NCBI GenBank assembly: GCA_026397175.1
Contig: JAPLVK010000014.1
Span: 1 to 50,341 of the forward strand
DNA from: Candidatus Berkelbacteria bacterium
GTDB taxonomy: Bacteria; Patescibacteriota; UBA1384; DTJR01
Reading direction: 5' to 3'
Length of the DNA: 50,341 nt
Below are positions 1 through 50,341 of this stretch, one piece after another (the stretch's first letter is position 1; every line of letters starts with the position of its first letter). A model generated the notes under the pieces. The model searched no databases. It had not been told where the DNA came from and saw nothing but the letters and a program-made list of their open reading frames with translations. Both the position numbers and the translations under genes were made by a program.

Positions 1-97
1 ATACCTGATGATAAGGAGTAAAACAAAATACATTAGAACCTGTCCCGAGTATGTCCGAGGGATCGTCAAAAATGTTACCGAAAAGTTTATAAAATAG
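1..97 (+). CDS. possible 3' end of an unidentified gene entering from the left
   Basis: The frame starting at base 2 stays open for 31 codons and stops at TAG 95-97; the other two forward frames stop within the first 30 bases. The basic residues near the end (IRSKTKYIR, then a C-terminal VTEKFIK) could belong to a real protein. Thirty open codons are weak evidence in themselves and the family is not recognisable. Confidence 0.25.
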   Translation, partial: YLMIRSKTKYIRTCPEYVRGIVKNVTEKFIK

Positions 98-318
98 CGC
101 TGCTGAATTGCCTTACAGGTTTATTTGCCGACAGGCCCACTCGGCCTCTCCTGCGAGATTTTACAGGTACATTATTTTTTAAATTTGCGCCTGTGCTAAG
201 TGTAGTAAGAAGTGTCCTCACTCCGAGATGTTAGGTGCAAGGAGGGGAAATCACCCAATCAGAGCTCGTTGTGAGGACACTTCCTCCTACTATGTTCTTC
301 CTATTGTCGGAAGAATTT

Positions 319-347
319 ATAGTACCATATTTGTTGCAGTTTGTCAA
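319..347 (-). promoter_or_regulatory. minus-strand sigma70-type promoter
   Basis: On the minus strand TTGACA (347-342) is followed after exactly 17 bases by TACTAT (324-319). Transcription would start near 312 and run leftward through the hairpin at 290-202. No protein gene follows in the window, so it may drive a small RNA or a gene beyond the left edge. Confidence 0.5.
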
Positions 348-360
348 TACCCATACAACA

Positions 361-388
361 AAAAACCCTCCGTTAGGAGGATTTTTTG
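361..388. terminator. intrinsic terminator, usable in both directions
   Basis: CCTCC (367-371), loop GTTA and GGAGG (376-380) form a 5-bp GC stem followed by ATTTTTT. A run of A on the left gives the matching U-run for minus-strand transcripts. Confidence 0.7.
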
Positions 389-453
389 TGAGCTGGGTGA
401 CTTCCCCTCTCGTGAACTCACTGAACCAACTTTTTTTATGCTTGTCAATCGCG

Positions 454-491
454 AAAAAAACCCGAACAAATCGGGCATTTTGTTTATTTTT
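454..491. terminator. intrinsic terminator upstream of dprA
   Basis: CCCGA (461-465), loop ACAAA and TCGGG (471-475) are followed by CATTTTGTTTATTTTT, and preceded by seven A residues that would act as the U-run on the minus strand. Confidence 0.6.
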
Positions 492-550
492 CACAACCCT
501 GGCCTTTTGTATTTCTTTTGAAATTGCTCTATTTGCTCTACAATATAATT

Positions 551-1597
551 ATGAAAATTACCGAAGCCATTATCCGCCTCTCTGCAAACATTGATTTAAA
601 TTCAAAAATCATTGCCGAATTTATTAAGGTAAATCGTTCAAAGGACTCTCTTTCAAAAAAAATCATTTACCCCACCAGTAAAGAAGAACAGTTCAAAAAA
701 TCGCTTTTTGGTCTTGATATAAACACGATTTTGAAGAAAATTAAAAACACAGACACCAGACCTATTTTCTTTTCCGAAAAAAACTATCCGGAATTGCTTA
801 AAAAAATCCCTGATCTGCCGGCGGTTTTGTATTGTCGCGGAAACATAAAACTTTTAGATGAGAAATATTTGGTTGCTCTGGTTGGATCAAGAAAAGCGAC
901 TTCTTATGGCCTGCGCCAGACGGCTAAAATTGCGCACGAGCTTTCAGATCAAGGCATTGTAATTGTTTCCGGTCTGGCTTTTGGGATTGACGCCACTGCT
1001 CATCAGGCGACGCTCGAAGCGCAAGGTAAAACAATCGCTGTTTTGGGCACAGCCATCAATACGATGTATCCGGTCAACAACGAACCGTTAGCCCGAAAAA
1101 TATTAAAATCGGATGGTCTGATTATTTCTGAATTCCCGCCGGATTATCCGACTTTTAAATATAATTTTCCGATGCGAAATCGCATAATCGCAGGACTGTC
1201 TTGTGCCACGGTTGTGACCGAGGCCGCGGAAAAATCGGGCGCTTTAATTACAGCAGGACTAGCCCTTGAATATAATCGCGATGTTTATTCTTTGCCCGCG
1301 GATGTTGACCGATTTTCGGCCCGAGGAACGAACATTTTGCTTTTGCAAGGCGCCACACCTTTGCTTTCCCCAAAACAAATTTTAAATGATCTAGGCCTTT
1401 CTAATTTTCAAAATCAAGTTAAAATTGATAAAGATCAATCAAAGGTCTTGGATGCTCTGTCTGAAGGCCAAAGTGGTTTTGATAAAATTCTAAAAGACAC
1501 CAAATTGACCGCGCCGCATCTTAATGTTATTTTGCTGGAGCTTGAAATGAAAGCACTAATTAAGCAAATTGGTGGCGGTGTATATATAAAATGTTGA
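551..1597 (+). CDS. dprA: DNA-processing protein DprA (Smf)
   Basis: DprA binds incoming single-stranded DNA and loads RecA during natural transformation. The 348-residue product carries the Rossmann-like DprA core: VGSRKAT at about 111-117, SGLAFGID at 140-147, then FPMRNRIIAGLS and EKSGALITAGLA, with a C-terminal winged-helix-like tail from about residue 285. I chose ATG 551 rather than an upstream in-frame TTG at 518 because the homologous region starts later and TATAAT at 544-549 lies between the two. There is no Shine-Dalgarno site. Length is normal for the family. It is followed by topA after 34 bases, a dprA-topA order seen in many bacteria. Competence use in this organism is inference. 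Confidence 0.95.
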   Translation: MKITEAIIRLSANIDLNSKIIAEFIKVNRSKDSLSKKIIYPTSKEEQFKKSLFGLDINTILKKIKNTDTRPIFFSEKNYPELLKKIPDLPAVLYCRGNIKLLDEKYLVALVGSRKATSYGLRQTAKIAHELSDQGIVIVSGLAFGIDATAHQATLEAQGKTIAVLGTAINTMYPVNNEPLARKILKSDGLIISEFPPDYPTFKYNFPMRNRIIAGLSCATVVTEAAEKSGALITAGLALEYNRDVYSLPADVDRFSARGTNILLLQGATPLLSPKQILNDLGLSNFQNQVKIDKDQSKVLDALSEGQSGFDKILKDTKLTAPHLNVILLELEMKALIKQIGGGVYIKC

Positions 1598-1621
1598 CAC
1601 TGTGATTTTTTAAAGTAATAT
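1594..1621 (+). promoter_or_regulatory. topA promoter overlapping the dprA stop codon
   Basis: TTGACA (1594-1599), a 16-base spacer and TAATAT (1616-1621). The predicted start, about 1628, is only a few bases before ATG 1632, leaving no room for a ribosome binding site. Confidence 0.6.
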
Positions 1622-1631
1622 TTATTCCCGT

Positions 1632-3611
1632 ATGAATAAAGCATTAGTCATCGTAGAGTCGCCCGCAAAGGCGCAAACAATTAACAAATATTTAGGCAAC
1701 AATTATTTTGTTACCGCTTCATATGGGCATGTGCGTGATTTACCGTCATCTAAACTTGCGGTTGATGTCGAAAATAATTTTGAGCCGACATATATCATTC
1801 CGACAAAAAGCAAAAGAACGGTAACAAATTTAAAAAAATTAGCCAAAGATGCCGACTCGATTTATCTGGCGACTGACCTTGATCGCGAAGGAGAAGCCAT
1901 CGCCTGGCATGTAGCCGTCGCCATCAGTCCGGCAAATTCGAAATTCGAAATTCATAATTCAAAATTCAAACGCATCACCTTTTCGGAAATCACCAAAGAA
2001 GCGATAACTGAAGCAGTTAGTAAACCCAGAGATCTCAACATGGAATTAGTTGATGCCCAGCAAGCCCGCCGTGTGATTGATCGTTTGGTCGGATATAATT
2101 TGAGTCCGCTTCTATGGAAAAAGGTTTATAAAGGGCTTTCGGCCGGAAGAGTGCAATCGGTCGCGCTTCGATTGGTTGTGGAAAAAGAGCGCGAAATTCA
2201 GGGTTTTAAACCGAAGGAATACTGGGACATTATTGCAAAGTTTGAAAAAGACAAAATACAATTTGAAACACGCTTGGTAGAAGAGGCGGGGAAAAAAGTT
2301 GACAAATTAACCGTAAAAACCCAAAAACAGGCCGAAGAGATAATAGTAAAACTTGAAAAAGGAAAATACGAGGTCTTGTCGGTTGACGAGAAAACCGAAA
2401 ACCGATATCCATATGCTCCTTTTACCACCTCAACTTTGCAGCAGGAAGCGGGAAACCGCCTCGGGTTTTCGTCAAAACAAACCATGCGACTGGCGCAATC
2501 ACTTTACGAGGCGGGCTACATTACTTACATGAGAACGGATTCAGTTAATATTTCATCATCGGCTGTTCAAAATATCAGAAAATTTATATCGGCAAATTTT
2601 AAAGATGCGCTGCCGGATGCGCCAAGGGTTTATAAAACAAAGTCGAAAAATGCGCAAGAGGCGCATGAGGCAATTAGGCCGGCGGATGTATCGTTATCGG
2701 CAGATAAACTGACAGGGCAAGACGAAAGAGCGGCCAAGCTTTACGACTTAATTTGGCGAAGAGCGATTGCTTCACAAATGAAAGAAGCGGTTTTAGATAT
2801 TATCGAACTCAAAGTTAAAAATGCCGATTATGTTTTTGCCGGCCGCGGCCAATCAATAAAATTTAAGGGTTGGTTGGAGCTATATCCGGAAAAAATTACC
2901 CAAATGTCGTTGCCAAAATTATCAATTGGCGAGATTTTGAAATTAATCGAGCTCAAGAAAGATCAACACTTCACCGAACCGCCTGCCAGATATTCGGAAG
3001 CAACTTTGGTTAAAGCGCTTGAAGAAAAGGGGATTGGGCGACCGTCAACTTACGCTCCGACAATCTCTACCATCCAAGATCGCGGATATGTTATAAAGCA
3101 AAGCGGCCGGCTAATTCCCGAAAAAGTTGGATTTATTGTCTGTGACATTTTAGTCAAAAATTTTTCCAATATTGTTGATTATGATTTTACGGCGCAAGTC
3201 GAAGAAAAGCTCGATAGTATCGCCGAAGGAAAAATAAAATGGCAAGAAGTGGTTCGCGAAATTTATGAGCCATTTAAAAAAGAGCTTGATGCAAAATCGG
3301 ACTCAATCGAGAAAACAGATATGGACGAAAAGCTCGAGGAAAAATGCCCGGATTGTGACAAAAACCTTATTATCAAACAAACTCGACATGGAAAATTTAT
3401 CGGCTGTACCGGATTTCCGGATTGCCGGTACACTAGAAGTTTTGTTGATCCTAAAACACAAGAAAAAATTGATGCCGCAAACGAAGCGATTAAGGGTCGA
3501 AAATGTCCAAAATGCGGCAGCGATTTAAAAATTGCTTCGGGGCGATATGGTCCCTTTATCGGCTGTTCAGCTTATCCGAAATGCAAGTATATTGAGAGAA
3601 TACAGAAATAA
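1632..3611 (+). CDS. topA: DNA topoisomerase I (type IA)
   Basis: This enzyme relaxes negative supercoils by transient cleavage of one strand. The 659-residue protein has an N-terminal Toprim domain (ALVIVESPAKA at 4-14; metal-binding DLDRE at 82-86), the type IA core with catalytic Tyr299 in the motif YITYMRTDS, and two C-terminal C4 zinc ribbons (the CPDC and CPKC motifs, each closed by a CxxxPxC-type pair), fewer than in E. coli. An unusual stretch of about 12 residues at 101-112 (NSKFEIHNSKFK region) is encoded by five tandem 7-nt repeats and interrupts the Toprim domain shortly after the DxDxE motif; it is probably an inserted repeat. Transcribed from its own promoter inside the end of dprA. 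Confidence 0.97.
   Translation: MNKALVIVESPAKAQTINKYLGNNYFVTASYGHVRDLPSSKLAVDVENNFEPTYIIPTKSKRTVTNLKKLAKDADSIYLATDLDREGEAIAWHVAVAISPANSKFEIHNSKFKRITFSEITKEAITEAVSKPRDLNMELVDAQQARRVIDRLVGYNLSPLLWKKVYKGLSAGRVQSVALRLVVEKEREIQGFKPKEYWDIIAKFEKDKIQFETRLVEEAGKKVDKLTVKTQKQAEEIIVKLEKGKYEVLSVDEKTENRYPYAPFTTSTLQQEAGNRLGFSSKQTMRLAQSLYEAGYITYMRTDSVNISSSAVQNIRKFISANFKDALPDAPRVYKTKSKNAQEAHEAIRPADVSLSADKLTGQDERAAKLYDLIWRRAIASQMKEAVLDIIELKVKNADYVFAGRGQSIKFKGWLELYPEKITQMSLPKLSIGEILKLIELKKDQHFTEPPARYSEATLVKALEEKGIGRPSTYAPTISTIQDRGYVIKQSGRLIPEKVGFIVCDILVKNFSNIVDYDFTAQVEEKLDSIAEGKIKWQEVVREIYEPFKKELDAKSDSIEKTDMDEKLEEKCPDCDKNLIIKQTRHGKFIGCTGFPDCRYTRSFVDPKTQEKIDAANEAIKGRKCPKCGSDLKIASGRYGPFIGCSAYPKCKYIERIQK
1934..1968 (+). 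repeat. five tandem 7-nt repeats inside topA
   Basis: Units AAATTCG, AAATTCG, AAATTCA, TAATTCA and AAATTCA lie end to end. Because 7 is not a multiple of 3, gain or loss of a unit shifts the topA frame. Confidence 0.85.
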
Positions 3612-3617
3612 TTTTCC

Positions 3618-3688
3618 CTGCCTGCCGGCAGGCAGGAATTATCAATTTTCCCGCCTGCAAAAGCTATGCTTTAGCATTGCGGGCAGGC
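3618..3688. repeat. palindromic elements after topA
   Basis: A perfect palindrome CCTGCCTGCCGGCAGGCAGG lies at 3618-3637. A second hairpin at 3650-3688 begins CCCGCCTGC, has the inner arms AAAGCTA/TTTAGC and ends GCGGGCAGGC; a close copy lies at 23030-23070. They may act as a transcription stop or mRNA stabiliser for topA, but the recurrence marks them as a dispersed repeat family. Confidence 0.75.
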
Positions 3689-3772
3689 AATATTTATCAT
3701 TCAATTTAAAAATTATAAAATTGAAAATTAAATGAAAATTGTAAATTGATAAATATTGATAAATATTAAGTT

Positions 3773-4375
3773 ATGTCTAAACTTCCCAAACCCATAAGAT
3801 CTGCGATAGAAGAATTATCCCGCTTGCCCGGCATCGGGCCAAAATCGGCGGCTCGGATTGTTTTTTATCTTTTGTCAAAATCAGAAAATTCAAGCGCCGG
3901 ACTAGGCGAAGCGATTTTAAAACTTAAGCAGGGGCTAACAATTTGCTCCGTCTGTTTTAACTGGACGGAATCGGACCCTTGCGAAATATGTTTGGCACAA
4001 GATCGTGACGAAGAAGTGATTTGTATTGTCGAGGAGCCGCTTGATGTAATTGCGCTCGATCGCGCCGGATTTAAAGGAAAGTATCATGTTATCGGCGGAG
4101 CGATTTCGCCAATTTCAGGAATTGGACCTGATGATTTAAGAATTGCAGAAGTTATCAAACGAGTTAAAGAAAATTCTGATAAAATAAAAGAAGTCATCTT
4201 GGCGACCAATCCATCGCTTGAGGGCGAGGCGACAGCTGTCTATATTGACGAGAGAATTAAGCCATTTGGTATAAAAGTAACGCGTCTGGCACGAGGTCTG
4301 CCGGTTGGGGGAGATCTAGAATATGCTGACGATTTAACCTTATCAAGATCACTTGAAGGGAGAGGAGAATTGTGA
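3773..4375 (+). CDS. recR: recombination mediator RecR
   Basis: RecR works with RecO/RecF to load RecA at gapped DNA. The 200-residue protein has the helix-hairpin-helix LPGIGPKSAARIVFYLL (18-34), a C4 zinc motif (C58, C61, C70, C73), and a Toprim domain (CIVEEP, then ATNPSLEGEATAVYI) ending in the conserved LARGLPVGGDLEYAD. Full length. There is no clear ribosome binding site. The upstream 85 bases are very AT-rich with two copies of TTGATAAATA. The stop overlaps the next gene by 4 bases (GTGA). Confidence 0.97.
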   Translation: MSKLPKPIRSAIEELSRLPGIGPKSAARIVFYLLSKSENSSAGLGEAILKLKQGLTICSVCFNWTESDPCEICLAQDRDEEVICIVEEPLDVIALDRAGFKGKYHVIGGAISPISGIGPDDLRIAEVIKRVKENSDKIKEVILATNPSLEGEATAVYIDERIKPFGIKVTRLARGLPVGGDLEYADDLTLSRSLEGRGEL

Positions 4376-4623
4376 TAACAAAACAAGAACCGGATTTACA
4401 AGATGGGAACTTGGATGAAATGCGATTTTGTCCGAGTTGCGGACACGAAGGGCATGATATAATTTGTCCCTCGTGCAACGAAAAAACAGAATCACTTGCC
4501 GCTGAAGTTGATAAATTGGCGCAATCCGAAAAAGAAGATAAAAACAAGGATTTGACGGAAATTGACACTCCGGTTAGCTTGGAAGAAGAAGCGGAGGAAG
4601 AAGAGAAAAATACGAGTTCATAA
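4372..4623 (+). CDS. small zinc-ribbon protein with acidic tail
   Basis: An 83-residue protein starting with GTG 4372, preceded by the ribosome binding site AGAGGAG (4361-4367) and overlapping the recR stop by 4 bases, which suggests translational coupling. It contains one CxxC...CxxC pair (CPSCGHEG...CPSCNEK, about 18-36), expected to bind zinc, and an acidic, probably unstructured C-terminus rich in Glu. I do not recognise a family. The position after recR hints at a role with nucleic acids, but this is only inference. Confidence 0.75.
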   Translation: MITKQEPDLQDGNLDEMRFCPSCGHEGHDIICPSCNEKTESLAAEVDKLAQSEKEDKNKDLTEIDTPVSLEEEAEEEEKNTSS

Positions 4624-4671
4624 AGTAGAATGTTCATAAAGTTAAAGATTTTTATTAAATGTTTTAGTATC

Positions 4672-4713
4672 ACTTTACGAACTTTAAAAACTTTATAAAC
4701 TTTACAAACTTGA
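4672..4713 (+). repeat. four 9-nt tandem repeats abutting the cysS start
   Basis: ACTTTACGA, ACTTTAAAA, ACTTTATAA and ACTTTACAA run from 4672 to 4707, followed by the partial unit ACTTGA directly before ATG 4714. No Shine-Dalgarno site is visible, so this AT-rich array is the whole immediate upstream region of cysS. Confidence 0.75.
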
Positions 4714-6141
4714 ATGTTTATATTTAATACCCTAACTCGCCAAAAGGAAGAAATTAAGCCGATTGAAGGTGACACGATTCGCATTTATTCCTGCGGTTTG
4801 ACGGTTTATGACTACGCCCATATCGACAATTTGCGCAAATATATTTTCGACGATCTCCTAAAACGCGCACTTATTTACTTTGGCTACAAAGTGAAGCATG
4901 TGATGAATATAACCGATGTCGGGCATCTGACTTCGGATGAAGATGAGGGCGAAGACAAGATCGAAAAAGGGGCAACTCGTGAGGGCAAGTCTGCCTATGA
5001 AATTGCTAAGTTTTATGAAAAGGCATTTGTGGAGGATTTGAAGAAATTAAATATCTTATTGGCCGACGAAATGCCGCGCGCAACAGAAAATATTAAAGAG
5101 CAGATTGATCTTATAAAAAAACTCGAAGAAAAGGGCTTTACATATAAAACATCGGACGGAATTTATTTTGATACTTCAAAATTAAGCGATTATGGCAAAC
5201 TGGCGCGACTCGATATCGAAAATTTAAAAGAGGGGATTCGGGTCGAAAAAAATCCCGAGAAAAAAAACCCAACAGATTTCGCGCTGTGGAAATTGAGCGT
5301 CCCGAAAGGCGGTCATCCTGAGGCGATAGCCGAAGGATCTCCCGCGAATGCGGGCCAATCTGTCATTGCGAGCGGAGCGAAGCAATCTAGGCGCCAAATG
5401 GAATGGCCCTCCCCGTGGGGAGTTGGTTTTCCCGGCTGGCATCTTGAATGCTCGGCGATGTCCACCAAATTTTTAGGTCAGCCGTTTGAAATTCATACCG
5501 GAGGCGTTGATCATATTCCGGTTCACCACACCAACGAAATTGCCCAATCCGAAGCAGCGTTTGATAAACCCCTTGCAAAATATTGGGTTCACAGCGAGCA
5601 TCTTTTGGAAGATGGCCATAAAATGGCCAAATCCGCTGGCCACTTTATTCGCTTGCAGGATTTGGAGGAAAAGGGCTACTCACCGCTCGATTTTAGATAT
5701 CTGTGTCTCTCGGCAAAATACCGCTCAAAGCTAGATTTTTCCTATAAATCTCTCGGTGCTGCCAAAGTCGCCCGCCGCAAAATCAACGACGCCTATAATT
5801 TAGCCAAACCTTCTACCACCAAACTCCACCCGGCGGGTGGAGTTTGGTCAAAGGGTTGTGACCAAGCCCTCTCCGATGATCTCGACACTCCTCGCGCATT
5901 GGCTTTTATCTTTGATAACCTATCAAAATTCTCTAAAGAAAATTTCGAAAAGATGGACGAAGTTCTGGCGATTTTGGAAAAATTCACGGTGCCGGAAGAG
6001 GTTGAAAAGCTTGTGGCGGATCGTCAAAAAGCGCGCGACCAAAAAGATTTCAAGAAATCCGACGAAATCAGATCTCAAATCAAAAAAAAGGGCTTCTTGG
6101 TTGAAGACTCGGTTGGTGGAACAAAAATAATCCGAATTTGA
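4714..6141 (+). CDS. cysS: cysteinyl-tRNA synthetase carrying two repeat insertions
   Basis: Charges tRNA-Cys. The 475-residue protein has the zinc ligand Cys27 (YSCGLTVYD), a HIGH-like motif HIDN (36-39), the conserved GWHLECSAM and HHTNEIAQSEA zinc/active-site segments, and a KMSKS motif in the form HKMAKS (302-307). Two parts look foreign: residues about 200-230 (from GGHPEAIAEG to the VIASGAKQS segment) are encoded by dispersed palindromic repeat sequence inserted between the catalytic segments, and residues about 369-379 (TTKLHPAGGVW) are encoded by a perfect hairpin. Both keep the frame. The rest aligns with ordinary CysRS, so the gene is probably functional. The last codons end at TGA, followed immediately by the next promoter. 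Confidence 0.96.
   Translation: MFIFNTLTRQKEEIKPIEGDTIRIYSCGLTVYDYAHIDNLRKYIFDDLLKRALIYFGYKVKHVMNITDVGHLTSDEDEGEDKIEKGATREGKSAYEIAKFYEKAFVEDLKKLNILLADEMPRATENIKEQIDLIKKLEEKGFTYKTSDGIYFDTSKLSDYGKLARLDIENLKEGIRVEKNPEKKNPTDFALWKLSVPKGGHPEAIAEGSPANAGQSVIASGAKQSRRQMEWPSPWGVGFPGWHLECSAMSTKFLGQPFEIHTGGVDHIPVHHTNEIAQSEAAFDKPLAKYWVHSEHLLEDGHKMAKSAGHFIRLQDLEEKGYSPLDFRYLCLSAKYRSKLDFSYKSLGAAKVARRKINDAYNLAKPSTTKLHPAGGVWSKGCDQALSDDLDTPRALAFIFDNLSKFSKENFEKMDEVLAILEKFTVPEEVEKLVADRQKARDQKDFKKSDEIRSQIKKKGFLVEDSVGGTKIIRI
5311..5388 (+). repeat. dispersed palindromic element inside cysS
   Basis: Three repeat modules in a row: a GGTCATCCTGAG...CGAAGGATCT hairpin (5311-5340), CCCGC GAAT GCGGG (5341-5354) and the module beginning GTCATTGCGAG and ending AAGCAATCT (5362-5388). 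The same modules occur between genes at 6615-6730, 7438-7480 and 14508-14532. Confidence 0.85.
5818..5848 (+). repeat. perfect hairpin inside cysS
   Basis: Two 14-base arms (5818-5831, ACCAAACTCCACCC; 5835-5848) separated by GGC pair perfectly. The 31 bases lie at the junction between the anticodon-binding region and the catalytic domain. Confidence 0.85.
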
Positions 6142-6166
6142 CAACACAAGTTTGAGCGATGATAAT
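6138..6166 (+). promoter_or_regulatory. promoter giving a leaderless mRNA
   Basis: TTGACA (6138-6143), exactly 17 bases, GATAAT (6161-6166), then 6 bases to ATG 6173. The -35 box overlaps the cysS stop codon. The predicted transcription start coincides with the A of ATG. Confidence 0.8.
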
Positions 6167-6172
6167 AAAACC

Positions 6173-6559
6173 ATGAAAAAGAAAAAAGAGATCACACTTG
6201 ATGACCTATCTGGCCAAATCGGAGATTTAGCCGAGATAGTGAAATTTGGGTTCGACCAAACCGAAGAACGCTTTCAAACAATAGAAGGAAAATTCGATAA
6301 TCTCGAAGGACGATTTGACGGATTTGAAAAGCGATTCGATGGGTTCGAAAATAGATTTGACGGATTTGAAAAGCAATTTAACGGTCTCGAACAACGCCTT
6401 ATTAAAATTGAGAGTGATATTGTTTGGATAAAAGATGTACTGAAAAATCATGCCTCTATTTTAAAAAATTCACCAGAGGAAAATGCCCGAATGCTTGGCC
6501 GAGTTGATCACCTCGAAAAAGAACTCATTGTTATCAAAAAACACCTCAAGATAGCATAG
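6173..6559 (+). CDS. coiled-coil protein with heptad repeats
   Basis: A 128-residue, soluble, charged protein without signal peptide. Residues about 40-75 are five heptads of the type FDGFEKR, and the whole protein has coiled-coil character. Four of the heptads are also 21-nt repeats at DNA level (6311-6394). I chose ATG 6173 because a complete promoter places the transcript start exactly there; an in-frame TTG at 6152 would lie in the spacer. Similar short heptad proteins are frequent in Patescibacteria and resemble the extended coiled coils of some phage or chemoreceptor-like proteins; function unknown. Confidence 0.8.
   Translation: MKKKKEITLDDLSGQIGDLAEIVKFGFDQTEERFQTIEGKFDNLEGRFDGFEKRFDGFENRFDGFEKQFNGLEQRLIKIESDIVWIKDVLKNHASILKNSPEENARMLGRVDHLEKELIVIKKHLKIA
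6311..6394 (+). repeat. four 21-nt repeats encoding heptads
   Basis: Units start at 6311, 6332, 6353 and 6374; the first and third differ at one base only (CGATTTGACGG... against AGATTTGACGG...). Each encodes one RFDGFEK-like heptad. Confidence 0.85.
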
Positions 6560-6573
6560 CAATTTGGTTTTTG

Positions 6574-6733
6574 CCATCCCGCCTGCCCTGAGCGAGCGAA
6601 GCGAGTCGAATGGGTCATCCCGCATTTAATGCGGGATCCATCAGCATTTGTCATTGCGACCCCGGACTTGATCCGGGGGAAGCAATTCCTCCCTTGTCAT
6701 TTCGACCGAGTACCCGAGCGGAGAAATCTAAAC
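6574..6733. repeat. cluster of dispersed palindromic repeats
   Basis: This 160-base stretch strings together several modules: CCTGAGCGAGCGAAGCGAGT (6588-6607), ATCCCGCATT/AATGCGGGAT (6617-6637), a CATTGCGACCCCGGA...TCCGGGG...GCAAT hairpin (about 6652-6687) and ATTTCGACCGAG...CGGAGAAAT (about 6699-6727). They occupy most of the space between the coiled-coil gene and the NYN gene. Confidence 0.8.
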
Positions 6734-6768
6734 AAAAATTTACAAGCAACTATTGCTTTGCGTTTTTT

Positions 6769-6777
6769 TGCTATAAT
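6769..6777 (+). promoter_or_regulatory. extended -10 promoter, leaderless mRNA
   Basis: TGCTATAAT (6769-6777) is an extended -10 element without a good -35 box at the usual distance. ATG 6784 follows after 6 bases. Confidence 0.7.
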
Positions 6778-6783
6778 AAATTT

Positions 6784-7326
6784 ATGCGAACAAAAAGCAA
6801 ACTTCATTCTCGCGAAAACAAACCCAAAATCTACGCTTTTATTGACAGCCAAAATTTAAATTTGGGAGTGCTCAGCCAGAATTGGAAATTAGATTTTGGT
6901 TCTTTTAGAAAATTTTTAGAAGACAAATATTCTGTTTCGAAGGCCTTCTTATTTATTGGTTTCATCGCCAGGAATAAATCGCTTTATTCAAAATTAAAAA
7001 AAGACGGATATATTCTTGTATTCAAGCCGGTACTCGAAGGCAAGATAAAAGGCCAGAAGCAAATAAAAGGCAATGTTGATGCCGAGTTAGTTTTGCACAC
7101 CATGATCGAATATCCCAATTACGATCAAGCGATTATCGTTTCCGGCGATGGCGATTTTTATTGCTTGATTGATTATCTGAAGAAAAAGAACAAGCTCCTC
7201 AAAATTATTACGCCAAATAAGAGATACTCATCATTACTGCGTGGATTTTCAAATTTTATCGTCCCAATCGTTTTGTTTAAAGACAAATTGAAGCAAAACC
7301 AAAAGAGAGGCATTCCCGCGGGATAA
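6784..7326 (+). CDS. NYN domain protein (PIN-like, LabA/DUF88 family)
   Basis: A 180-residue protein of the NYN family, PIN-fold proteins proposed to be metal-dependent ribonucleases. Acidic residues expected at the active site are visible: Asp21 in FIDSQNLN, Asp99 in KGNVDAELVL, and Asp122/Asp124 in IIVSGDGDFYCLIDYL. The C-terminus is basic. I start at ATG 6784, where the domain and the promoter agree; the longer frame to 6610 would translate palindromic repeats. RNA target unknown. The last codons encode IPAG from CATTCCCGCGGGATAA, a repeat-like end that may have replaced the original stop region. Confidence 0.88.
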   Translation: MRTKSKLHSRENKPKIYAFIDSQNLNLGVLSQNWKLDFGSFRKFLEDKYSVSKAFLFIGFIARNKSLYSKLKKDGYILVFKPVLEGKIKGQKQIKGNVDAELVLHTMIEYPNYDQAIIVSGDGDFYCLIDYLKKKNKLLKIITPNKRYSSLLRGFSNFIVPIVLFKDKLKQNQKRGIPAG

Positions 7327-7374
7327 AACCCTTTGGTAGTCCTCTCATCGTGATTCTGATAAGATCTTACCATC

Positions 7375-7403
7375 TTGACTTTTGCGTGTCAAGGTGGTAG
7401 GAT
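7375..7403 (+). promoter_or_regulatory. promoter of the GC-rich anchored-protein unit
   Basis: TTGACT (7375-7380), 17 bases, TAGGAT (7398-7403). It leaves a leader of about 170 bases with three hairpins before the ribosome binding site at about 7568-7576. Confidence 0.5.
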
Positions 7404-7437
7404 CACAAGATTTGTGGAGAATCCTTCCCGCACCGAG

Positions 7438-7544
7438 TCATTGCGAGCTGTTCGCTTCGGCGAACGGCGTGGCAATCTCTGGCGGGTTGATCTGTCCCTT
7501 GACATCAACGCCCCTTCGGGGCGTTTAGCTCCCGCTTTCGCGGG
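7438..7544 (+). repeat. three hairpins in the leader of the GC-rich gene
   Basis: A dispersed CATTGCGAG...GGCAATCTC module with inner arms GTTCGC/GCGAAC (7438-7480); AACGCCCC TTC GGGGCGTT (7507-7525); and CCCGC TTTC GCGGG (7531-7544). None is followed by a T-run, so they are not classical terminators. Confidence 0.7.
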
Positions 7545-7581
7545 ACTACCGGAAATTCTTTGACATCGAGGAGGTGCCCAA

Positions 7582-8814
7582 ATGGGTGCCACAAGCAAGA
7601 CAGAAGTACGGTCGGGTATCTCACCCGAGACAAAGAAACATGTCACTCCGAAGTGGGTGGATGTTGCTGTAATCGCCATCCTTGCGCTACTGATGCTCCA
7701 GATGATTGCCATCTTCCTTCCCGTGTTGTGGGGAGTCAAGTGGCACAACATCGGCTGCGACGCAAAGTCGTGGTCGATGGCAACGCCAGGCGGTGTTATG
7801 CCGCTTTCTCAGTACTGGATCAAGAAAGCTCCTGCCTACTTGCCTGGAGATATCGTCTCCTTCCAGTACAATGCTGGCGGCACAGCCGACGAAAATGGCG
7901 GAAGTGTCAAAGTTGTAGACGCGACCGCCCAAGGATGGGTTCATGTGCACGGCATGAACATAGCTAACACTGTGGTTCCGTGTTGGGTGCAGATCGGCGA
8001 TGTGAATGGCAAGATCGTCGCTGGTCCGTTTTCCCTCATGCCTACACCCTTCTGGCGCTGGCTGACGATGAACTGGAGTCTGCAGTACGAGGATATCAGA
8101 CAACGTTTTGACTCGCTGCTTAAGGCGCCTATCCGCTGTCTGACATCGAGGGGGAGATTCCGGAATTGGGTGGGGTTCACATATTCGCCCCGCAACACGG
8201 CATGGTCTGTTGATGGAAGGTTCGCCGCTGTATCTGAAGCTAGCAATAGCCCAGAGACTACAGCATTCTACTTCGAGAGCGTAGGAGCTACTTCGCGCTG
8301 GGGCAAAATTGCTTCATGGCGTGGTACTACTGCGCTCATGATAATAACGACTGGATGGCAGGAAGAGTTTTACACCTTCTGTCCTGCGACTGGCAAGGAA
8401 TTACACGGGCTAACCGCGGACTGGCAAGTTCGGTCCGTTCCAGAACGGTACAAGATAAGAGTGCCACGACATGGTGAGGTCGCATTGTCGGGATCAATCG
8501 TCGAGACGGAGGAGCTAAAGGCCGCTCTTGACGAATCCCAAAGCACTGCGTGGCGCCTTGGAGCAACTGACGAACAGACCAAATCCGGACGAATCAGGTT
8601 TGCTCACCCTGTCTACATTCGAGAAATGCGTATGAATGTCGACATGGACATCTCTGTATCTCTGCTTGTCGAGGTCGACGGTATCAGCTTCAAGTTAACC
8701 AAGGGAGTGCGTTTTATTCCCTTAGCCCGGTATGTCCGAGTCATCACCCTGACTTTTCAGAAGAACGCGAGACCCGAAGACACGGGCTTCATTAGCGACA
8801 TATCTTTTTGGTAA
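7582..8814 (+). CDS. anchored protein with possible C-terminal discoidin-like domain
   Basis: A 410-residue protein with one strong N-terminal membrane helix (about 25-50, VDVAVIAILALLMLQMIAIF) and a large outer part. Residues about 80-150 (PGDIVSFQY, HVHGMN, IGDVNGKIVAGP) faintly resemble the beta fold of signal peptidase-like proteins, but no Ser/Lys dyad is evident. The C-terminus (about 320-410, ending ARYVRVITLTF...FISDISFW) resembles the end of an F5/8 type C (discoidin) domain, the fold found in the next gene. The Shine-Dalgarno site GAGGAGGTG is near perfect. Base composition is clearly more GC-rich and codon use differs from flanking genes, suggesting transfer. Both domain guesses are low confidence. 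Confidence 0.8.
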   Translation: MGATSKTEVRSGISPETKKHVTPKWVDVAVIAILALLMLQMIAIFLPVLWGVKWHNIGCDAKSWSMATPGGVMPLSQYWIKKAPAYLPGDIVSFQYNAGGTADENGGSVKVVDATAQGWVHVHGMNIANTVVPCWVQIGDVNGKIVAGPFSLMPTPFWRWLTMNWSLQYEDIRQRFDSLLKAPIRCLTSRGRFRNWVGFTYSPRNTAWSVDGRFAAVSEASNSPETTAFYFESVGATSRWGKIASWRGTTALMIITTGWQEEFYTFCPATGKELHGLTADWQVRSVPERYKIRVPRHGEVALSGSIVETEELKAALDESQSTAWRLGATDEQTKSGRIRFAHPVYIREMRMNVDMDISVSLLVEVDGISFKLTKGVRFIPLARYVRVITLTFQKNARPEDTGFISDISFW

Positions 8815-8836
8815 TCGCCAATCGATAGTCGCGCCC

Positions 8837-8872
8837 AACACCTCGCCCGATCATGCGGCGAGGTGTTTTTTT
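8837..8872 (+). terminator. intrinsic terminator after the GC-rich gene
   Basis: AACACCTCGCC (8837-8847) pairs with GGCGAGGTGTT (8857-8867) over a 9-base loop, and is followed by a T-run. One of the strongest terminators in the window. Confidence 0.9.
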
Positions 8873-8880
8873 GTTATAAT
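8872..8880 (+). promoter_or_regulatory. extended -10 promoter of the discoidin gene
   Basis: TGTTATAAT (8872-8880) immediately follows the terminator. ATG 8898 is 17 bases further, with no ribosome binding site between. Confidence 0.6.
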
Positions 8881-8897
8881 AAAATTAAGAATTAATT

Positions 8898-9932
8898 ATG
8901 TTGTTCATAATGAAATTATTTTCTAAGCGTTTGTTTTACGGCGGGTCAGTGTTTATTGTTTTAATCATTTTAATTTCTGGTTTTTTGGTATATCTTTTAG
9001 AATACAAACAAAAAAGCCTAAGCCCCGCAGAAGCTGCGTCTGGTAACAAAACCCTAGATTCTCAACCAGATTGGCAACTAGGATCTTACACCGACAATAT
9101 TGACCTCACAACACTGGCAGGGTCTGTCAAAATACAAAATAATGCCGAGATCAATTTACTGGGAAAAACTACTAGTTCTGATATAAATAACGATCAGGCC
9201 CCAAATGTAATAGATAACGACTATGACACATGGTGGAACGGTTACCTGACTTACGAGGACCAAACTCATTGGTGGAAAATAGATTTGGGTGAAACTAAAA
9301 ATTACATAAGTACATTCGCTCTGTGGAGGACTGCTAGTGGACCTATCACATTTAGACTATATTGGAGTTTAAACGATATCGACTACACTCTCATTCTTCC
9401 AGGTCCAGGTTATGTCTGGGGGCCCTGTAATCTGCCGGCCAGTTGTCAGTCTGTTATCAGCTCTCCCATTAGTGCTCGATATATAAAGATTGTGGCCAAT
9501 AGAGAAGATGGTGTCAGCCCAATGGACCCTCAAATAAAAGAATTCAAACTTTATATGTCGCCTCCCGCCACCCACACCTCCGCCTCTACCCAAATAGACG
9601 GAGGTGATAACTTCTGGCTCTGGCAGACATTTACCCCAACTCAAACAGTTCCGGCAAATACTGCAGTAAGTTATAGATTCAGATCGTCAGCTAATGGAAC
9701 CGATTGGGGTACTTGGAGCGCCTCGCAAACTCCGACATCGGGTAATCCCTTAGATATTTCTGGTCTTGTTACCTCTCGCTCCGGCGATACCAAATACCGC
9801 TATCTCCAAGTCGAAACAACCCTCTCTAACACAGACGGTGCCTCTACTCCAACTGTCGATGCTTATTCCGTCGGCTATCACACCGAAGTCAAACCTAATA
9901 AGCCCGTAGCCCAGACAGCAGTAATACAGTAG
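8898..9932 (+). CDS. membrane-anchored discoidin (F5/8 type C) domain protein
   Basis: A 344-residue surface protein. Residues 12-33 are a hydrophobic signal anchor (YGGSVFIVLIILISGFLVYLL). Residues about 75-215 form an F5/8 type C domain: NVIDNDYDTWWNGY, WWKIDLGETKNYISTFALW, and SARYIKIVANREDGVSP...IKEFKLYM; such domains bind sugars or other surface ligands. Residues 220-335 form a second, probably Ig-like/beta-sandwich module. It ends shortly after the last beta segment with no C-terminal anchor. ATG 8910 is an alternative start. Probably exposed on the cell surface and possibly used in host or cell contact (inference). Confidence 0.85.
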   Translation: MLFIMKLFSKRLFYGGSVFIVLIILISGFLVYLLEYKQKSLSPAEAASGNKTLDSQPDWQLGSYTDNIDLTTLAGSVKIQNNAEINLLGKTTSSDINNDQAPNVIDNDYDTWWNGYLTYEDQTHWWKIDLGETKNYISTFALWRTASGPITFRLYWSLNDIDYTLILPGPGYVWGPCNLPASCQSVISSPISARYIKIVANREDGVSPMDPQIKEFKLYMSPPATHTSASTQIDGGDNFWLWQTFTPTQTVPANTAVSYRFRSSANGTDWGTWSASQTPTSGNPLDISGLVTSRSGDTKYRYLQVETTLSNTDGASTPTVDAYSVGYHTEVKPNKPVAQTAVIQ

Positions 9933-9940
9933 GAGTATTC

Positions 9941-10078
9941 CCTGAACATTTTTAATCACAAACCCAAACAACTGCCGCCATTCCTACGATCGTAGGAATG
10001 GCGGCAGGGGGCTATTTAGGAATAATGGGTAATAAGCGGTGATAAAATGGATCATTAGGGCTTGGCAAAATGTTCAGG
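9941..10078. repeat. nested inverted repeats upstream of the PaaX/Cas2-like gene
   Basis: Outer 12-base arms CCTGAACATTTT (9941-9952) and AAAATGTTCAGG (10067-10078) enclose a perfect 36-bp palindrome at 9972-10007 with half CTGCCGCCATTCCTACGA and centre TACGATCGTA. A related palindrome lies on the other side of the gene. Confidence 0.85.
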
Positions 10079-10103
10079 AACTTAACAAATGGTTTAATAG
10101 ATA

Positions 10104-10685
10104 ATGGGAAACAATATCAAAATTTTGGGATACGAGAAGGAGGCGTTTAAGGAAGTCGCTAAAGCTGTTTTGAGATACGCCATTCTTGGCTTGGTTGTTG
10201 GTATTTTCTTAACTTCCCCGACCGGTTTATCAAAAATTGTTCCGGAGTTGATCAAGCTTCGTAAAAAATATGGCGATAGAGTCGTTGACAAATCACTCAA
10301 TAAAATAGTAAAAGATCGATTTATAAAAATTATCGAGAAAAATGGCGAAACAACTTTGAAAATTACCGAGAAGGGAAAAGTCAGATTGGTGAATTTTAAT
10401 ATAGACACAATCAAGATTCGTGAGTCATGCTGGGATGGGCAGTGGAGATTCGTAATTTTTGATATTCCGGAAAAGAGGCGAATTGCCCGTGATGTATTGC
10501 GTGAAAAATTAAAAGAAATCGGATTCATCCAGATCCAGAAAAGTGTCTGGGCGTGTCCGTATGAATGTGAGGAAGAAATTGATTTTATCGCCTCCGTTTA
10601 TGATGCCGAGCCATATGTCAATTATATTATTGCAAAAAAGATCGATCATGAAAAATACTTAAAATCAAAATTCAACCTGAAATAG
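10104..10685 (+). CDS. PaaX-like protein with Cas2-like C-terminal domain
   Basis: A 193-residue protein. The N-terminal part has one hydrophobic stretch (about 23-42, RYAILGLVVGIFLTSPTGL) followed by a winged-helix-like segment (KSLNKIVKDRFIKI...GETTLKITEKGK). Residues about 110-193 match the ferredoxin-like domain shared by PaaX repressors and Cas2: WDGQWRFVIFDIPEKRRIARDVLREKLKEIGF, with Asp120 in the position of the Cas2 metal ligand. Such proteins are often labelled Cas2 in Patescibacteria although no CRISPR array or cas1 is present; there is none here. The gene stands alone between two related palindromes (9972-10007, 10713-10746). Transcription regulator or nuclease cannot be decided. 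Confidence 0.85.
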   Translation: MGNNIKILGYEKEAFKEVAKAVLRYAILGLVVGIFLTSPTGLSKIVPELIKLRKKYGDRVVDKSLNKIVKDRFIKIIEKNGETTLKITEKGKVRLVNFNIDTIKIRESCWDGQWRFVIFDIPEKRRIARDVLREKLKEIGFIQIQKSVWACPYECEEEIDFIASVYDAEPYVNYIIAKKIDHEKYLKSKFNLK

Positions 10686-10712
10686 TTTTCGAAATAATGT
10701 TTCGATAAAACA

Positions 10713-10746
10713 CTGCCGCTTTTCCCACGATCGTAGGAAAAGCGGC
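10713..10746. repeat. palindrome downstream of the PaaX/Cas2-like gene
   Basis: TGCCGCTTTTCCCACGA pairs with TCGTAGGAAAAGCGGCA with one mismatch. Core CACGATCGTA and arms TGCCGC/GCGGCA match the upstream palindrome; only the middle of each arm differs. Confidence 0.85.
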
Positions 10747-10786
10747 ACAAGCAAGATAGCTGCAAGATTTTTCAACAATCTTTCGG

Positions 10787-10866
10787 TGATACTCTATAAT
10801 ACTTAGCAACACTCGACTATACCCAGCAATACTCAACATTATTCAACGATGCTCGACAATAGCCAA
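10787..10866 (+). repeat. eight degenerate 10-bp repeats upstream of rpsU
   Basis: Successive 10-mers follow the consensus CAATACTCAA: TGATACTCTA, TAATACTTAG, CAACACTCGA, CTATACCCAG, CAATACTCAA, CATTATTCAA, CGATGCTCGA and CAATAGCCAA. The 10-bp period puts each copy on nearly the same face of the helix. Confidence 0.6.
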
Positions 10867-10897
10867 ACATTACCGCGATCGGATATCCTATTTTTTC

Positions 10898-10925
10898 TTG
10901 TAATAAATGGGTTTTCCGCTATAAT
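10898..10925 (+). promoter_or_regulatory. rpsU promoter
   Basis: TTGTAA (10898-10903), 16 bases, TATAAT (10920-10925). The transcript would start near 10932 and include the ribosome binding site AAAGGGGTGA (10943-10952). Confidence 0.6.
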
Positions 10926-10960
10926 AATGATAGAAAAATTTGAAAGGGGTGATTAAATTG

Positions 10961-11137
10961 GTGAGATCCGAAAATCCAGAGGTAACAATAAGAAGATTTT
11001 TTAGGGAAGTGCAATTGAGTGGGGTTCTAACCGAAGCAAAAAAAAGAAAATATCGCGAAAAAGAGCCAAACCGAAAAAAAAGAAGGGAAGTTGCAAAACG
11101 AAAAGCCGTTAGAAACGAATACAAGCGCGGGTGGTAA
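10961..11137 (+). CDS. rpsU: 30S ribosomal protein bS21
   Basis: Small, very basic protein (58 residues from GTG 10961) with the bS21 pattern: VRSENPEVTIRRFFREVQLSGVLTEAKKRKYREKEPNRKKRREVAKRKA. bS21 sits by the anti-Shine-Dalgarno end of 16S rRNA and helps initiation. AAAGGGGTGA upstream favours GTG 10961 or TTG 10958; GTG 10949 or TTG 10940 would add the residues VIKL, which match the family N-terminus but sit on or before the ribosome binding site. Next to yqeY, a common gene order. A tiny membrane-protein frame overlaps its 3' end. Confidence 0.88.
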   Translation: MRSENPEVTIRRFFREVQLSGVLTEAKKRKYREKEPNRKKRREVAKRKAVRNEYKRGW

Positions 11138-11243
11138 TAAAACCATCAAACTTGTCGTTTATGTTGTGATTGTAATTTTGGTATTGGCGGTAATTTATTA
11201 TCTAACCAGACAAAACGCAAACACATTTAAGATCAATATGTAA
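11091..11243 (+). CDS. tiny single-pass membrane protein overlapping rpsU
   Basis: A 50-residue frame, +1 relative to rpsU, starting at TTG 11091 after AGAAGGGAAG and stopping at TAA 11241-11243, where the ATG of yqeY begins (TAATG). It reads MQNEKPLETNTSAGGNKTIK, then a clear membrane helix (LVVYVVIVILVLAVIYYL) and a polar tail. The one-base overlap with yqeY and the otherwise unexplained 105-base gap after rpsU support a real gene; the TTG start and lack of known homologues keep confidence moderate. Confidence 0.55.
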   Translation: MQNEKPLETNTSAGGNKTIKLVVYVVIVILVLAVIYYLTRQNANTFKINM

Positions 11244-11680
11244 TGAGTCAACTCGATTGGATTAATCAAGAGATTATTAAGGACTATAAGTCGGGAAACG
11301 CCGAGAGGCGCGTCTTTTTGCAAACCATTAAAGCGGCGCTTATCAATAAAACCAAAGAATCCGGCTCTCAAATTTCCGAAGAGGATGAAATCAAAGTTCT
11401 AAAAAGTGAAATGAAACAACGCCAAGAAGCAGTCGAGCAATACAAACAGGCTAACCGGCAGGATTTGGTTGATAAAGTTCAAAAAGAAGTTGATATTCTT
11501 AAGGGGATTTTACCACAGGACTTATCTGATGAAGAAATCGAAAAAACGGTGAAAGAAAAGATTGACTCATCCGAAGATAAATCGTTCGGTTCTATCATGA
11601 AGGAGTCAATGGCTGAACTTAAGGGGCGCGCAGACGGATCTCGGGTTTCACAAATTGTTAAAAAGTTAATAGAAAGTTAA
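11243..11680 (+). CDS. yqeY: YqeY/GatB-related domain protein
   Basis: A 145-residue, all-helical protein of the YqeY family, related to the tail domain of GatB of the tRNA amidotransferase; it is thought to bind tRNA. Typical features are LRxxKAAL-like FLQTIKAALINKTKE near the N-terminus, the EMKQRQEAVEQYKQANRQDLVDKVQKEVDILKG helix pair and the C-terminal MKESMAELKGRADGSRVSQIVKKLI. Full length. Its start overlaps the preceding TAA by one base, indicating coupling in the rpsU operon. Confidence 0.93.
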   Translation: MSQLDWINQEIIKDYKSGNAERRVFLQTIKAALINKTKESGSQISEEDEIKVLKSEMKQRQEAVEQYKQANRQDLVDKVQKEVDILKGILPQDLSDEEIEKTVKEKIDSSEDKSFGSIMKESMAELKGRADGSRVSQIVKKLIES

Positions 11681-11704
11681 TTTTTTTATGTATTTATTTG
11701 ATCT

Positions 11705-12076
11705 ATGAATTTAATTTTAATTAAATCAATTAAAAATTTTTCACTTGGTTTGAAATCGGTGGAAAAAACCGCGCTCAAAATTTTAAAAAAGAAAAATGTT
11801 ACGAATTCAATTTTAGAAATTGAAATTGTTGGACGAAAAAAAATTCAGTCATTAAATCATAAGTTTCAGAAAAAAAATTGCCCGACTGATGTTTTGAGCT
11901 TTCCCCTTTCACGAGACCAACAAAATGGCGATCAGCCGAGATTGCTTGGCAATATTTTTCTATATAGTGATATAATAAAAAAGAACGCAAGACAATCAAA
12001 CAAATCATTTGAGGAAGAGTTTGAATTTATCTTGGCCCATGGAATCAATCATCTGTTAGGTGTTCATCATAAATAA
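11705..12076 (+). CDS. ybeY: endoribonuclease YbeY (short form)
   Basis: YbeY is a zinc-dependent RNase for 16S rRNA 3' maturation and ribosome quality control. The 123-residue protein has the conserved LNHKFQKKNCPTDVLSFP and the metal motif HGINHLLGVHH (His112, His116 and His121/122). The usual final motif is HGxLHLxGYDH; here the Tyr-Asp is replaced by Val-His and the protein stops right after it, 20-30 residues earlier than in most bacteria. It lies 11 bases before ftsA. Confidence 0.9.
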   Translation: MNLILIKSIKNFSLGLKSVEKTALKILKKKNVTNSILEIEIVGRKKIQSLNHKFQKKNCPTDVLSFPLSRDQQNGDQPRLLGNIFLYSDIIKKNARQSNKSFEEEFEFILAHGINHLLGVHHK

Positions 12077-12087
12077 CGGAGGGAAAA

Positions 12088-13338
12088 GTGCAGGAGCAGC
12101 AAAATTCAATAGTCGGAATTGATGTCGGATCAACCAAAGTTGTGGTTGTGGTTGGACAAATTCAAGAAGGAATGGTACAAATTATCGGAGTCGGAAACGC
12201 GCCAAATTCCGGGTTAAGACGAGGTTCGGTTGTCGATATCGAGGAAACAGTAAGTTCGATTTCCCAAGCCATTGAAGATGCAGAGCGCTCGAGCGGAGTG
12301 CCAATTGAAAGTTGTTTCGCATCAATTGGTGGCGGCCAAATTATGTCGGTTGAATCAAAGGGTGTTGTTGCGGTTTCAAGAGCAGATGGTGAAATTAACG
12401 AAACAGACATCGAAAGAGTGCTCGAGGCGGCTCGATCGGTTGCACTCCCTCAAAATTTTGAAATTTTACATAATGTTCCCAAATTTTTTGCCGTTGACGG
12501 TCAAACCGGAATCAAAGACCCGACCGGCATGTCGGGGATTCGCCTTGAGGTCGCAGTTCATGTTGTTGGAATATCAACCCTTGCTCTAAAAAACTTAAGC
12601 AAGGCGCTTAATCAATCCGGTCTTGAAATTGAAGGAATTGTATTTTCGCCCCTTGCAGCATCAAAGGCCTTTTTAAACAAAAAACAAAAAGAGATGGGCG
12701 TTGCTCTGATTGATCTGGGGGCGAGTTCGACATCAATGGTGGTTTACGAAGAAGGGTCATTGGTTCATTCTAAAGTGATTCCGATTGGCTCAAATCACAT
12801 TACAAACGACATCGCAATTGGACTGAAAATTTCTCTTGAAGCAGCCGAGAGAATTAAACTTAATCTTATCAATGTTAATTCCGACGAAGTTAAGGAGTCC
12901 GAAAAAATAGATCTATCAAAATACGATAAAAACGAAAAAGAAAAACCGAATCGTCGTTATGTTTGCGAAATTGCCGAAGCGCGACTAAACGAAATTTTCT
13001 CGATGGTAAAACAGGAGTTAAGCGACATCGAACGAGACGAAATGCTTCCGGCCGGAGCGATTTTAGTCGGCGGCGGATCAAAGCTTGAAGGTCTACAAAT
13101 TATGGCCAAAAAATCACTTGGTCTACCCGTTCAAGAGGGTAAGCCGGTCTACGAGGTTTCGGGCATAGTTGACAAATTAGATGATCCAGAGTACGCTACG
13201 GCCGTGGGGTTAATGTTGTGGGGTCTTGACGAATCGAAAAGTATCGTGTCTAATAAGAGCAAGATTAGTTTCGGCATGGACAGTATGGGAGGGGCAATAG
13301 ATAAAGTTAAAAATATTTTTAAAAACTTTCTTCCATAA
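12088..13338 (+). CDS. ftsA: cell division protein FtsA
   Basis: Actin-like ATPase that tethers FtsZ to the membrane. The 416-residue protein shows the phosphate-1 motif [16 protein letters not shown] (8-23), the 1C subdomain, [16 protein letters not shown], the adenosine motif [14 protein letters not shown], and a C-terminal amphipathic helix [16 protein letters not shown] typical of the membrane-targeting sequence. Start GTG 12088 follows the ribosome binding site CGGAGGGAAAA. ftsZ starts 5 bases after its stop. Confidence 0.97.
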
Positions 13339-13343
13339 CAAAA

Positions 13344-14492
13344 ATGAACAAAGAGGACCTGGAAACATTTGCAACGATAAGAGTGGTTGGAGTGGGGGGC
13401 TCTGGCGGAAACTCTGTAGAAAGAATGATCAATGCCAAACTCAAAGGTGTTGAGTTTTTGGCGATCAATACAGATGCACAGGCCTTGGTTAATAATCCGG
13501 CGCCGGTAAAGATTCAGATAGGGAAAGAAACGACTCGAGGGCTTGGTGCAGGATCAAGTGTTGAGATTGGAAAGAAGTCGGTAGAGGAAAATAAAGAAGA
13601 AATTTACGAATCGCTAAAGGGATCTGATATGGTTTTTGTGGCCTATGGTGCCGGTGGTGGAACCGGAACAGGTGCGGGCCCGGTTGTCGCTTCAATTTCC
13701 AAGGAACTTGGTGCCCTAACAATTGGGATTGTTACCAAGCCGTTTTCCTTTGAGGGAATAAGGAGAAAAAAAGTTGCCGAAGAGGGGATTGAGGAGCTTG
13801 CGGATAAAGTTGATACCTTAATCGTCATTCCAAATGACCGATTGCTGCAAGTAATCGATAAAAAAACATCGCTAACTGACGCTTTCACGGTTGTTGACGA
13901 CATTTTGCGCCAAGGTGTTCAGGGCATTTCCGATTTAATTACCGTTCATGGAATTATCAATGTTGACTTTGCGGATGTTAAAACGATCATGGCAGACGCC
14001 GGCTCGGCTTTGATGGGAATCGGTCGTGGTACCGGAGACAATCGAGCGATCGAGGCGGCACGCGCCGCGGTTGACTCGCCACTTTTGGAGCTATCAATTG
14101 ATGGTGCCAAAGGAATACTTTTTAACATTACGGGCGGACCGGATCTTTCGATGTATGAGATTGACGAGGCCGCAAAAATCATCACCGAAGCGGCAGATCC
14201 TGACGCAAATATCATTTTCGGATCAATCGTTGATGAATCAATGTCCGGAGAGGTTAAAATCACGGTGATTGCCACCGGATTTGATGAAGGAATCGAAAAT
14301 AAAAAACCAGCCAAACAAACAATTCAAGAAGCACCGACTTATGGCGCAATTCCGCAGCCCCAGCCAATGAGAAGTTACACACCATTGATTGATCGGGAAG
14401 AGGAGCCACAGATGCCACAAACGGACGACATGGCCGAGACCTCCGAAGACGAACTCGAAGTCCCGGCTTTTATTAGAAGAAAGTTGAAATAA
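13344..14492 (+). CDS. ftsZ: cell division protein FtsZ
   Basis: Tubulin-like GTPase that forms the division ring. In 382 residues it has [16 protein letters not shown] (14-29), the tubulin signature GGGTGTG (104-110), the T7 loop region [11 protein letters not shown], a Gln/Pro-rich linker and the C-terminal peptide [13 protein letters not shown] that binds FtsA. Only 5 bases separate it from ftsA and no ribosome binding site is seen, so translation is probably coupled. It lacks the wider dcw cluster around it. Confidence 0.98.
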
Positions 14493-14578
14493 CGCTTTGC
14501 GTTATTTCATCCTGAGCGAAGTCGAAGGATCTAAAAATAAGATATTAAATAAAATATATCGCCGAAGGGCGTTTTTTT
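14487..14578 (+). terminator. end of the ftsA-ftsZ unit: hairpin, dispersed repeat and terminator
   Basis: AAATAACGC TTT GCGTTATTT (14487-14507) includes the ftsZ stop codon. A dispersed module CATCCTGAG...GAAGGATCT follows (14508-14532). CGCC GAAG GGCG plus seven T (14560-14578) forms the intrinsic terminator. Confidence 0.75.
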
Positions 14579-14590
14579 AAATCACAAATA

Positions 14591-16312
14591 TCACCAACCC
14601 CCACCTCCTCCACCACCTCCACCACCGCCGGAGAACCCGCCTCCACCCGACCCAGAACTCGATGGAGACGAAGTCATTGTTGATGAAATATTTGATGACA
14701 TTTGTGATATTTCGTTCGATACGGAGTCAATGTCGAAGTTAGAAAAATTTGCACCGGCATACCAGATCGGATGATAGGTGGCAAAATATTTTTCGCCATA
14801 AATATCTTTCATTTTTTTGATCCATAAAGAAGTGATTCCAAATAAGATCGCATAAGGAAGAAACTTTTCAAAGATATTCTCTTTCTCATTAAACCTTTGA
14901 CGATATTTTTCGGCGGTCTCCATATAAAGTTTAAAACCATTAATTTTGCGTAAGAGTTCCGCACCTTCTTCGGTCCTTCGTGTCATAAAAAAAGAAAAAA
15001 TAAATATTATTAATCCAGATAATAAGAGAGCAAGACCGAGTTGTAGGTTTAAGAATATTAGAGACAAAACACCACCAACGGCTACCAAAAACGCAACAGA
15101 AAAAAACGATATTTGCCATGTCCTGCTTGAACTGACAAGAAATTTTTTTGAAATTAAGAAGTTTTTTGCGGTATCGGAAATTAACGGTATGTTTGTGTAG
15201 AATTTGTCTTTGAGATCGCTCAACTTAATTTGATCTCCCGATTCAAAAAGTGCCTCGAGTAATTCTTGTTCTGATTTAGAAGATACACTCTTTTTGCTTA
15301 ACATTGTTAACCCGTAATCGTCTTTTTTAAAAATACCTTTGCCTTCAATTTTTTTAATTTTTAAAAATTTATTTACGGCGAGATTTATGATTGAGGCCGA
15401 AATAAAATTGTTTTTTAGAATTCCATCGGTATAAACAAACCCCATTTCAATTGGCGAAAGCTTTTCGGGAATTTCAAATTCAGGGGCAATGGTCGGATTA
15501 ATTTTTGGATCTTGACCGAACTTTTTCCATAATTTAATGCAAAAATATAAAACTAAAATTGTAATCAAAAATGAAAAATACGGTCCATATTTTTCCCAAA
15601 AGGTTGGGACATAAGGATTTATAACATTTTTTGGAAAAGTTACAGATACGGTAATTCCCTCGCCCATCTCCAATGTTTTTGAATAATCAACTTTTAGGGT
15701 AGAGTTATTTTCGAAATTACCCATAACATTCAAACCATTGTTTGCACTGAAAGATCCGGAGTAGATATTAGTTTGAGAATTGTCTTTATTAATTTCTTCG
15801 GGAAAAGCAATCGAAGCGCTGAAATTATCAATCGGAATGTCCCAGAAATTTCCGTTTAAATTCCAGTACAACTCATCAAAATCAGACGAATTGTGTCTAA
15901 CGGCATTTTTTACATGGTATTTAATTTTGTAATAGTTAACCCCGGAGACAAGTTTGTTTTCGTTGCCAATCTTCCAAGTCAGAGTATGCGAAATGCGATC
16001 GTTGCTTGATATATAATCAATCTTATTGTTGTTAAAATCAGTTATGGAAATTAACTCAATTGGGGACTCGATATTTTTTGTTGAACTTAAAATCTGTCTG
16101 GTTGGCAGCACTCTGAAGATCCCGTGTTTCTGTGCACTGCCACAATCGGCGGTAATATTTTCGGTAATATCAAGCGAAGAATCACGGTTGACAATAATCT
16201 GGGTTTTAAAGTCCTTAACATACCAGTAATCAACATTATCTCGAGCAAATGAATGGTTTGGTATCAAACTTACGGTGCACAATAAAAATAAAATATAAAT
16301 AATTTTTTTCAT
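14591..16312 (-). CDS. DUF2207 family membrane protein
   Basis: A 573-residue protein of the DUF2207 group. It has a signal peptide (IIYILFLLCTVSLIPNHSFA), an outer beta-rich domain (about 25-235; DITENITADCGSAQKHGIFR), a membrane helix at about 250-270 (YFSFLITILVLYFCIKLW), an inner segment, a second hydrophobic hairpin at about 405-445, and an inner C-terminal part ending in GGGGFSG and a long glycine run. Function unknown for the family. It is transcribed from its own leaderless-type promoter and is divergent from nrdR. Confidence 0.92.
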   Translation of the reverse strand: MKKIIYILFLLCTVSLIPNHSFARDNVDYWYVKDFKTQIIVNRDSSLDITENITADCGSAQKHGIFRVLPTRQILSSTKNIESPIELISITDFNNNKIDYISSNDRISHTLTWKIGNENKLVSGVNYYKIKYHVKNAVRHNSSDFDELYWNLNGNFWDIPIDNFSASIAFPEEINKDNSQTNIYSGSFSANNGLNVMGNFENNSTLKVDYSKTLEMGEGITVSVTFPKNVINPYVPTFWEKYGPYFSFLITILVLYFCIKLWKKFGQDPKINPTIAPEFEIPEKLSPIEMGFVYTDGILKNNFISASIINLAVNKFLKIKKIEGKGIFKKDDYGLTMLSKKSVSSKSEQELLEALFESGDQIKLSDLKDKFYTNIPLISDTAKNFLISKKFLVSSSRTWQISFFSVAFLVAVGGVLSLIFLNLQLGLALLLSGLIIFIFSFFMTRRTEEGAELLRKINGFKLYMETAEKYRQRFNEKENIFEKFLPYAILFGITSLWIKKMKDIYGEKYFATYHPIWYAGANFSNFDIDSVSNEISQMSSNISSTMTSSPSSSGSGGGGFSGGGGGGGGGGGW

Positions 16313-16319
16313 TAAGTTG

Positions 16320-16348
16320 ATTATAAGTCATGGGACAATTTGTATCAA
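16320..16348 (-). promoter_or_regulatory. promoter of the DUF2207 gene, leaderless mRNA
   Basis: On the minus strand TTGATA (16348-16343), 17 bases, TATAAT (16325-16320), then 7 bases to ATG at 16312. No ribosome binding site. Confidence 0.8.
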
Positions 16349-16393
16349 ATTATACAAAAAGGAACGATTAGTACCGTTGTTTATTTGTAGCAC

Positions 16394-16444
16394 TTGACAA
16401 CACCATATAGTGCTTTACTATTAATTAAGTACTATATGTTGTGT
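16394..16444 (+). promoter_or_regulatory. nrdR-nrdJ promoter with two NrdR boxes
   Basis: TTGACA (16394-16399) and TACTAT (16416-16421) are 16 bases apart, and that spacer is exactly the first NrdR box ACACCATATAGTGCTT (16400-16415). A second box GTACTATATGTTGTGT lies at 16429-16444, about three helical turns further. Both match the known palindromic NrdR consensus ACACTATATATTGTGT at 12-13 of 16 positions. NrdR bound there would block RNA polymerase, giving autoregulation of nrdR and control of nrdJ. Confidence 0.85.
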
Positions 16445-16509
16445 TTTTGGAAAAGTCAAGAAGTGACAGAAGGCATAGGAAATGCGAACAAAATAATAAG
16501 GCAAAATAA

Positions 16510-16953
16510 ATGATTTGCCCAAGTTGTAAAAGCGACAAGACGGCGGTAATTGATTCCCGCGATGTTGATTTAAAAGCGATCAGACGCCGTCGAGAATGCG
16601 ATGACTGCAAATATCGCTTTACTACTTACGAAAGAGTTGAACCCGTAAAGTTGAATGTTGCAAAAAGGGATGGTAAAGTTGAGCAATTTGATCGAGAGAA
16701 GATTATTCGCGGCATAAAAATTGCAGCAAACGATCGAATCAGCGATCCAATGGTTTCAGATGTTGCGGACGAAATTGAGCAAAAATTGTTGGAGTTAGGC
16801 GAGCCGGCAATTACAAGCAAGAAAATTGGTAACCTTGTGATTTCAAAATTAAAAAAAATTGACGAAATTGCCTACATCAGATTTGCCAGTGTTTATAAAA
16901 ATTTTCAAGATATCGATTCGTTCGAACAAGAATTAGTTAAGCTCAAAAAATAG
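16510..16953 (+). CDS. nrdR: transcriptional repressor NrdR
   Basis: Represses ribonucleotide reductase genes when dATP is high. The 147-residue protein has an N-terminal zinc ribbon (C3, C6, C30, C33, with DSRDVDLKAIRRRREC) and an ATP-cone (VAKRDGKVEQFDREKIIRGI...IAYIRFASVYKNF). Its partner nrdJ starts 12 bases downstream. The promoter carries two NrdR boxes. Confidence 0.97.
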   Translation: MICPSCKSDKTAVIDSRDVDLKAIRRRRECDDCKYRFTTYERVEPVKLNVAKRDGKVEQFDREKIIRGIKIAANDRISDPMVSDVADEIEQKLLELGEPAITSKKIGNLVISKLKKIDEIAYIRFASVYKNFQDIDSFEQELVKLKK

Positions 16954-16965
16954 TAAGGAGGGGAT

Positions 16966-19900
16966 ATGTCGAAAGTGACTCAAATTAGCCAACGGGTAAA
17001 AACCGAACAAAAAGTTCCAAAGGTTTTAAGAAAGCCAAAAGAAAAACGCGGGCTCGAAATTCCAAGATATTTTACAAAGTCAGGCAAGGACCCTCTTGAT
17101 TTTATTGAATACGAGCTTAGATCTTGTAAAATCACAAATCCCGATGGTTCGGTGATTTTCGAAATGGAGGAAATCGAAATTCCAAAGAGCTGGTCGAAAG
17201 TTGCGTCAGATGTCCTGATTTCAAAATACATAAGAAAGGGCGGCGTGCCTCAATTTGACAAGTTTTCAAATCCAATAAAAAATAAGGATGGTTCGGCTAA
17301 AATTGGAGCGGAAAAATCGGTTCGCCAAGTTGTGCGACGGCTAGCCGGATGTTGGAGATATTGGGGCGAGAAATATAAATATTTTGCTACACAAAAAGAT
17401 GCGCAGGCGTTTGAGGATGAACTAATATTTATGCTTGTTAATCAATATGGCGCACCAAATTCCCCGCAATGGTTTAACACGGGCTTGAATTGGGCCTATA
17501 AAATTTCCGGTCCGGCGCAAGGACACTGGTATGCCGATGCTAAATCCGGCAAGCTCAAATTATCAGAAGATGCTTACACCCACCCCCAGCCGCATGCTTG
17601 CTTTATTCAATCAATAAGTGATAACTTGGTTAATAAAGGGGGAATTTTTGATCTTTTGGTCAAAGAAGCCAGAATATTTAAATACGGTTCCGGAAACGGT
17701 ACGAACTATTCTTGCTTAAGAGCGGAAGGGGAGCCGCTCTCCGGAGGTGGAAAATCATCCGGTCTGATGAGTTGGCTTAAAATTTTTGATGTTTCGGCGG
17801 GGGGGATAAAATCCGGTGGAACAACGAGGCGTGCCTCAAAAATGGTTGTCTTAAATGCAGATCACCCTGATATTGAAAAATTTGTGCAATGGAAATATCA
17901 CGAGGAGCAAAAAGCGGCATCTTTAATCGCCGAGGGTTACTCTACGGGCATTGACGGTGAGGCCTATTCGACTGTTTCCGGTCAAAATTCAAATAATTCA
18001 GTTCGGGTTACTGACGAATTTATGCAATCAGTTGAAAATGACAGTGACTGGCATTTGAGGTGGAGAGTTGATCCCGAACACATTGCCAAAACCATAAAAG
18101 CCAAAGATCTTTTCAGGCAAATATCGCAATCAACTTGGCAATGCGGCGATCCCGGCATTCAATTTGATACAACGGCAAATGGCTGGCACACTTGTCTTGC
18201 ATCTGGCCGGATTAATGCGTCAAACCCCTGTTCTGAATTTATGTTTTTGGACGATTCATCATGCAATCTTGCATCGCTCAATCTCGTTAAATTTTTTGAC
18301 GAAGAAACCGGTTTGATAAAAATAGACGATTTTCGCCATGCCGTTCGACTTTGGACGGTCGTGCTCGAACTTTCTGTCTTGATGGCACAATTCCCATCGT
18401 ACGAGATTGCCAAAAACAGCTATTCCTATAGACCGCTTGGGCTGGGCTACGCAAACATAGGCGCGCTTTTAATGATGATGGGCTTGCCTTATGATTCCAA
18501 AGAGGGGAGAGCCATTTCGGCTTCGATTACCGCTTTGATGACCGGCGAGGCCTACGCCGCAAGCGCCGAGATGGCAAAGCACACCGGTACTTTCAAGATG
18601 TACGACAAAAACAAAGCCGACATGTTGCGTGTAATTAGAAATCATCGTCGGGCGGTTATGAATGCTCCCAAAGAGGACTTTGAGGGCTTAAGCGTAACCC
18701 CCCAGTCATTCGAAGAAGAGCTTGTTCCGGATGATTTAGCTCGAGCAGCCAGGGAATCATGGGACAAAGCGCTTTTGGATGGCGGGAGGTTTGGGTTTAA
18801 GAATGCCCAAGTAACATTACTTGCGCCAACAGGAACAATCGGGCTTTTGATGGACTGCGATACAACCGGAGTTGAACCCGATTATGCTTTGGTGAAATTC
18901 AAAAAGCTGGCTGGCGGCGGTTACTTTAAGATTATCAATCAATCAGTTCCCCGTTCGCTCAAAAAGCTTGGATACTCGAAAGACGAGGTCAAAGATATTA
19001 TTCAATATATAGTCGGGTCGGGAAATTTGGATGGCTCGCCTCACATAAACAGCGATTCGCTTTTGAGCAAGGGGCTGTCCGAAAAAGAAATTAACGAAAT
19101 ATCAAAAAAATTACTCGGGGCGTTTGACTTAAATCAAGCATTTACGCGGGAACTTATTTCGGATGAGACATTCGAAAAAATTTCTTTAAAAGAAGAAAGT
19201 GGTGAGTTCGATTTGCTTTCCCAGCTTGGTTTTTCGAAAGATCAGATTCGTGAAGCAAATGAATATATTTGTGGGATTATGACAATTGAAGGTGCGCCGC
19301 TTTTAAAAGATGAGCACTTGGCGGTTTTTGATTGTGCGAATAAATGTGGTCAATATGGAAAAAGATTTATTGCTCCAAGAGGCCACCTTAAAATGATGGC
19401 TGCGGTTCAGCCGTTTTTATCGGGCGCAATTTCAAAAACCGTTAATATGTCAAACGAAGTAACGGTCGAAGATATTGAAAAAACTTATCTTGAGTCATGG
19501 AAATTAGGAATAAAGGCGATCGCAATTTATCGCGACGGCTCCAAATTAACCCAACCGCTAAACGCCAAAAAAGATAATGAAGAGAAAGCGCAAGTTGAAA
19601 AGGAAATTGTTATCGAGTATAGGCCTATTAGAAAAAGGATGCCAAAACAGAGATCATCCGTCACGCGTAAAGTAACGATTGGTGGCCATAAGATGTTTTT
19701 GACCGTTGGCCTTTACGAAAATAATAAACCGGGCGAGCTCTTCATTATTATGAATCAGCAGGGGAGTTTCGCGGCGGGCATGGCTGATTCGTTTGCCAAA
19801 ATGGTTTCGATCGGTTTGCAGTATGGTGTTCCAATCGAGACGATTGTTTCACAGCTTCGTCATATGCGTTTTCAGCCGATGGGATTTACGGGCGACTCTG

Positions 19901-20202
19901 ATATTTCAAATGCGTCTTCAATCTCCGACTTTATCGCCCAATGGTTTCAGAGGATGTTTTTAGGTGATGGTCTGAAGGCCATGAAACTTCCTTTTGAGGA
20001 TGAGAAAAAGGAAGAAAGCATTAATGTTAGTCCTAAAGCCGAAAATAAAATGGAGCTAAAAAATCAAAGCCAAAAAAGCATTTTCTCGGAAGACCTTGGC
20101 TTTTCGGGCGAAATGTGTCCTGACTGCGGTCTGGCTACGATGGTCTTGAACGGAAAATGTTATAAATGTGTCAATTGTGGGGCAACAACGGGGTGTTCAT
20201 AG
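16966..20202 (+). CDS. nrdJ: adenosylcobalamin-dependent ribonucleotide reductase (class II)
   Basis: Makes deoxyribonucleotides using a B12-derived radical, without oxygen or a second subunit. The 1078-residue protein has the catalytic barrel with YGSGNGTNYSCLRAEGE, GGTTRRASKMVVLNADHPD, the active-site loop NPCSEF and LAPTGTIGLLMDCDTTGVEPD; a C-terminal TSCPD domain (VTIGGHKMFLTVGLYEN...); and a final zinc ribbon CPDCG...CYKCVNCG probably delivering electrons. No intein is visible. ATG 16966 has a strong ribosome binding site (AAGGAGGGG). Being B12-dependent, it ties growth to cobalamin supply; a corrinoid adenosyltransferase follows. Confidence 0.97.
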   Translation: MSKVTQISQRVKTEQKVPKVLRKPKEKRGLEIPRYFTKSGKDPLDFIEYELRSCKITNPDGSVIFEMEEIEIPKSWSKVASDVLISKYIRKGGVPQFDKFSNPIKNKDGSAKIGAEKSVRQVVRRLAGCWRYWGEKYKYFATQKDAQAFEDELIFMLVNQYGAPNSPQWFNTGLNWAYKISGPAQGHWYADAKSGKLKLSEDAYTHPQPHACFIQSISDNLVNKGGIFDLLVKEARIFKYGSGNGTNYSCLRAEGEPLSGGGKSSGLMSWLKIFDVSAGGIKSGGTTRRASKMVVLNADHPDIEKFVQWKYHEEQKAASLIAEGYSTGIDGEAYSTVSGQNSNNSVRVTDEFMQSVENDSDWHLRWRVDPEHIAKTIKAKDLFRQISQSTWQCGDPGIQFDTTANGWHTCLASGRINASNPCSEFMFLDDSSCNLASLNLVKFFDEETGLIKIDDFRHAVRLWTVVLELSVLMAQFPSYEIAKNSYSYRPLGLGYANIGALLMMMGLPYDSKEGRAISASITALMTGEAYAASAEMAKHTGTFKMYDKNKADMLRVIRNHRRAVMNAPKEDFEGLSVTPQSFEEELVPDDLARAARESWDKALLDGGRFGFKNAQVTLLAPTGTIGLLMDCDTTGVEPDYALVKFKKLAGGGYFKIINQSVPRSLKKLGYSKDEVKDIIQYIVGSGNLDGSPHINSDSLLSKGLSEKEINEISKKLLGAFDLNQAFTRELISDETFEKISLKEESGEFDLLSQLGFSKDQIREANEYICGIMTIEGAPLLKDEHLAVFDCANKCGQYGKRFIAPRGHLKMMAAVQPFLSGAISKTVNMSNEVTVEDIEKTYLESWKLGIKAIAIYRDGSKLTQPLNAKKDNEEKAQVEKEIVIEYRPIRKRMPKQRSSVTRKVTIGGHKMFLTVGLYENNKPGELFIIMNQQGSFAAGMADSFAKMVSIGLQYGVPIETIVSQLRHMRFQPMGFTGDSDISNASSISDFIAQWFQRMFLGDGLKAMKLPFEDEKKEESINVSPKAENKMELKNQSQKSIFSEDLGFSGEMCPDCGLATMVLNGKCYKCVNCGATTGCS

Positions 20203-20226
20203 GGGAGGGACGAGAATCGAGTATAG

Positions 20227-20289
20227 AGTATATAGGGCAGATGTGGGGAGAAAATTCCTGTATACTACATACTAAATTCTATATACTCA
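20227..20289. repeat. inverted repeat before the adenosyltransferase gene
   Basis: GAGTATATAG (20227-20236) pairs with CTATATACTC (20280-20289) perfectly, with further GTATACTA-type half-matches between. The right arm ends two bases before the gene, so it could hide the start codon in a hairpin. Confidence 0.6.
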
Positions 20290-20291
20290 TC

Positions 20292-20810
20292 ATGATTATT
20301 GCATACTTTGGTAAGGGCAAAGGAAAAACAACCGCGGCACTAGGGGCCGCCCTAAGGGCCTCTGGCTATAAATTTAAGACCGAAATTATTCAGTTCGTCA
20401 AAAGCAATGATTCTCCAAGTGGCGAAGAAATAGCAGTTAAAAATTCCAAATTGATCAAAATAAAAAAATTTGGACTTGGGTTTGTTTCGATTAAAGGAGA
20501 CAAACACGATCTTAGGGAACATCAGCTGGCCGCTCAAAAAGGGCTCGAATACGCAAAAAAAACGATCTCAAAAAAAGATATAAAATTCATAATTCTTGAT
20601 GAGATATTGGGAGCGATACACGCAGGTCTGGTTAAGAAAAATGAGGTTATCAAGATAATAAACAAAACCAATAAAAATAAAATAGTTATTTTGACCGGTA
20701 GGCCTCAAGTCAAGGAAATTTTTTCGCTTTGCGATTTAGTGTCTGAAATGAAAGAAGTCAAACACCCCTATAATAAAAATGCTCCCGCTATCAAGGGATT
20801 GGACTTTTAA
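20292..20810 (+). CDS. cobO: corrinoid adenosyltransferase (BtuR/CobO type)
   Basis: Adds the adenosyl group to cob(I)alamin, giving the cofactor used by NrdJ. The 172-residue protein begins with the P-loop YFGKGKGKTTAALGAALRA (5-23), followed by the QFVKS strand, the Walker B-like FIILDEILGAIHAGL and the family ending VILTGRP...LVSEMKEVKHPYNKNAPAIKGLDF. ATG 20292 places the P-loop at the expected distance from the N-terminus; the longer frame upstream crosses the end of nrdJ. No other cobalamin biosynthesis gene is in the window, pointing to salvage. Confidence 0.93.
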   Translation: MIIAYFGKGKGKTTAALGAALRASGYKFKTEIIQFVKSNDSPSGEEIAVKNSKLIKIKKFGLGFVSIKGDKHDLREHQLAAQKGLEYAKKTISKKDIKFIILDEILGAIHAGLVKKNEVIKIINKTNKNKIVILTGRPQVKEIFSLCDLVSEMKEVKHPYNKNAPAIKGLDF

Positions 20811-20821
20811 AAATTGAAATC

Positions 20822-20830
20822 TGCTATAAT
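20822..20830 (+). promoter_or_regulatory. extended -10 promoter, leaderless mRNA
   Basis: TGCTATAAT (20822-20830) followed after 7 bases by ATG 20838. No ribosome binding site. Confidence 0.7.
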
Positions 20831-20837
20831 TAAATTA

Positions 20838-21413
20838 ATGAAAAAAATACTTCTCGTTGCAATTTTAGGGGTTTGTGTATTATTAACAGGTTGCTCCGGC
20901 TCTTCAAAAACCCCTACGGCGACTCAAACCAAAGCCACAACCCAAGATATTGGTGCTGTGGACCCTCTTTTAACACAGCAAGGATTTGTTCGCCAACAAT
21001 TAACTGATCCGGCTCTGTTTGATTATGTTGAAAAAGCGGGGAATAACATTCCGATTGTAACCAGCCAAACCTCAAATTCATCAGCTCAAAAGAAAATTGG
21101 ACTTGTTGCAAATTTTCAAAAGACACAAAAGTATGGTTTGCAAGGTGTCGCCACGGTTCTTTCGGCCGAAACGATTCAAGTCAAGGACTTTTCTTATAAT
21201 GGCGGCTGCGGGCCGGTTAAACTGGGCTTAACTATTTCGAATAACGCCACCCAGATTTTAGCGTCAGTTAAAGAAATTTCCCAACCCGTTTCCAAAACAT
21301 CCTTCGATCTCGCGATTCCTCAAAACCTTACCTTGGCTCAATTTGATACTATTGCGGTTTACTGCCCGGATAACGAAGATCCGGTTTCAAGTGCCGATTT
21401 AAGTGCTCAATAG
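20838..21413 (+). CDS. putative lipoprotein
   Basis: A 191-residue protein with a lipoprotein signal peptide: MKKILLVAILGVCVLLTGC, lipobox LLTGC with Cys19 as the lipidated residue. A Ser/Thr-rich linker follows, then an unrecognised outer domain that includes two widely spaced cysteines (GGCGPVKLG and VYCPDNEDP) that might form a disulfide. It sits between the adenosyltransferase and an ECF-like membrane protein, but has its own promoter, so a link with B12 uptake is not established. Confidence 0.85.
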   Translation: MKKILLVAILGVCVLLTGCSGSSKTPTATQTKATTQDIGAVDPLLTQQGFVRQQLTDPALFDYVEKAGNNIPIVTSQTSNSSAQKKIGLVANFQKTQKYGLQGVATVLSAETIQVKDFSYNGGCGPVKLGLTISNNATQILASVKEISQPVSKTSFDLAIPQNLTLAQFDTIAVYCPDNEDPVSSADLSAQ

Positions 21414-21481
21414 ACAAAATAGCCATTTGACAAATGGTTTTATTTTGTCAAAATTGGGGATGTAAAAAATAAGTCAACAAA

Positions 21482-21997
21482 ATGCCATTTGCTACGATTT
21501 TAATTTTGTCTATTGTGTCGAGATTTATTCCCCACGCAGCGAATTTTACCGCAGTTGGAGGTCTAACCATTTTTGCATCCAAAAAACTTGGGGTAAAAAA
21601 CGCGATTATTATAACCTTAACATCTGCAATTATTTGTGATATTTTTCTTGGGTTTTCTTTTGCCTCAATTTTTGTTTATGTCGGTATGATCGGCTATGCG
21701 GTTTTCGGCAAATTTATTTCAAAAAAGATAAGTTATATTTATGTTCCGGTAATTGGTTCGATTTTTTTCTTTTTGGTTTCAAACTTCGGGGTATTCCTTG
21801 GGCCGTGGTATATACACAATTTTTCTGGACTGACAGCGTGCTTTACGGCCGCACTTCCATTTTTTAAAAATACATTAATTTCTGATATTGTGTTTACGCT
21901 GGCTATATTTTCTTTTGTAGCAATTTATAAAAAAATTAAAGAAGAGGGGTTATTATGGGGCACGAGCTTACAGGAGCCGATTTTGAAGAAAAAGTAA
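21482..21997 (+). CDS. DUF6580-like polytopic membrane protein (ECF S-component-like)
   Basis: A 171-residue protein with about five membrane helices. The N-terminal motif SRFIPHAANFTAVGGLTIFASKKLG matches the DUF6580 group, whose topology resembles substrate-binding S components of ECF vitamin transporters. Given the nearby B12 enzymes, cobalamin or precursor uptake is an attractive inference, but no ECF ATPase or T component is in the window. The C-terminal 14 residues overlap the thioredoxin gene by 43 bases in another frame. Confidence 0.8.
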   Translation: MPFATILILSIVSRFIPHAANFTAVGGLTIFASKKLGVKNAIIITLTSAIICDIFLGFSFASIFVYVGMIGYAVFGKFISKKISYIYVPVIGSIFFFLVSNFGVFLGPWYIHNFSGLTACFTAALPFFKNTLISDIVFTLAIFSFVAIYKKIKEEGLLWGTSLQEPILKKK

Positions 21998-22272
21998 TCA
22001 AATCAAAAAATCCGGTTATGGTTGATTTTTTTGCGCCATGGTGCGGGCCTTGTAAAATGATGGGGCCAATCATTGATGAACTTGCCAAAGAGTACTCTTC
22101 GAAGATAGATATTTATAAAATGAATGTTGACGAAGCGGGGGATCTGGCCAATCAATATCAAGTAATGTCAATTCCAACAATTATTTTTTTTAAAAGAGGG
22201 AAGCCGATAAATCAGTTAATTGGTGCACAATCAAAAGCCAAGATCATTAAAGTTCTTGAGGACTTAAAATAA
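21955..22272 (+). CDS. trxA: thioredoxin
   Basis: A 105-residue cytosolic thioredoxin with the active site WCGPC (29-33) in VDFFAPWCGPCKMMGPI, the conserved cis-proline in MSIPTIIFFKRG, and the C-terminal helix. It could reduce NrdJ and other proteins together with the TrxB encoded at 40560-41483. ATG 21955 follows GAAGAGGGG, a usable ribosome binding site inside the preceding gene. Confidence 0.96.
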   Translation: MGHELTGADFEEKVIKSKNPVMVDFFAPWCGPCKMMGPIIDELAKEYSSKIDIYKMNVDEAGDLANQYQVMSIPTIIFFKRGKPINQLIGAQSKAKIIKVLEDLK

Positions 22273-22288
22273 AAATTCGCCCATAAGG

Positions 22289-22317
22289 TTGACATCTGGG
22301 TTAATTTGTGGTAATAT
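22289..22317 (+). promoter_or_regulatory. promoter of the GC-rich small membrane protein
   Basis: TTGACA (22289-22294), exactly 17 bases, TAATAT (22312-22317). The leader is about 98 bases and carries a hairpin with perfect 10-base arms CTTCCAAATA (22325-22334) and TATTTGGAAG (22362-22371). Confidence 0.75.
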
Positions 22318-22421
22318 AGCTTTTCTTCCAAATACGAAGCTCTCGAAAGAGATCTTCTATTTGGAAGATCGCACATTTCCAAAATCAACTGCAGCAAAAA
22401 TCGCAACAGGAGATGAAGCAA

Positions 22422-22739
22422 ATGAAGACGAAAGCTGCGTTTTGGTTTGTTGTTTGGGTGGCGGTAGTCGGCGTGTGCTGCTGGTGGGCGAAGGCCCACT
22501 GGTATCTAGTCGGCCGGGTGCCGCTCAATGACCCGGAGGTCTGGCAGGGAACCCTGCTTACAGCAGGGTTCATCTGGGCGCTGCTCGAGGTCTCAAGCGG
22601 CCGGATTTTCGCCAACATTGCGTTGGCGTGCGGCTGCAGCCGACCTCGGATGCATGCTCACAAGCCCCGCCGGGACCAGAAGGCCGGCATCCTGGCCGCG
22701 TTGGACGAAAGTCCATACCGCGAGCCATCGGCCGGCTAG
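22422..22739 (+). CDS. small two-helix membrane protein of foreign composition
   Basis: A 105-residue protein with two hydrophobic helices (AAFWFVVWVAVVGVCCWW, about 5-22, and LLTAGFIWALLEVSS, about 45-60) and a basic, Cys-containing C-terminal region ending YREPSAG. ATG 22422 is chosen because AGGAG at 22408-22412 touches the earlier ATG 22413. The gene is far more GC-rich than its neighbours, has its own consensus promoter, leader hairpin and downstream hairpin, and resembles nothing I know. Probably a transferred single-gene unit. Confidence 0.7.
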   Translation: MKTKAAFWFVVWVAVVGVCCWWAKAHWYLVGRVPLNDPEVWQGTLLTAGFIWALLEVSSGRIFANIALACGCSRPRMHAHKPRRDQKAGILAALDESPYREPSAG

Positions 22740-22778
22740 CACTTTGCCTCGGCTATGAAGGACGGTCGAGGTGACGCA

Positions 22779-22832
22779 AAAAGGGGAGTATGGGAACTCG
22801 CGTTTAACGCGACTAACCAGCTCCCCCTTTAA
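22779..22832 (+). terminator. hairpin after the GC-rich small gene
   Basis: AAAAGGGGAG (22779-22788) pairs with CTCCCCCTTT (22821-22830) with one bulge; an inner GCG/CGC helix sits in the loop. The T-run is short, so termination is likely but not certain. Confidence 0.5.
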
Positions 22833-22861
22833 CTTTTCAAAATTTCCACTTTTATTTTCCC

Positions 22862-23150
22862 GTTTCAGGAAGAAAAATCAGCTTTTTCGCTTCTGATGAA
22901 AGCTCGCAAACTTGTCGAGAAGGTTTATCAGAAAGAAGGAGCTGATTTTTTGTTCCTGAAACAGCGTGCAGGGGTTGGATCGTTAAGGATAGCTTTCGAG
23001 GGCGGAACTCGAAAGTGCATTTCGCTTCGCCCGCCTGCAAAAGCTATCGCTTTAGCGATTGCGGGCAGGCAAGTAGGCCCCCTTGTCCTTAACAAACAGT
23101 ATCTGTAGCCCGAAGGGCTACAAAAGATCTCTCGACAAGCTCGAGATGAC
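22862..23150. repeat. cluster of nested palindromes between two genes
   Basis: Hairpin A: about 40-base arms 22862-22901 and 22924-22962 (GTTTCAGGAA...TTCCTGAAAC) with few mismatches. Hairpin B: GTTAAGGA (22982-22989) with TCCTTAAC (23086-23093), enclosing CTTTCGAG/CTCGAAAG (about 22993-23014) and a copy of the dispersed element seen at 3650-3688 (23030-23070). Then GTAGCCC GAA GGGCTAC (23105-23121) and ATCTCTCGACAAGCTCGAGAT (about 23130-23150). No gene is visible. Confidence 0.75.
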
Positions 23151-23185
23151 AAAATAAGTTTGTTTTAAAATTTCCCCTTCCAATC

Positions 23186-23194
23186 TGCTATAAT
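23186..23194 (+). promoter_or_regulatory. extended -10 promoter, leaderless mRNA
   Basis: TGCTATAAT (23186-23194), then 7 bases to ATG 23202. There is no ribosome binding site. Confidence 0.75.
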
Positions 23195-23201
23195 CCAGAA
23201 T

Positions 23202-25988
23202 ATGGAGGACTTACTAAAAAATTTAAATCCCGAACAGCTCAAAGCAGTTAAACATAAAACCGGTCCTCTTTTAATATTAGCCGGCGCAGGAACGGGCAAA
23301 ACGACTGTTGTTACCAGAAAAATCGCATATATCATTTCGCAAAAATGGGCCAAACCATCAGAAATTTTGGCCTTAACTTTTACCGATAAAGCAGCGGCCG
23401 AAATGGAAGAGCGGGTTGATCGGATTGTTCCTTATGGTTTTGTTGACACACAAATTTCCACATTTCATGCTTTTGGCGATCGTCTTTTAAGGGACTTTGC
23501 GCTCGATCTTGGTCTGCCGGCTAATTTTAAGGTTTTAACGCAAACGGAACAGGCGATATTTGTGAGAGAAAATCTATACGCATTTGATCTCAAATATTTT
23601 AGGCCGATTGCAAATCCGATTTCGCATATTTCGGAACTTTTAAAACATTTTTCGCGGCTCAAGGATGAGCTGATCGCTCCTGAAGATTATCTTCAGTTCG
23701 CTCAAGTAAAAAGTAAAAAGTTAAAAGTTAAAAGTAAAGAGGAAGACGAAGAGAATGAAAAACAGCTAGAGCTGGCCAAGGCATACAGCACTTATCAGGA
23801 CTTAATGATTCAGTCCGGTAATCTTGATTTCGGCGATCAAATTTATTTAACCTATAAGCTGCTAAAAGAAAATGAAAAAGTCCTAAATGAATGTCGTGAA
23901 AAATTTAAGTTTATTTTGGTTGACGAGTTTCAGGACACAAACTTTGCGCAATATCAAATTATTAAACTTTTAGCTCAAAATAATAGCAATGTAACGGTAG
24001 TCGGCGACGACGACCAATCAATTTACAAATTTCGGGGTGCATCAATTTCAAACATTTTATCATTTAAAGATGATTATCCAAAGTGCAAGCAAATTGTTTT
24101 AAATAAAAATTATCGCTCGACACAACAAATTCTCGACGCGTCTTACAAATTGATAAAACATAATAATCCGGAACGGTTAGAGATTAAAAATAAAATAAAT
24201 AAAAAATTATTTTCAAATCATAGCGGCGATATTCCGGAATTATTATACTGTGAAACATTATCTTGCGAGGCGGATGAGGTTGCAAAGAAAATTGTTGAGT
24301 TAAAAAAATTGAAGGGCTATCGAAATAACGATTTTGTAATTTTGGCTCGTGCCAATAATCACCTTATTCCATTTATTCAATCCCTAAATTTGCAAAAAAT
24401 CCCAAATGTTTTTGTCGGATCTTCTTCTCTTTTTGAAAAACCGGAGATAAAAATGTTAGTTGCATTTTTAAAATGTTTGGTTTACGACGATGACAATTTA
24501 TCGTTTTACGAACTGGCGAGAAGTGAAATTTATAATATTGATGAAAATGTTTTAGCCAAATATTACACTTTAGCCAAAAGAGAAAACCAGAATTTTTTTG
24601 ATCTATTTCAGAGAGCAGGGGAGTCGGATACCAAAATTTTAGAAATTATCGAAGACATTAAAAATTATAGATCAAAGATTAATTCACTTCGTGCGGGCGA
24701 GGTTTTGTACGATTATTTAAAGCATAAAAAATACTTTAAAAATGTTGAATTGGACTCATCAACCGAAGCGGAATTAAAAATTATTAACATTGCGAAACTT
24801 TTTGATCGAATCGCCCAATTTGATCATACCGCCCAAAATAAATCCGTATTATCGTTTTTAGAAAATCTTGAATTAATTTTATCGGTCGGAGATGAAGTTC
24901 AGTCATCGGACATTGATCCGGATTTAGATGCGGTAAATTTAATGAGCGTTCACGCCTCAAAGGGATTAGAGTGGCCGGTGGTTTTTATTGTCAATATGGT
25001 TTCAGACAGATTTCCCTCGAGAGATCGTCGTGAAAAATTACAAATTCCGGAGAAATTAATTAAAGAAAAATTACCGGAAGGGGATTTTCATTTGCAAGAA
25101 GAAAGGCGGCTTTTTTATGTCGGGGCAACTCGCGCAAAGCAATATTTGTTTTTAACTTCAGCAGGGGATTATGGCGGAAAACGATTAAAGAAGGTCTCGC
25201 AATTTGTCCTTGAACTTTTAGACGAATCGGATGTTCTAAAATTAAAGGCAAAATTATCACCATTTGAATTATCTAGGCAACAAATTGATGATTATCACAC
25301 TTGCCCCAAAAAATATTATTTTGCTTCGAAACTTCAAATCCCTTTGCCCACAAATTGGCATTTTATGTACGGAACGGCAATTCATGAGTCAATCGGGAGA
25401 TATTATCAGAGAAAAATGAAAGGCGAGTCGCCTACTCTTGACTTAATGATAAAGGATTTTAATCAATCGTTCACGAGCGAGGGATTCATCACTCGACAGC
25501 ACGAAGAAGAAAGAAAGAGAACCGGAATTGAAACGCTAACGCGGTTTTTTGTGGACGATCAAAAGTTGAATTTAATGCCGCATAAAATTGAAGAGAGATT
25601 TGAATTTATTGTTGATCGAGTAAGAATTACCGGCCGCTACGACCTAATAATGAAATCGGGTGATAATTTCGAAATTTGCGATTTTAAGACATCCGAAGTC
25701 AAAGATCAAAAAGATGCGGACAGAAGAATCAAGGATTCAATTCAAATGAAAATTTACGCCTTGAGTTGGTTTGCAAATAAGGGCAAAATTCCCAAAACGA
25801 GTTTATATTTTATCGAGTCGGATTTGAAGGGGACGAAAGAATTTAGCAATGATGAAATTGATGAAGCCAGAAAAGTCGTTGAAGATGCAATTTGTGGAAT
25901 AAAGAGGGGAGATTTTCAAGCCATGCCGAACGAAAGACAGTGCGGACTTTGCCCCTATAAAGATATTTGCAGGGAGTCGGCTAAATGA
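23202..25988 (+). CDS. UvrD/PcrA-type helicase fused to a RecB-family iron-sulfur nuclease
   Basis: A 928-residue fusion. The N-terminal two thirds are a superfamily 1 helicase: Walker A GAGTGKT (28-34), LTFTDKAAAEME, Walker B LVDEFQDT, VVGDDDQSIYKFRGA, NYRS, SVHASKGLEWPVVFI and RLFYVGATRAK. From about residue 690 follows a PD-(D/E)XK nuclease: CDFKTSE (about 826-832) and QMKIYALSW; Cys701, Cys914, Cys917 and Cys923 (final motif CGLCPYKDIC) match the 4Fe-4S arrangement of AddB-type nucleases. It probably processes DNA ends, replacing AddAB or RecBCD. A five-copy 7-nt repeat lies in the coding region near residues 168-179. It overlaps the next gene by ATGA. Confidence 0.95.
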   Translation: MEDLLKNLNPEQLKAVKHKTGPLLILAGAGTGKTTVVTRKIAYIISQKWAKPSEILALTFTDKAAAEMEERVDRIVPYGFVDTQISTFHAFGDRLLRDFALDLGLPANFKVLTQTEQAIFVRENLYAFDLKYFRPIANPISHISELLKHFSRLKDELIAPEDYLQFAQVKSKKLKVKSKEEDEENEKQLELAKAYSTYQDLMIQSGNLDFGDQIYLTYKLLKENEKVLNECREKFKFILVDEFQDTNFAQYQIIKLLAQNNSNVTVVGDDDQSIYKFRGASISNILSFKDDYPKCKQIVLNKNYRSTQQILDASYKLIKHNNPERLEIKNKINKKLFSNHSGDIPELLYCETLSCEADEVAKKIVELKKLKGYRNNDFVILARANNHLIPFIQSLNLQKIPNVFVGSSSLFEKPEIKMLVAFLKCLVYDDDNLSFYELARSEIYNIDENVLAKYYTLAKRENQNFFDLFQRAGESDTKILEIIEDIKNYRSKINSLRAGEVLYDYLKHKKYFKNVELDSSTEAELKIINIAKLFDRIAQFDHTAQNKSVLSFLENLELILSVGDEVQSSDIDPDLDAVNLMSVHASKGLEWPVVFIVNMVSDRFPSRDRREKLQIPEKLIKEKLPEGDFHLQEERRLFYVGATRAKQYLFLTSAGDYGGKRLKKVSQFVLELLDESDVLKLKAKLSPFELSRQQIDDYHTCPKKYYFASKLQIPLPTNWHFMYGTAIHESIGRYYQRKMKGESPTLDLMIKDFNQSFTSEGFITRQHEEERKRTGIETLTRFFVDDQKLNLMPHKIEERFEFIVDRVRITGRYDLIMKSGDNFEICDFKTSEVKDQKDADRRIKDSIQMKIYALSWFANKGKIPKTSLYFIESDLKGTKEFSNDEIDEARKVVEDAICGIKRGDFQAMPNERQCGLCPYKDICRESAK
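23704..23738 (+). repeat. five tandem 7-nt repeats inside the helicase gene
   Basis: AAGTAAA, AAGTAAA, AAGTTAA, AAGTTAA, AAGTAAA without gaps, encoding the Lys-rich VKSKKLKVKSK. Copy number and unit length equal those of the array inside topA. Confidence 0.85.
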
Positions 25989-26554
25989 CCGGCAAAACCC
26001 ATCAGGTCTTGGGAATGGCAACAGCGCTTTCGTATTTTGTTTCGCAATCAGATGTCAAATATTCTCCGGCTACCATGGGAGCAGTGCTTGTTGCAGCCCA
26101 TTTAACTTCTGTTTTACCCGACATTGATCAACCGGCCGCCCAAATTTGGGCAGAGTTGCCTTTTGGAAAAACGATTGGCAAAATTTCCGATCCGATCTTA
26201 AAACATAGAAACATAACTCATTCAGCCGTCGGTTTTATTCTAATCGGTACCGGACTTTTTTACCTTTTTAAATTATTTCCTGATTATTGGGGAATTGACC
26301 GCAGAGTCCTTTTAATTGCATCTTTAATCGCATATTGCTCGCATCTTGTTGCGGATATGTTTACTCAAGAGGGGATTCCGTTATTTTTTCCATATAAAAG
26401 AATGATTGGAATTCCGCCAAAACCGTTTGATGGCATAAGAATAATGACGGGAAAATGGTTTGAAAACCTTGTAATATTTCCGGCAGTTAATTTGTTTTTT
26501 ATAATTTTTATAATTTTAAACTGGTCTAAAATAAAAATGATTTTGTTGAGATAA
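25985..26554 (+). CDS. YdjM-like membrane-bound metal-dependent hydrolase
   Basis: A 189-residue membrane protein of the YdjM family. It starts at ATG 25985 inside the stop of the helicase gene (ATGA). Conserved polar motifs: THQVLG (His6), LPDIDQP, HRNITHSAVG and SHLVADMFTQEGIPLFFPYKR; these His and Asp residues are thought to bind metal at the membrane face. About four hydrophobic segments. In other bacteria such proteins relate to the SOS response or membrane lipids; coupling with a DNA helicase fits the former but is only suggestive. Confidence 0.9.
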   Translation: MTGKTHQVLGMATALSYFVSQSDVKYSPATMGAVLVAAHLTSVLPDIDQPAAQIWAELPFGKTIGKISDPILKHRNITHSAVGFILIGTGLFYLFKLFPDYWGIDRRVLLIASLIAYCSHLVADMFTQEGIPLFFPYKRMIGIPPKPFDGIRIMTGKWFENLVIFPAVNLFFIIFIILNWSKIKMILLR

Positions 26555-26619
26555 ATCAAACATCCATAACGGTGATATTTTTGTTGTAATTTTATTTACA
26601 GCATGAAATAATAGAAACA

Positions 26620-29600
26620 ATGAAATTTTTTGGGGGAAAGAGAAATTTAGTTATGGCACTGGTTGCGGTGCTAGTTTTAAGTGGCGCGGGCTTCGCGTCT
26701 TACGGACTCATACAGAAAAAAATTTCTGCAGACACGGATAGTTCTTCCGAATTTGCAAAACAGGACAAACTAAAACCAGAATACATACCAGGGAGTTTTT
26801 TAGTTAAAGTCAAGTCGGATCAGAGCTCGACATCAAAATCATTGAAAGATAAAGGACTGGGAAATCTGACTTTCACTAAATTATATAATTCCGATACAGT
26901 TAAAACCAAAAGTATAGATAAAGATTCGAACCTTGACAAATATCTAGTCGCCAAACTACCGCCAGAAACAACAAAAATGCCTAATGAGCTACAAGAACTT
27001 TTTAAACAAAAAAATAATGGACAAACATTTGAAGAGGCAAGAAATTTAAGAGTTCTCGAGGCACTGCAAAATGATCCAACTATTGAAGCAGTTTCGCCAA
27101 ATTATTTAAGAAAGACCTCTTGGAGTCCCGATGATCCATATTATCATCAGGGCTATGATTTCGGAACGGGATATGATGCCATGTGGGGAATGAAAAATCT
27201 ATCCATGGAAGGTGCATGGGATAATTCAAAGGGGAAAGACATCGTGGTTGCCGTTATAGATACAGGAGTAGATTACAATCATGAAGATCTCAAAGATAAC
27301 ATTTTGAAAGATCAATCGGGAAATATTATAGGTCAAAATTTTACAACAGATGACACGGCAGCATTTATGGACAATTTCGGCCATGGCACCCATGTGGCCG
27401 GGACAATCGCAGCCGTAGGAAATAACGGGGTCGGAGTTGTCGGTGTTGCACCTGAAGCAAAAATTATGCCCGTTAAAGTTCTAGGTGACAATGGAAGTGG
27501 GTCTGATGTAAGTATTTCGCAAGGAATAATTTTCGCCGCTGACAATGGAGCTAAAGTTATTAATATGAGCCTCGGCGGAATAGGATTCGATCAAATAATC
27601 GAGGATGCTCTAAGTTATGCAGTTAGCAAAGGAGTTGTGATAGCGGTAGCTGCAGGAAATGACAATTACGATGCAAATGTCGAATTTCCTGCATCATCCC
27701 AGAATGTTGTGACTGTTGCCGCATATGATCCATATTCCATAAAGGCAGATTTTTCTAATTTCGGACCAAAAATTGATGTTTCTGCACCAGGCGTTGACAT
27801 TCTCTCCACGGTTTCCTCGACACATTCTTCCGAGATACCAGATAATAAAATTATTGACGGTAAATACGCTCGACTTAGCGGAACTTCGATGGCAACTCCT
27901 CATGTTAGCGGCCTTTTGGCACTAATTGCTTCGAAAAATCCATCTTGGTCAAGAAACGATATTATCGAATCCTTGAAACAAAAAACGAGCGATATGGGAA
28001 CAAAAGGAATTGACGATTTATATGGTTTTGGGAAACCAAACATAAGCCAGTCGCTTGCTCTTACTACTCCTCCGATTCTGCCTACAGCAGATATCCAGAA
28101 TTTATCGGAGGTTTACAACACAGATTTTTCGATAACAGGCGTCGCCGGAGGAAACAATTTTGCAAATTACACATTAGATGCACATTTTGCCAGCCGGGTT
28201 GGTAATAATCCGACAGAATATTTTTCCGTAAGTTCTTCAAGTGCCCCTAAGAACCAAATTGCAAATCTCGGCAAATTTTCCGCCGGGAAAAAAGATGATG
28301 GATTTTATTATGTCCGGCTGATAGATAAAAACAAACTAGGTTATCAAAACAGAATCGTAAAAAAGTTCTATCTGGCAACGGATCAAGTTGCAGGATTCCC
28401 TGCAGTAGCAGATGCTATATCATTTTTTCCAATCCACATGGGTTCAAATCAAAAGGGACTGATTTCTCACGGATATGGAACAATTAGTATTTTTTCGGCA
28501 GACGGGAAACAGCTAAAGAAAAAAGATTTTAATGATGATCAAATGATTGACAGTTTTATGGTGAGTGATGTAAACGGAGATGGTAAAGACGAAATTGTAA
28601 TGACGCTTTATACTTTCAATACTTCTTCATGGCAACATAAAATTAATATTTTAGACCAAGATTTTAATGTTATTTCTCAAATCAGCACCGAAGCGTATGC
28701 GGGCTATTATCTTGCAAGCTATGATTTCAATGGCGACGGTATAAGTGAAATAATTTTTAACGATGCATATTACACTTTTTCTAGCCCAATGGCAACAAAG
28801 TTTTTCAAAATTAAAGTCGCGGACAAAAATGGCAACATCATCGCATCGCGCGATATGCAGACAACCAAAGAGCAATGGGTGGGTTGCAATGAAGGCGCGA
28901 TCGGAGATGTCAATAATGATGGCAAAACAGAAGTTGCTCTCTCCTGCCGAAAAATTACTAACGGCAATGAGTCTAGACATATTGTGCTTCTGGATAATAA
29001 TTTGAATATCCGATGGTCAACAAGAGTGGGAGTCAAAACTCCTGCTAACTACGGCCTGAGTAGTGAAATTGAGCTGTTTGACATAAACCAAGACAAGAAT
29101 TTGGAAATTATCCAGGGAACACCATATTATTTTAGTTCAGACCCTATGAATGACACAACCCAAATTAGTTTTATTGATAGTAGCGGAAAAACAATTAAGA
29201 GTTTTTCTCAAAAAAGATACATATTATCTCTAACGCCTTATTTATGGAATAATGACATATTCCTTGCTGTTAATGATTTGCGCGATAAAGGAGTAGGGAT
29301 CAATTTACTTAATGATTCCGGTAAGAGCGTTAGTGGATGGCCATATCTCTTAAGATATGACAAGGGTGGAGGGGTCGCTAGATTGCCTGTTGTGTTCGAT
29401 TACAACAATGATGGAAATCCTGAAATCTTTGTAACCGTAAACGATATGTATCTTGCTGGAATGAAATCTGGAAAAATTTTCTTCAAAAAAGTTATAAATA
29501 GCTTGATTTTTTATCCATTATTGGATGATATTAACATGGACGGAAAGATAGAGATGATGATAGGCGGAAGTTACGATTATTATTATCGTGATTATCTATA

Positions 29601-29718
29601 TCTTCCGGGAATATACGCCTATAAGACCGAAGCTAGTGCGACAGCACAAAATCTGCAATGGCCTATGTATAAACATGATCCCCAGCGAACCAATAACGGT
29701 TCTAATAATATATTCTAA
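26620..29718 (+). CDS. subtilisin-like serine protease with FG-GAP/VCBS-like repeats
   Basis: A secreted 1032-residue protein. Signal peptide or anchor at about 10-32 (LVMALVAVLVLSGAGFASYG), a propeptide-like region (55-165), then an S8 domain with catalytic Asp214 (VVAVIDTGVD), His258 (GHGTHVAG) and Ser423 (LSGTSMATPHVSG). Residues about 480-580 are a linker domain. The C-terminal part has at least six calcium-binding loops of the FG-GAP type: DVNGDGKDE, DFNGDGISE, DVNNDGKTE, DINQDKNLE, DYNNDGNPE and DINMDGKIE, suggesting a beta-propeller. All three catalytic residues are present. It may degrade host or environmental protein at the surface. Confidence 0.95.
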   Translation: MKFFGGKRNLVMALVAVLVLSGAGFASYGLIQKKISADTDSSSEFAKQDKLKPEYIPGSFLVKVKSDQSSTSKSLKDKGLGNLTFTKLYNSDTVKTKSIDKDSNLDKYLVAKLPPETTKMPNELQELFKQKNNGQTFEEARNLRVLEALQNDPTIEAVSPNYLRKTSWSPDDPYYHQGYDFGTGYDAMWGMKNLSMEGAWDNSKGKDIVVAVIDTGVDYNHEDLKDNILKDQSGNIIGQNFTTDDTAAFMDNFGHGTHVAGTIAAVGNNGVGVVGVAPEAKIMPVKVLGDNGSGSDVSISQGIIFAADNGAKVINMSLGGIGFDQIIEDALSYAVSKGVVIAVAAGNDNYDANVEFPASSQNVVTVAAYDPYSIKADFSNFGPKIDVSAPGVDILSTVSSTHSSEIPDNKIIDGKYARLSGTSMATPHVSGLLALIASKNPSWSRNDIIESLKQKTSDMGTKGIDDLYGFGKPNISQSLALTTPPILPTADIQNLSEVYNTDFSITGVAGGNNFANYTLDAHFASRVGNNPTEYFSVSSSSAPKNQIANLGKFSAGKKDDGFYYVRLIDKNKLGYQNRIVKKFYLATDQVAGFPAVADAISFFPIHMGSNQKGLISHGYGTISIFSADGKQLKKKDFNDDQMIDSFMVSDVNGDGKDEIVMTLYTFNTSSWQHKINILDQDFNVISQISTEAYAGYYLASYDFNGDGISEIIFNDAYYTFSSPMATKFFKIKVADKNGNIIASRDMQTTKEQWVGCNEGAIGDVNNDGKTEVALSCRKITNGNESRHIVLLDNNLNIRWSTRVGVKTPANYGLSSEIELFDINQDKNLEIIQGTPYYFSSDPMNDTTQISFIDSSGKTIKSFSQKRYILSLTPYLWNNDIFLAVNDLRDKGVGINLLNDSGKSVSGWPYLLRYDKGGGVARLPVVFDYNNDGNPEIFVTVNDMYLAGMKSGKIFFKKVINSLIFYPLLDDINMDGKIEMMIGGSYDYYYRDYLYLPGIYAYKTEASATAQNLQWPMYKHDPQRTNNGSNNIF

Positions 29719-29762
29719 ATAATATCCATATCCAGTGTAATTGCAAATTCGGTCGCGGGTGC

Positions 29763-29791
29763 TTGCATAAAACTGCAAATTGTCCGATAAT
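29763..29791 (+). promoter_or_regulatory. promoter of the small membrane protein unit
   Basis: TTGCAT (29763-29768), 17 bases, GATAAT (29786-29791). The transcript starts near 29798 and contains the ribosome binding site GGAGGGG (29813-29819). Confidence 0.7.
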
Positions 29792-29821
29792 GAAATAAAT
29801 AGAATAAAAATTGGAGGGGAA

Positions 29822-30157
29822 ATGTCAAGAATCATTGGGAAATCGCTTTTTATAGTTGGTATATTGGTCTCGGTTCTCGCTGGACTCACGCCGTCAAGCT
29901 ATTGGACAATCATATTGATTGCTCTTGGGCTGATTGTCGGTTTTATCAATATTTCAGAGAAAGAGGCAGAGAAATTCCTTATCGCTTCGATCTCTCTTCT
30001 TGTTATCGGAACAGCAGGTTTGAGTGCGTTAATCCTAAATGGAAATGCAGTCGTAACCACACAGGGGATTTTAAATAATTTTGTTTCCTTCGTGGCAGCA
30101 GCGGCGCTTGTTGTGGCGCTAAAAACGGTAATTTCTCTTGGGGAAAAAGATAAATAA
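29822..30157 (+). CDS. small polytopic membrane protein of unknown function
   Basis: A 111-residue protein with three to four hydrophobic helices (SLFIVGILVSVLAGL, WTIILIALGLIVGFI, FLIASISLLVIGTAGLSALIL, VSFVAAAALVVALKTVI). ATG 29822 has a ribosome binding site GGAGGGG; the longer frame from TTG 29780 would begin upstream of the -10 box and is rejected. It lies 3 bases before another membrane protein gene, so both probably act together. Confidence 0.8.
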   Translation: MSRIIGKSLFIVGILVSVLAGLTPSSYWTIILIALGLIVGFINISEKEAEKFLIASISLLVIGTAGLSALILNGNAVVTTQGILNNFVSFVAAAALVVALKTVISLGEKDK

Positions 30158-30160
30158 AGA

Positions 30161-30736
30161 ATGACTCACAAAAAATCCGATTTTTCATATGTGCTTCTGG
30201 TTGCAATAGTTATTTTAGTGTTGCTTGGATTTTATTCGACATTTGTGAGCCCGCTCGGTAAGACCAACCAAGGCAAAATAACCTATCTTGATTCTGAAGC
30301 AAAATTTGAACTACAATACCCTGAAAATTTTGAGCTAAATAAAAACACAAACGAAGTTGGAGGAATTGGCGATATTAATATTTATCCCAAGGGTTCAACT
30401 AACGAGTTTGATCCTCAATTTATCGAGATTATTTACCAAAATGAAGAAACGGGTATGGAACTTAAGGATCAGGCCTCAAGTTTCTTGAAGGGTGTCCCAA
30501 GCGATCAACTTAAAAAGGTTGCAAAGTCGGATTTTGAAATGATCCAGTATGTAGAATCAAAAGGCGTTGGCGAAAGAAAATCATACGATTTCTTTATCTC
30601 TAACGGCAAATTTGTAGCTGCGATCTTTTATCAAAGAAGGTTTGATAGTGAAAACCCGCTAACCTTAATAGACAACAGCGCTTTTTACAGCATCTACATC
30701 GGTGTCCTAAACTCTATAAAGACAAATATTTATTAG
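30161..30736 (+). CDS. single-pass anchored extracytoplasmic protein
   Basis: A 191-residue protein with an N-terminal membrane helix (about 10-28, YVLLVAIVILVLLGFYSTF) and an outer domain. The region EAKFELQYPENFELNKN...FEMIQYVESKGVGERKSYDFFISNGKFVAAIFYQRR resembles the PsbP-like/MOG1-like fold of many small bacterial lipoproteins, in which a hydrophobic-ligand cleft is formed by a sheet, but this is a weak structural impression. Next to rmuC with a separate promoter in between. Confidence 0.8.
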   Translation: MTHKKSDFSYVLLVAIVILVLLGFYSTFVSPLGKTNQGKITYLDSEAKFELQYPENFELNKNTNEVGGIGDINIYPKGSTNEFDPQFIEIIYQNEETGMELKDQASSFLKGVPSDQLKKVAKSDFEMIQYVESKGVGERKSYDFFISNGKFVAAIFYQRRFDSENPLTLIDNSAFYSIYIGVLNSIKTNIY

Positions 30737-30747
30737 CCCCTAAAAAT

Positions 30748-30776
30748 TTGCATGTTCGAACTTTGTTCTCTATTAT
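30748..30776 (+). promoter_or_regulatory. rmuC promoter, leaderless mRNA
   Basis: TTGCAT (30748-30753), 17 bases, TATTAT (30771-30776), 6 bases, ATG 30783. No ribosome binding site. Confidence 0.8.
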
Positions 30777-30782
30777 AGATAT

Positions 30783-31931
30783 ATGAATACAACATATATT
30801 ATTTTGATTTCATCTATTGCTACCTTGGTGTTGGCCGCTATTATTTTTTATCTTTTTCTTAAATTTAAAAAAACGGATATTAACGAAAACAGCGTCAACG
30901 ATACATTTTCTCGGATTGCAACTGATGCACTCGATAAAAACAGCGAGCGGCTGATGATGAGAGTCAAGGAGGTTTTAGCGCAAGAGAAATCGGAAATAAG
31001 AACGGATATTGAAGGGAAAAAATCCGCCATTAATAATCTTATCGAGGAGATAAGAAGAGATATCAGAAAAAATGAGCAGCGTTTAGAGCGAAGTGACGAA
31101 GATCGTGTAAAATCGTTTTCAGCGCTACAGGGAGAGTTGGAAAATTACAAGAAAGTTACCGGAGATCTCAAGGTAAGCACGGAGCGGCTAAGAAATTTAC
31201 TCTCGAACAATCAAATGAGGGGCGCCTTCGGCGAACAAGTTGCGGACGACCTTCTTAAAATGGCCGGTTTTGTAATTAATCAAAATTATACAAGAAACGA
31301 GGCACAATCAAATGAATCAACCAGACCCGATTTCACCATTTTATTACCCGACAAAACCAAGATTAACATTGATGTTAAATTTCCCTATGCCGCGCTTGTT
31401 AAATCGGTTGAGTCCGAAGATCCGGTCGAAAAGAAAAAACATTTTCAAACATTTAAACAGGATGTTAAGGAGAAAATTAAACAGGTCTGTACCAGAGAGT
31501 ACATCAATCCCGAAGAAAAAACGGTTGATTTTGTGATTTTGTTTATTCCAAACGAAATGATTTTTAGTTACATCTACGAGAATATGAGTGATGTCTGGGA
31601 AGAAGCAATGCGCAAAAAAGTGATCTTGGCCGGGCCGTTTAGCTTTACCGCAATTTTAAGAATGGTCAAACAGGCCTACACAAATTTTAGCTATCAGGAA
31701 AACTTGCAGCATATAATTGGTCTCATTCAGAGGTTTGATTTGGAATATCAAAAATACAGTCAATCGGTAGATAATCTTGGGGATAGAATCTTGTCGGTAA
31801 ATAAGCAATTTGAAGTTGTTTCTACAACAAGAACACGACAGCTGACGGGAATTGTTGATAAAATCAAAAATCAAGGGATCATCGAAAGCGAAACCAATCA
31901 AGAGATAGGAAAGCTAACGGACATCAGCTAA
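30783..31931 (+). CDS. rmuC: DNA recombination protein RmuC
   Basis: RmuC-family protein, related to restriction-type nucleases and implicated in limiting inversion at short inverted repeats. The 382-residue protein has an N-terminal membrane helix (ILISSIATLVLAAIIFYLFL), a coiled coil (about 40-140) and the RmuC domain with MRGAFGEQVADDLLKMAGF, RPDFTILLPDKTKINIDVKFPY and AGPFSFTAILRMVKQAY. In a genome full of inverted repeats such an activity could matter, an inference from the family name only. Confidence 0.95.
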   Translation: MNTTYIILISSIATLVLAAIIFYLFLKFKKTDINENSVNDTFSRIATDALDKNSERLMMRVKEVLAQEKSEIRTDIEGKKSAINNLIEEIRRDIRKNEQRLERSDEDRVKSFSALQGELENYKKVTGDLKVSTERLRNLLSNNQMRGAFGEQVADDLLKMAGFVINQNYTRNEAQSNESTRPDFTILLPDKTKINIDVKFPYAALVKSVESEDPVEKKKHFQTFKQDVKEKIKQVCTREYINPEEKTVDFVILFIPNEMIFSYIYENMSDVWEEAMRKKVILAGPFSFTAILRMVKQAYTNFSYQENLQHIIGLIQRFDLEYQKYSQSVDNLGDRILSVNKQFEVVSTTRTRQLTGIVDKIKNQGIIESETNQEIGKLTDIS

Positions 31932-31935
31932 ACAG

Positions 31936-31966
31936 TAAGGGTCGGCTGATTAGGCCGACCCCTTAA
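31936..31966. terminator. hairpin between convergent rmuC and HAD genes
   Basis: TAAGGGTCGGC (31936-31946) pairs with GCCGACCCCTTA (31954-31965) with one bulged base. The loop includes the stop of the minus-strand gene. No long T-run follows on either strand, so efficiency as terminator is uncertain. Confidence 0.5.
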
Positions 31967-32570
31967 GGTGAAGTAAGTGCTGGACGATAGGCCACCACTT
32001 GCCGCGGAAAATCTCATCACCATACTTTTCGACGATCCATCTGTTTGTGTTGTACTCAAAACAAATGGGAATGATACCGGTTTCTGCCTGCCTCTGGTAA
32101 AACAGTTCTATTTCGAAGGGATTATCTTCGATAATGAACTTGGCTCCAATGCCTTGACAGAACTCAAGTTTCGTTATTCCTTCCTGAATGCCTTCGGGGT
32201 TGTTATGGCCTACGGCATAATAGACATCGCGTTGTCCAAAAAGATGTGCTATCCACCGTTCGGTCGAATGTGTTCCTCTGGGTGTTCGAGCTGTCAAAGG
32301 GTAAGCACGGTAGAAGAGATCAAGGGTGCTGATCGCTTCTTGAGAATCAAGCACGGGGTTGAGCATATCGGCCGTATACAATGATCGGGCACCTGTACCA
32401 GCGCGATTAACTTCTTCAACAGTGCAATTTAGGATTTGAGAGAGATGAAACGATCTACACTCAGCAGCTATTCTGCGCGGAAGCTTGAGCTCAAGACAAA
32501 GGTAATCAAGAAAGTCCTGCGGATCGGATAACGGCCCGTCAACATCAACCATCACAATTTCTTTTTCCAC
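31950..32570 (-). CDS. HAD-superfamily hydrolase, GC-rich unit
   Basis: A 206-residue protein with the four HAD motifs: DVDGPL (Asp9 and Asp11), LTARTP (Thr), GITKLEF (Lys) and IIEDNPFE (acidic pair). It probably dephosphorylates a small metabolite such as a nucleotide; the substrate cannot be read from sequence. The reading frame opens at GTG 32570, but AAGGAG overlaps that codon, so GTG 32555 or ATG 32552 may be the true start. Higher GC and different codon use than rmuC and the pseudouridine synthase gene beside it suggest acquisition. Its promoter region faces the next gene and shares a 24-bp palindrome. Confidence 0.82.
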   Translation of the reverse strand: MEKEIVMVDVDGPLSDPQDFLDYLCLELKLPRRIAAECRSFHLSQILNCTVEEVNRAGTGARSLYTADMLNPVLDSQEAISTLDLFYRAYPLTARTPRGTHSTERWIAHLFGQRDVYYAVGHNNPEGIQEGITKLEFCQGIGAKFIIEDNPFEIELFYQRQAETGIIPICFEYNTNRWIVEKYGDEIFRGKWWPIVQHLLHLKGSA

Positions 32571-32582
32571 TCCTTAACATCC

Positions 32583-32629
32583 TTTCAATGATCGCGATCA
32601 TTGAAAAATATCACAACTTAGTGTAAAAT
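32583..32629. promoter_or_regulatory. divergent promoters sharing a 24-bp palindrome
   Basis: TTTCAATGATCGCGATCATTGAAA (two 12-base halves, 32583-32594 and 32595-32606) is a perfect palindrome. Its right end contains the -35 box TTGAAA (32601-32606) of the plus-strand promoter, with TAAAAT at 32624-32629 after 17 bases. On the minus strand TTGAAT, 17 bases and TATTTT precede the palindrome, placing it at the start point of the HAD gene. It could be an operator acting on both genes. Confidence 0.6.
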
Positions 32630-32653
32630 TCAACAGATAAGAATTAAATAAGC

Positions 32654-33397
32654 ATGGAAACAAAAATAAATATAAAAGTAATCTACGAGAGTAAGGGTTA
32701 TCTGGTTATTTCAAAACCGGTCGGTATTGCTGTGCATCCAGGGGCCGATCGCGAATCATTTACCGTAATGGATTGGCTGTGCGAACAATATCCAGAAGTG
32801 TTAAAACAAAAATGGTTATCAAGTGATCGAATTGGAATCGTGCACCGGCTCGACAAAAATACTTCCGGTTTGATGATTCTCGCCAAAACCCCGCAAGCGC
32901 TTGATTTTTTTCAGGATCAATTTAGAAATCGAGAAGTCGAAAAGTACTACCAGACATTGGTTTGCGGTGAACTCAAATCAAAGCACGGATTTGTTGCCGT
33001 TGATATTTTTAGGGATCCCAAGGATCGAAAAAAACAAACTGCCGAGGCAATAAATTTTGGATTAAGCGAGACGGAGCGAAAAAAATCGGCAAGCGAATAT
33101 TGGGTAGAACGAGATTTTAAATATAAAAACCAAATTTTGTCCTTGCTGAAGGTTCGTATTTTTACCGGTCGAAAACATCAAATCAGGGTACACATGAAAT
33201 ACGAAGGTTATCCCGTTGTTGGTGACCCAGCTTACAATACAAAACCATCCAAGCGGTTATCAAAAGAGCTGGGAATTGGCAGACAATTTTTGCACGCGTA
33301 TAAACTAAAAGTTCTTGATTTTGAGACAAAAAAACCAATTGAATTTACAGACGATATCCCGCAGGACTTGCTGGATGTGATCGAAAAAATATCATGA
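32654..33397 (+). CDS. RluA-family RNA pseudouridine synthase
   Basis: Isomerises uridine in rRNA or tRNA. The 247-residue protein has the catalytic motif HRLDKNTSG with Asp67, preceded by LVISKPVGIAVHPG and followed by GRKHQIRVHMKYEGYPVVGDPAYN. The N-terminal S4 RNA-binding domain of RluD and RluC is missing, as in RluA, so the RNA target is uncertain. The stop overlaps the dus start (ATGA). Confidence 0.93.
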   Translation: METKINIKVIYESKGYLVISKPVGIAVHPGADRESFTVMDWLCEQYPEVLKQKWLSSDRIGIVHRLDKNTSGLMILAKTPQALDFFQDQFRNREVEKYYQTLVCGELKSKHGFVAVDIFRDPKDRKKQTAEAINFGLSETERKKSASEYWVERDFKYKNQILSLLKVRIFTGRKHQIRVHMKYEGYPVVGDPAYNTKPSKRLSKELGIGRQFLHAYKLKVLDFETKKPIEFTDDIPQDLLDVIEKIS

Positions 33398-34125
33398 GTT
33401 ATTGGTTTAAAAAAGTACAAAAACCAATCATCGGCCTTGCCCCGATGCATCAGGTTTCAAGAGCCGACTTAAGAAAAAAGTGTATAAAATTTGGAGCCGA
33501 TGTTACTTATAGCGAAATGGTCGCCGCCGAGGCCGTTATTCGCAATGTTCCACAGGCCTTCGAAATGATGAAGTTTTCAAAATTAGAAAGGCCGTTTGTT
33601 ATTCAAATATTCGGATCAAATCCGGACTCAATGGCCAAGGCGGCTGAAATAATCGAAACACAATTTAAACCGGACGGCATTGATATAAATTTTGGCTGCC
33701 CGGTTCAAAAAGCCGAGAAGCAAGGTTTCGGAGCTTGCCAGCTTCAAGACGCAAAAACGGCTGGGAAGATCGTTGCAGCAGTTTCCTCCGTGCTCAAAAA
33801 TACTCCGCTAAGTGCGAAAATTAGAATTCCCTCTAAAGATATTAAACAATCTCTGAATTTCGTCAATGAAATTTATCAAAACGGCATCAAAATGATTGCG
33901 ATTCATGGACGATATCCGGAGCAAAAATATCGAGGTTTGTCCGACTGGACATTTGCATACGAAGTCAAAAAACGGTTCCCGGATTTGATTGTTTTGGGAA
34001 ATGGCGACATCCACTCACTTGATGATTTAAAAAATAAACTGGACAATTTGGACGGCGCGCTCATTGGAAGAGCCGCTAAGGTTAAACCGGAAATTTTTAA
34101 ATCGCTATCTCAAATAAAGAAGTAG
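33394..34125 (+). CDS. dus: tRNA-dihydrouridine synthase
   Basis: FMN enzyme that reduces uridine in tRNA. The 243-residue protein shows the Dus barrel: LAPMHQVSRADLRKKC, TYSEMVAAEAV, FVIQIFGSNP, IDINFGCPVQKAEKQGFGACQL with the conserved Cys, SAKIRI, IAIHGRYPEQKYRG and VLGNGDIHS, then LIGRAAKVKPEIF. It is shorter than E. coli Dus enzymes (about 320 residues), stopping soon after the barrel, so the helical C-terminal tRNA-binding domain is absent or reduced. Coupled to the pseudouridine synthase gene: a tRNA/rRNA modification pair. Confidence 0.94.
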   Translation: MSYWFKKVQKPIIGLAPMHQVSRADLRKKCIKFGADVTYSEMVAAEAVIRNVPQAFEMMKFSKLERPFVIQIFGSNPDSMAKAAEIIETQFKPDGIDINFGCPVQKAEKQGFGACQLQDAKTAGKIVAAVSSVLKNTPLSAKIRIPSKDIKQSLNFVNEIYQNGIKMIAIHGRYPEQKYRGLSDWTFAYEVKKRFPDLIVLGNGDIHSLDDLKNKLDNLDGALIGRAAKVKPEIFKSLSQIKK

Positions 34126-34130
34126 GCCAG

Positions 34131-34144
34131 CCCGCCGCGGCGGG
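34131..34144. repeat. GC palindrome after dus
   Basis: CCCGCCGCGGCGGG is a perfect 14-bp palindrome just after the dus stop; a short dispersed repeat or processing hairpin. Confidence 0.6.
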
Positions 34145-34183
34145 ATGCCCTGTGAGCTTGGTCTCGTCAAATGAGCCGCGCCG

Positions 34184-34561
34184 TTAATCGGCTTTAGCGA
34201 CGACGACAAGGCGAAGACGGACCTGCTGGTTAGCGACTTGGACCGCTAGGTCTGTCGTGCCAATCCCGACTCCCCTCAACCTTAGCGTTAGTTTGCCGGT
34301 GCCGATTATCCGACACTCGGTGGTGACGAGGTCCGGAGTGGTTACCCACCAATCGGCCACTTCACAGGATCCGTCGTCTTGCCACTCATAGACGATATTC
34401 ACCTGTTTGCCAATGTCGAGCGTGTAGATCCAGCCAGTTTTCGCTGGATCGTGCTTCCCCGATTCGTCGATGATCCGGACTGTGAAGAATTCGTCTGCGG
34501 CTTGCACAGAAGTTACCTGTACAAAAGCGATGAAGCATGCGACCGCAATAGCCGACTTCAT
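34184..34561 (-). CDS. small secreted protein, GC-rich unit
   Basis: A 125-residue protein with a signal peptide (MKSAIAVACFIAFVQVTSVQA, cleavage near residue 21) and a compact beta-rich domain (FFTVRIIDES, DIGKQVNIVYEWQDD, LTLRLRGVGIGTTDLAVQV, VRLRLVVV) with two Cys that may pair. I start at ATG 34561, 6 bases after the ribosome binding site GGAGG; ATG 34564 is the alternative. Composition is much more GC-rich than neighbours and it has its own promoter. A resemblance to chagasin-type protease inhibitors (Ig-like fold) was considered but the diagnostic motifs are absent. Confidence 0.75.
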   Translation of the reverse strand: MKSAIAVACFIAFVQVTSVQAADEFFTVRIIDESGKHDPAKTGWIYTLDIGKQVNIVYEWQDDGSCEVADWWVTTPDLVTTECRIIGTGKLTLRLRGVGIGTTDLAVQVANQQVRLRLVVVAKAD

Positions 34562-34608
34562 CATTTGCCTCCGTTGCTGTGGTGTGTGGATCAAGCGATT
34601 AATTGAAA

Positions 34609-34637
34609 AGTTTACTCTAAATTCGAAAAAAAATCAA
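34609..34637 (-). promoter_or_regulatory. promoter of the small secreted protein
   Basis: On the minus strand TTGATT (34637-34632), 17 bases, TAAACT (34614-34609). Confidence 0.55.
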
Positions 34638-34675
34638 GTCCCTATCTTGATATATGGAACAATTATTTTAAAAGT

Positions 34676-34861
34676 TTATTTTTCGAGAGTGATTGCGCCA
34701 ACCGGACATGCCGTGGCCACCTCATCGAGGTCGCACGACTCACATTTGTCTACATTGTCTTTGACGCGACTCTTGCCGTCAATTAGCTCGAAACAATCTC
34801 CGCAAAGATTTACGCAAGTTGAGCAACCAATGCATTTTTCTCGATCAACGGTTATTTTCAT
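34676..34861 (-). CDS. single-cluster 4Fe-4S ferredoxin
   Basis: A 61-residue electron carrier. Cys10, Cys13, Cys16 and Cys52 (CIGCSTC ... ACPVGAI) match the ligands of Thermotoga/Pyrococcus-type single [4Fe-4S] ferredoxins; Cys20 and Cys40/43 lie where these proteins carry a disulfide. It could supply electrons to reductive enzymes such as NrdJ or TrxB, but the partner is unknown. GAGGG precedes the ATG, and an extended -10 box (TGCTATACT, 34898-34890) lies upstream. Confidence 0.93.
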   Translation of the reverse strand: MKITVDREKCIGCSTCVNLCGDCFELIDGKSRVKDNVDKCESCDLDEVATACPVGAITLEK

Positions 34862-34889
34862 ATGCCCTCTCTATTTAATTTATATTTTC

Positions 34890-34898
34890 AGTATAGCA
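34890..34898 (-). promoter_or_regulatory. extended -10 promoter of the ferredoxin gene
   Basis: On the minus strand TGCTATACT (34898-34890), 28 bases before the ATG, the same extended -10 type seen at several plus-strand genes. Confidence 0.55.
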
Positions 34899-34931
34899 AT
34901 AAGACGAAAAAATGTAAGCAACAAATTTAAA

Positions 34932-34959
34932 TTGACACTTCGGCCATAGATGATAATCT
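34932..34959 (+). promoter_or_regulatory. promoter of the small protein/Nudix-kinase unit
   Basis: TTGACA (34932-34937), 16 bases, TAATCT (34954-34959). AAGGA precedes ATG 34975 at normal spacing. Confidence 0.55.
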
Positions 34960-34974
34960 GTAATAAGGAATAAA

Positions 34975-35238
34975 ATGATAAAAATAAAAGTTCACAATAA
35001 GATCTTCGGTAAATATAGTGAAATTGATAAATTTTTTTTAGTACCAAAAAAGATATGGGATGATTTTGAAGTTGGGGAAAAAGAGTTAAAAATTAATAAT
35101 CAAAAAGTGCGAGTAAGGATTTACGATGTCTTGTGCGACTGCAGCTCAAAAATGCATAACCATAGAATTGCTGACTTAAGGTCTGTCTGGGAAAAATTGA
35201 ATCTCGAAGAAGGCAACGAAATTACGGTAGAAAGATGA
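34975..35238 (+). CDS. small protein of unknown function
   Basis: An 87-residue soluble protein. A CDC...MHNH segment (about 54-63) could bind a metal, and the C-terminal LEEGNEITVER resembles the end of a small beta-barrel domain. Ribosome binding site AAGGA and an ATGA overlap with the next gene support it. The family is not recognised. Confidence 0.8.
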   Translation: MIKIKVHNKIFGKYSEIDKFFLVPKKIWDDFEVGEKELKINNQKVRVRIYDVLCDCSSKMHNHRIADLRSVWEKLNLEEGNEITVER

Positions 35239-36203
35239 TAAAAAAAATTGCGGTAATTGTTTATTTTGTAAAAAAGGGAATCCCTTATTTTTTTGTTGGC
35301 AAAAGACCAAACGGGGTCTATCAATATGTTACCGGCCATGTTGAACAAGGAGAAACGGAACCCGAAGCGGCAAGGCGGGAATTGGTCGAAGAACTGGGTG
35401 CAAAGGAGTTGCGAAATTTTTTAAATTTAAAAACGAGTTTTAATTTTAAAGCAAAATACGACAAACAAGAAAAGGACTATGAAGAAGAAATTTTTGCCGC
35501 TGAAATTACTGACGGAAAAGTACAACTTGAAGCAAAAGAATTCAAGAGTTGTAAATTTCACAAATTTGATGAAGCTAAGGAATCATTATATTTTGACTCC
35601 CATAAAAGATATTTAACAATTGTAAATCAAAAAATCTTAAATCGTAATTACCCAAAAATTTTTATTATAGTTGGGCCGGCCGGAGCTGGAAAAGGGTCGA
35701 TCTTGCAAAAAATTACCAGTCCTGAATTTTATTGGCCAAGTACTGTTACGACAAGAGAAAGAAGGCCTGGGGAAAAAGAAGCGCATCGGTTTTTTGTTAA
35801 AGAAGCGGAGTTTCTAAAAATGAAAAATTCGGGAGAATTAATTGAAAGTTGCAAGGTTCACCGCAGGGACTGGTATGGAAGTTTATATAGTGAGATTAAT
35901 GATGCGGCGAATAAGGCACAAAATGTTTTAATCGAACTTGACATTAACGGTGCCAAATTTTATAAAAAGAGATTTTCAAATGCAATTACAATTTTTATAA
36001 AAATTCCCAACGACGAAATTAAAACGAGAATGATAAAAAGAAATCCACGAGAATCACTTGATGAAATCGAAAGGCGAATTCAAACGGCAAAACAAGAACA
36101 GCTTTATGCTAAAGAAGCTGATTGCGTAATAGAAAACAAATGGGATCATCTTCAGGATGCTGTAGAAGAGCTTAGAAAAATTATTTTAAAAGAGAACTGT
36201 TGA
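35235..36203 (+). CDS. Nudix hydrolase fused to guanylate kinase-like domain
   Basis: A 322-residue fusion. Residues 1-135 are a Nudix hydrolase with an intact box GHVEQGETEPEAARRELVEELGA (34-56). Residues about 142-322 are a guanylate kinase-like domain: P-loop GPAGAGKGS (147-155), TTRERRPGEKEAHRFFV, and IELDINGAKFYKKRF. Guanylate kinase makes GDP from GMP; Nudix enzymes often clean oxidised nucleotides, so a combined GTP-pool maintenance role is plausible. The GMP-binding motif YFFVS of Gmk is RFFVK here. It may be the only guanylate kinase of the cell, which the window cannot show. Confidence 0.92.
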   Translation: MIKKIAVIVYFVKKGIPYFFVGKRPNGVYQYVTGHVEQGETEPEAARRELVEELGAKELRNFLNLKTSFNFKAKYDKQEKDYEEEIFAAEITDGKVQLEAKEFKSCKFHKFDEAKESLYFDSHKRYLTIVNQKILNRNYPKIFIIVGPAGAGKGSILQKITSPEFYWPSTVTTRERRPGEKEAHRFFVKEAEFLKMKNSGELIESCKVHRRDWYGSLYSEINDAANKAQNVLIELDINGAKFYKKRFSNAITIFIKIPNDEIKTRMIKRNPRESLDEIERRIQTAKQEQLYAKEADCVIENKWDHLQDAVEELRKIILKENC

Positions 36204-36276
36204 CAAATAATTAAAAATCACTAGATTGATAATAACTTAATTAGTTGAAAAGCTTCAAACATATAGAAAGGAATAA

Positions 36277-36906
36277 ATGAAAAAAGGAAACGGGATTTTA
36301 ATAGTTATCGCGATCATAGGTCTTATCTTTGGTTGGTTAATTGTATCTTCGCCTCAACCAAATGCGTCAACCGAACAACCAAAAACAACATCGGGCGAAA
36401 TTAAGCCGGAATGGTTATACAATGATTCGGCACCGTTTGTAGGAAGTAACGACGCGCAACTCAAGATAGTTGTTTTTTCCGATTATCAATGCCCATACTG
36501 CAAGGTTTTTCACGATAATATGAAGTCGGTTATTAGCGAGAATCAGGGAAATATCAAATTAATCCATAGAAATCTTATTGTTCACCCTACCGCTACGCTT
36601 TTAGCGCAGGCGGTTGAAGCGGCAAATTTGCAAGGTAAGTTTGAGCAAATGGACAATGCAATCTTTGACAAAAATCCGGACCCAACCGAGGACTCGCTGG
36701 TTAATCTTGCAAAAGAAATTGGTTTAGATGAGACGAAATTCAAAAATGATTTAAATTCCGATCAAGTCAAGAAGCGAATAGATCAAGATAGCCAGGACGC
36801 GTCGTCTCTTGGCCTACAAGGGACGCCAAGTGTTTTCTTAAACGGCAGCACGGTTGACGACCCAAGTCAAATTAGCACCCTCGTAAAAAGTGCTTTAAAC
36901 AAATGA
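36277..36906 (+). CDS. membrane-anchored DsbA-like thiol oxidoreductase
   Basis: A 209-residue protein with an N-terminal membrane anchor (ILIVIAIIGLIFGWLIV, about 7-23), a flexible linker and a DsbA-type thioredoxin domain with the active site CPYC in FSDYQCPYCKVFHDN, and the cis-Pro region GTPSVFLNG. It should form or isomerise disulfides of secreted proteins on the outer face. The ribosome binding site GAAAGGA precedes ATG 36277. ATGA overlap with the phosphoesterase gene. Confidence 0.93.
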   Translation: MKKGNGILIVIAIIGLIFGWLIVSSPQPNASTEQPKTTSGEIKPEWLYNDSAPFVGSNDAQLKIVVFSDYQCPYCKVFHDNMKSVISENQGNIKLIHRNLIVHPTATLLAQAVEAANLQGKFEQMDNAIFDKNPDPTEDSLVNLAKEIGLDETKFKNDLNSDQVKKRIDQDSQDASSLGLQGTPSVFLNGSTVDDPSQISTLVKSALNK

Positions 36907-37481
36907 AAATTGCTTTAATTAGCGACTTACACTCCCAACCCAAAACACTTCTTTATCTGCAGCAAATAATAGATCTCGAAAAGCCAAACGCGATAATTTG
37001 CGCGGGCGATATCACTCAAGGTGATAATTTGGATTTTCTCGATAATTTATTCGAGGTCTTTAAAAAATCAAAAATAGAGGCATTTTTAGTTTGGGGGAAC
37101 GCGGAAGGGGTCCTGTCTCAAAGAAAAATTCTCGAGTCGTCTTATAACAGTCATCTTTGTTTGAGAAGTTCTCGGGGAGAGAAAATTTTTGGAATTGCCG
37201 ATGTTAGTGATTACCCAATTTTTGACACAAGTTTATTAAAAGACGCGATATTGATTACACATCGCCCGCCTTTGGTTTCGTCTCTAAATAAAAAAATGGC
37301 GAATTCTCCAAAATTTCATATCAGTGGTCATCTACACAAACCGGGGTTTGTTAAAAAATATAAAGCAACTACACATATACAGGTCCCAACGCTTCAAGAT
37401 AAGAGATATGCAATTCTTGATTCGGCTAACAGTTCCGTATTATTTTGCAAAGTACCCATGCTTGTCGCTAATCGTTTCTAG
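36903..37481 (+). CDS. calcineurin-like metallophosphoesterase
   Basis: A 192-residue cytosolic protein with the family motifs ISDLHS (Asp8, His10), CAGDIT, WGNAEG (standard GNHD/E, so the His is replaced by Ala), THRPP and SGHLHKPG. The metal site looks complete except for the catalytic His of the GNH motif, which may alter or lower activity. Coupled to the DsbA-like gene by ATGA. Confidence 0.88.
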   Translation: MKIALISDLHSQPKTLLYLQQIIDLEKPNAIICAGDITQGDNLDFLDNLFEVFKKSKIEAFLVWGNAEGVLSQRKILESSYNSHLCLRSSRGEKIFGIADVSDYPIFDTSLLKDAILITHRPPLVSSLNKKMANSPKFHISGHLHKPGFVKKYKATTHIQVPTLQDKRYAILDSANSSVLFCKVPMLVANRF

Positions 37482-37496
37482 GAGTAAAATATAAGA

Positions 37497-38462
37497 GTGG
37501 AAGATAAGTCAATTTTGGTTATTGGCGATGTGGCCAAGGATACGGTACTCGAATTAAGTGAACAGGAGGCGTGTCTTACAAAAAATCTTAGATCTAAAGA
37601 TCGTGAGATTTGTTTTGAATATGGAGAAAAGATTCCTGTTGAAACCATTAGAAATTACTTTGGAGGCGGAGCATTAAATGTTTCCGTAGGTCTAGCAAAA
37701 TTGGGTTTACCGGTTAAAATCGCAACATTTATAAGCGACGGCTCAAGTTCAGATGAAATTATTGATTTTTTAAAAATAAACAAAATAGATACGAAATCAA
37801 TTGTCAAAAATGGCTTCACCAATCAATCTACAATATTGGTTTGGGAGAAGGAAAGAACTATTTTTTCATACCACGAGCCGAGGGACTATTCTAAAATGAA
37901 GTTAGAAAAAACCCAGTGGATATATCTTGCTTCAGCGGCCAAGGGTAGCGAATCGTTAAAAAATGAATTGATATCATTTGTTCGGTCAGGATCAAGATTG
38001 GTTTTTAACCCGGGATCATGGGAGCTTCAAAATTTTGATATTTTCTCGTCATTAATTAAACATTGCTCGATTTTTATTTTAAATAAAGATGAAGCAGACG
38101 AAATAATATCAGATAAGGAAGACATTAAAAAACAGCTACAAAAAATGCTAATCCTTGGAACAAAAATTGCTATCATTACCGACGGGGCAAATGGGGCCTA
38201 TTTTGCAGCCCAAGATCAATATTCCCATATGAATTCTTTTGCAGGGAAAGTCGTTGATCCAACCGGGGCGGGAGATAGTTTCGCTTGTGCTGTTTTAGGG
38301 TCAATTATTTTAGGTAAATCACTTGAAGAATCGGTGAAATGGGGTATGGTAAATTCAGCAAGTGTTGTGGGTTCATACGGTGCAAATGCGGGATTATTGA
38401 AGCAAAATGAAATTGAGAATTATTTAAAGGACGCAAAATCACTAAAATTGTCGAAAATTTAG
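37497..38462 (+). CDS. PfkB-family sugar kinase
   Basis: A 321-residue ribokinase-fold enzyme with the substrate glycines YFGGGALNVSVGLAKLGLPV (about 53-72) and the catalytic motif DPTGAGDSFACAV with the base Asp near 260. Substrate is not determined; fructose phosphate, ribose or adenosine are all possible. The start is GTG 37497, with AGGAG 12 bases upstream. The next gene begins 7 bases after its stop. Confidence 0.9.
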   Translation: MEDKSILVIGDVAKDTVLELSEQEACLTKNLRSKDREICFEYGEKIPVETIRNYFGGGALNVSVGLAKLGLPVKIATFISDGSSSDEIIDFLKINKIDTKSIVKNGFTNQSTILVWEKERTIFSYHEPRDYSKMKLEKTQWIYLASAAKGSESLKNELISFVRSGSRLVFNPGSWELQNFDIFSSLIKHCSIFILNKDEADEIISDKEDIKKQLQKMLILGTKIAIITDGANGAYFAAQDQYSHMNSFAGKVVDPTGAGDSFACAVLGSIILGKSLEESVKWGMVNSASVVGSYGANAGLLKQNEIENYLKDAKSLKLSKI

Positions 38463-38469
38463 GAGGAAA

Positions 38470-39441
38470 ATGAAAAAAAAGATCTTTATTACCAGAAAGA
38501 TTTTTTCAAATGGTATCGATTTATTAAAAAAACAAGATGATTTTGAAGTTGAAATAAATCAAAATGATACGGTTTTGAGTCGTGAGGAACTTATTCGAAA
38601 AGCAAAAGGAAGTGAAGCAATTATTTGTTTGTTAACCGATAAAATCGATGCTCAAATGATGGATGAAATCGGCTCAAACTTAAAAATTGTTGCAAATTAC
38701 GCTGTGGGGTTTGACAATCTTGATGTTGAAGCGGCGAATAAAAGAAGCATTATTGTTACGAATACTCCCGAAGTTATGACGCAAGCCGTCGCCGAACATG
38801 CAATCGCATTAATTTTGGCTTGTGCGAGAAGAATTGTCGAGGGTGACAAATTTGTCAGAGATAAAAAATACAAACAGTGGGAACCGGAACTACTTTTGGG
38901 GCCGGAGATCGCGGGAAAGACCCTGGGAATTGTCGGCATCGGACGAATCGGAATGGCGCTTGCCGAAATCGCCTATCACGGATTTGGGTTGAAGGTCTTG
39001 TATAGTGATCTTAATCGAAACGAGGAAGCGGAAAGAACGCTACAGGCCGAGCTCGTAGGGCTGAATCACTTACTCGAAGAAAGCGACTTTGTATCCTTGC
39101 ATGTTCCATTGTGCGAGCAGACGCATCATCTTATTTCAACTAAAGAGTTTGATCAAATGAAAGATACGGCAATAATTGTCAATACAGCAAGGGGAGCGAT
39201 TATTGATGAAAAGGCCTTAGTTAATGCCTTAAAAAGCAAACAAATCTTTGCCGCCGGAATTGATGTATTTGAAGATGAGCCAAAGTTAGCAGAGGGACTA
39301 ATTGATCTTGATAATATTGTGCTAACTCCGCATATTGCAAGTGCGACATACGAAGCGAGAAGATCAATGTCGAATTGTGTTGCGCAAAATGTTATAGAGG
39401 TTTTGAGCGGACGCGAGGCAAAAACACCGGTAAAAATTTAA
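38470..39441 (+). CDS. D-2-hydroxyacid dehydrogenase (glyoxylate reductase-like)
   Basis: A 323-residue NAD-dependent enzyme of the D-isomer-specific family: GIVGIGRIGMALAEIA Rossmann motif (about 156-171), catalytic Arg in NTARGAIID, Glu in FEDEP and His in LTPHIASAT. The segment order and SATYEAR suggest glyoxylate/hydroxypyruvate reductase rather than SerA, and the ACT domain of SerA is missing. Ribosome binding site AGGAGG precedes ATG 38470. Confidence 0.92.
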   Translation: MKKKIFITRKIFSNGIDLLKKQDDFEVEINQNDTVLSREELIRKAKGSEAIICLLTDKIDAQMMDEIGSNLKIVANYAVGFDNLDVEAANKRSIIVTNTPEVMTQAVAEHAIALILACARRIVEGDKFVRDKKYKQWEPELLLGPEIAGKTLGIVGIGRIGMALAEIAYHGFGLKVLYSDLNRNEEAERTLQAELVGLNHLLEESDFVSLHVPLCEQTHHLISTKEFDQMKDTAIIVNTARGAIIDEKALVNALKSKQIFAAGIDVFEDEPKLAEGLIDLDNIVLTPHIASATYEARRSMSNCVAQNVIEVLSGREAKTPVKI

Positions 39442-39468
39442 ATTGAAATTTTCATATTGGAGGGGATT

Positions 39469-40563
39469 ATGTCAGAAGATAATGAAGTGAAGAAGAGCAA
39501 AGCTACAAGAGTAGCAATTAACGGATTTGGTCGCATCGGGAGACAAGCATTTCGGGCAATGCTTGAAAAATTGGACTTAAACGAATTAGATCACTCGCAA
39601 ATTGAATTGGTTTGCGTCAACGATCTAACCGATTCAAAAACACTTGCGCATCTTCTGAAATACGATTCGGTCTATGGAATTTTACAAAAAGATGTTGATT
39701 ATTCCGACAAGCCATCAAATAGAATTTTTGCCGGAGAAATTTATGTTGATGATTTAACGGTTGGGGTAACTTCAGAGCCCGATCCAACAAAGCTGCCGTG
39801 GAAAAAATTGGACATTGATGTGGTAATTGAGTCAACCGGTAGATTTACCGATAAAGAAACAGCGGGTTCTCACATCAAAGCAGGCGCAAAAAAAGTTATC
39901 ATTACTGCACCGGCTAAAGGGGGAAGTGTTGGAACTTATGTCATCGGTGTCAATATGGATGAAATTAGCAAAAAGGAAAACATTATTTCGAATGCCTCTT
40001 GCACAACAAACTGCATTGCGCCGGTTATTGCAATAATGCAAAAAAACTTTAAAATCAAAAAATCATTAATGACAACGGTTCATGCATATACTGCCGATCA
40101 ATCACTTGTTGACGGTCCACATAAAGATCTACGAAGAGCTCGCTCGGCGGCGATCAACACAATCCCTACAACAACGGGCGCAGCTATCGCTGCGACAGAG
40201 GCATTACCGGAATTAAAGAGTAAATTCGACGGCTTATCGATAAGGGTCCCTGTGCCTGTGGGATCAATTTCCGATATCACGATGCTTGTGTCGCGAGAGG
40301 TGACGGTTGAAGAAGTCAATGATGCAATAAAAAGAGAATGCCAAGATCCAAAATGGCGGGGAATTATGACTTATACAGAGGAGCCACTTGTTTCGAGCGA
40401 CATAATAGGTAACCCCCACTCGGCGATTGTTGACTTGGCTTTAACGCAAGTTGTTGATAAAGACCTTGTGAAGGTCGTGGCTTGGTATGACAACGAATGG
40501 GGATATTCGAACCGTCTCGTAGAGCAGGCCATCATTTTAGGAAAAATACTAGAGGCAAAATGA
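39469..40563 (+). CDS. gap: glyceraldehyde-3-phosphate dehydrogenase
   Basis: Glycolytic enzyme oxidising glyceraldehyde-3-phosphate. The 364-residue protein has the Rossmann motif INGFGRIGRQ, VNDLTD (typical of NAD-binding forms), the catalytic Cys in SNASCTTNC, the active His in TTVHAYTADQ, and YDNEWGYSNR near the C-terminus. ATG 39469 follows GGAGGGG; the in-frame TTG 39457 lies within that site. It carries an N-terminal extension of about 13 charged residues. The stop overlaps trxB (ATGA). Confidence 0.97.
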   Translation: MSEDNEVKKSKATRVAINGFGRIGRQAFRAMLEKLDLNELDHSQIELVCVNDLTDSKTLAHLLKYDSVYGILQKDVDYSDKPSNRIFAGEIYVDDLTVGVTSEPDPTKLPWKKLDIDVVIESTGRFTDKETAGSHIKAGAKKVIITAPAKGGSVGTYVIGVNMDEISKKENIISNASCTTNCIAPVIAIMQKNFKIKKSLMTTVHAYTADQSLVDGPHKDLRRARSAAINTIPTTTGAAIAATEALPELKSKFDGLSIRVPVPVGSISDITMLVSREVTVEEVNDAIKRECQDPKWRGIMTYTEEPLVSSDIIGNPHSAIVDLALTQVVDKDLVKVVAWYDNEWGYSNRLVEQAIILGKILEAK

Positions 40564-41483
40564 TAAAAGAAGCAATTATTGTTGGTGGTGGTCCATCTGC
40601 GCTAACAGCAGCACTTTATCTGGGTCGCTATGGAATTCAGACCAGTTTGATTACCGAGAACTTTGGTGGTCAGACGATTGTTGCGGGATCAATCGAAAAC
40701 TTCCCCGGCTTTTTAGAAATTGACGGTTTTGACCTTATCCAAAAGATGAAAGATCAAGTGGAAAAACAAGAAAATGTTGAATTAATTTCCGAGTCGAAGG
40801 TTAAAAAAATTACGGAATCAAAAAGTGGATTTAAGGTTTTAACGGACTCGGGTGAATATGAGACCAAATCGGTTTTGATTGCTGCCGGTAAAAGTCCCAG
40901 AAAACTTGGAATAGAGAATGAGGAGGACTTAGTGGGTAAAGGGGTAAGTTATTGTGCGACATGCGATGGCCCGTTAGCAAAAGGTAGGGCTGTGGTCGTT
41001 GCGGGTGGCGGCTACGCCGCAACGGAAGCAGCGTTAATCCTGTCTAAGTTGGCAAATAGCGTAACAATTATAAATAATTCGAGAAGTTTAAATTGCGATC
41101 GAAAAATCATTTCAAATATTGAAGAAAGGAAAAATATTAAAGTGGTCTGTAGCTCAAAAATTTCGGCGATCAACAAAAAGGATGGAGTCCTGACCGGTGT
41201 CAAATATATGGGCGTGAGCGAAAAGGTCGCAAAAGATTTAAATGCAAAGATGCTTTTTGTCGAGATTGGCCAGAAACCAAATTCAGAAACATTTGCAAAT
41301 TTTGTTGATTTAAATGAGCGGGGTGAAATAATTATTGATCCAAAGTCCTGCGAAACATCGCGCAAAGGTGTATTTGCGGCAGGGGATATCACAGATGTTT
41401 TATATAAACAAATCGTTATTGCTTCTGGTGAGGGGGCAAAAGCGGCGATCTCGATTAACAAATACCTTGAAAAAACTTTCTAA
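40560..41483 (+). CDS. trxB: thioredoxin reductase
   Basis: FAD enzyme that reduces thioredoxin. The 307-residue protein shows VGGGPSALTAALYLGRYG (8-25), the redox motif CATC in SYCATCDGPLAKG, a second dinucleotide motif VVAGGGYAATEAALIL and GVFAAGDITD. The second nucleotide-binding motif is GGGYAA followed by NNSRS instead of the HRR(R) typical of NADPH enzymes, so the electron donor may be NADH or other. It starts inside the gap stop codon. Confidence 0.95.
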   Translation: MIKEAIIVGGGPSALTAALYLGRYGIQTSLITENFGGQTIVAGSIENFPGFLEIDGFDLIQKMKDQVEKQENVELISESKVKKITESKSGFKVLTDSGEYETKSVLIAAGKSPRKLGIENEEDLVGKGVSYCATCDGPLAKGRAVVVAGGGYAATEAALILSKLANSVTIINNSRSLNCDRKIISNIEERKNIKVVCSSKISAINKKDGVLTGVKYMGVSEKVAKDLNAKMLFVEIGQKPNSETFANFVDLNERGEIIIDPKSCETSRKGVFAAGDITDVLYKQIVIASGEGAKAAISINKYLEKTF

Positions 41484-41505
41484 ATAGATTAGTGTGATAA
41501 CACTT

Positions 41506-42750
41506 ATGAAAAATCATCTTTTTTCTTTTATCGGCATTATCGTCATTCTGGTTGCTGCCATCTTTATAGTGATTCCAAACGGGCCGAATGTTTTTTCCAA
41601 AGAAACCAAAATGCATCTCGGTCTTGATCTGCAGGGCGGGGTACAGCTTTTATATTCTATCGATATATCAAATTTGAATGGGAAAACGCCACAAGAAATT
41701 CAAAATCAAACTGTTGATTTAATAACGAGACGAGTTGATGATTTGGGCGTTTCCGAACCACAAATTCAAGGAACAAAGATCGGGAGTCAATTTGGCGTTT
41801 TAGTTGAACTGCCCGGTATTAAAGATATAGATCAAGCAAAGCAGTTGATCGGCAAGACAGCCCAGTTAAAGTTTTATGAATTGGGACCAGACGGCAGCGA
41901 AATTTCTACCGATTTAATTGGATCTGATGTTTCCAAGGCATCTGCCGGAACCGACAAGAACCAATCAGGTTTTTCGAGCGTTGCCCCGGTTATTTATCTT
42001 GAATTTACACCTGATGGTGCCAAGAAGTTTCAAGAGATAACAAAAAGAAATGTTGGTAAAATTATTATTACAAAACTTGATAACGAGGTAATCAACGAAG
42101 CAACTGTGCAGACAGAAATATCGGGTGGTAAGGCGCAAATAGATGGAATCAAAACAATCAAAGAAGCAAGGGATACAGCACAGTTAATTTCTGAAGGATC
42201 ATTGCCAGCCCCGATTAATTTAGTTCAGGAAAATCAAGTTGGTGCGTCGCTAGGCAAAGACGCAGTTGAAAAAAGTTTGGTCGCGGGTATTTTCGGACTA
42301 GTCCTGGTTGCGGTATTTATGGTTATTTATTATCGTGGTCTTGGGGTCGCTGCGGTTGGCGCACTGCTCATTTATACATTAATTGTCGTTTCGCTTTTTA
42401 AATTGATACCGATCACGCTTACATTGGCGGGAATTGCAGGGTTTATATTTTCAATCGGTGCGGCCGTTGATGCTAATATTTTAATTTTTGAGCGGTTTAA
42501 AGAAGAGGACAAAAAGGGTTTGCCGAGGACACAGGCGCTCGAAAATGGATTTACAAGATCGTGGCCATCAATCCGTGATTCAAATATTGCTTCATTGATT
42601 ACCGCGACTATTCTGTTTTATATGAGTACCGGCTTGGTTAAGGGCTTTGCTCTAACTTTGGCCATTGGTATTTTTGTCTCATTATTTACATCAATCATTG
42701 TAACCAGAAACATTTTGAGATTTTTTATTAAAAACAAACAAGAATCATGA
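41506..42750 (+). CDS. secD: protein translocase subunit SecD
   Basis: A 414-residue membrane protein of the SecDF complex, which uses the proton gradient to help secretion. It has an N-terminal helix (FSFIGIIVILVAAIFIVI), LGLDLQGGVQLLYSID, the P1 outer domain (shorter than in E. coli), EGSLPAPINL, and five C-terminal helices with SIGAAVDANILIFERFKEE. I use ATG 41506; GTG 41494 is 12 bases upstream, and GATAAC (41496-41501) sits just before the ATG. The stop overlaps secF. Confidence 0.96.
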   Translation: MKNHLFSFIGIIVILVAAIFIVIPNGPNVFSKETKMHLGLDLQGGVQLLYSIDISNLNGKTPQEIQNQTVDLITRRVDDLGVSEPQIQGTKIGSQFGVLVELPGIKDIDQAKQLIGKTAQLKFYELGPDGSEISTDLIGSDVSKASAGTDKNQSGFSSVAPVIYLEFTPDGAKKFQEITKRNVGKIIITKLDNEVINEATVQTEISGGKAQIDGIKTIKEARDTAQLISEGSLPAPINLVQENQVGASLGKDAVEKSLVAGIFGLVLVAVFMVIYYRGLGVAAVGALLIYTLIVVSLFKLIPITLTLAGIAGFIFSIGAAVDANILIFERFKEEDKKGLPRTQALENGFTRSWPSIRDSNIASLITATILFYMSTGLVKGFALTLAIGIFVSLFTSIIVTRNILRFFIKNKQES

Positions 42751-43640
42751 ATATAATTTCTTATAAAAAAATCTGGATGATAATTTCGCTTTCTATGGTT
42801 GTTTTGGGACTTATAGCAATAATTTTTATCAAACCAAAATTAGGTATTGATTTTACCGGCGGAACATTGATTGAAATCAAAGTTGAGGGAAATTCCAATA
42901 TTTCTGACATTCGACAAAATTTAACGAAAATTTCACAGGGTGGGGAACTGGTCATTCAGGAATCAGGTATAAGCCAATATATAATTAGAACTAAGACCTT
43001 GGAGGAGACACAATATAATAAATTTGAATCTGACATTAAGTCCGCCTACCCTAATGTTAGTATTTTGCGACATGAATCAATCGGATCTACGGTTGGTGCA
43101 AATCTAACCAATAAGGCGATTACGGGTATCATTATTGCTTCAGTTTTAATTATTATGTATTTAGCGTATGCATTCAGGTCGGTTCCAAGATCGGTTTCTT
43201 CTTGGACTTTCGGGACGATTGCAATCACTGCCTTGGTACACGATTTAATTTTTGCATTTGCAATCTATTCAATCGTTGGCTATTTTGCCGGGTATGAAAT
43301 TGAAGGAATGACCGTTGTCGCCGCCTTAACAATTTTAGGGTTTTCCGTCCATGATACAATCGTTGTTTTCGACAGAATTAGAGAAAATATTATCAAAAAC
43401 CCCCAAAAATCATTGGCCGAAAATGCGCAAGCAAGTATTAACCAGACATTTGCCAGATCTCTTAATACATCCTTAACGGTTATTCTGGTCTTAATTTCAA
43501 TGGCATTACTTGGTGGATCAACAATTAAACCATTCGTTCTAATGCTTATCTTTGGGATAGGCGTTGGAACTTATTCATCAATATTTGTGGCATCACCGTT
43601 GCTTGTATATTGGTACGAATATAGAAATAAAAAGGTCTAA
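42747..43640 (+). CDS. secF: protein translocase subunit SecF
   Basis: A 297-residue partner of SecD with LGIDFTGGTLIEI (about 34-46), VGANLTNKAITG, five membrane helices and the conserved VAALTILGFSVHDTIVVFDRIREN. Translation is coupled to secD (ATGA). It ends the long plus-strand block. Confidence 0.96.
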   Translation: MNIISYKKIWMIISLSMVVLGLIAIIFIKPKLGIDFTGGTLIEIKVEGNSNISDIRQNLTKISQGGELVIQESGISQYIIRTKTLEETQYNKFESDIKSAYPNVSILRHESIGSTVGANLTNKAITGIIIASVLIIMYLAYAFRSVPRSVSSWTFGTIAITALVHDLIFAFAIYSIVGYFAGYEIEGMTVVAALTILGFSVHDTIVVFDRIRENIIKNPQKSLAENAQASINQTFARSLNTSLTVILVLISMALLGGSTIKPFVLMLIFGIGVGTYSSIFVASPLLVYWYEYRNKKV

Positions 43641-43843
43641 AATTCCTTTTAGGGTAGGGGACTGGGAGGAAATTTTATTAATAGTGATATTGATTATTTG
43701 AACTCTTTGTTTGAAGTCGTAATTTTTTTAAAACATCTCCGGAAATTAACTGTTAAATTTTTACAATATTATTTTGTTAAAAATTTAGAAACTTCAATTT
43801 AAAAAATACCTAAAACTTATTACTACGCAAAGTTTTGTTTTTG

Positions 43844-43963
43844 TACGATCGTAAATTAACATAAGTGCCATTTAGACAACTCAATTATCCTTTATAGAAT
43901 TTAAATTAGCCGTGGGGCATTACAGCGGCTGCAACAGGTTTGCATTGACAGTGTACGATCGTA
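43844..43963. repeat. paired TACGATCGTA palindromes
   Basis: TACGATCGTA occurs at 43844-43853 and 43954-43963, spaced by 110 bp, both within TGTACGATCGTARATT. The same 10-mer forms the centre of the palindrome at 9985-9994, with a one-base variant at 10726-10735. Confidence 0.8.
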
Positions 43964-44004
43964 GATTTGCTTAATATTTAATCAGAGATTAATCGTGGGA
44001 TCCA

Positions 44005-44094
44005 AACAAACTGAAGTTTGTTCTACGGGGGAGGTTTTCCATGAACACAAGCCGAAGAATACAAGTCGAATGGCTTTAGTACCCCCAGTCGTAG
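44005..44094 (+). ncRNA. candidate structured RNA segment
   Basis: Hairpin 44005-44022 is followed by a long-range stem CTACGGGGG (44023-44031) with CCCCC (44082-44086) and GTAG (44091-44094), enclosing AAGCC/GGCTT (44049-44053/44072-44076). Transcription and family are unknown; this rests on pairing by eye. Confidence 0.3.
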
Positions 44095-44501
44095 TTCAAG
44101 CTTCAGCTTTTTCATCATTCGATTACTGTTATGATGACGCAAAAGATATATTGTACGACATGCGTAAAATCATCACGGTATATTTTGACCCAATTTCTAT
44201 TTCAATTTCAATAAATATCGTCTGCTCCATTGCATGTTTTAATTAACGATGAATTAGTTTGTTAATTCCCCTTACTGGTTACCTGCACCTACGATATGTT
44301 TGCTATGTTATGTTGGCTATATTGTCATATTATTATTAAATTAAATGTTAATTCTCCCCCTCCCCCGGTCTTTTTAACTTCAGGGGAGTCAAATATATTA
44401 TCTTAATAATTCATCTTCCTTCTCCCTCCTTCTATTGCTCTTGGCGACTGACTGACAGGGCTCTAAATAAACAAATTAAACATAATAATTATCCACCACA
44501 T

Positions 44502-44530
44502 TTGATCGTTTACATGTCGCACAATATAAT
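44502..44530 (+). promoter_or_regulatory. possible antisense promoter at the 3' end of the TraG-like gene
   Basis: TTGATC (44502-44507), 17 bases, TATAAT (44525-44530), pointing into the end of the minus-strand gene. Confidence 0.4.
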
Positions 44531-44541
44531 AGATCTTTGTA

Positions 44542-47337
44542 CTACATCTGTTCTATCGGAGGAATTTCTTGAGCTGCATTTTCTTTTATGTCTATAAGGG
44601 GCTTCGGGACTTTTATATTTGGGGCGTTGTCTTTTACTGCTTCATCTGTCTGATTGCTAGCTTCTGTCTCGGTCTGACTTTTCTGCTTCGGCTCTTTTTC
44701 TTTATTTGACATATTATCAGATGCAAGATCTTGCTTCGTAATTTTATCCTCGCTTTTGTCGTCCTTCTCTTCCTCGTTGTTTTCGACTTCTTCGCCTATC
44801 GCTTTTTTATATCCCGTTCTTGTTAAGAAATACCAATTTTTGGTTTCATAATCCTCGAGTTTTTTTACATTTTGTAACTCTTCCGGAAGATTATTTTGAT
44901 TTGACTCATCATCTTTATTGCCATTATTATTGTTATTATTATTTTCATCTAGAATATTTCTTGATCCAAGATCAATTGAAGTAGTAGCACTTGCCGGGGT
45001 GGGACTGGAATTTAAATTGGAAATTATCTCTGTAGGCGAAGAATTAATTGTTTTATCGGATATTGCTTGTTCAATCTCCAGCCGTGGCTTGGCGTATTTT
45101 TTTCTGGATAAACTAATCACCTCTTCTGTATTGCCGGTTGGTTCGTATTCGGTCAGAATGGTCTTGGCAGAAAATGGAGTACTGGTTACACCATCAATTG
45201 CCATTTTTAGATAGATGCAGTAATTATTTAAATTCGTGAGATCGGCTGGCTCAAAAACAGGTACAAACTCCCTGTTTAAAAATTCGGCATCCCCTGCTCC
45301 AACTCTAAATGTTACAAGCGTGCCCACATTTCCAAAGACAGCATTTGCTACTGTTTCTGGCATCTGGGCAATATATTGGTTTGTTACCATCAAGCTCAAG
45401 CCATATTTTCTGGCTTCGGATAACACAACCGCAAATGAATCAGTGGCAAAGTTTTGAAATTCATCAACATACAAATAGAATGGAGTTCGTTTGTCTCTTG
45501 GTAAATCAGCTCTGCTCATTGCCGCCATTTGGATCTTTGTAATCATCAATGAACCTAAAAGTGCGCTATTATCTTCGCCGATCTTTCCAATTGATAAATC
45601 AATTAACAAAATTTTGCTGTTATCCATCGTGCCCCTTATGTCAATTGTCGAGTTCTCCTGTCCGACAATGTTTCGAATAACGGTTGATGACAAAAATTGT
45701 CCAACTTTGTTTTGAATCGGTGCTACGGCTTCCGTTCTGAACTTTTGATCATATTTTTCGTATTCGTTTAAGAAAAAATCCTTGATAACGGGGTCGGAAA
45801 TTTTTTCAATCACTCCCCTTCTGAACTTTGTATCTGTTAGAACCTTTAAAACACTCAATAAAGTTGCTCCGGGATAATCCAGTAGTCCCAAGACCACATT
45901 TCTTAAAATATATTCGAGTCGTGGCCCCCAGGACTCTCCGAATATCTTTTTAAAAACACCAACGATACCGGACGCCACTATATTCTTATATTCCGGATCA
46001 ACTTTTTCAAAAAGATTGAAGCCAACGGGGAATTCTCTGTCAGCAGGTGAAAAGAAAATAACATCATCAGTCCTCTCTTTTGGGATATACTCTAGAACAT
46101 CTGCAATTAAATCGCCATGAGGGTCAACAACTGCAACACCTTTCCCCTTCATAATATCGTCAATAATCATATGTTTCAAAAGGGTTGATTTACCAGTACC
46201 GGTTTTTCCAATGGCGTATATGTGCAGCGCGCGATCATTTTCCTTAATCCCAAAAACCCTTTCCTCGCCCCTGAAGTTTGATTTTCCGATAATAGAAATT
46301 TCGTTTTCCGAGACAGAGCCCTTTAATGGTAAATTTTGTGGCGGCTCGCCTTTTTTGCTTCCGGCGTAGTCCATTGTCGGTGTTTCGACCGATAGAGTCG
46401 GCAAGTGATATATCGAAGCAAGTTCTTCGATGTTAAAAATTACTGGCTTTACGCCGATGTTTCTTGATCGGTAGACATCAACAATTGGTGCACCGGAAAC
46501 AACTTTGCCGTGCACAAAACCATTCATATTGGAGGTATTGAATTGCTTAAAAGCGCCAACGGTTGAATTTAGTCGCTGACTTGCCTTAGACGGGTCGTTG
46601 GAGAGCGAAATAACTCTCATTTTGGTCTTAAAACCGAGTTTCATTGTCTTCGTTTCAATACCAGTTAGTGCAGTTGAGACAGGGCCTGAAACCTCGACAT
46701 TCTTGTTTACTTCAGTGGCTTGGGCCTCGGGTGATTTAGCTACATTTCCAACGATACCAAAAAGTCCCTTTGTAATTGATTTCCAAACCGGCTCATTGGG
46801 GTCTCTTCCTGATTTTATTGCATTTACATAACTAATCGCCTTTTTTTGCCAAGTATCGTCAACCGGTGAAATGCAAATTTGAATCCATAGTTCATCACCT
46901 TCTCCAAGTTGACTTAAAATACTGGTTATACCCGAAAGCGGGTCAACATCAAAGCTCTGAAATGTTTTAATAGGGTAAACATCGCTTCTTGTCAAACCCA
47001 TTTCTATCCCAAGAGCATGCTTATCACCGATATCTTTTGCGGCATAATCCTCGGCTTCGTTAATCTCAACATTCGGGTATTGTGCATAAAACTGCCCTTC
47101 AACAAATTCTTTCAAATATCTCGGGACATAAAAATAAAATTGGATAAATTTATTAATTGACACAATCTCAAAGCTCATTATTGGTTGAATTTTGGATTGA
47201 TAATCAAACACACCATGCAAGGCCGCAAAAAATAATTCTGCAGATGCAGGACTTTTTTCGTTATTTTTTGGAACCATCAAACGACAAAGAACCGATTCCA
47301 TATCCTGGCTTGAGTATTGTGGCGATTTAGCGGCCAT
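44542..47337 (-). CDS. TraG/VirD4-HerA-type ATPase, soluble paralogue with acidic tail
   Basis: A 931-residue ATPase. Residues about 1-350 form an N-terminal region shared with its neighbour. The motor domain has Walker A IGKTGTGKST (about 381-390), GVAVVDPHGDL, the Walker B segment TPFYLYVDEFQNFATDSF and LMVTNQYIAQMP. Such proteins move DNA or protein across membranes in type IV secretion/conjugation. Unlike the upstream paralogue it has no N-terminal membrane helix, and it ends in a roughly 180-residue low-complexity acidic tail (Asn and Glu runs). It starts 2 bases after the stop of the paralogue, so both are co-expressed. Confidence 0.9.
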   Translation of the reverse strand: MAAKSPQYSSQDMESVLCRLMVPKNNEKSPASAELFFAALHGVFDYQSKIQPIMSFEIVSINKFIQFYFYVPRYLKEFVEGQFYAQYPNVEINEAEDYAAKDIGDKHALGIEMGLTRSDVYPIKTFQSFDVDPLSGITSILSQLGEGDELWIQICISPVDDTWQKKAISYVNAIKSGRDPNEPVWKSITKGLFGIVGNVAKSPEAQATEVNKNVEVSGPVSTALTGIETKTMKLGFKTKMRVISLSNDPSKASQRLNSTVGAFKQFNTSNMNGFVHGKVVSGAPIVDVYRSRNIGVKPVIFNIEELASIYHLPTLSVETPTMDYAGSKKGEPPQNLPLKGSVSENEISIIGKSNFRGEERVFGIKENDRALHIYAIGKTGTGKSTLLKHMIIDDIMKGKGVAVVDPHGDLIADVLEYIPKERTDDVIFFSPADREFPVGFNLFEKVDPEYKNIVASGIVGVFKKIFGESWGPRLEYILRNVVLGLLDYPGATLLSVLKVLTDTKFRRGVIEKISDPVIKDFFLNEYEKYDQKFRTEAVAPIQNKVGQFLSSTVIRNIVGQENSTIDIRGTMDNSKILLIDLSIGKIGEDNSALLGSLMITKIQMAAMSRADLPRDKRTPFYLYVDEFQNFATDSFAVVLSEARKYGLSLMVTNQYIAQMPETVANAVFGNVGTLVTFRVGAGDAEFLNREFVPVFEPADLTNLNNYCIYLKMAIDGVTSTPFSAKTILTEYEPTGNTEEVISLSRKKYAKPRLEIEQAISDKTINSSPTEIISNLNSSPTPASATTSIDLGSRNILDENNNNNNNGNKDDESNQNNLPEELQNVKKLEDYETKNWYFLTRTGYKKAIGEEVENNEEEKDDKSEDKITKQDLASDNMSNKEKEPKQKSQTETEASNQTDEAVKDNAPNIKVPKPLIDIKENAAQEIPPIEQM

Positions 47338-47339
47338 AT

Positions 47340-49802
47340 TTATAGACCTGCCTCTCTCGTAATATCTTGATTTTTTATGTCTGGTACAACGATTTTGATT
47401 CTGTCATTAATCTCTGACTCTACTATAGTAACATCACGACCGTATTTTAACCTAGATAACTGGGTAATTGCTTGTCCTAAATCCTTATTCATGGCTGCGT
47501 CGTTTTTGATGGTTTGCATACTAAATGGTCTGGTTGGGGTGTTGTCAATAAGTAACTTGACATATGCATTATATGCGTCAATATTGTTTAGATCTGTCTG
47601 GCTGGCGACCGGCTCAAATTCCTTGGCCATAAATTCTGCATCGGGAACCCCAATTCTAAATGCCACAAGCGTTCCTACATTGCCGATAATGGCATCTCTG
47701 ATATTTTCCGGAACTTGAGCAATATACTGATTTGTAATATTTAAATCTAGATGAAATTTTCTTGCTTCGGATAATATCGAAGCAAAAGTATCGGTTGCAA
47801 AGTTTTGAAATTCATCAACATAAAGGTAAAAATCAGGTCTTTTATCTTCCTCTACATCCCCTCTTGAAAGTGCGGCAGTAAATAATTTTGCCACAAAGAT
47901 CATTCCCAGAAGATTACTATTCATTTCGCCTATTTCGCCTTTTGCAAGGTTCACCAATAAGACCTTGCCTTGGTCCATCACTTCTCTAAAATCAAATGCC
48001 GACTTTGCCTGGCCAATAATATTTCTCATAGTCAAGTTTGTCATAAATCTGCCGAATTTTGAGATAAAGTAATTGTACATTTCTGATTTATGGAAATCGG
48101 ATGTCTTAGCAAGCTGTTGTGTCCAAAATGCCTTAACCACCGGGTCTTTAACTGCGGCAATTTTTGATTCCCTGAAGGCATCATCCGTAAAAAGTTTTGG
48201 AATCTCAATTAGCGTTCCCCCGTTTGGGTTTTCCATCAAAGTCAAAGCGGCATTTCGCATCCAGTGTTCAAACTGCGGCCCGACAAATCCCTGTCCCTGT
48301 GGGTCGAATAACTTATAGAAAATTTGAATTGCCTCCTGAACCAAAAAGTCCTTTTGTTCTTTTGTTTTCCACTCTAAAAGATTAATGCCAAGGGGTCTTT
48401 CGGTATCGGATGGATTAAAGTAAACAACATCCTCTGCTCTATCTTTGGGGATTTTGTACAATAGATTTTCCACAAGTTCGCCATGCGGATCAAAAACGGT
48501 TAGACCCTTACCATTATTGATATCTTGCAAAATCATTGATTCAAAGAAAGTTGATTTACCTGTACCGGTCATACCAATCGAATACAAATGCCTTCTACGA
48601 TCATTGTCTTTTAGGCGAACCAACACTTCTTCTCCTCGATAAACATTTTTACCCAAAATGATCCCTTCTTTCGGAATATTTGACGGAACTGGCGATCTCT
48701 TGGCCAAAAACCACCTGATTCCCGGCGTATCAATATGCTCCGATGGAAAGTGATATAGTGTTGCAAGCTCTTCGGAGTTTAAGATCATTTTATTAAAGCC
48801 GATAAAATTCCTTAATATAAAATTGGTTAAAAATGATTTTTTATCGTAAACTTTTGTCATTTTAAATGTATTTTTGTCCGGAGAAGTAAATTGTGCAAAA
48901 CCGGAGAAGATATTCTTTAAATTTGTTTCTGATTCCTGTTTTGTTTTTGACAACGAGACAACCCTGATCTGAACATCAAATCCTGTTTTGGCGCTTTTTT
49001 TAGTCAGTAGCTTAATCGTTTCTTCTTGAAGCGGCGTAACCTTACGGACAAGCTCATCTTTTTGGTTGTTTGTATTTGCAAGTATGTTTCCCAGAAAATA
49101 ACCGACCTTGTTGTACCAAGAAATGCCTAAAGGAACTCCCCTTCCTTCCTGTATCTTCCTAATCGCCCATTCAATCTGATATCTCCAACTCTGATTAACG
49201 GGGCGCAATAATATTTGCACCCCAGCCCTTGAATCATCCCCTATTTTGGAAAGTGCGTTAGTTATATTGGAGATCGAATCAACATTTAATTCATCGTAGG
49301 TCTTTATGGGATAGATAAAACTTCTTGAGGTTGAAATCATACAATATGAAATTTCCAGTCCTTCCTTAAAAATTCTGAAATCTCCGCTTGGTTCAATATT
49401 TGCAAATGGATAAAAACTTTGAATCTGTTTTTCGACAAGCGGTTGCAGGTTTCTAGGCACTCCAACATAGAAAATTATTTCCTTGTCTTTTGAGATAATT
49501 TCAAGTGATATCGTTGGCTGTCCGGTAAAAAATCCATTCAAACCGGGTTCATGTAAAGAAGCCAATGATGAGAAAAATTGATCGGCATGAGATGAAATTT
49601 CAGCGATTGTTTTTAAACTTTCGTATTCTTCCCTCTCAAACTTTTTTGGAACTTTTACTTCCAAAAGAACTAGGTCGTTAGCCCTTTTTGCCAGCCCTGT
49701 TTTTAAATATCTGCGATAGATAAAATACAAGACCGCCAAAATTGCCAATCCCAAAACAACCCACAACAAAATATACAAGGGATTCACTGAACTGCTAACC
49801 AT
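47340..49802 (-). CDS. TraG/VirD4-HerA-type ATPase, membrane-anchored paralogue
   Basis: An 820-residue ATPase with one N-terminal membrane helix (YILLWVVLGLAILAVLYFIY, about 10-29). It shares with the next gene the N-terminal region (YVGVPRNLQPLVEKQIQSFYP, SYPIKTY-like IYPIKTYDELNVD) and motor: Walker A IGMTGTGKST (about 411-420), LTVFDPHGEL, PDFYLYVDEFQNFATDTF and NITNQYIAQVPE. AGAGGG precedes ATG 49802. I infer that the pair forms a mixed ring at the membrane for DNA or protein transport, perhaps DNA uptake together with DprA. Confidence 0.9.
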   Translation of the reverse strand: MVSSSVNPLYILLWVVLGLAILAVLYFIYRRYLKTGLAKRANDLVLLEVKVPKKFEREEYESLKTIAEISSHADQFFSSLASLHEPGLNGFFTGQPTISLEIISKDKEIIFYVGVPRNLQPLVEKQIQSFYPFANIEPSGDFRIFKEGLEISYCMISTSRSFIYPIKTYDELNVDSISNITNALSKIGDDSRAGVQILLRPVNQSWRYQIEWAIRKIQEGRGVPLGISWYNKVGYFLGNILANTNNQKDELVRKVTPLQEETIKLLTKKSAKTGFDVQIRVVSLSKTKQESETNLKNIFSGFAQFTSPDKNTFKMTKVYDKKSFLTNFILRNFIGFNKMILNSEELATLYHFPSEHIDTPGIRWFLAKRSPVPSNIPKEGIILGKNVYRGEEVLVRLKDNDRRRHLYSIGMTGTGKSTFFESMILQDINNGKGLTVFDPHGELVENLLYKIPKDRAEDVVYFNPSDTERPLGINLLEWKTKEQKDFLVQEAIQIFYKLFDPQGQGFVGPQFEHWMRNAALTLMENPNGGTLIEIPKLFTDDAFRESKIAAVKDPVVKAFWTQQLAKTSDFHKSEMYNYFISKFGRFMTNLTMRNIIGQAKSAFDFREVMDQGKVLLVNLAKGEIGEMNSNLLGMIFVAKLFTAALSRGDVEEDKRPDFYLYVDEFQNFATDTFASILSEARKFHLDLNITNQYIAQVPENIRDAIIGNVGTLVAFRIGVPDAEFMAKEFEPVASQTDLNNIDAYNAYVKLLIDNTPTRPFSMQTIKNDAAMNKDLGQAITQLSRLKYGRDVTIVESEINDRIKIVVPDIKNQDITREAGL

Positions 49803-49834
49803 AAAATTTCCCTCTTATGCCATTTATTAGATCT

Positions 49835-49843
49835 ATTATACCA
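49835..49843 (-). promoter_or_regulatory. extended -10 promoter of the ATPase pair
   Basis: On the minus strand TGGTATAAT (49843-49835) lies 33 bases before ATG 49802, directly after the tgt stop; the ribosome binding site AGAGGG follows. Confidence 0.6.
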
Positions 49844-49851
49844 AAAATAAA

Positions 49852-50341
49852 TTAAAACTTCTTGTCTATGATTTTATGCTTAATATCTTCAACCAGATTA
49901 AAAATAAATTTAAGGTTATGCATGGTCAACAGATGAATCCCGAGTGGTTCTTGTTCTTTGATTAAATGTCTAATGTAACTTATCGAAAATTGATTTTTGC
50001 AGGTGTAGCAATCGCAAAGTATATCAATCGTTTCAAAATCAGAAGCATATTTTGATTTTGTGATATCAATTTGTTCATAACCATATTGTAAGTTTTTTAG
50101 TTTAATAAACTTTCCTGATTTCTTTTTTCTCCAAATTACACCATGTCTCGCGAGTCGGGTTGGCAAGACGCAATCGAACATATCAACACCAAGCGCAATT
50201 ACTTTGGCAATATCCTCCGGATACCCTATGCCCATCAAGTATCTTGGTTTGTTTTCGTCTAGGACTCCAGTGCATAATTTTGTAACTTCGTATATTTTTT
50301 TTTTTGTTTTGCCAACCGAAACCCCGCCGATTGCGTTTCCC
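49852..50341 (-). CDS. tgt: queuine/archaeosine-type tRNA-guanine transglycosylase, 5' end outside window
   Basis: The C-terminal 162 residues of Tgt, which exchanges guanine 34 for a queuosine precursor. The frame stays open to the right edge, entering as GNAIGGVSVGK and going through KPRYLMGIGYPEDI, GVDMFDCVLPTRLARHG (nucleophile Asp in DMFDC) and the zinc site CDCYTC...YIRHL with His, and TMHNLKFIFNLVEDI. The internal ATG at 50238 is not the start. Stop TAA at 49852-49854. The missing part lies beyond 50341. Confidence 0.95.
   Translation of the reverse strand, partial: GNAIGGVSVGKTKKKIYEVTKLCTGVLDENKPRYLMGIGYPEDIAKVIALGVDMFDCVLPTRLARHGVIWRKKKSGKFIKLKNLQYGYEQIDITKSKYASDFETIDILCDCYTCKNQFSISYIRHLIKEQEPLGIHLLTMHNLKFIFNLVEDIKHKIIDKKF

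Follow-up and report, generated by a model that had tools for sequence, protein, structure and literature searches.

The window, that is, the whole stretch of 50,341 nucleotides of Candidatus Berkelbacteria DNA that was analysed, contains a gene for a small protein resembling both PaaX and Cas2, and this gene lies between two palindromes (Table 1). The left palindrome is perfect and was found exactly where the original prediction had placed it. The right one is indeed near-perfect and 34 bp long, but its earlier coordinates were one base low and are corrected here. The two palindromes have in common TTCCYACGATCGTAGGAA and the ends TGCCGC/GCGGCA, so that the shared core and ends that had been described on both sides are borne out by the sequence. 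A 12-bp inverted repeat reported around the left palindrome is also real; however, other 12-bp inverted repeats of similar spacing are present elsewhere in the window, and consequently it is given no weight.

Table 1. Positions in the window of the PaaX/Cas2-like gene and the repeats around it
Feature	Position	Strand	Description	Sequence
Left palindrome	9972..10007	.	perfect, 36 bp, centre CGATCG	CTGCCGCCATTCCTACGATCGTAGGAATGGCGGCAG
Short-form PaaX/Cas2-like gene	10104..10685	+	193 aa	
Right palindrome	10714..10747	.	34 bp, one mismatched pair	TGCCGCTTTTCCCACGATCGTAGGAAAAGCGGCA
12-bp inverted repeat, left arm	9941..9952	+	surrounds left palindrome; probably incidental	
12-bp inverted repeat, right arm	10067..10078	-	surrounds left palindrome; probably incidental	

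Within the window, the 18-bp core of the palindrome is confined to these two sites (number expected with 3 mismatches, 0.05) and, with up to 2 mismatches allowed, it occurs nowhere else in the 1.01-Mb host genome; the palindrome of this unit thus has no solo copy in its own genome. Palindromes of such quality are nevertheless a feature of the host: the stretches sampled for palindrome counts (346 kb in total) hold 32 of them, versus 0-1 per 346 kb of Markov-shuffled host DNA.

Several other features of the window deserve mention. The cysS frame (4714-6141) includes an in-frame insert at 5308-5397 (GGHPEAIAEGSPANAGQSVIASGAKQSRRQ), which resembles a dispersed repeat in translation, and, separately, a 31-bp palindrome at 5818-5848. 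The reading frame of an NYN-domain gene starts in repeat-like DNA (6610-6760; GTCATTGCGACCCCGGACTTGATCCGGGGGAAGCAAT), and consequently its true start is probably further in. A direct repeat starting TGTACGATCGTA is found at 43842-43864 and 43952-43974, 110 bp apart, near a switch in GC skew at ~44 kb. Genes for similar-looking, secreted-protein-like products adjoin two of the host elements; the one in the window (8898-9932) encodes an F5/8 type C domain, and the other (L040:5897-6961) has no Pfam match.

The window protein matches PaaX_M (PF20803, E 6.5e-24), the central Cas2-like domain. Its similarity to Cas2 is weak, scoring 20.1 bits with PF09827 (cut-off 23.8) and 25.1 bits, just over the cut-off of 24.5, with TIGR01573, while its 41.3 bits with the full-length PaaX model TIGR02277 are far below the cut-off of 264.55. 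In an AlphaFold2 model (mean pLDDT 79, pTM 0.56), a helical/winged-helix part (residues 9-97) is followed by a ferredoxin-like Cas2 domain (residues 114-189), after which the protein ends. The top Foldseek match is E. coli PaaX (8a39), with many Cas2 structures next; this placement of the domains is uncertain, since E 0.001 is reached by the first match alone and the TM-scores of whole chains are low, at 0.2-0.4 on query length. A sequence search of the PDB gave only a weak match to TubR. The protein shares with PaaX a winged helix and a Cas2-like domain but lacks the C-terminal domain of true PaaX (193 aa versus a model of 279 positions), and its gene is not beside paa genes. It shares with Cas2 the ferredoxin-like domain, an aspartate ending strand 1, and a Q-x-S-(V/L)-(W/F/Y) motif, but is fused to a winged helix and stays under the Pfam cut-off for Cas2. 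D120, the aspartate typical of Cas2, is conserved in 104/104 short forms of the family versus 8/18 long forms, which mostly have S or N at this position; S147 is likewise invariant in the short forms. The invariance of D120 may be read as the strongest hint that the palindrome-bracketed forms act as enzymes.

Genes matching PF20803 are found in 39 of 61 related genomes, with up to 11 per genome. The host itself has eight, seven short and one long. A strong palindrome is present on at least one side of six of the seven short genes and on both sides of four; around the seventh, all that remains is a 21-bp repeat, centred on CGATCG, to its left and right. The long gene has no flanking palindrome. 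The arms differ from unit to unit, as in TTTGCGCAAATTGTCCGATCGGACAATTTGCGCAAA, CTGCACTTTTGAGACGATCGTCTCAAAAGTGCAG, and TTCGACTAGTTGACGGTCGTCAACTAGTCGAA. Among the 99 unique short-form genes having complete flanks, palindromes are present on both sides of 54 and on one side or more of 85, versus none of 17 long forms on both sides and a background rate of ~6% per 245-bp window. Most other copies of the gene are therefore flanked by palindromes, whose absence would have refuted the original prediction. Phylogenetically, 16 of the 18 long forms cluster in a single supported group; the remaining two are placed among the short forms and probably owe their length to the choice of start codon alone. 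The same arrangement is seen in members from other parts of the phylum. When collections were scanned with single proteins, no relatives were found in viral contigs, and genome contigs yielded one named record (G050, a Berkelbacteria MAG). The viral contigs having the 18-bp core contain no related gene.

The idea that such palindromes might be equally common away from the gene was not borne out. Palindromes with element-type centres are absent from 400 kb sampled from four genomes without a short-form gene; the host, for comparison, has 21 in 346 kb. It could be argued that the arrangement reflects chance or faulty assembly, as assemblers have difficulty with long perfect palindromes and the genomes are mostly draft assemblies. 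However, its recurrence in independent genomes, the near-lack of palindromes in shuffled DNA, and the lack of element-type centres where the gene is missing render this explanation extremely improbable. Taken together, these results provide good support for the gene and its palindromes as a real and general unit. Such a unit had been proposed for the window, and it recurs in dozens of genomes, each time with private, matched palindromes.

The matching is close. Left and right palindromes of a unit are 77% identical versus 41% between units, and a palindrome's own partner is its best match in 58/70 cases, which exceeds the maximum of 20,000 permutations. Within the palindromes, pairing is high 0-3 and 10-17 bp from the dyad, lower at 4-9 bp, and random at distances above 20 bp. 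The choice of sites by palindromicity inflates the mean pairing, but this does not explain the shape of the profile. There are thus two conserved zones: the centre, which is CGATCG in 79 sites, and the outer arms 10-17 bp from the dyad. In centre variants such as CGGTCG, CGATAG, and CTCCAG, the dyad is broken at its very centre. Over all pairs, proteins and palindromes co-vary weakly (Mantel rho 0.13, a value reached in 0/2000 permutations), and the trend is clear only above ~50% protein identity. The units have a median length of 692 bp from end to end, and the centre of the upstream palindrome lies a median of 45 bp before the start codon. At two loci, there are three palindromes in a row with a second, cassette-like gene between the first two: pal-hicBA-pal-PaaX/Cas2-pal (L040:4256-5854) and pal-grpB-pal-PaaX/Cas2-pal (L057:2811-4181). 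As these are the only 2 of 65 loci with an extra matching palindrome around another gene, cargo was rejected as a defining feature.

This geometry brings to mind an autoregulated repressor of the PaaX type, for which the flanking palindromes would be operators and the solo ones a regulon, with nothing mobile. The PaaX family consists of repressors, PaaX acts in this way on its own promoter, and the E. coli PaaX site, TGATTC(N27)GAATCA (39 bp), has the same dyad layout and span as the palindromes here (PMC9493321). The upstream palindrome is also suitably placed ahead of the start codon. However, a matching palindrome directly follows the stop codon as well, and paralogues within one genome each have a different private palindrome. 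Furthermore, it is the long, genuinely PaaX-like forms that do not have palindromes on both sides, and the catalytic-type aspartate is invariant in the bracketed forms only.

The solo palindromes bear on the same question. Ten solo CGATCG-centred palindromes in the sampled host DNA all match a host unit at 67-92%; with random CGATCG palindromes, the 95% level is 64% and the maximum of 300 is 69%, so that the two lowest of the host matches are marginal. One solo palindrome, at L229, is matched slightly better by a foreign unit than by the host's own. Two others, at L040 (12455) and L233 (15610), are identical in their cores although they belong to different contigs, and several lie in convergent intergenic regions (between pnp and pyrB at L043, and at L227 and L228). 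In genome G137, the palindrome of one element is present at both ends of the unit and in four solo copies, two of them identical at 36/36 positions, and there is none in G111 of the same genus. In genome G027, a solo copy lies in frame inside prmC, within a loop of variable length, and is 97% like the palindrome of one element; this stretch is shorter in genomes G035 and G052 and has a different insert in G050. An in-frame palindrome of this kind resembles the Rickettsia palindromic elements, where a protein gene can contain a palindromic repeat and still stay in frame; we know of no cognate gene for those elements. Two perfect palindromes of the host with an element-type inner 36 bp are much longer, 120 bp (L229:15505-15624 = G000:C20:115505-115624) and 80 bp (L043:14546-14625); because the flanks around the inner 36 bp have also become palindromic, fold-back copying is suggested.

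Copies between convergent genes and inside a coding frame argue against a regulon. Thus, of the two roles originally proposed for the protein and its palindromes, a repressor with its operators or a repeat-spreading element, the latter fits better, and a purely regulatory system seems unlikely.

A different proposal is that the palindromes work at the RNA level, as hairpins that frame the transcript (stabilisers, terminators, or RNase processing sites for the Cas2-like domain), with no DNA mobility. Some Cas2 proteins are RNases, and the four central bases are not always self-complementary (GGTC, GATA), which would suit a hairpin loop. However, the winged helix suggests that the protein binds DNA. 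Solo copies are located where transcripts of the gene do not extend, those of the G137 genome have multiplied there in near-identical form, and no Rfam family exceeds its gathering score in the region. This proposal is accordingly quite improbable.

Evidence of movement also comes from the units themselves. Three host elements form one clade but occupy different loci, and the same is true of six elements in G027, two of which are missing from the syntenic DNA of G035. In G046 and G053, units lie at unrelated loci and the homology begins inside the palindrome. Other units have been inherited in place (L223/L127 and L220/L221 are syntenic), and element copies within one genome have diverged; consequently, movement of the whole unit appears to be slow. 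The orthologous unit in two species of one genus (L220:4642-5187 and L221:7734-8327; gene 74% and neighbouring DNA 77-94% identical) has decayed palindromes in one of the two. The target-site duplication that had been hoped for is absent: flanking repeats of 62 units show no excess over permutation. Nor was a clean empty site seen in G027/G035, G111/G137, G046/G053, or the genus of G173 (one genome), where presence and absence are observed only inside larger rearranged stretches. A homing endonuclease was considered and rejected, as the flanking sites are intact and not split by the gene. Overall, the comparisons of sequence and synteny support mobility fairly well.

If the palindromes spread, the agent might instead be a Y1/RAYT transposase encoded elsewhere, which would make them ordinary REPs with the Cas2/PaaX gene merely nearby. 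RAYT-type Y1 genes do exist: 29/55 genomes of the class have them, and the host has two. However, no such palindromes flank the Y1 genes that were examined, each Cas2/PaaX gene is enclosed by a palindrome of its own, and copy numbers do not follow: G027 has 11 PaaX_M genes but 1 weak Y1, and G013 has 4 Y1 genes but neither a short-form gene nor, in 100 kb, an element-type palindrome. The window protein itself has no match to the Y1_Tnp domain (PF01797) in a Pfam search. Such an external transposase is thus very improbable.

These observations have led to another hypothesis, which we consider the probable one. In this model, the palindrome-gene-palindrome unit would be a minimal selfish element of ~0.69 kb, organised like REP-RAYT, whose Cas2/PaaX-fold protein acts on its own palindromes. 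The protein probably binds them as a dimer and cleaves them. Dimerisation would occur via the Cas2-like domain; each outer arm would be contacted by one winged helix, the arrangement supposed for PaaX on its operator, and the Cas2-like dimer would lie over the central CGATCG. The conserved aspartate could then cut or nick the DNA at CGATCG or in an extruded hairpin, and the ends might be copied or joined elsewhere. In this way, solo palindromes would spread in trans and, on occasion, so would complete units, much as is supposed for REP sequences and their RAYT proteins. Binding at the upstream site would also repress the gene's own promoter. On the other side, PaaX itself is a repressor, and cutting would be a putative activity for its family.

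In the REP-RAYT system, a single gene lies between two cognate palindromes; solo cognate copies are dispersed, mostly outside genes, and co-occur with the gene, and the palindrome changes yet stays palindromic (PMC2817692). The bracketing of the gene is common to both systems, as are palindromes that vary yet remain palindromic and the dispersed solo cognate palindromes, although these solo copies are seen here for units other than that of the window. In contrast, the protein here has a Cas2/PaaX fold with a winged helix whereas RAYT is a Y1 HUH transposase, the palindromes are ~36 bp long, usually with a CGATCG centre and without a GTAG head, and there are a handful of copies rather than the hundreds typical of REPs. 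Thus, the organisation is known from REP-RAYT, but the enzyme is unrelated to theirs, and if the Cas2-like domain drives movement, this would be a new class of element. We propose only tentatively, and with some doubt, that it is such a class of transposable element, with a Cas2-fold nuclease working on palindromes and a free-living relative of Cas2 paired with short palindromic repeats; no CRISPR array is present in the window. No earlier description of PaaX/Cas2-like genes with palindromes was found in the library of open-access papers that was searched.

Orphan Cas2/PaaX-like genes are common in Patescibacteria, and matches to models of Cas2 or of the phenylacetate regulator tell nothing of their role. 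If they are selfish units recognising their own palindromes, these genes would parallel REP-RAYT without being homologous to it and would account for the families of dispersed palindromes in these genomes. Since each lineage has its own pair of protein and palindrome, binding specificity is directly testable with dozens of natural pairs. Toxin-antitoxin genes have been proposed as the source of Cas2 (PMC3150331). A Cas2-fold protein at work with palindromic repeats outside CRISPR would bear on the origin of Cas2 and, if confirmed, would provide a concrete alternative to its origin from a toxin.
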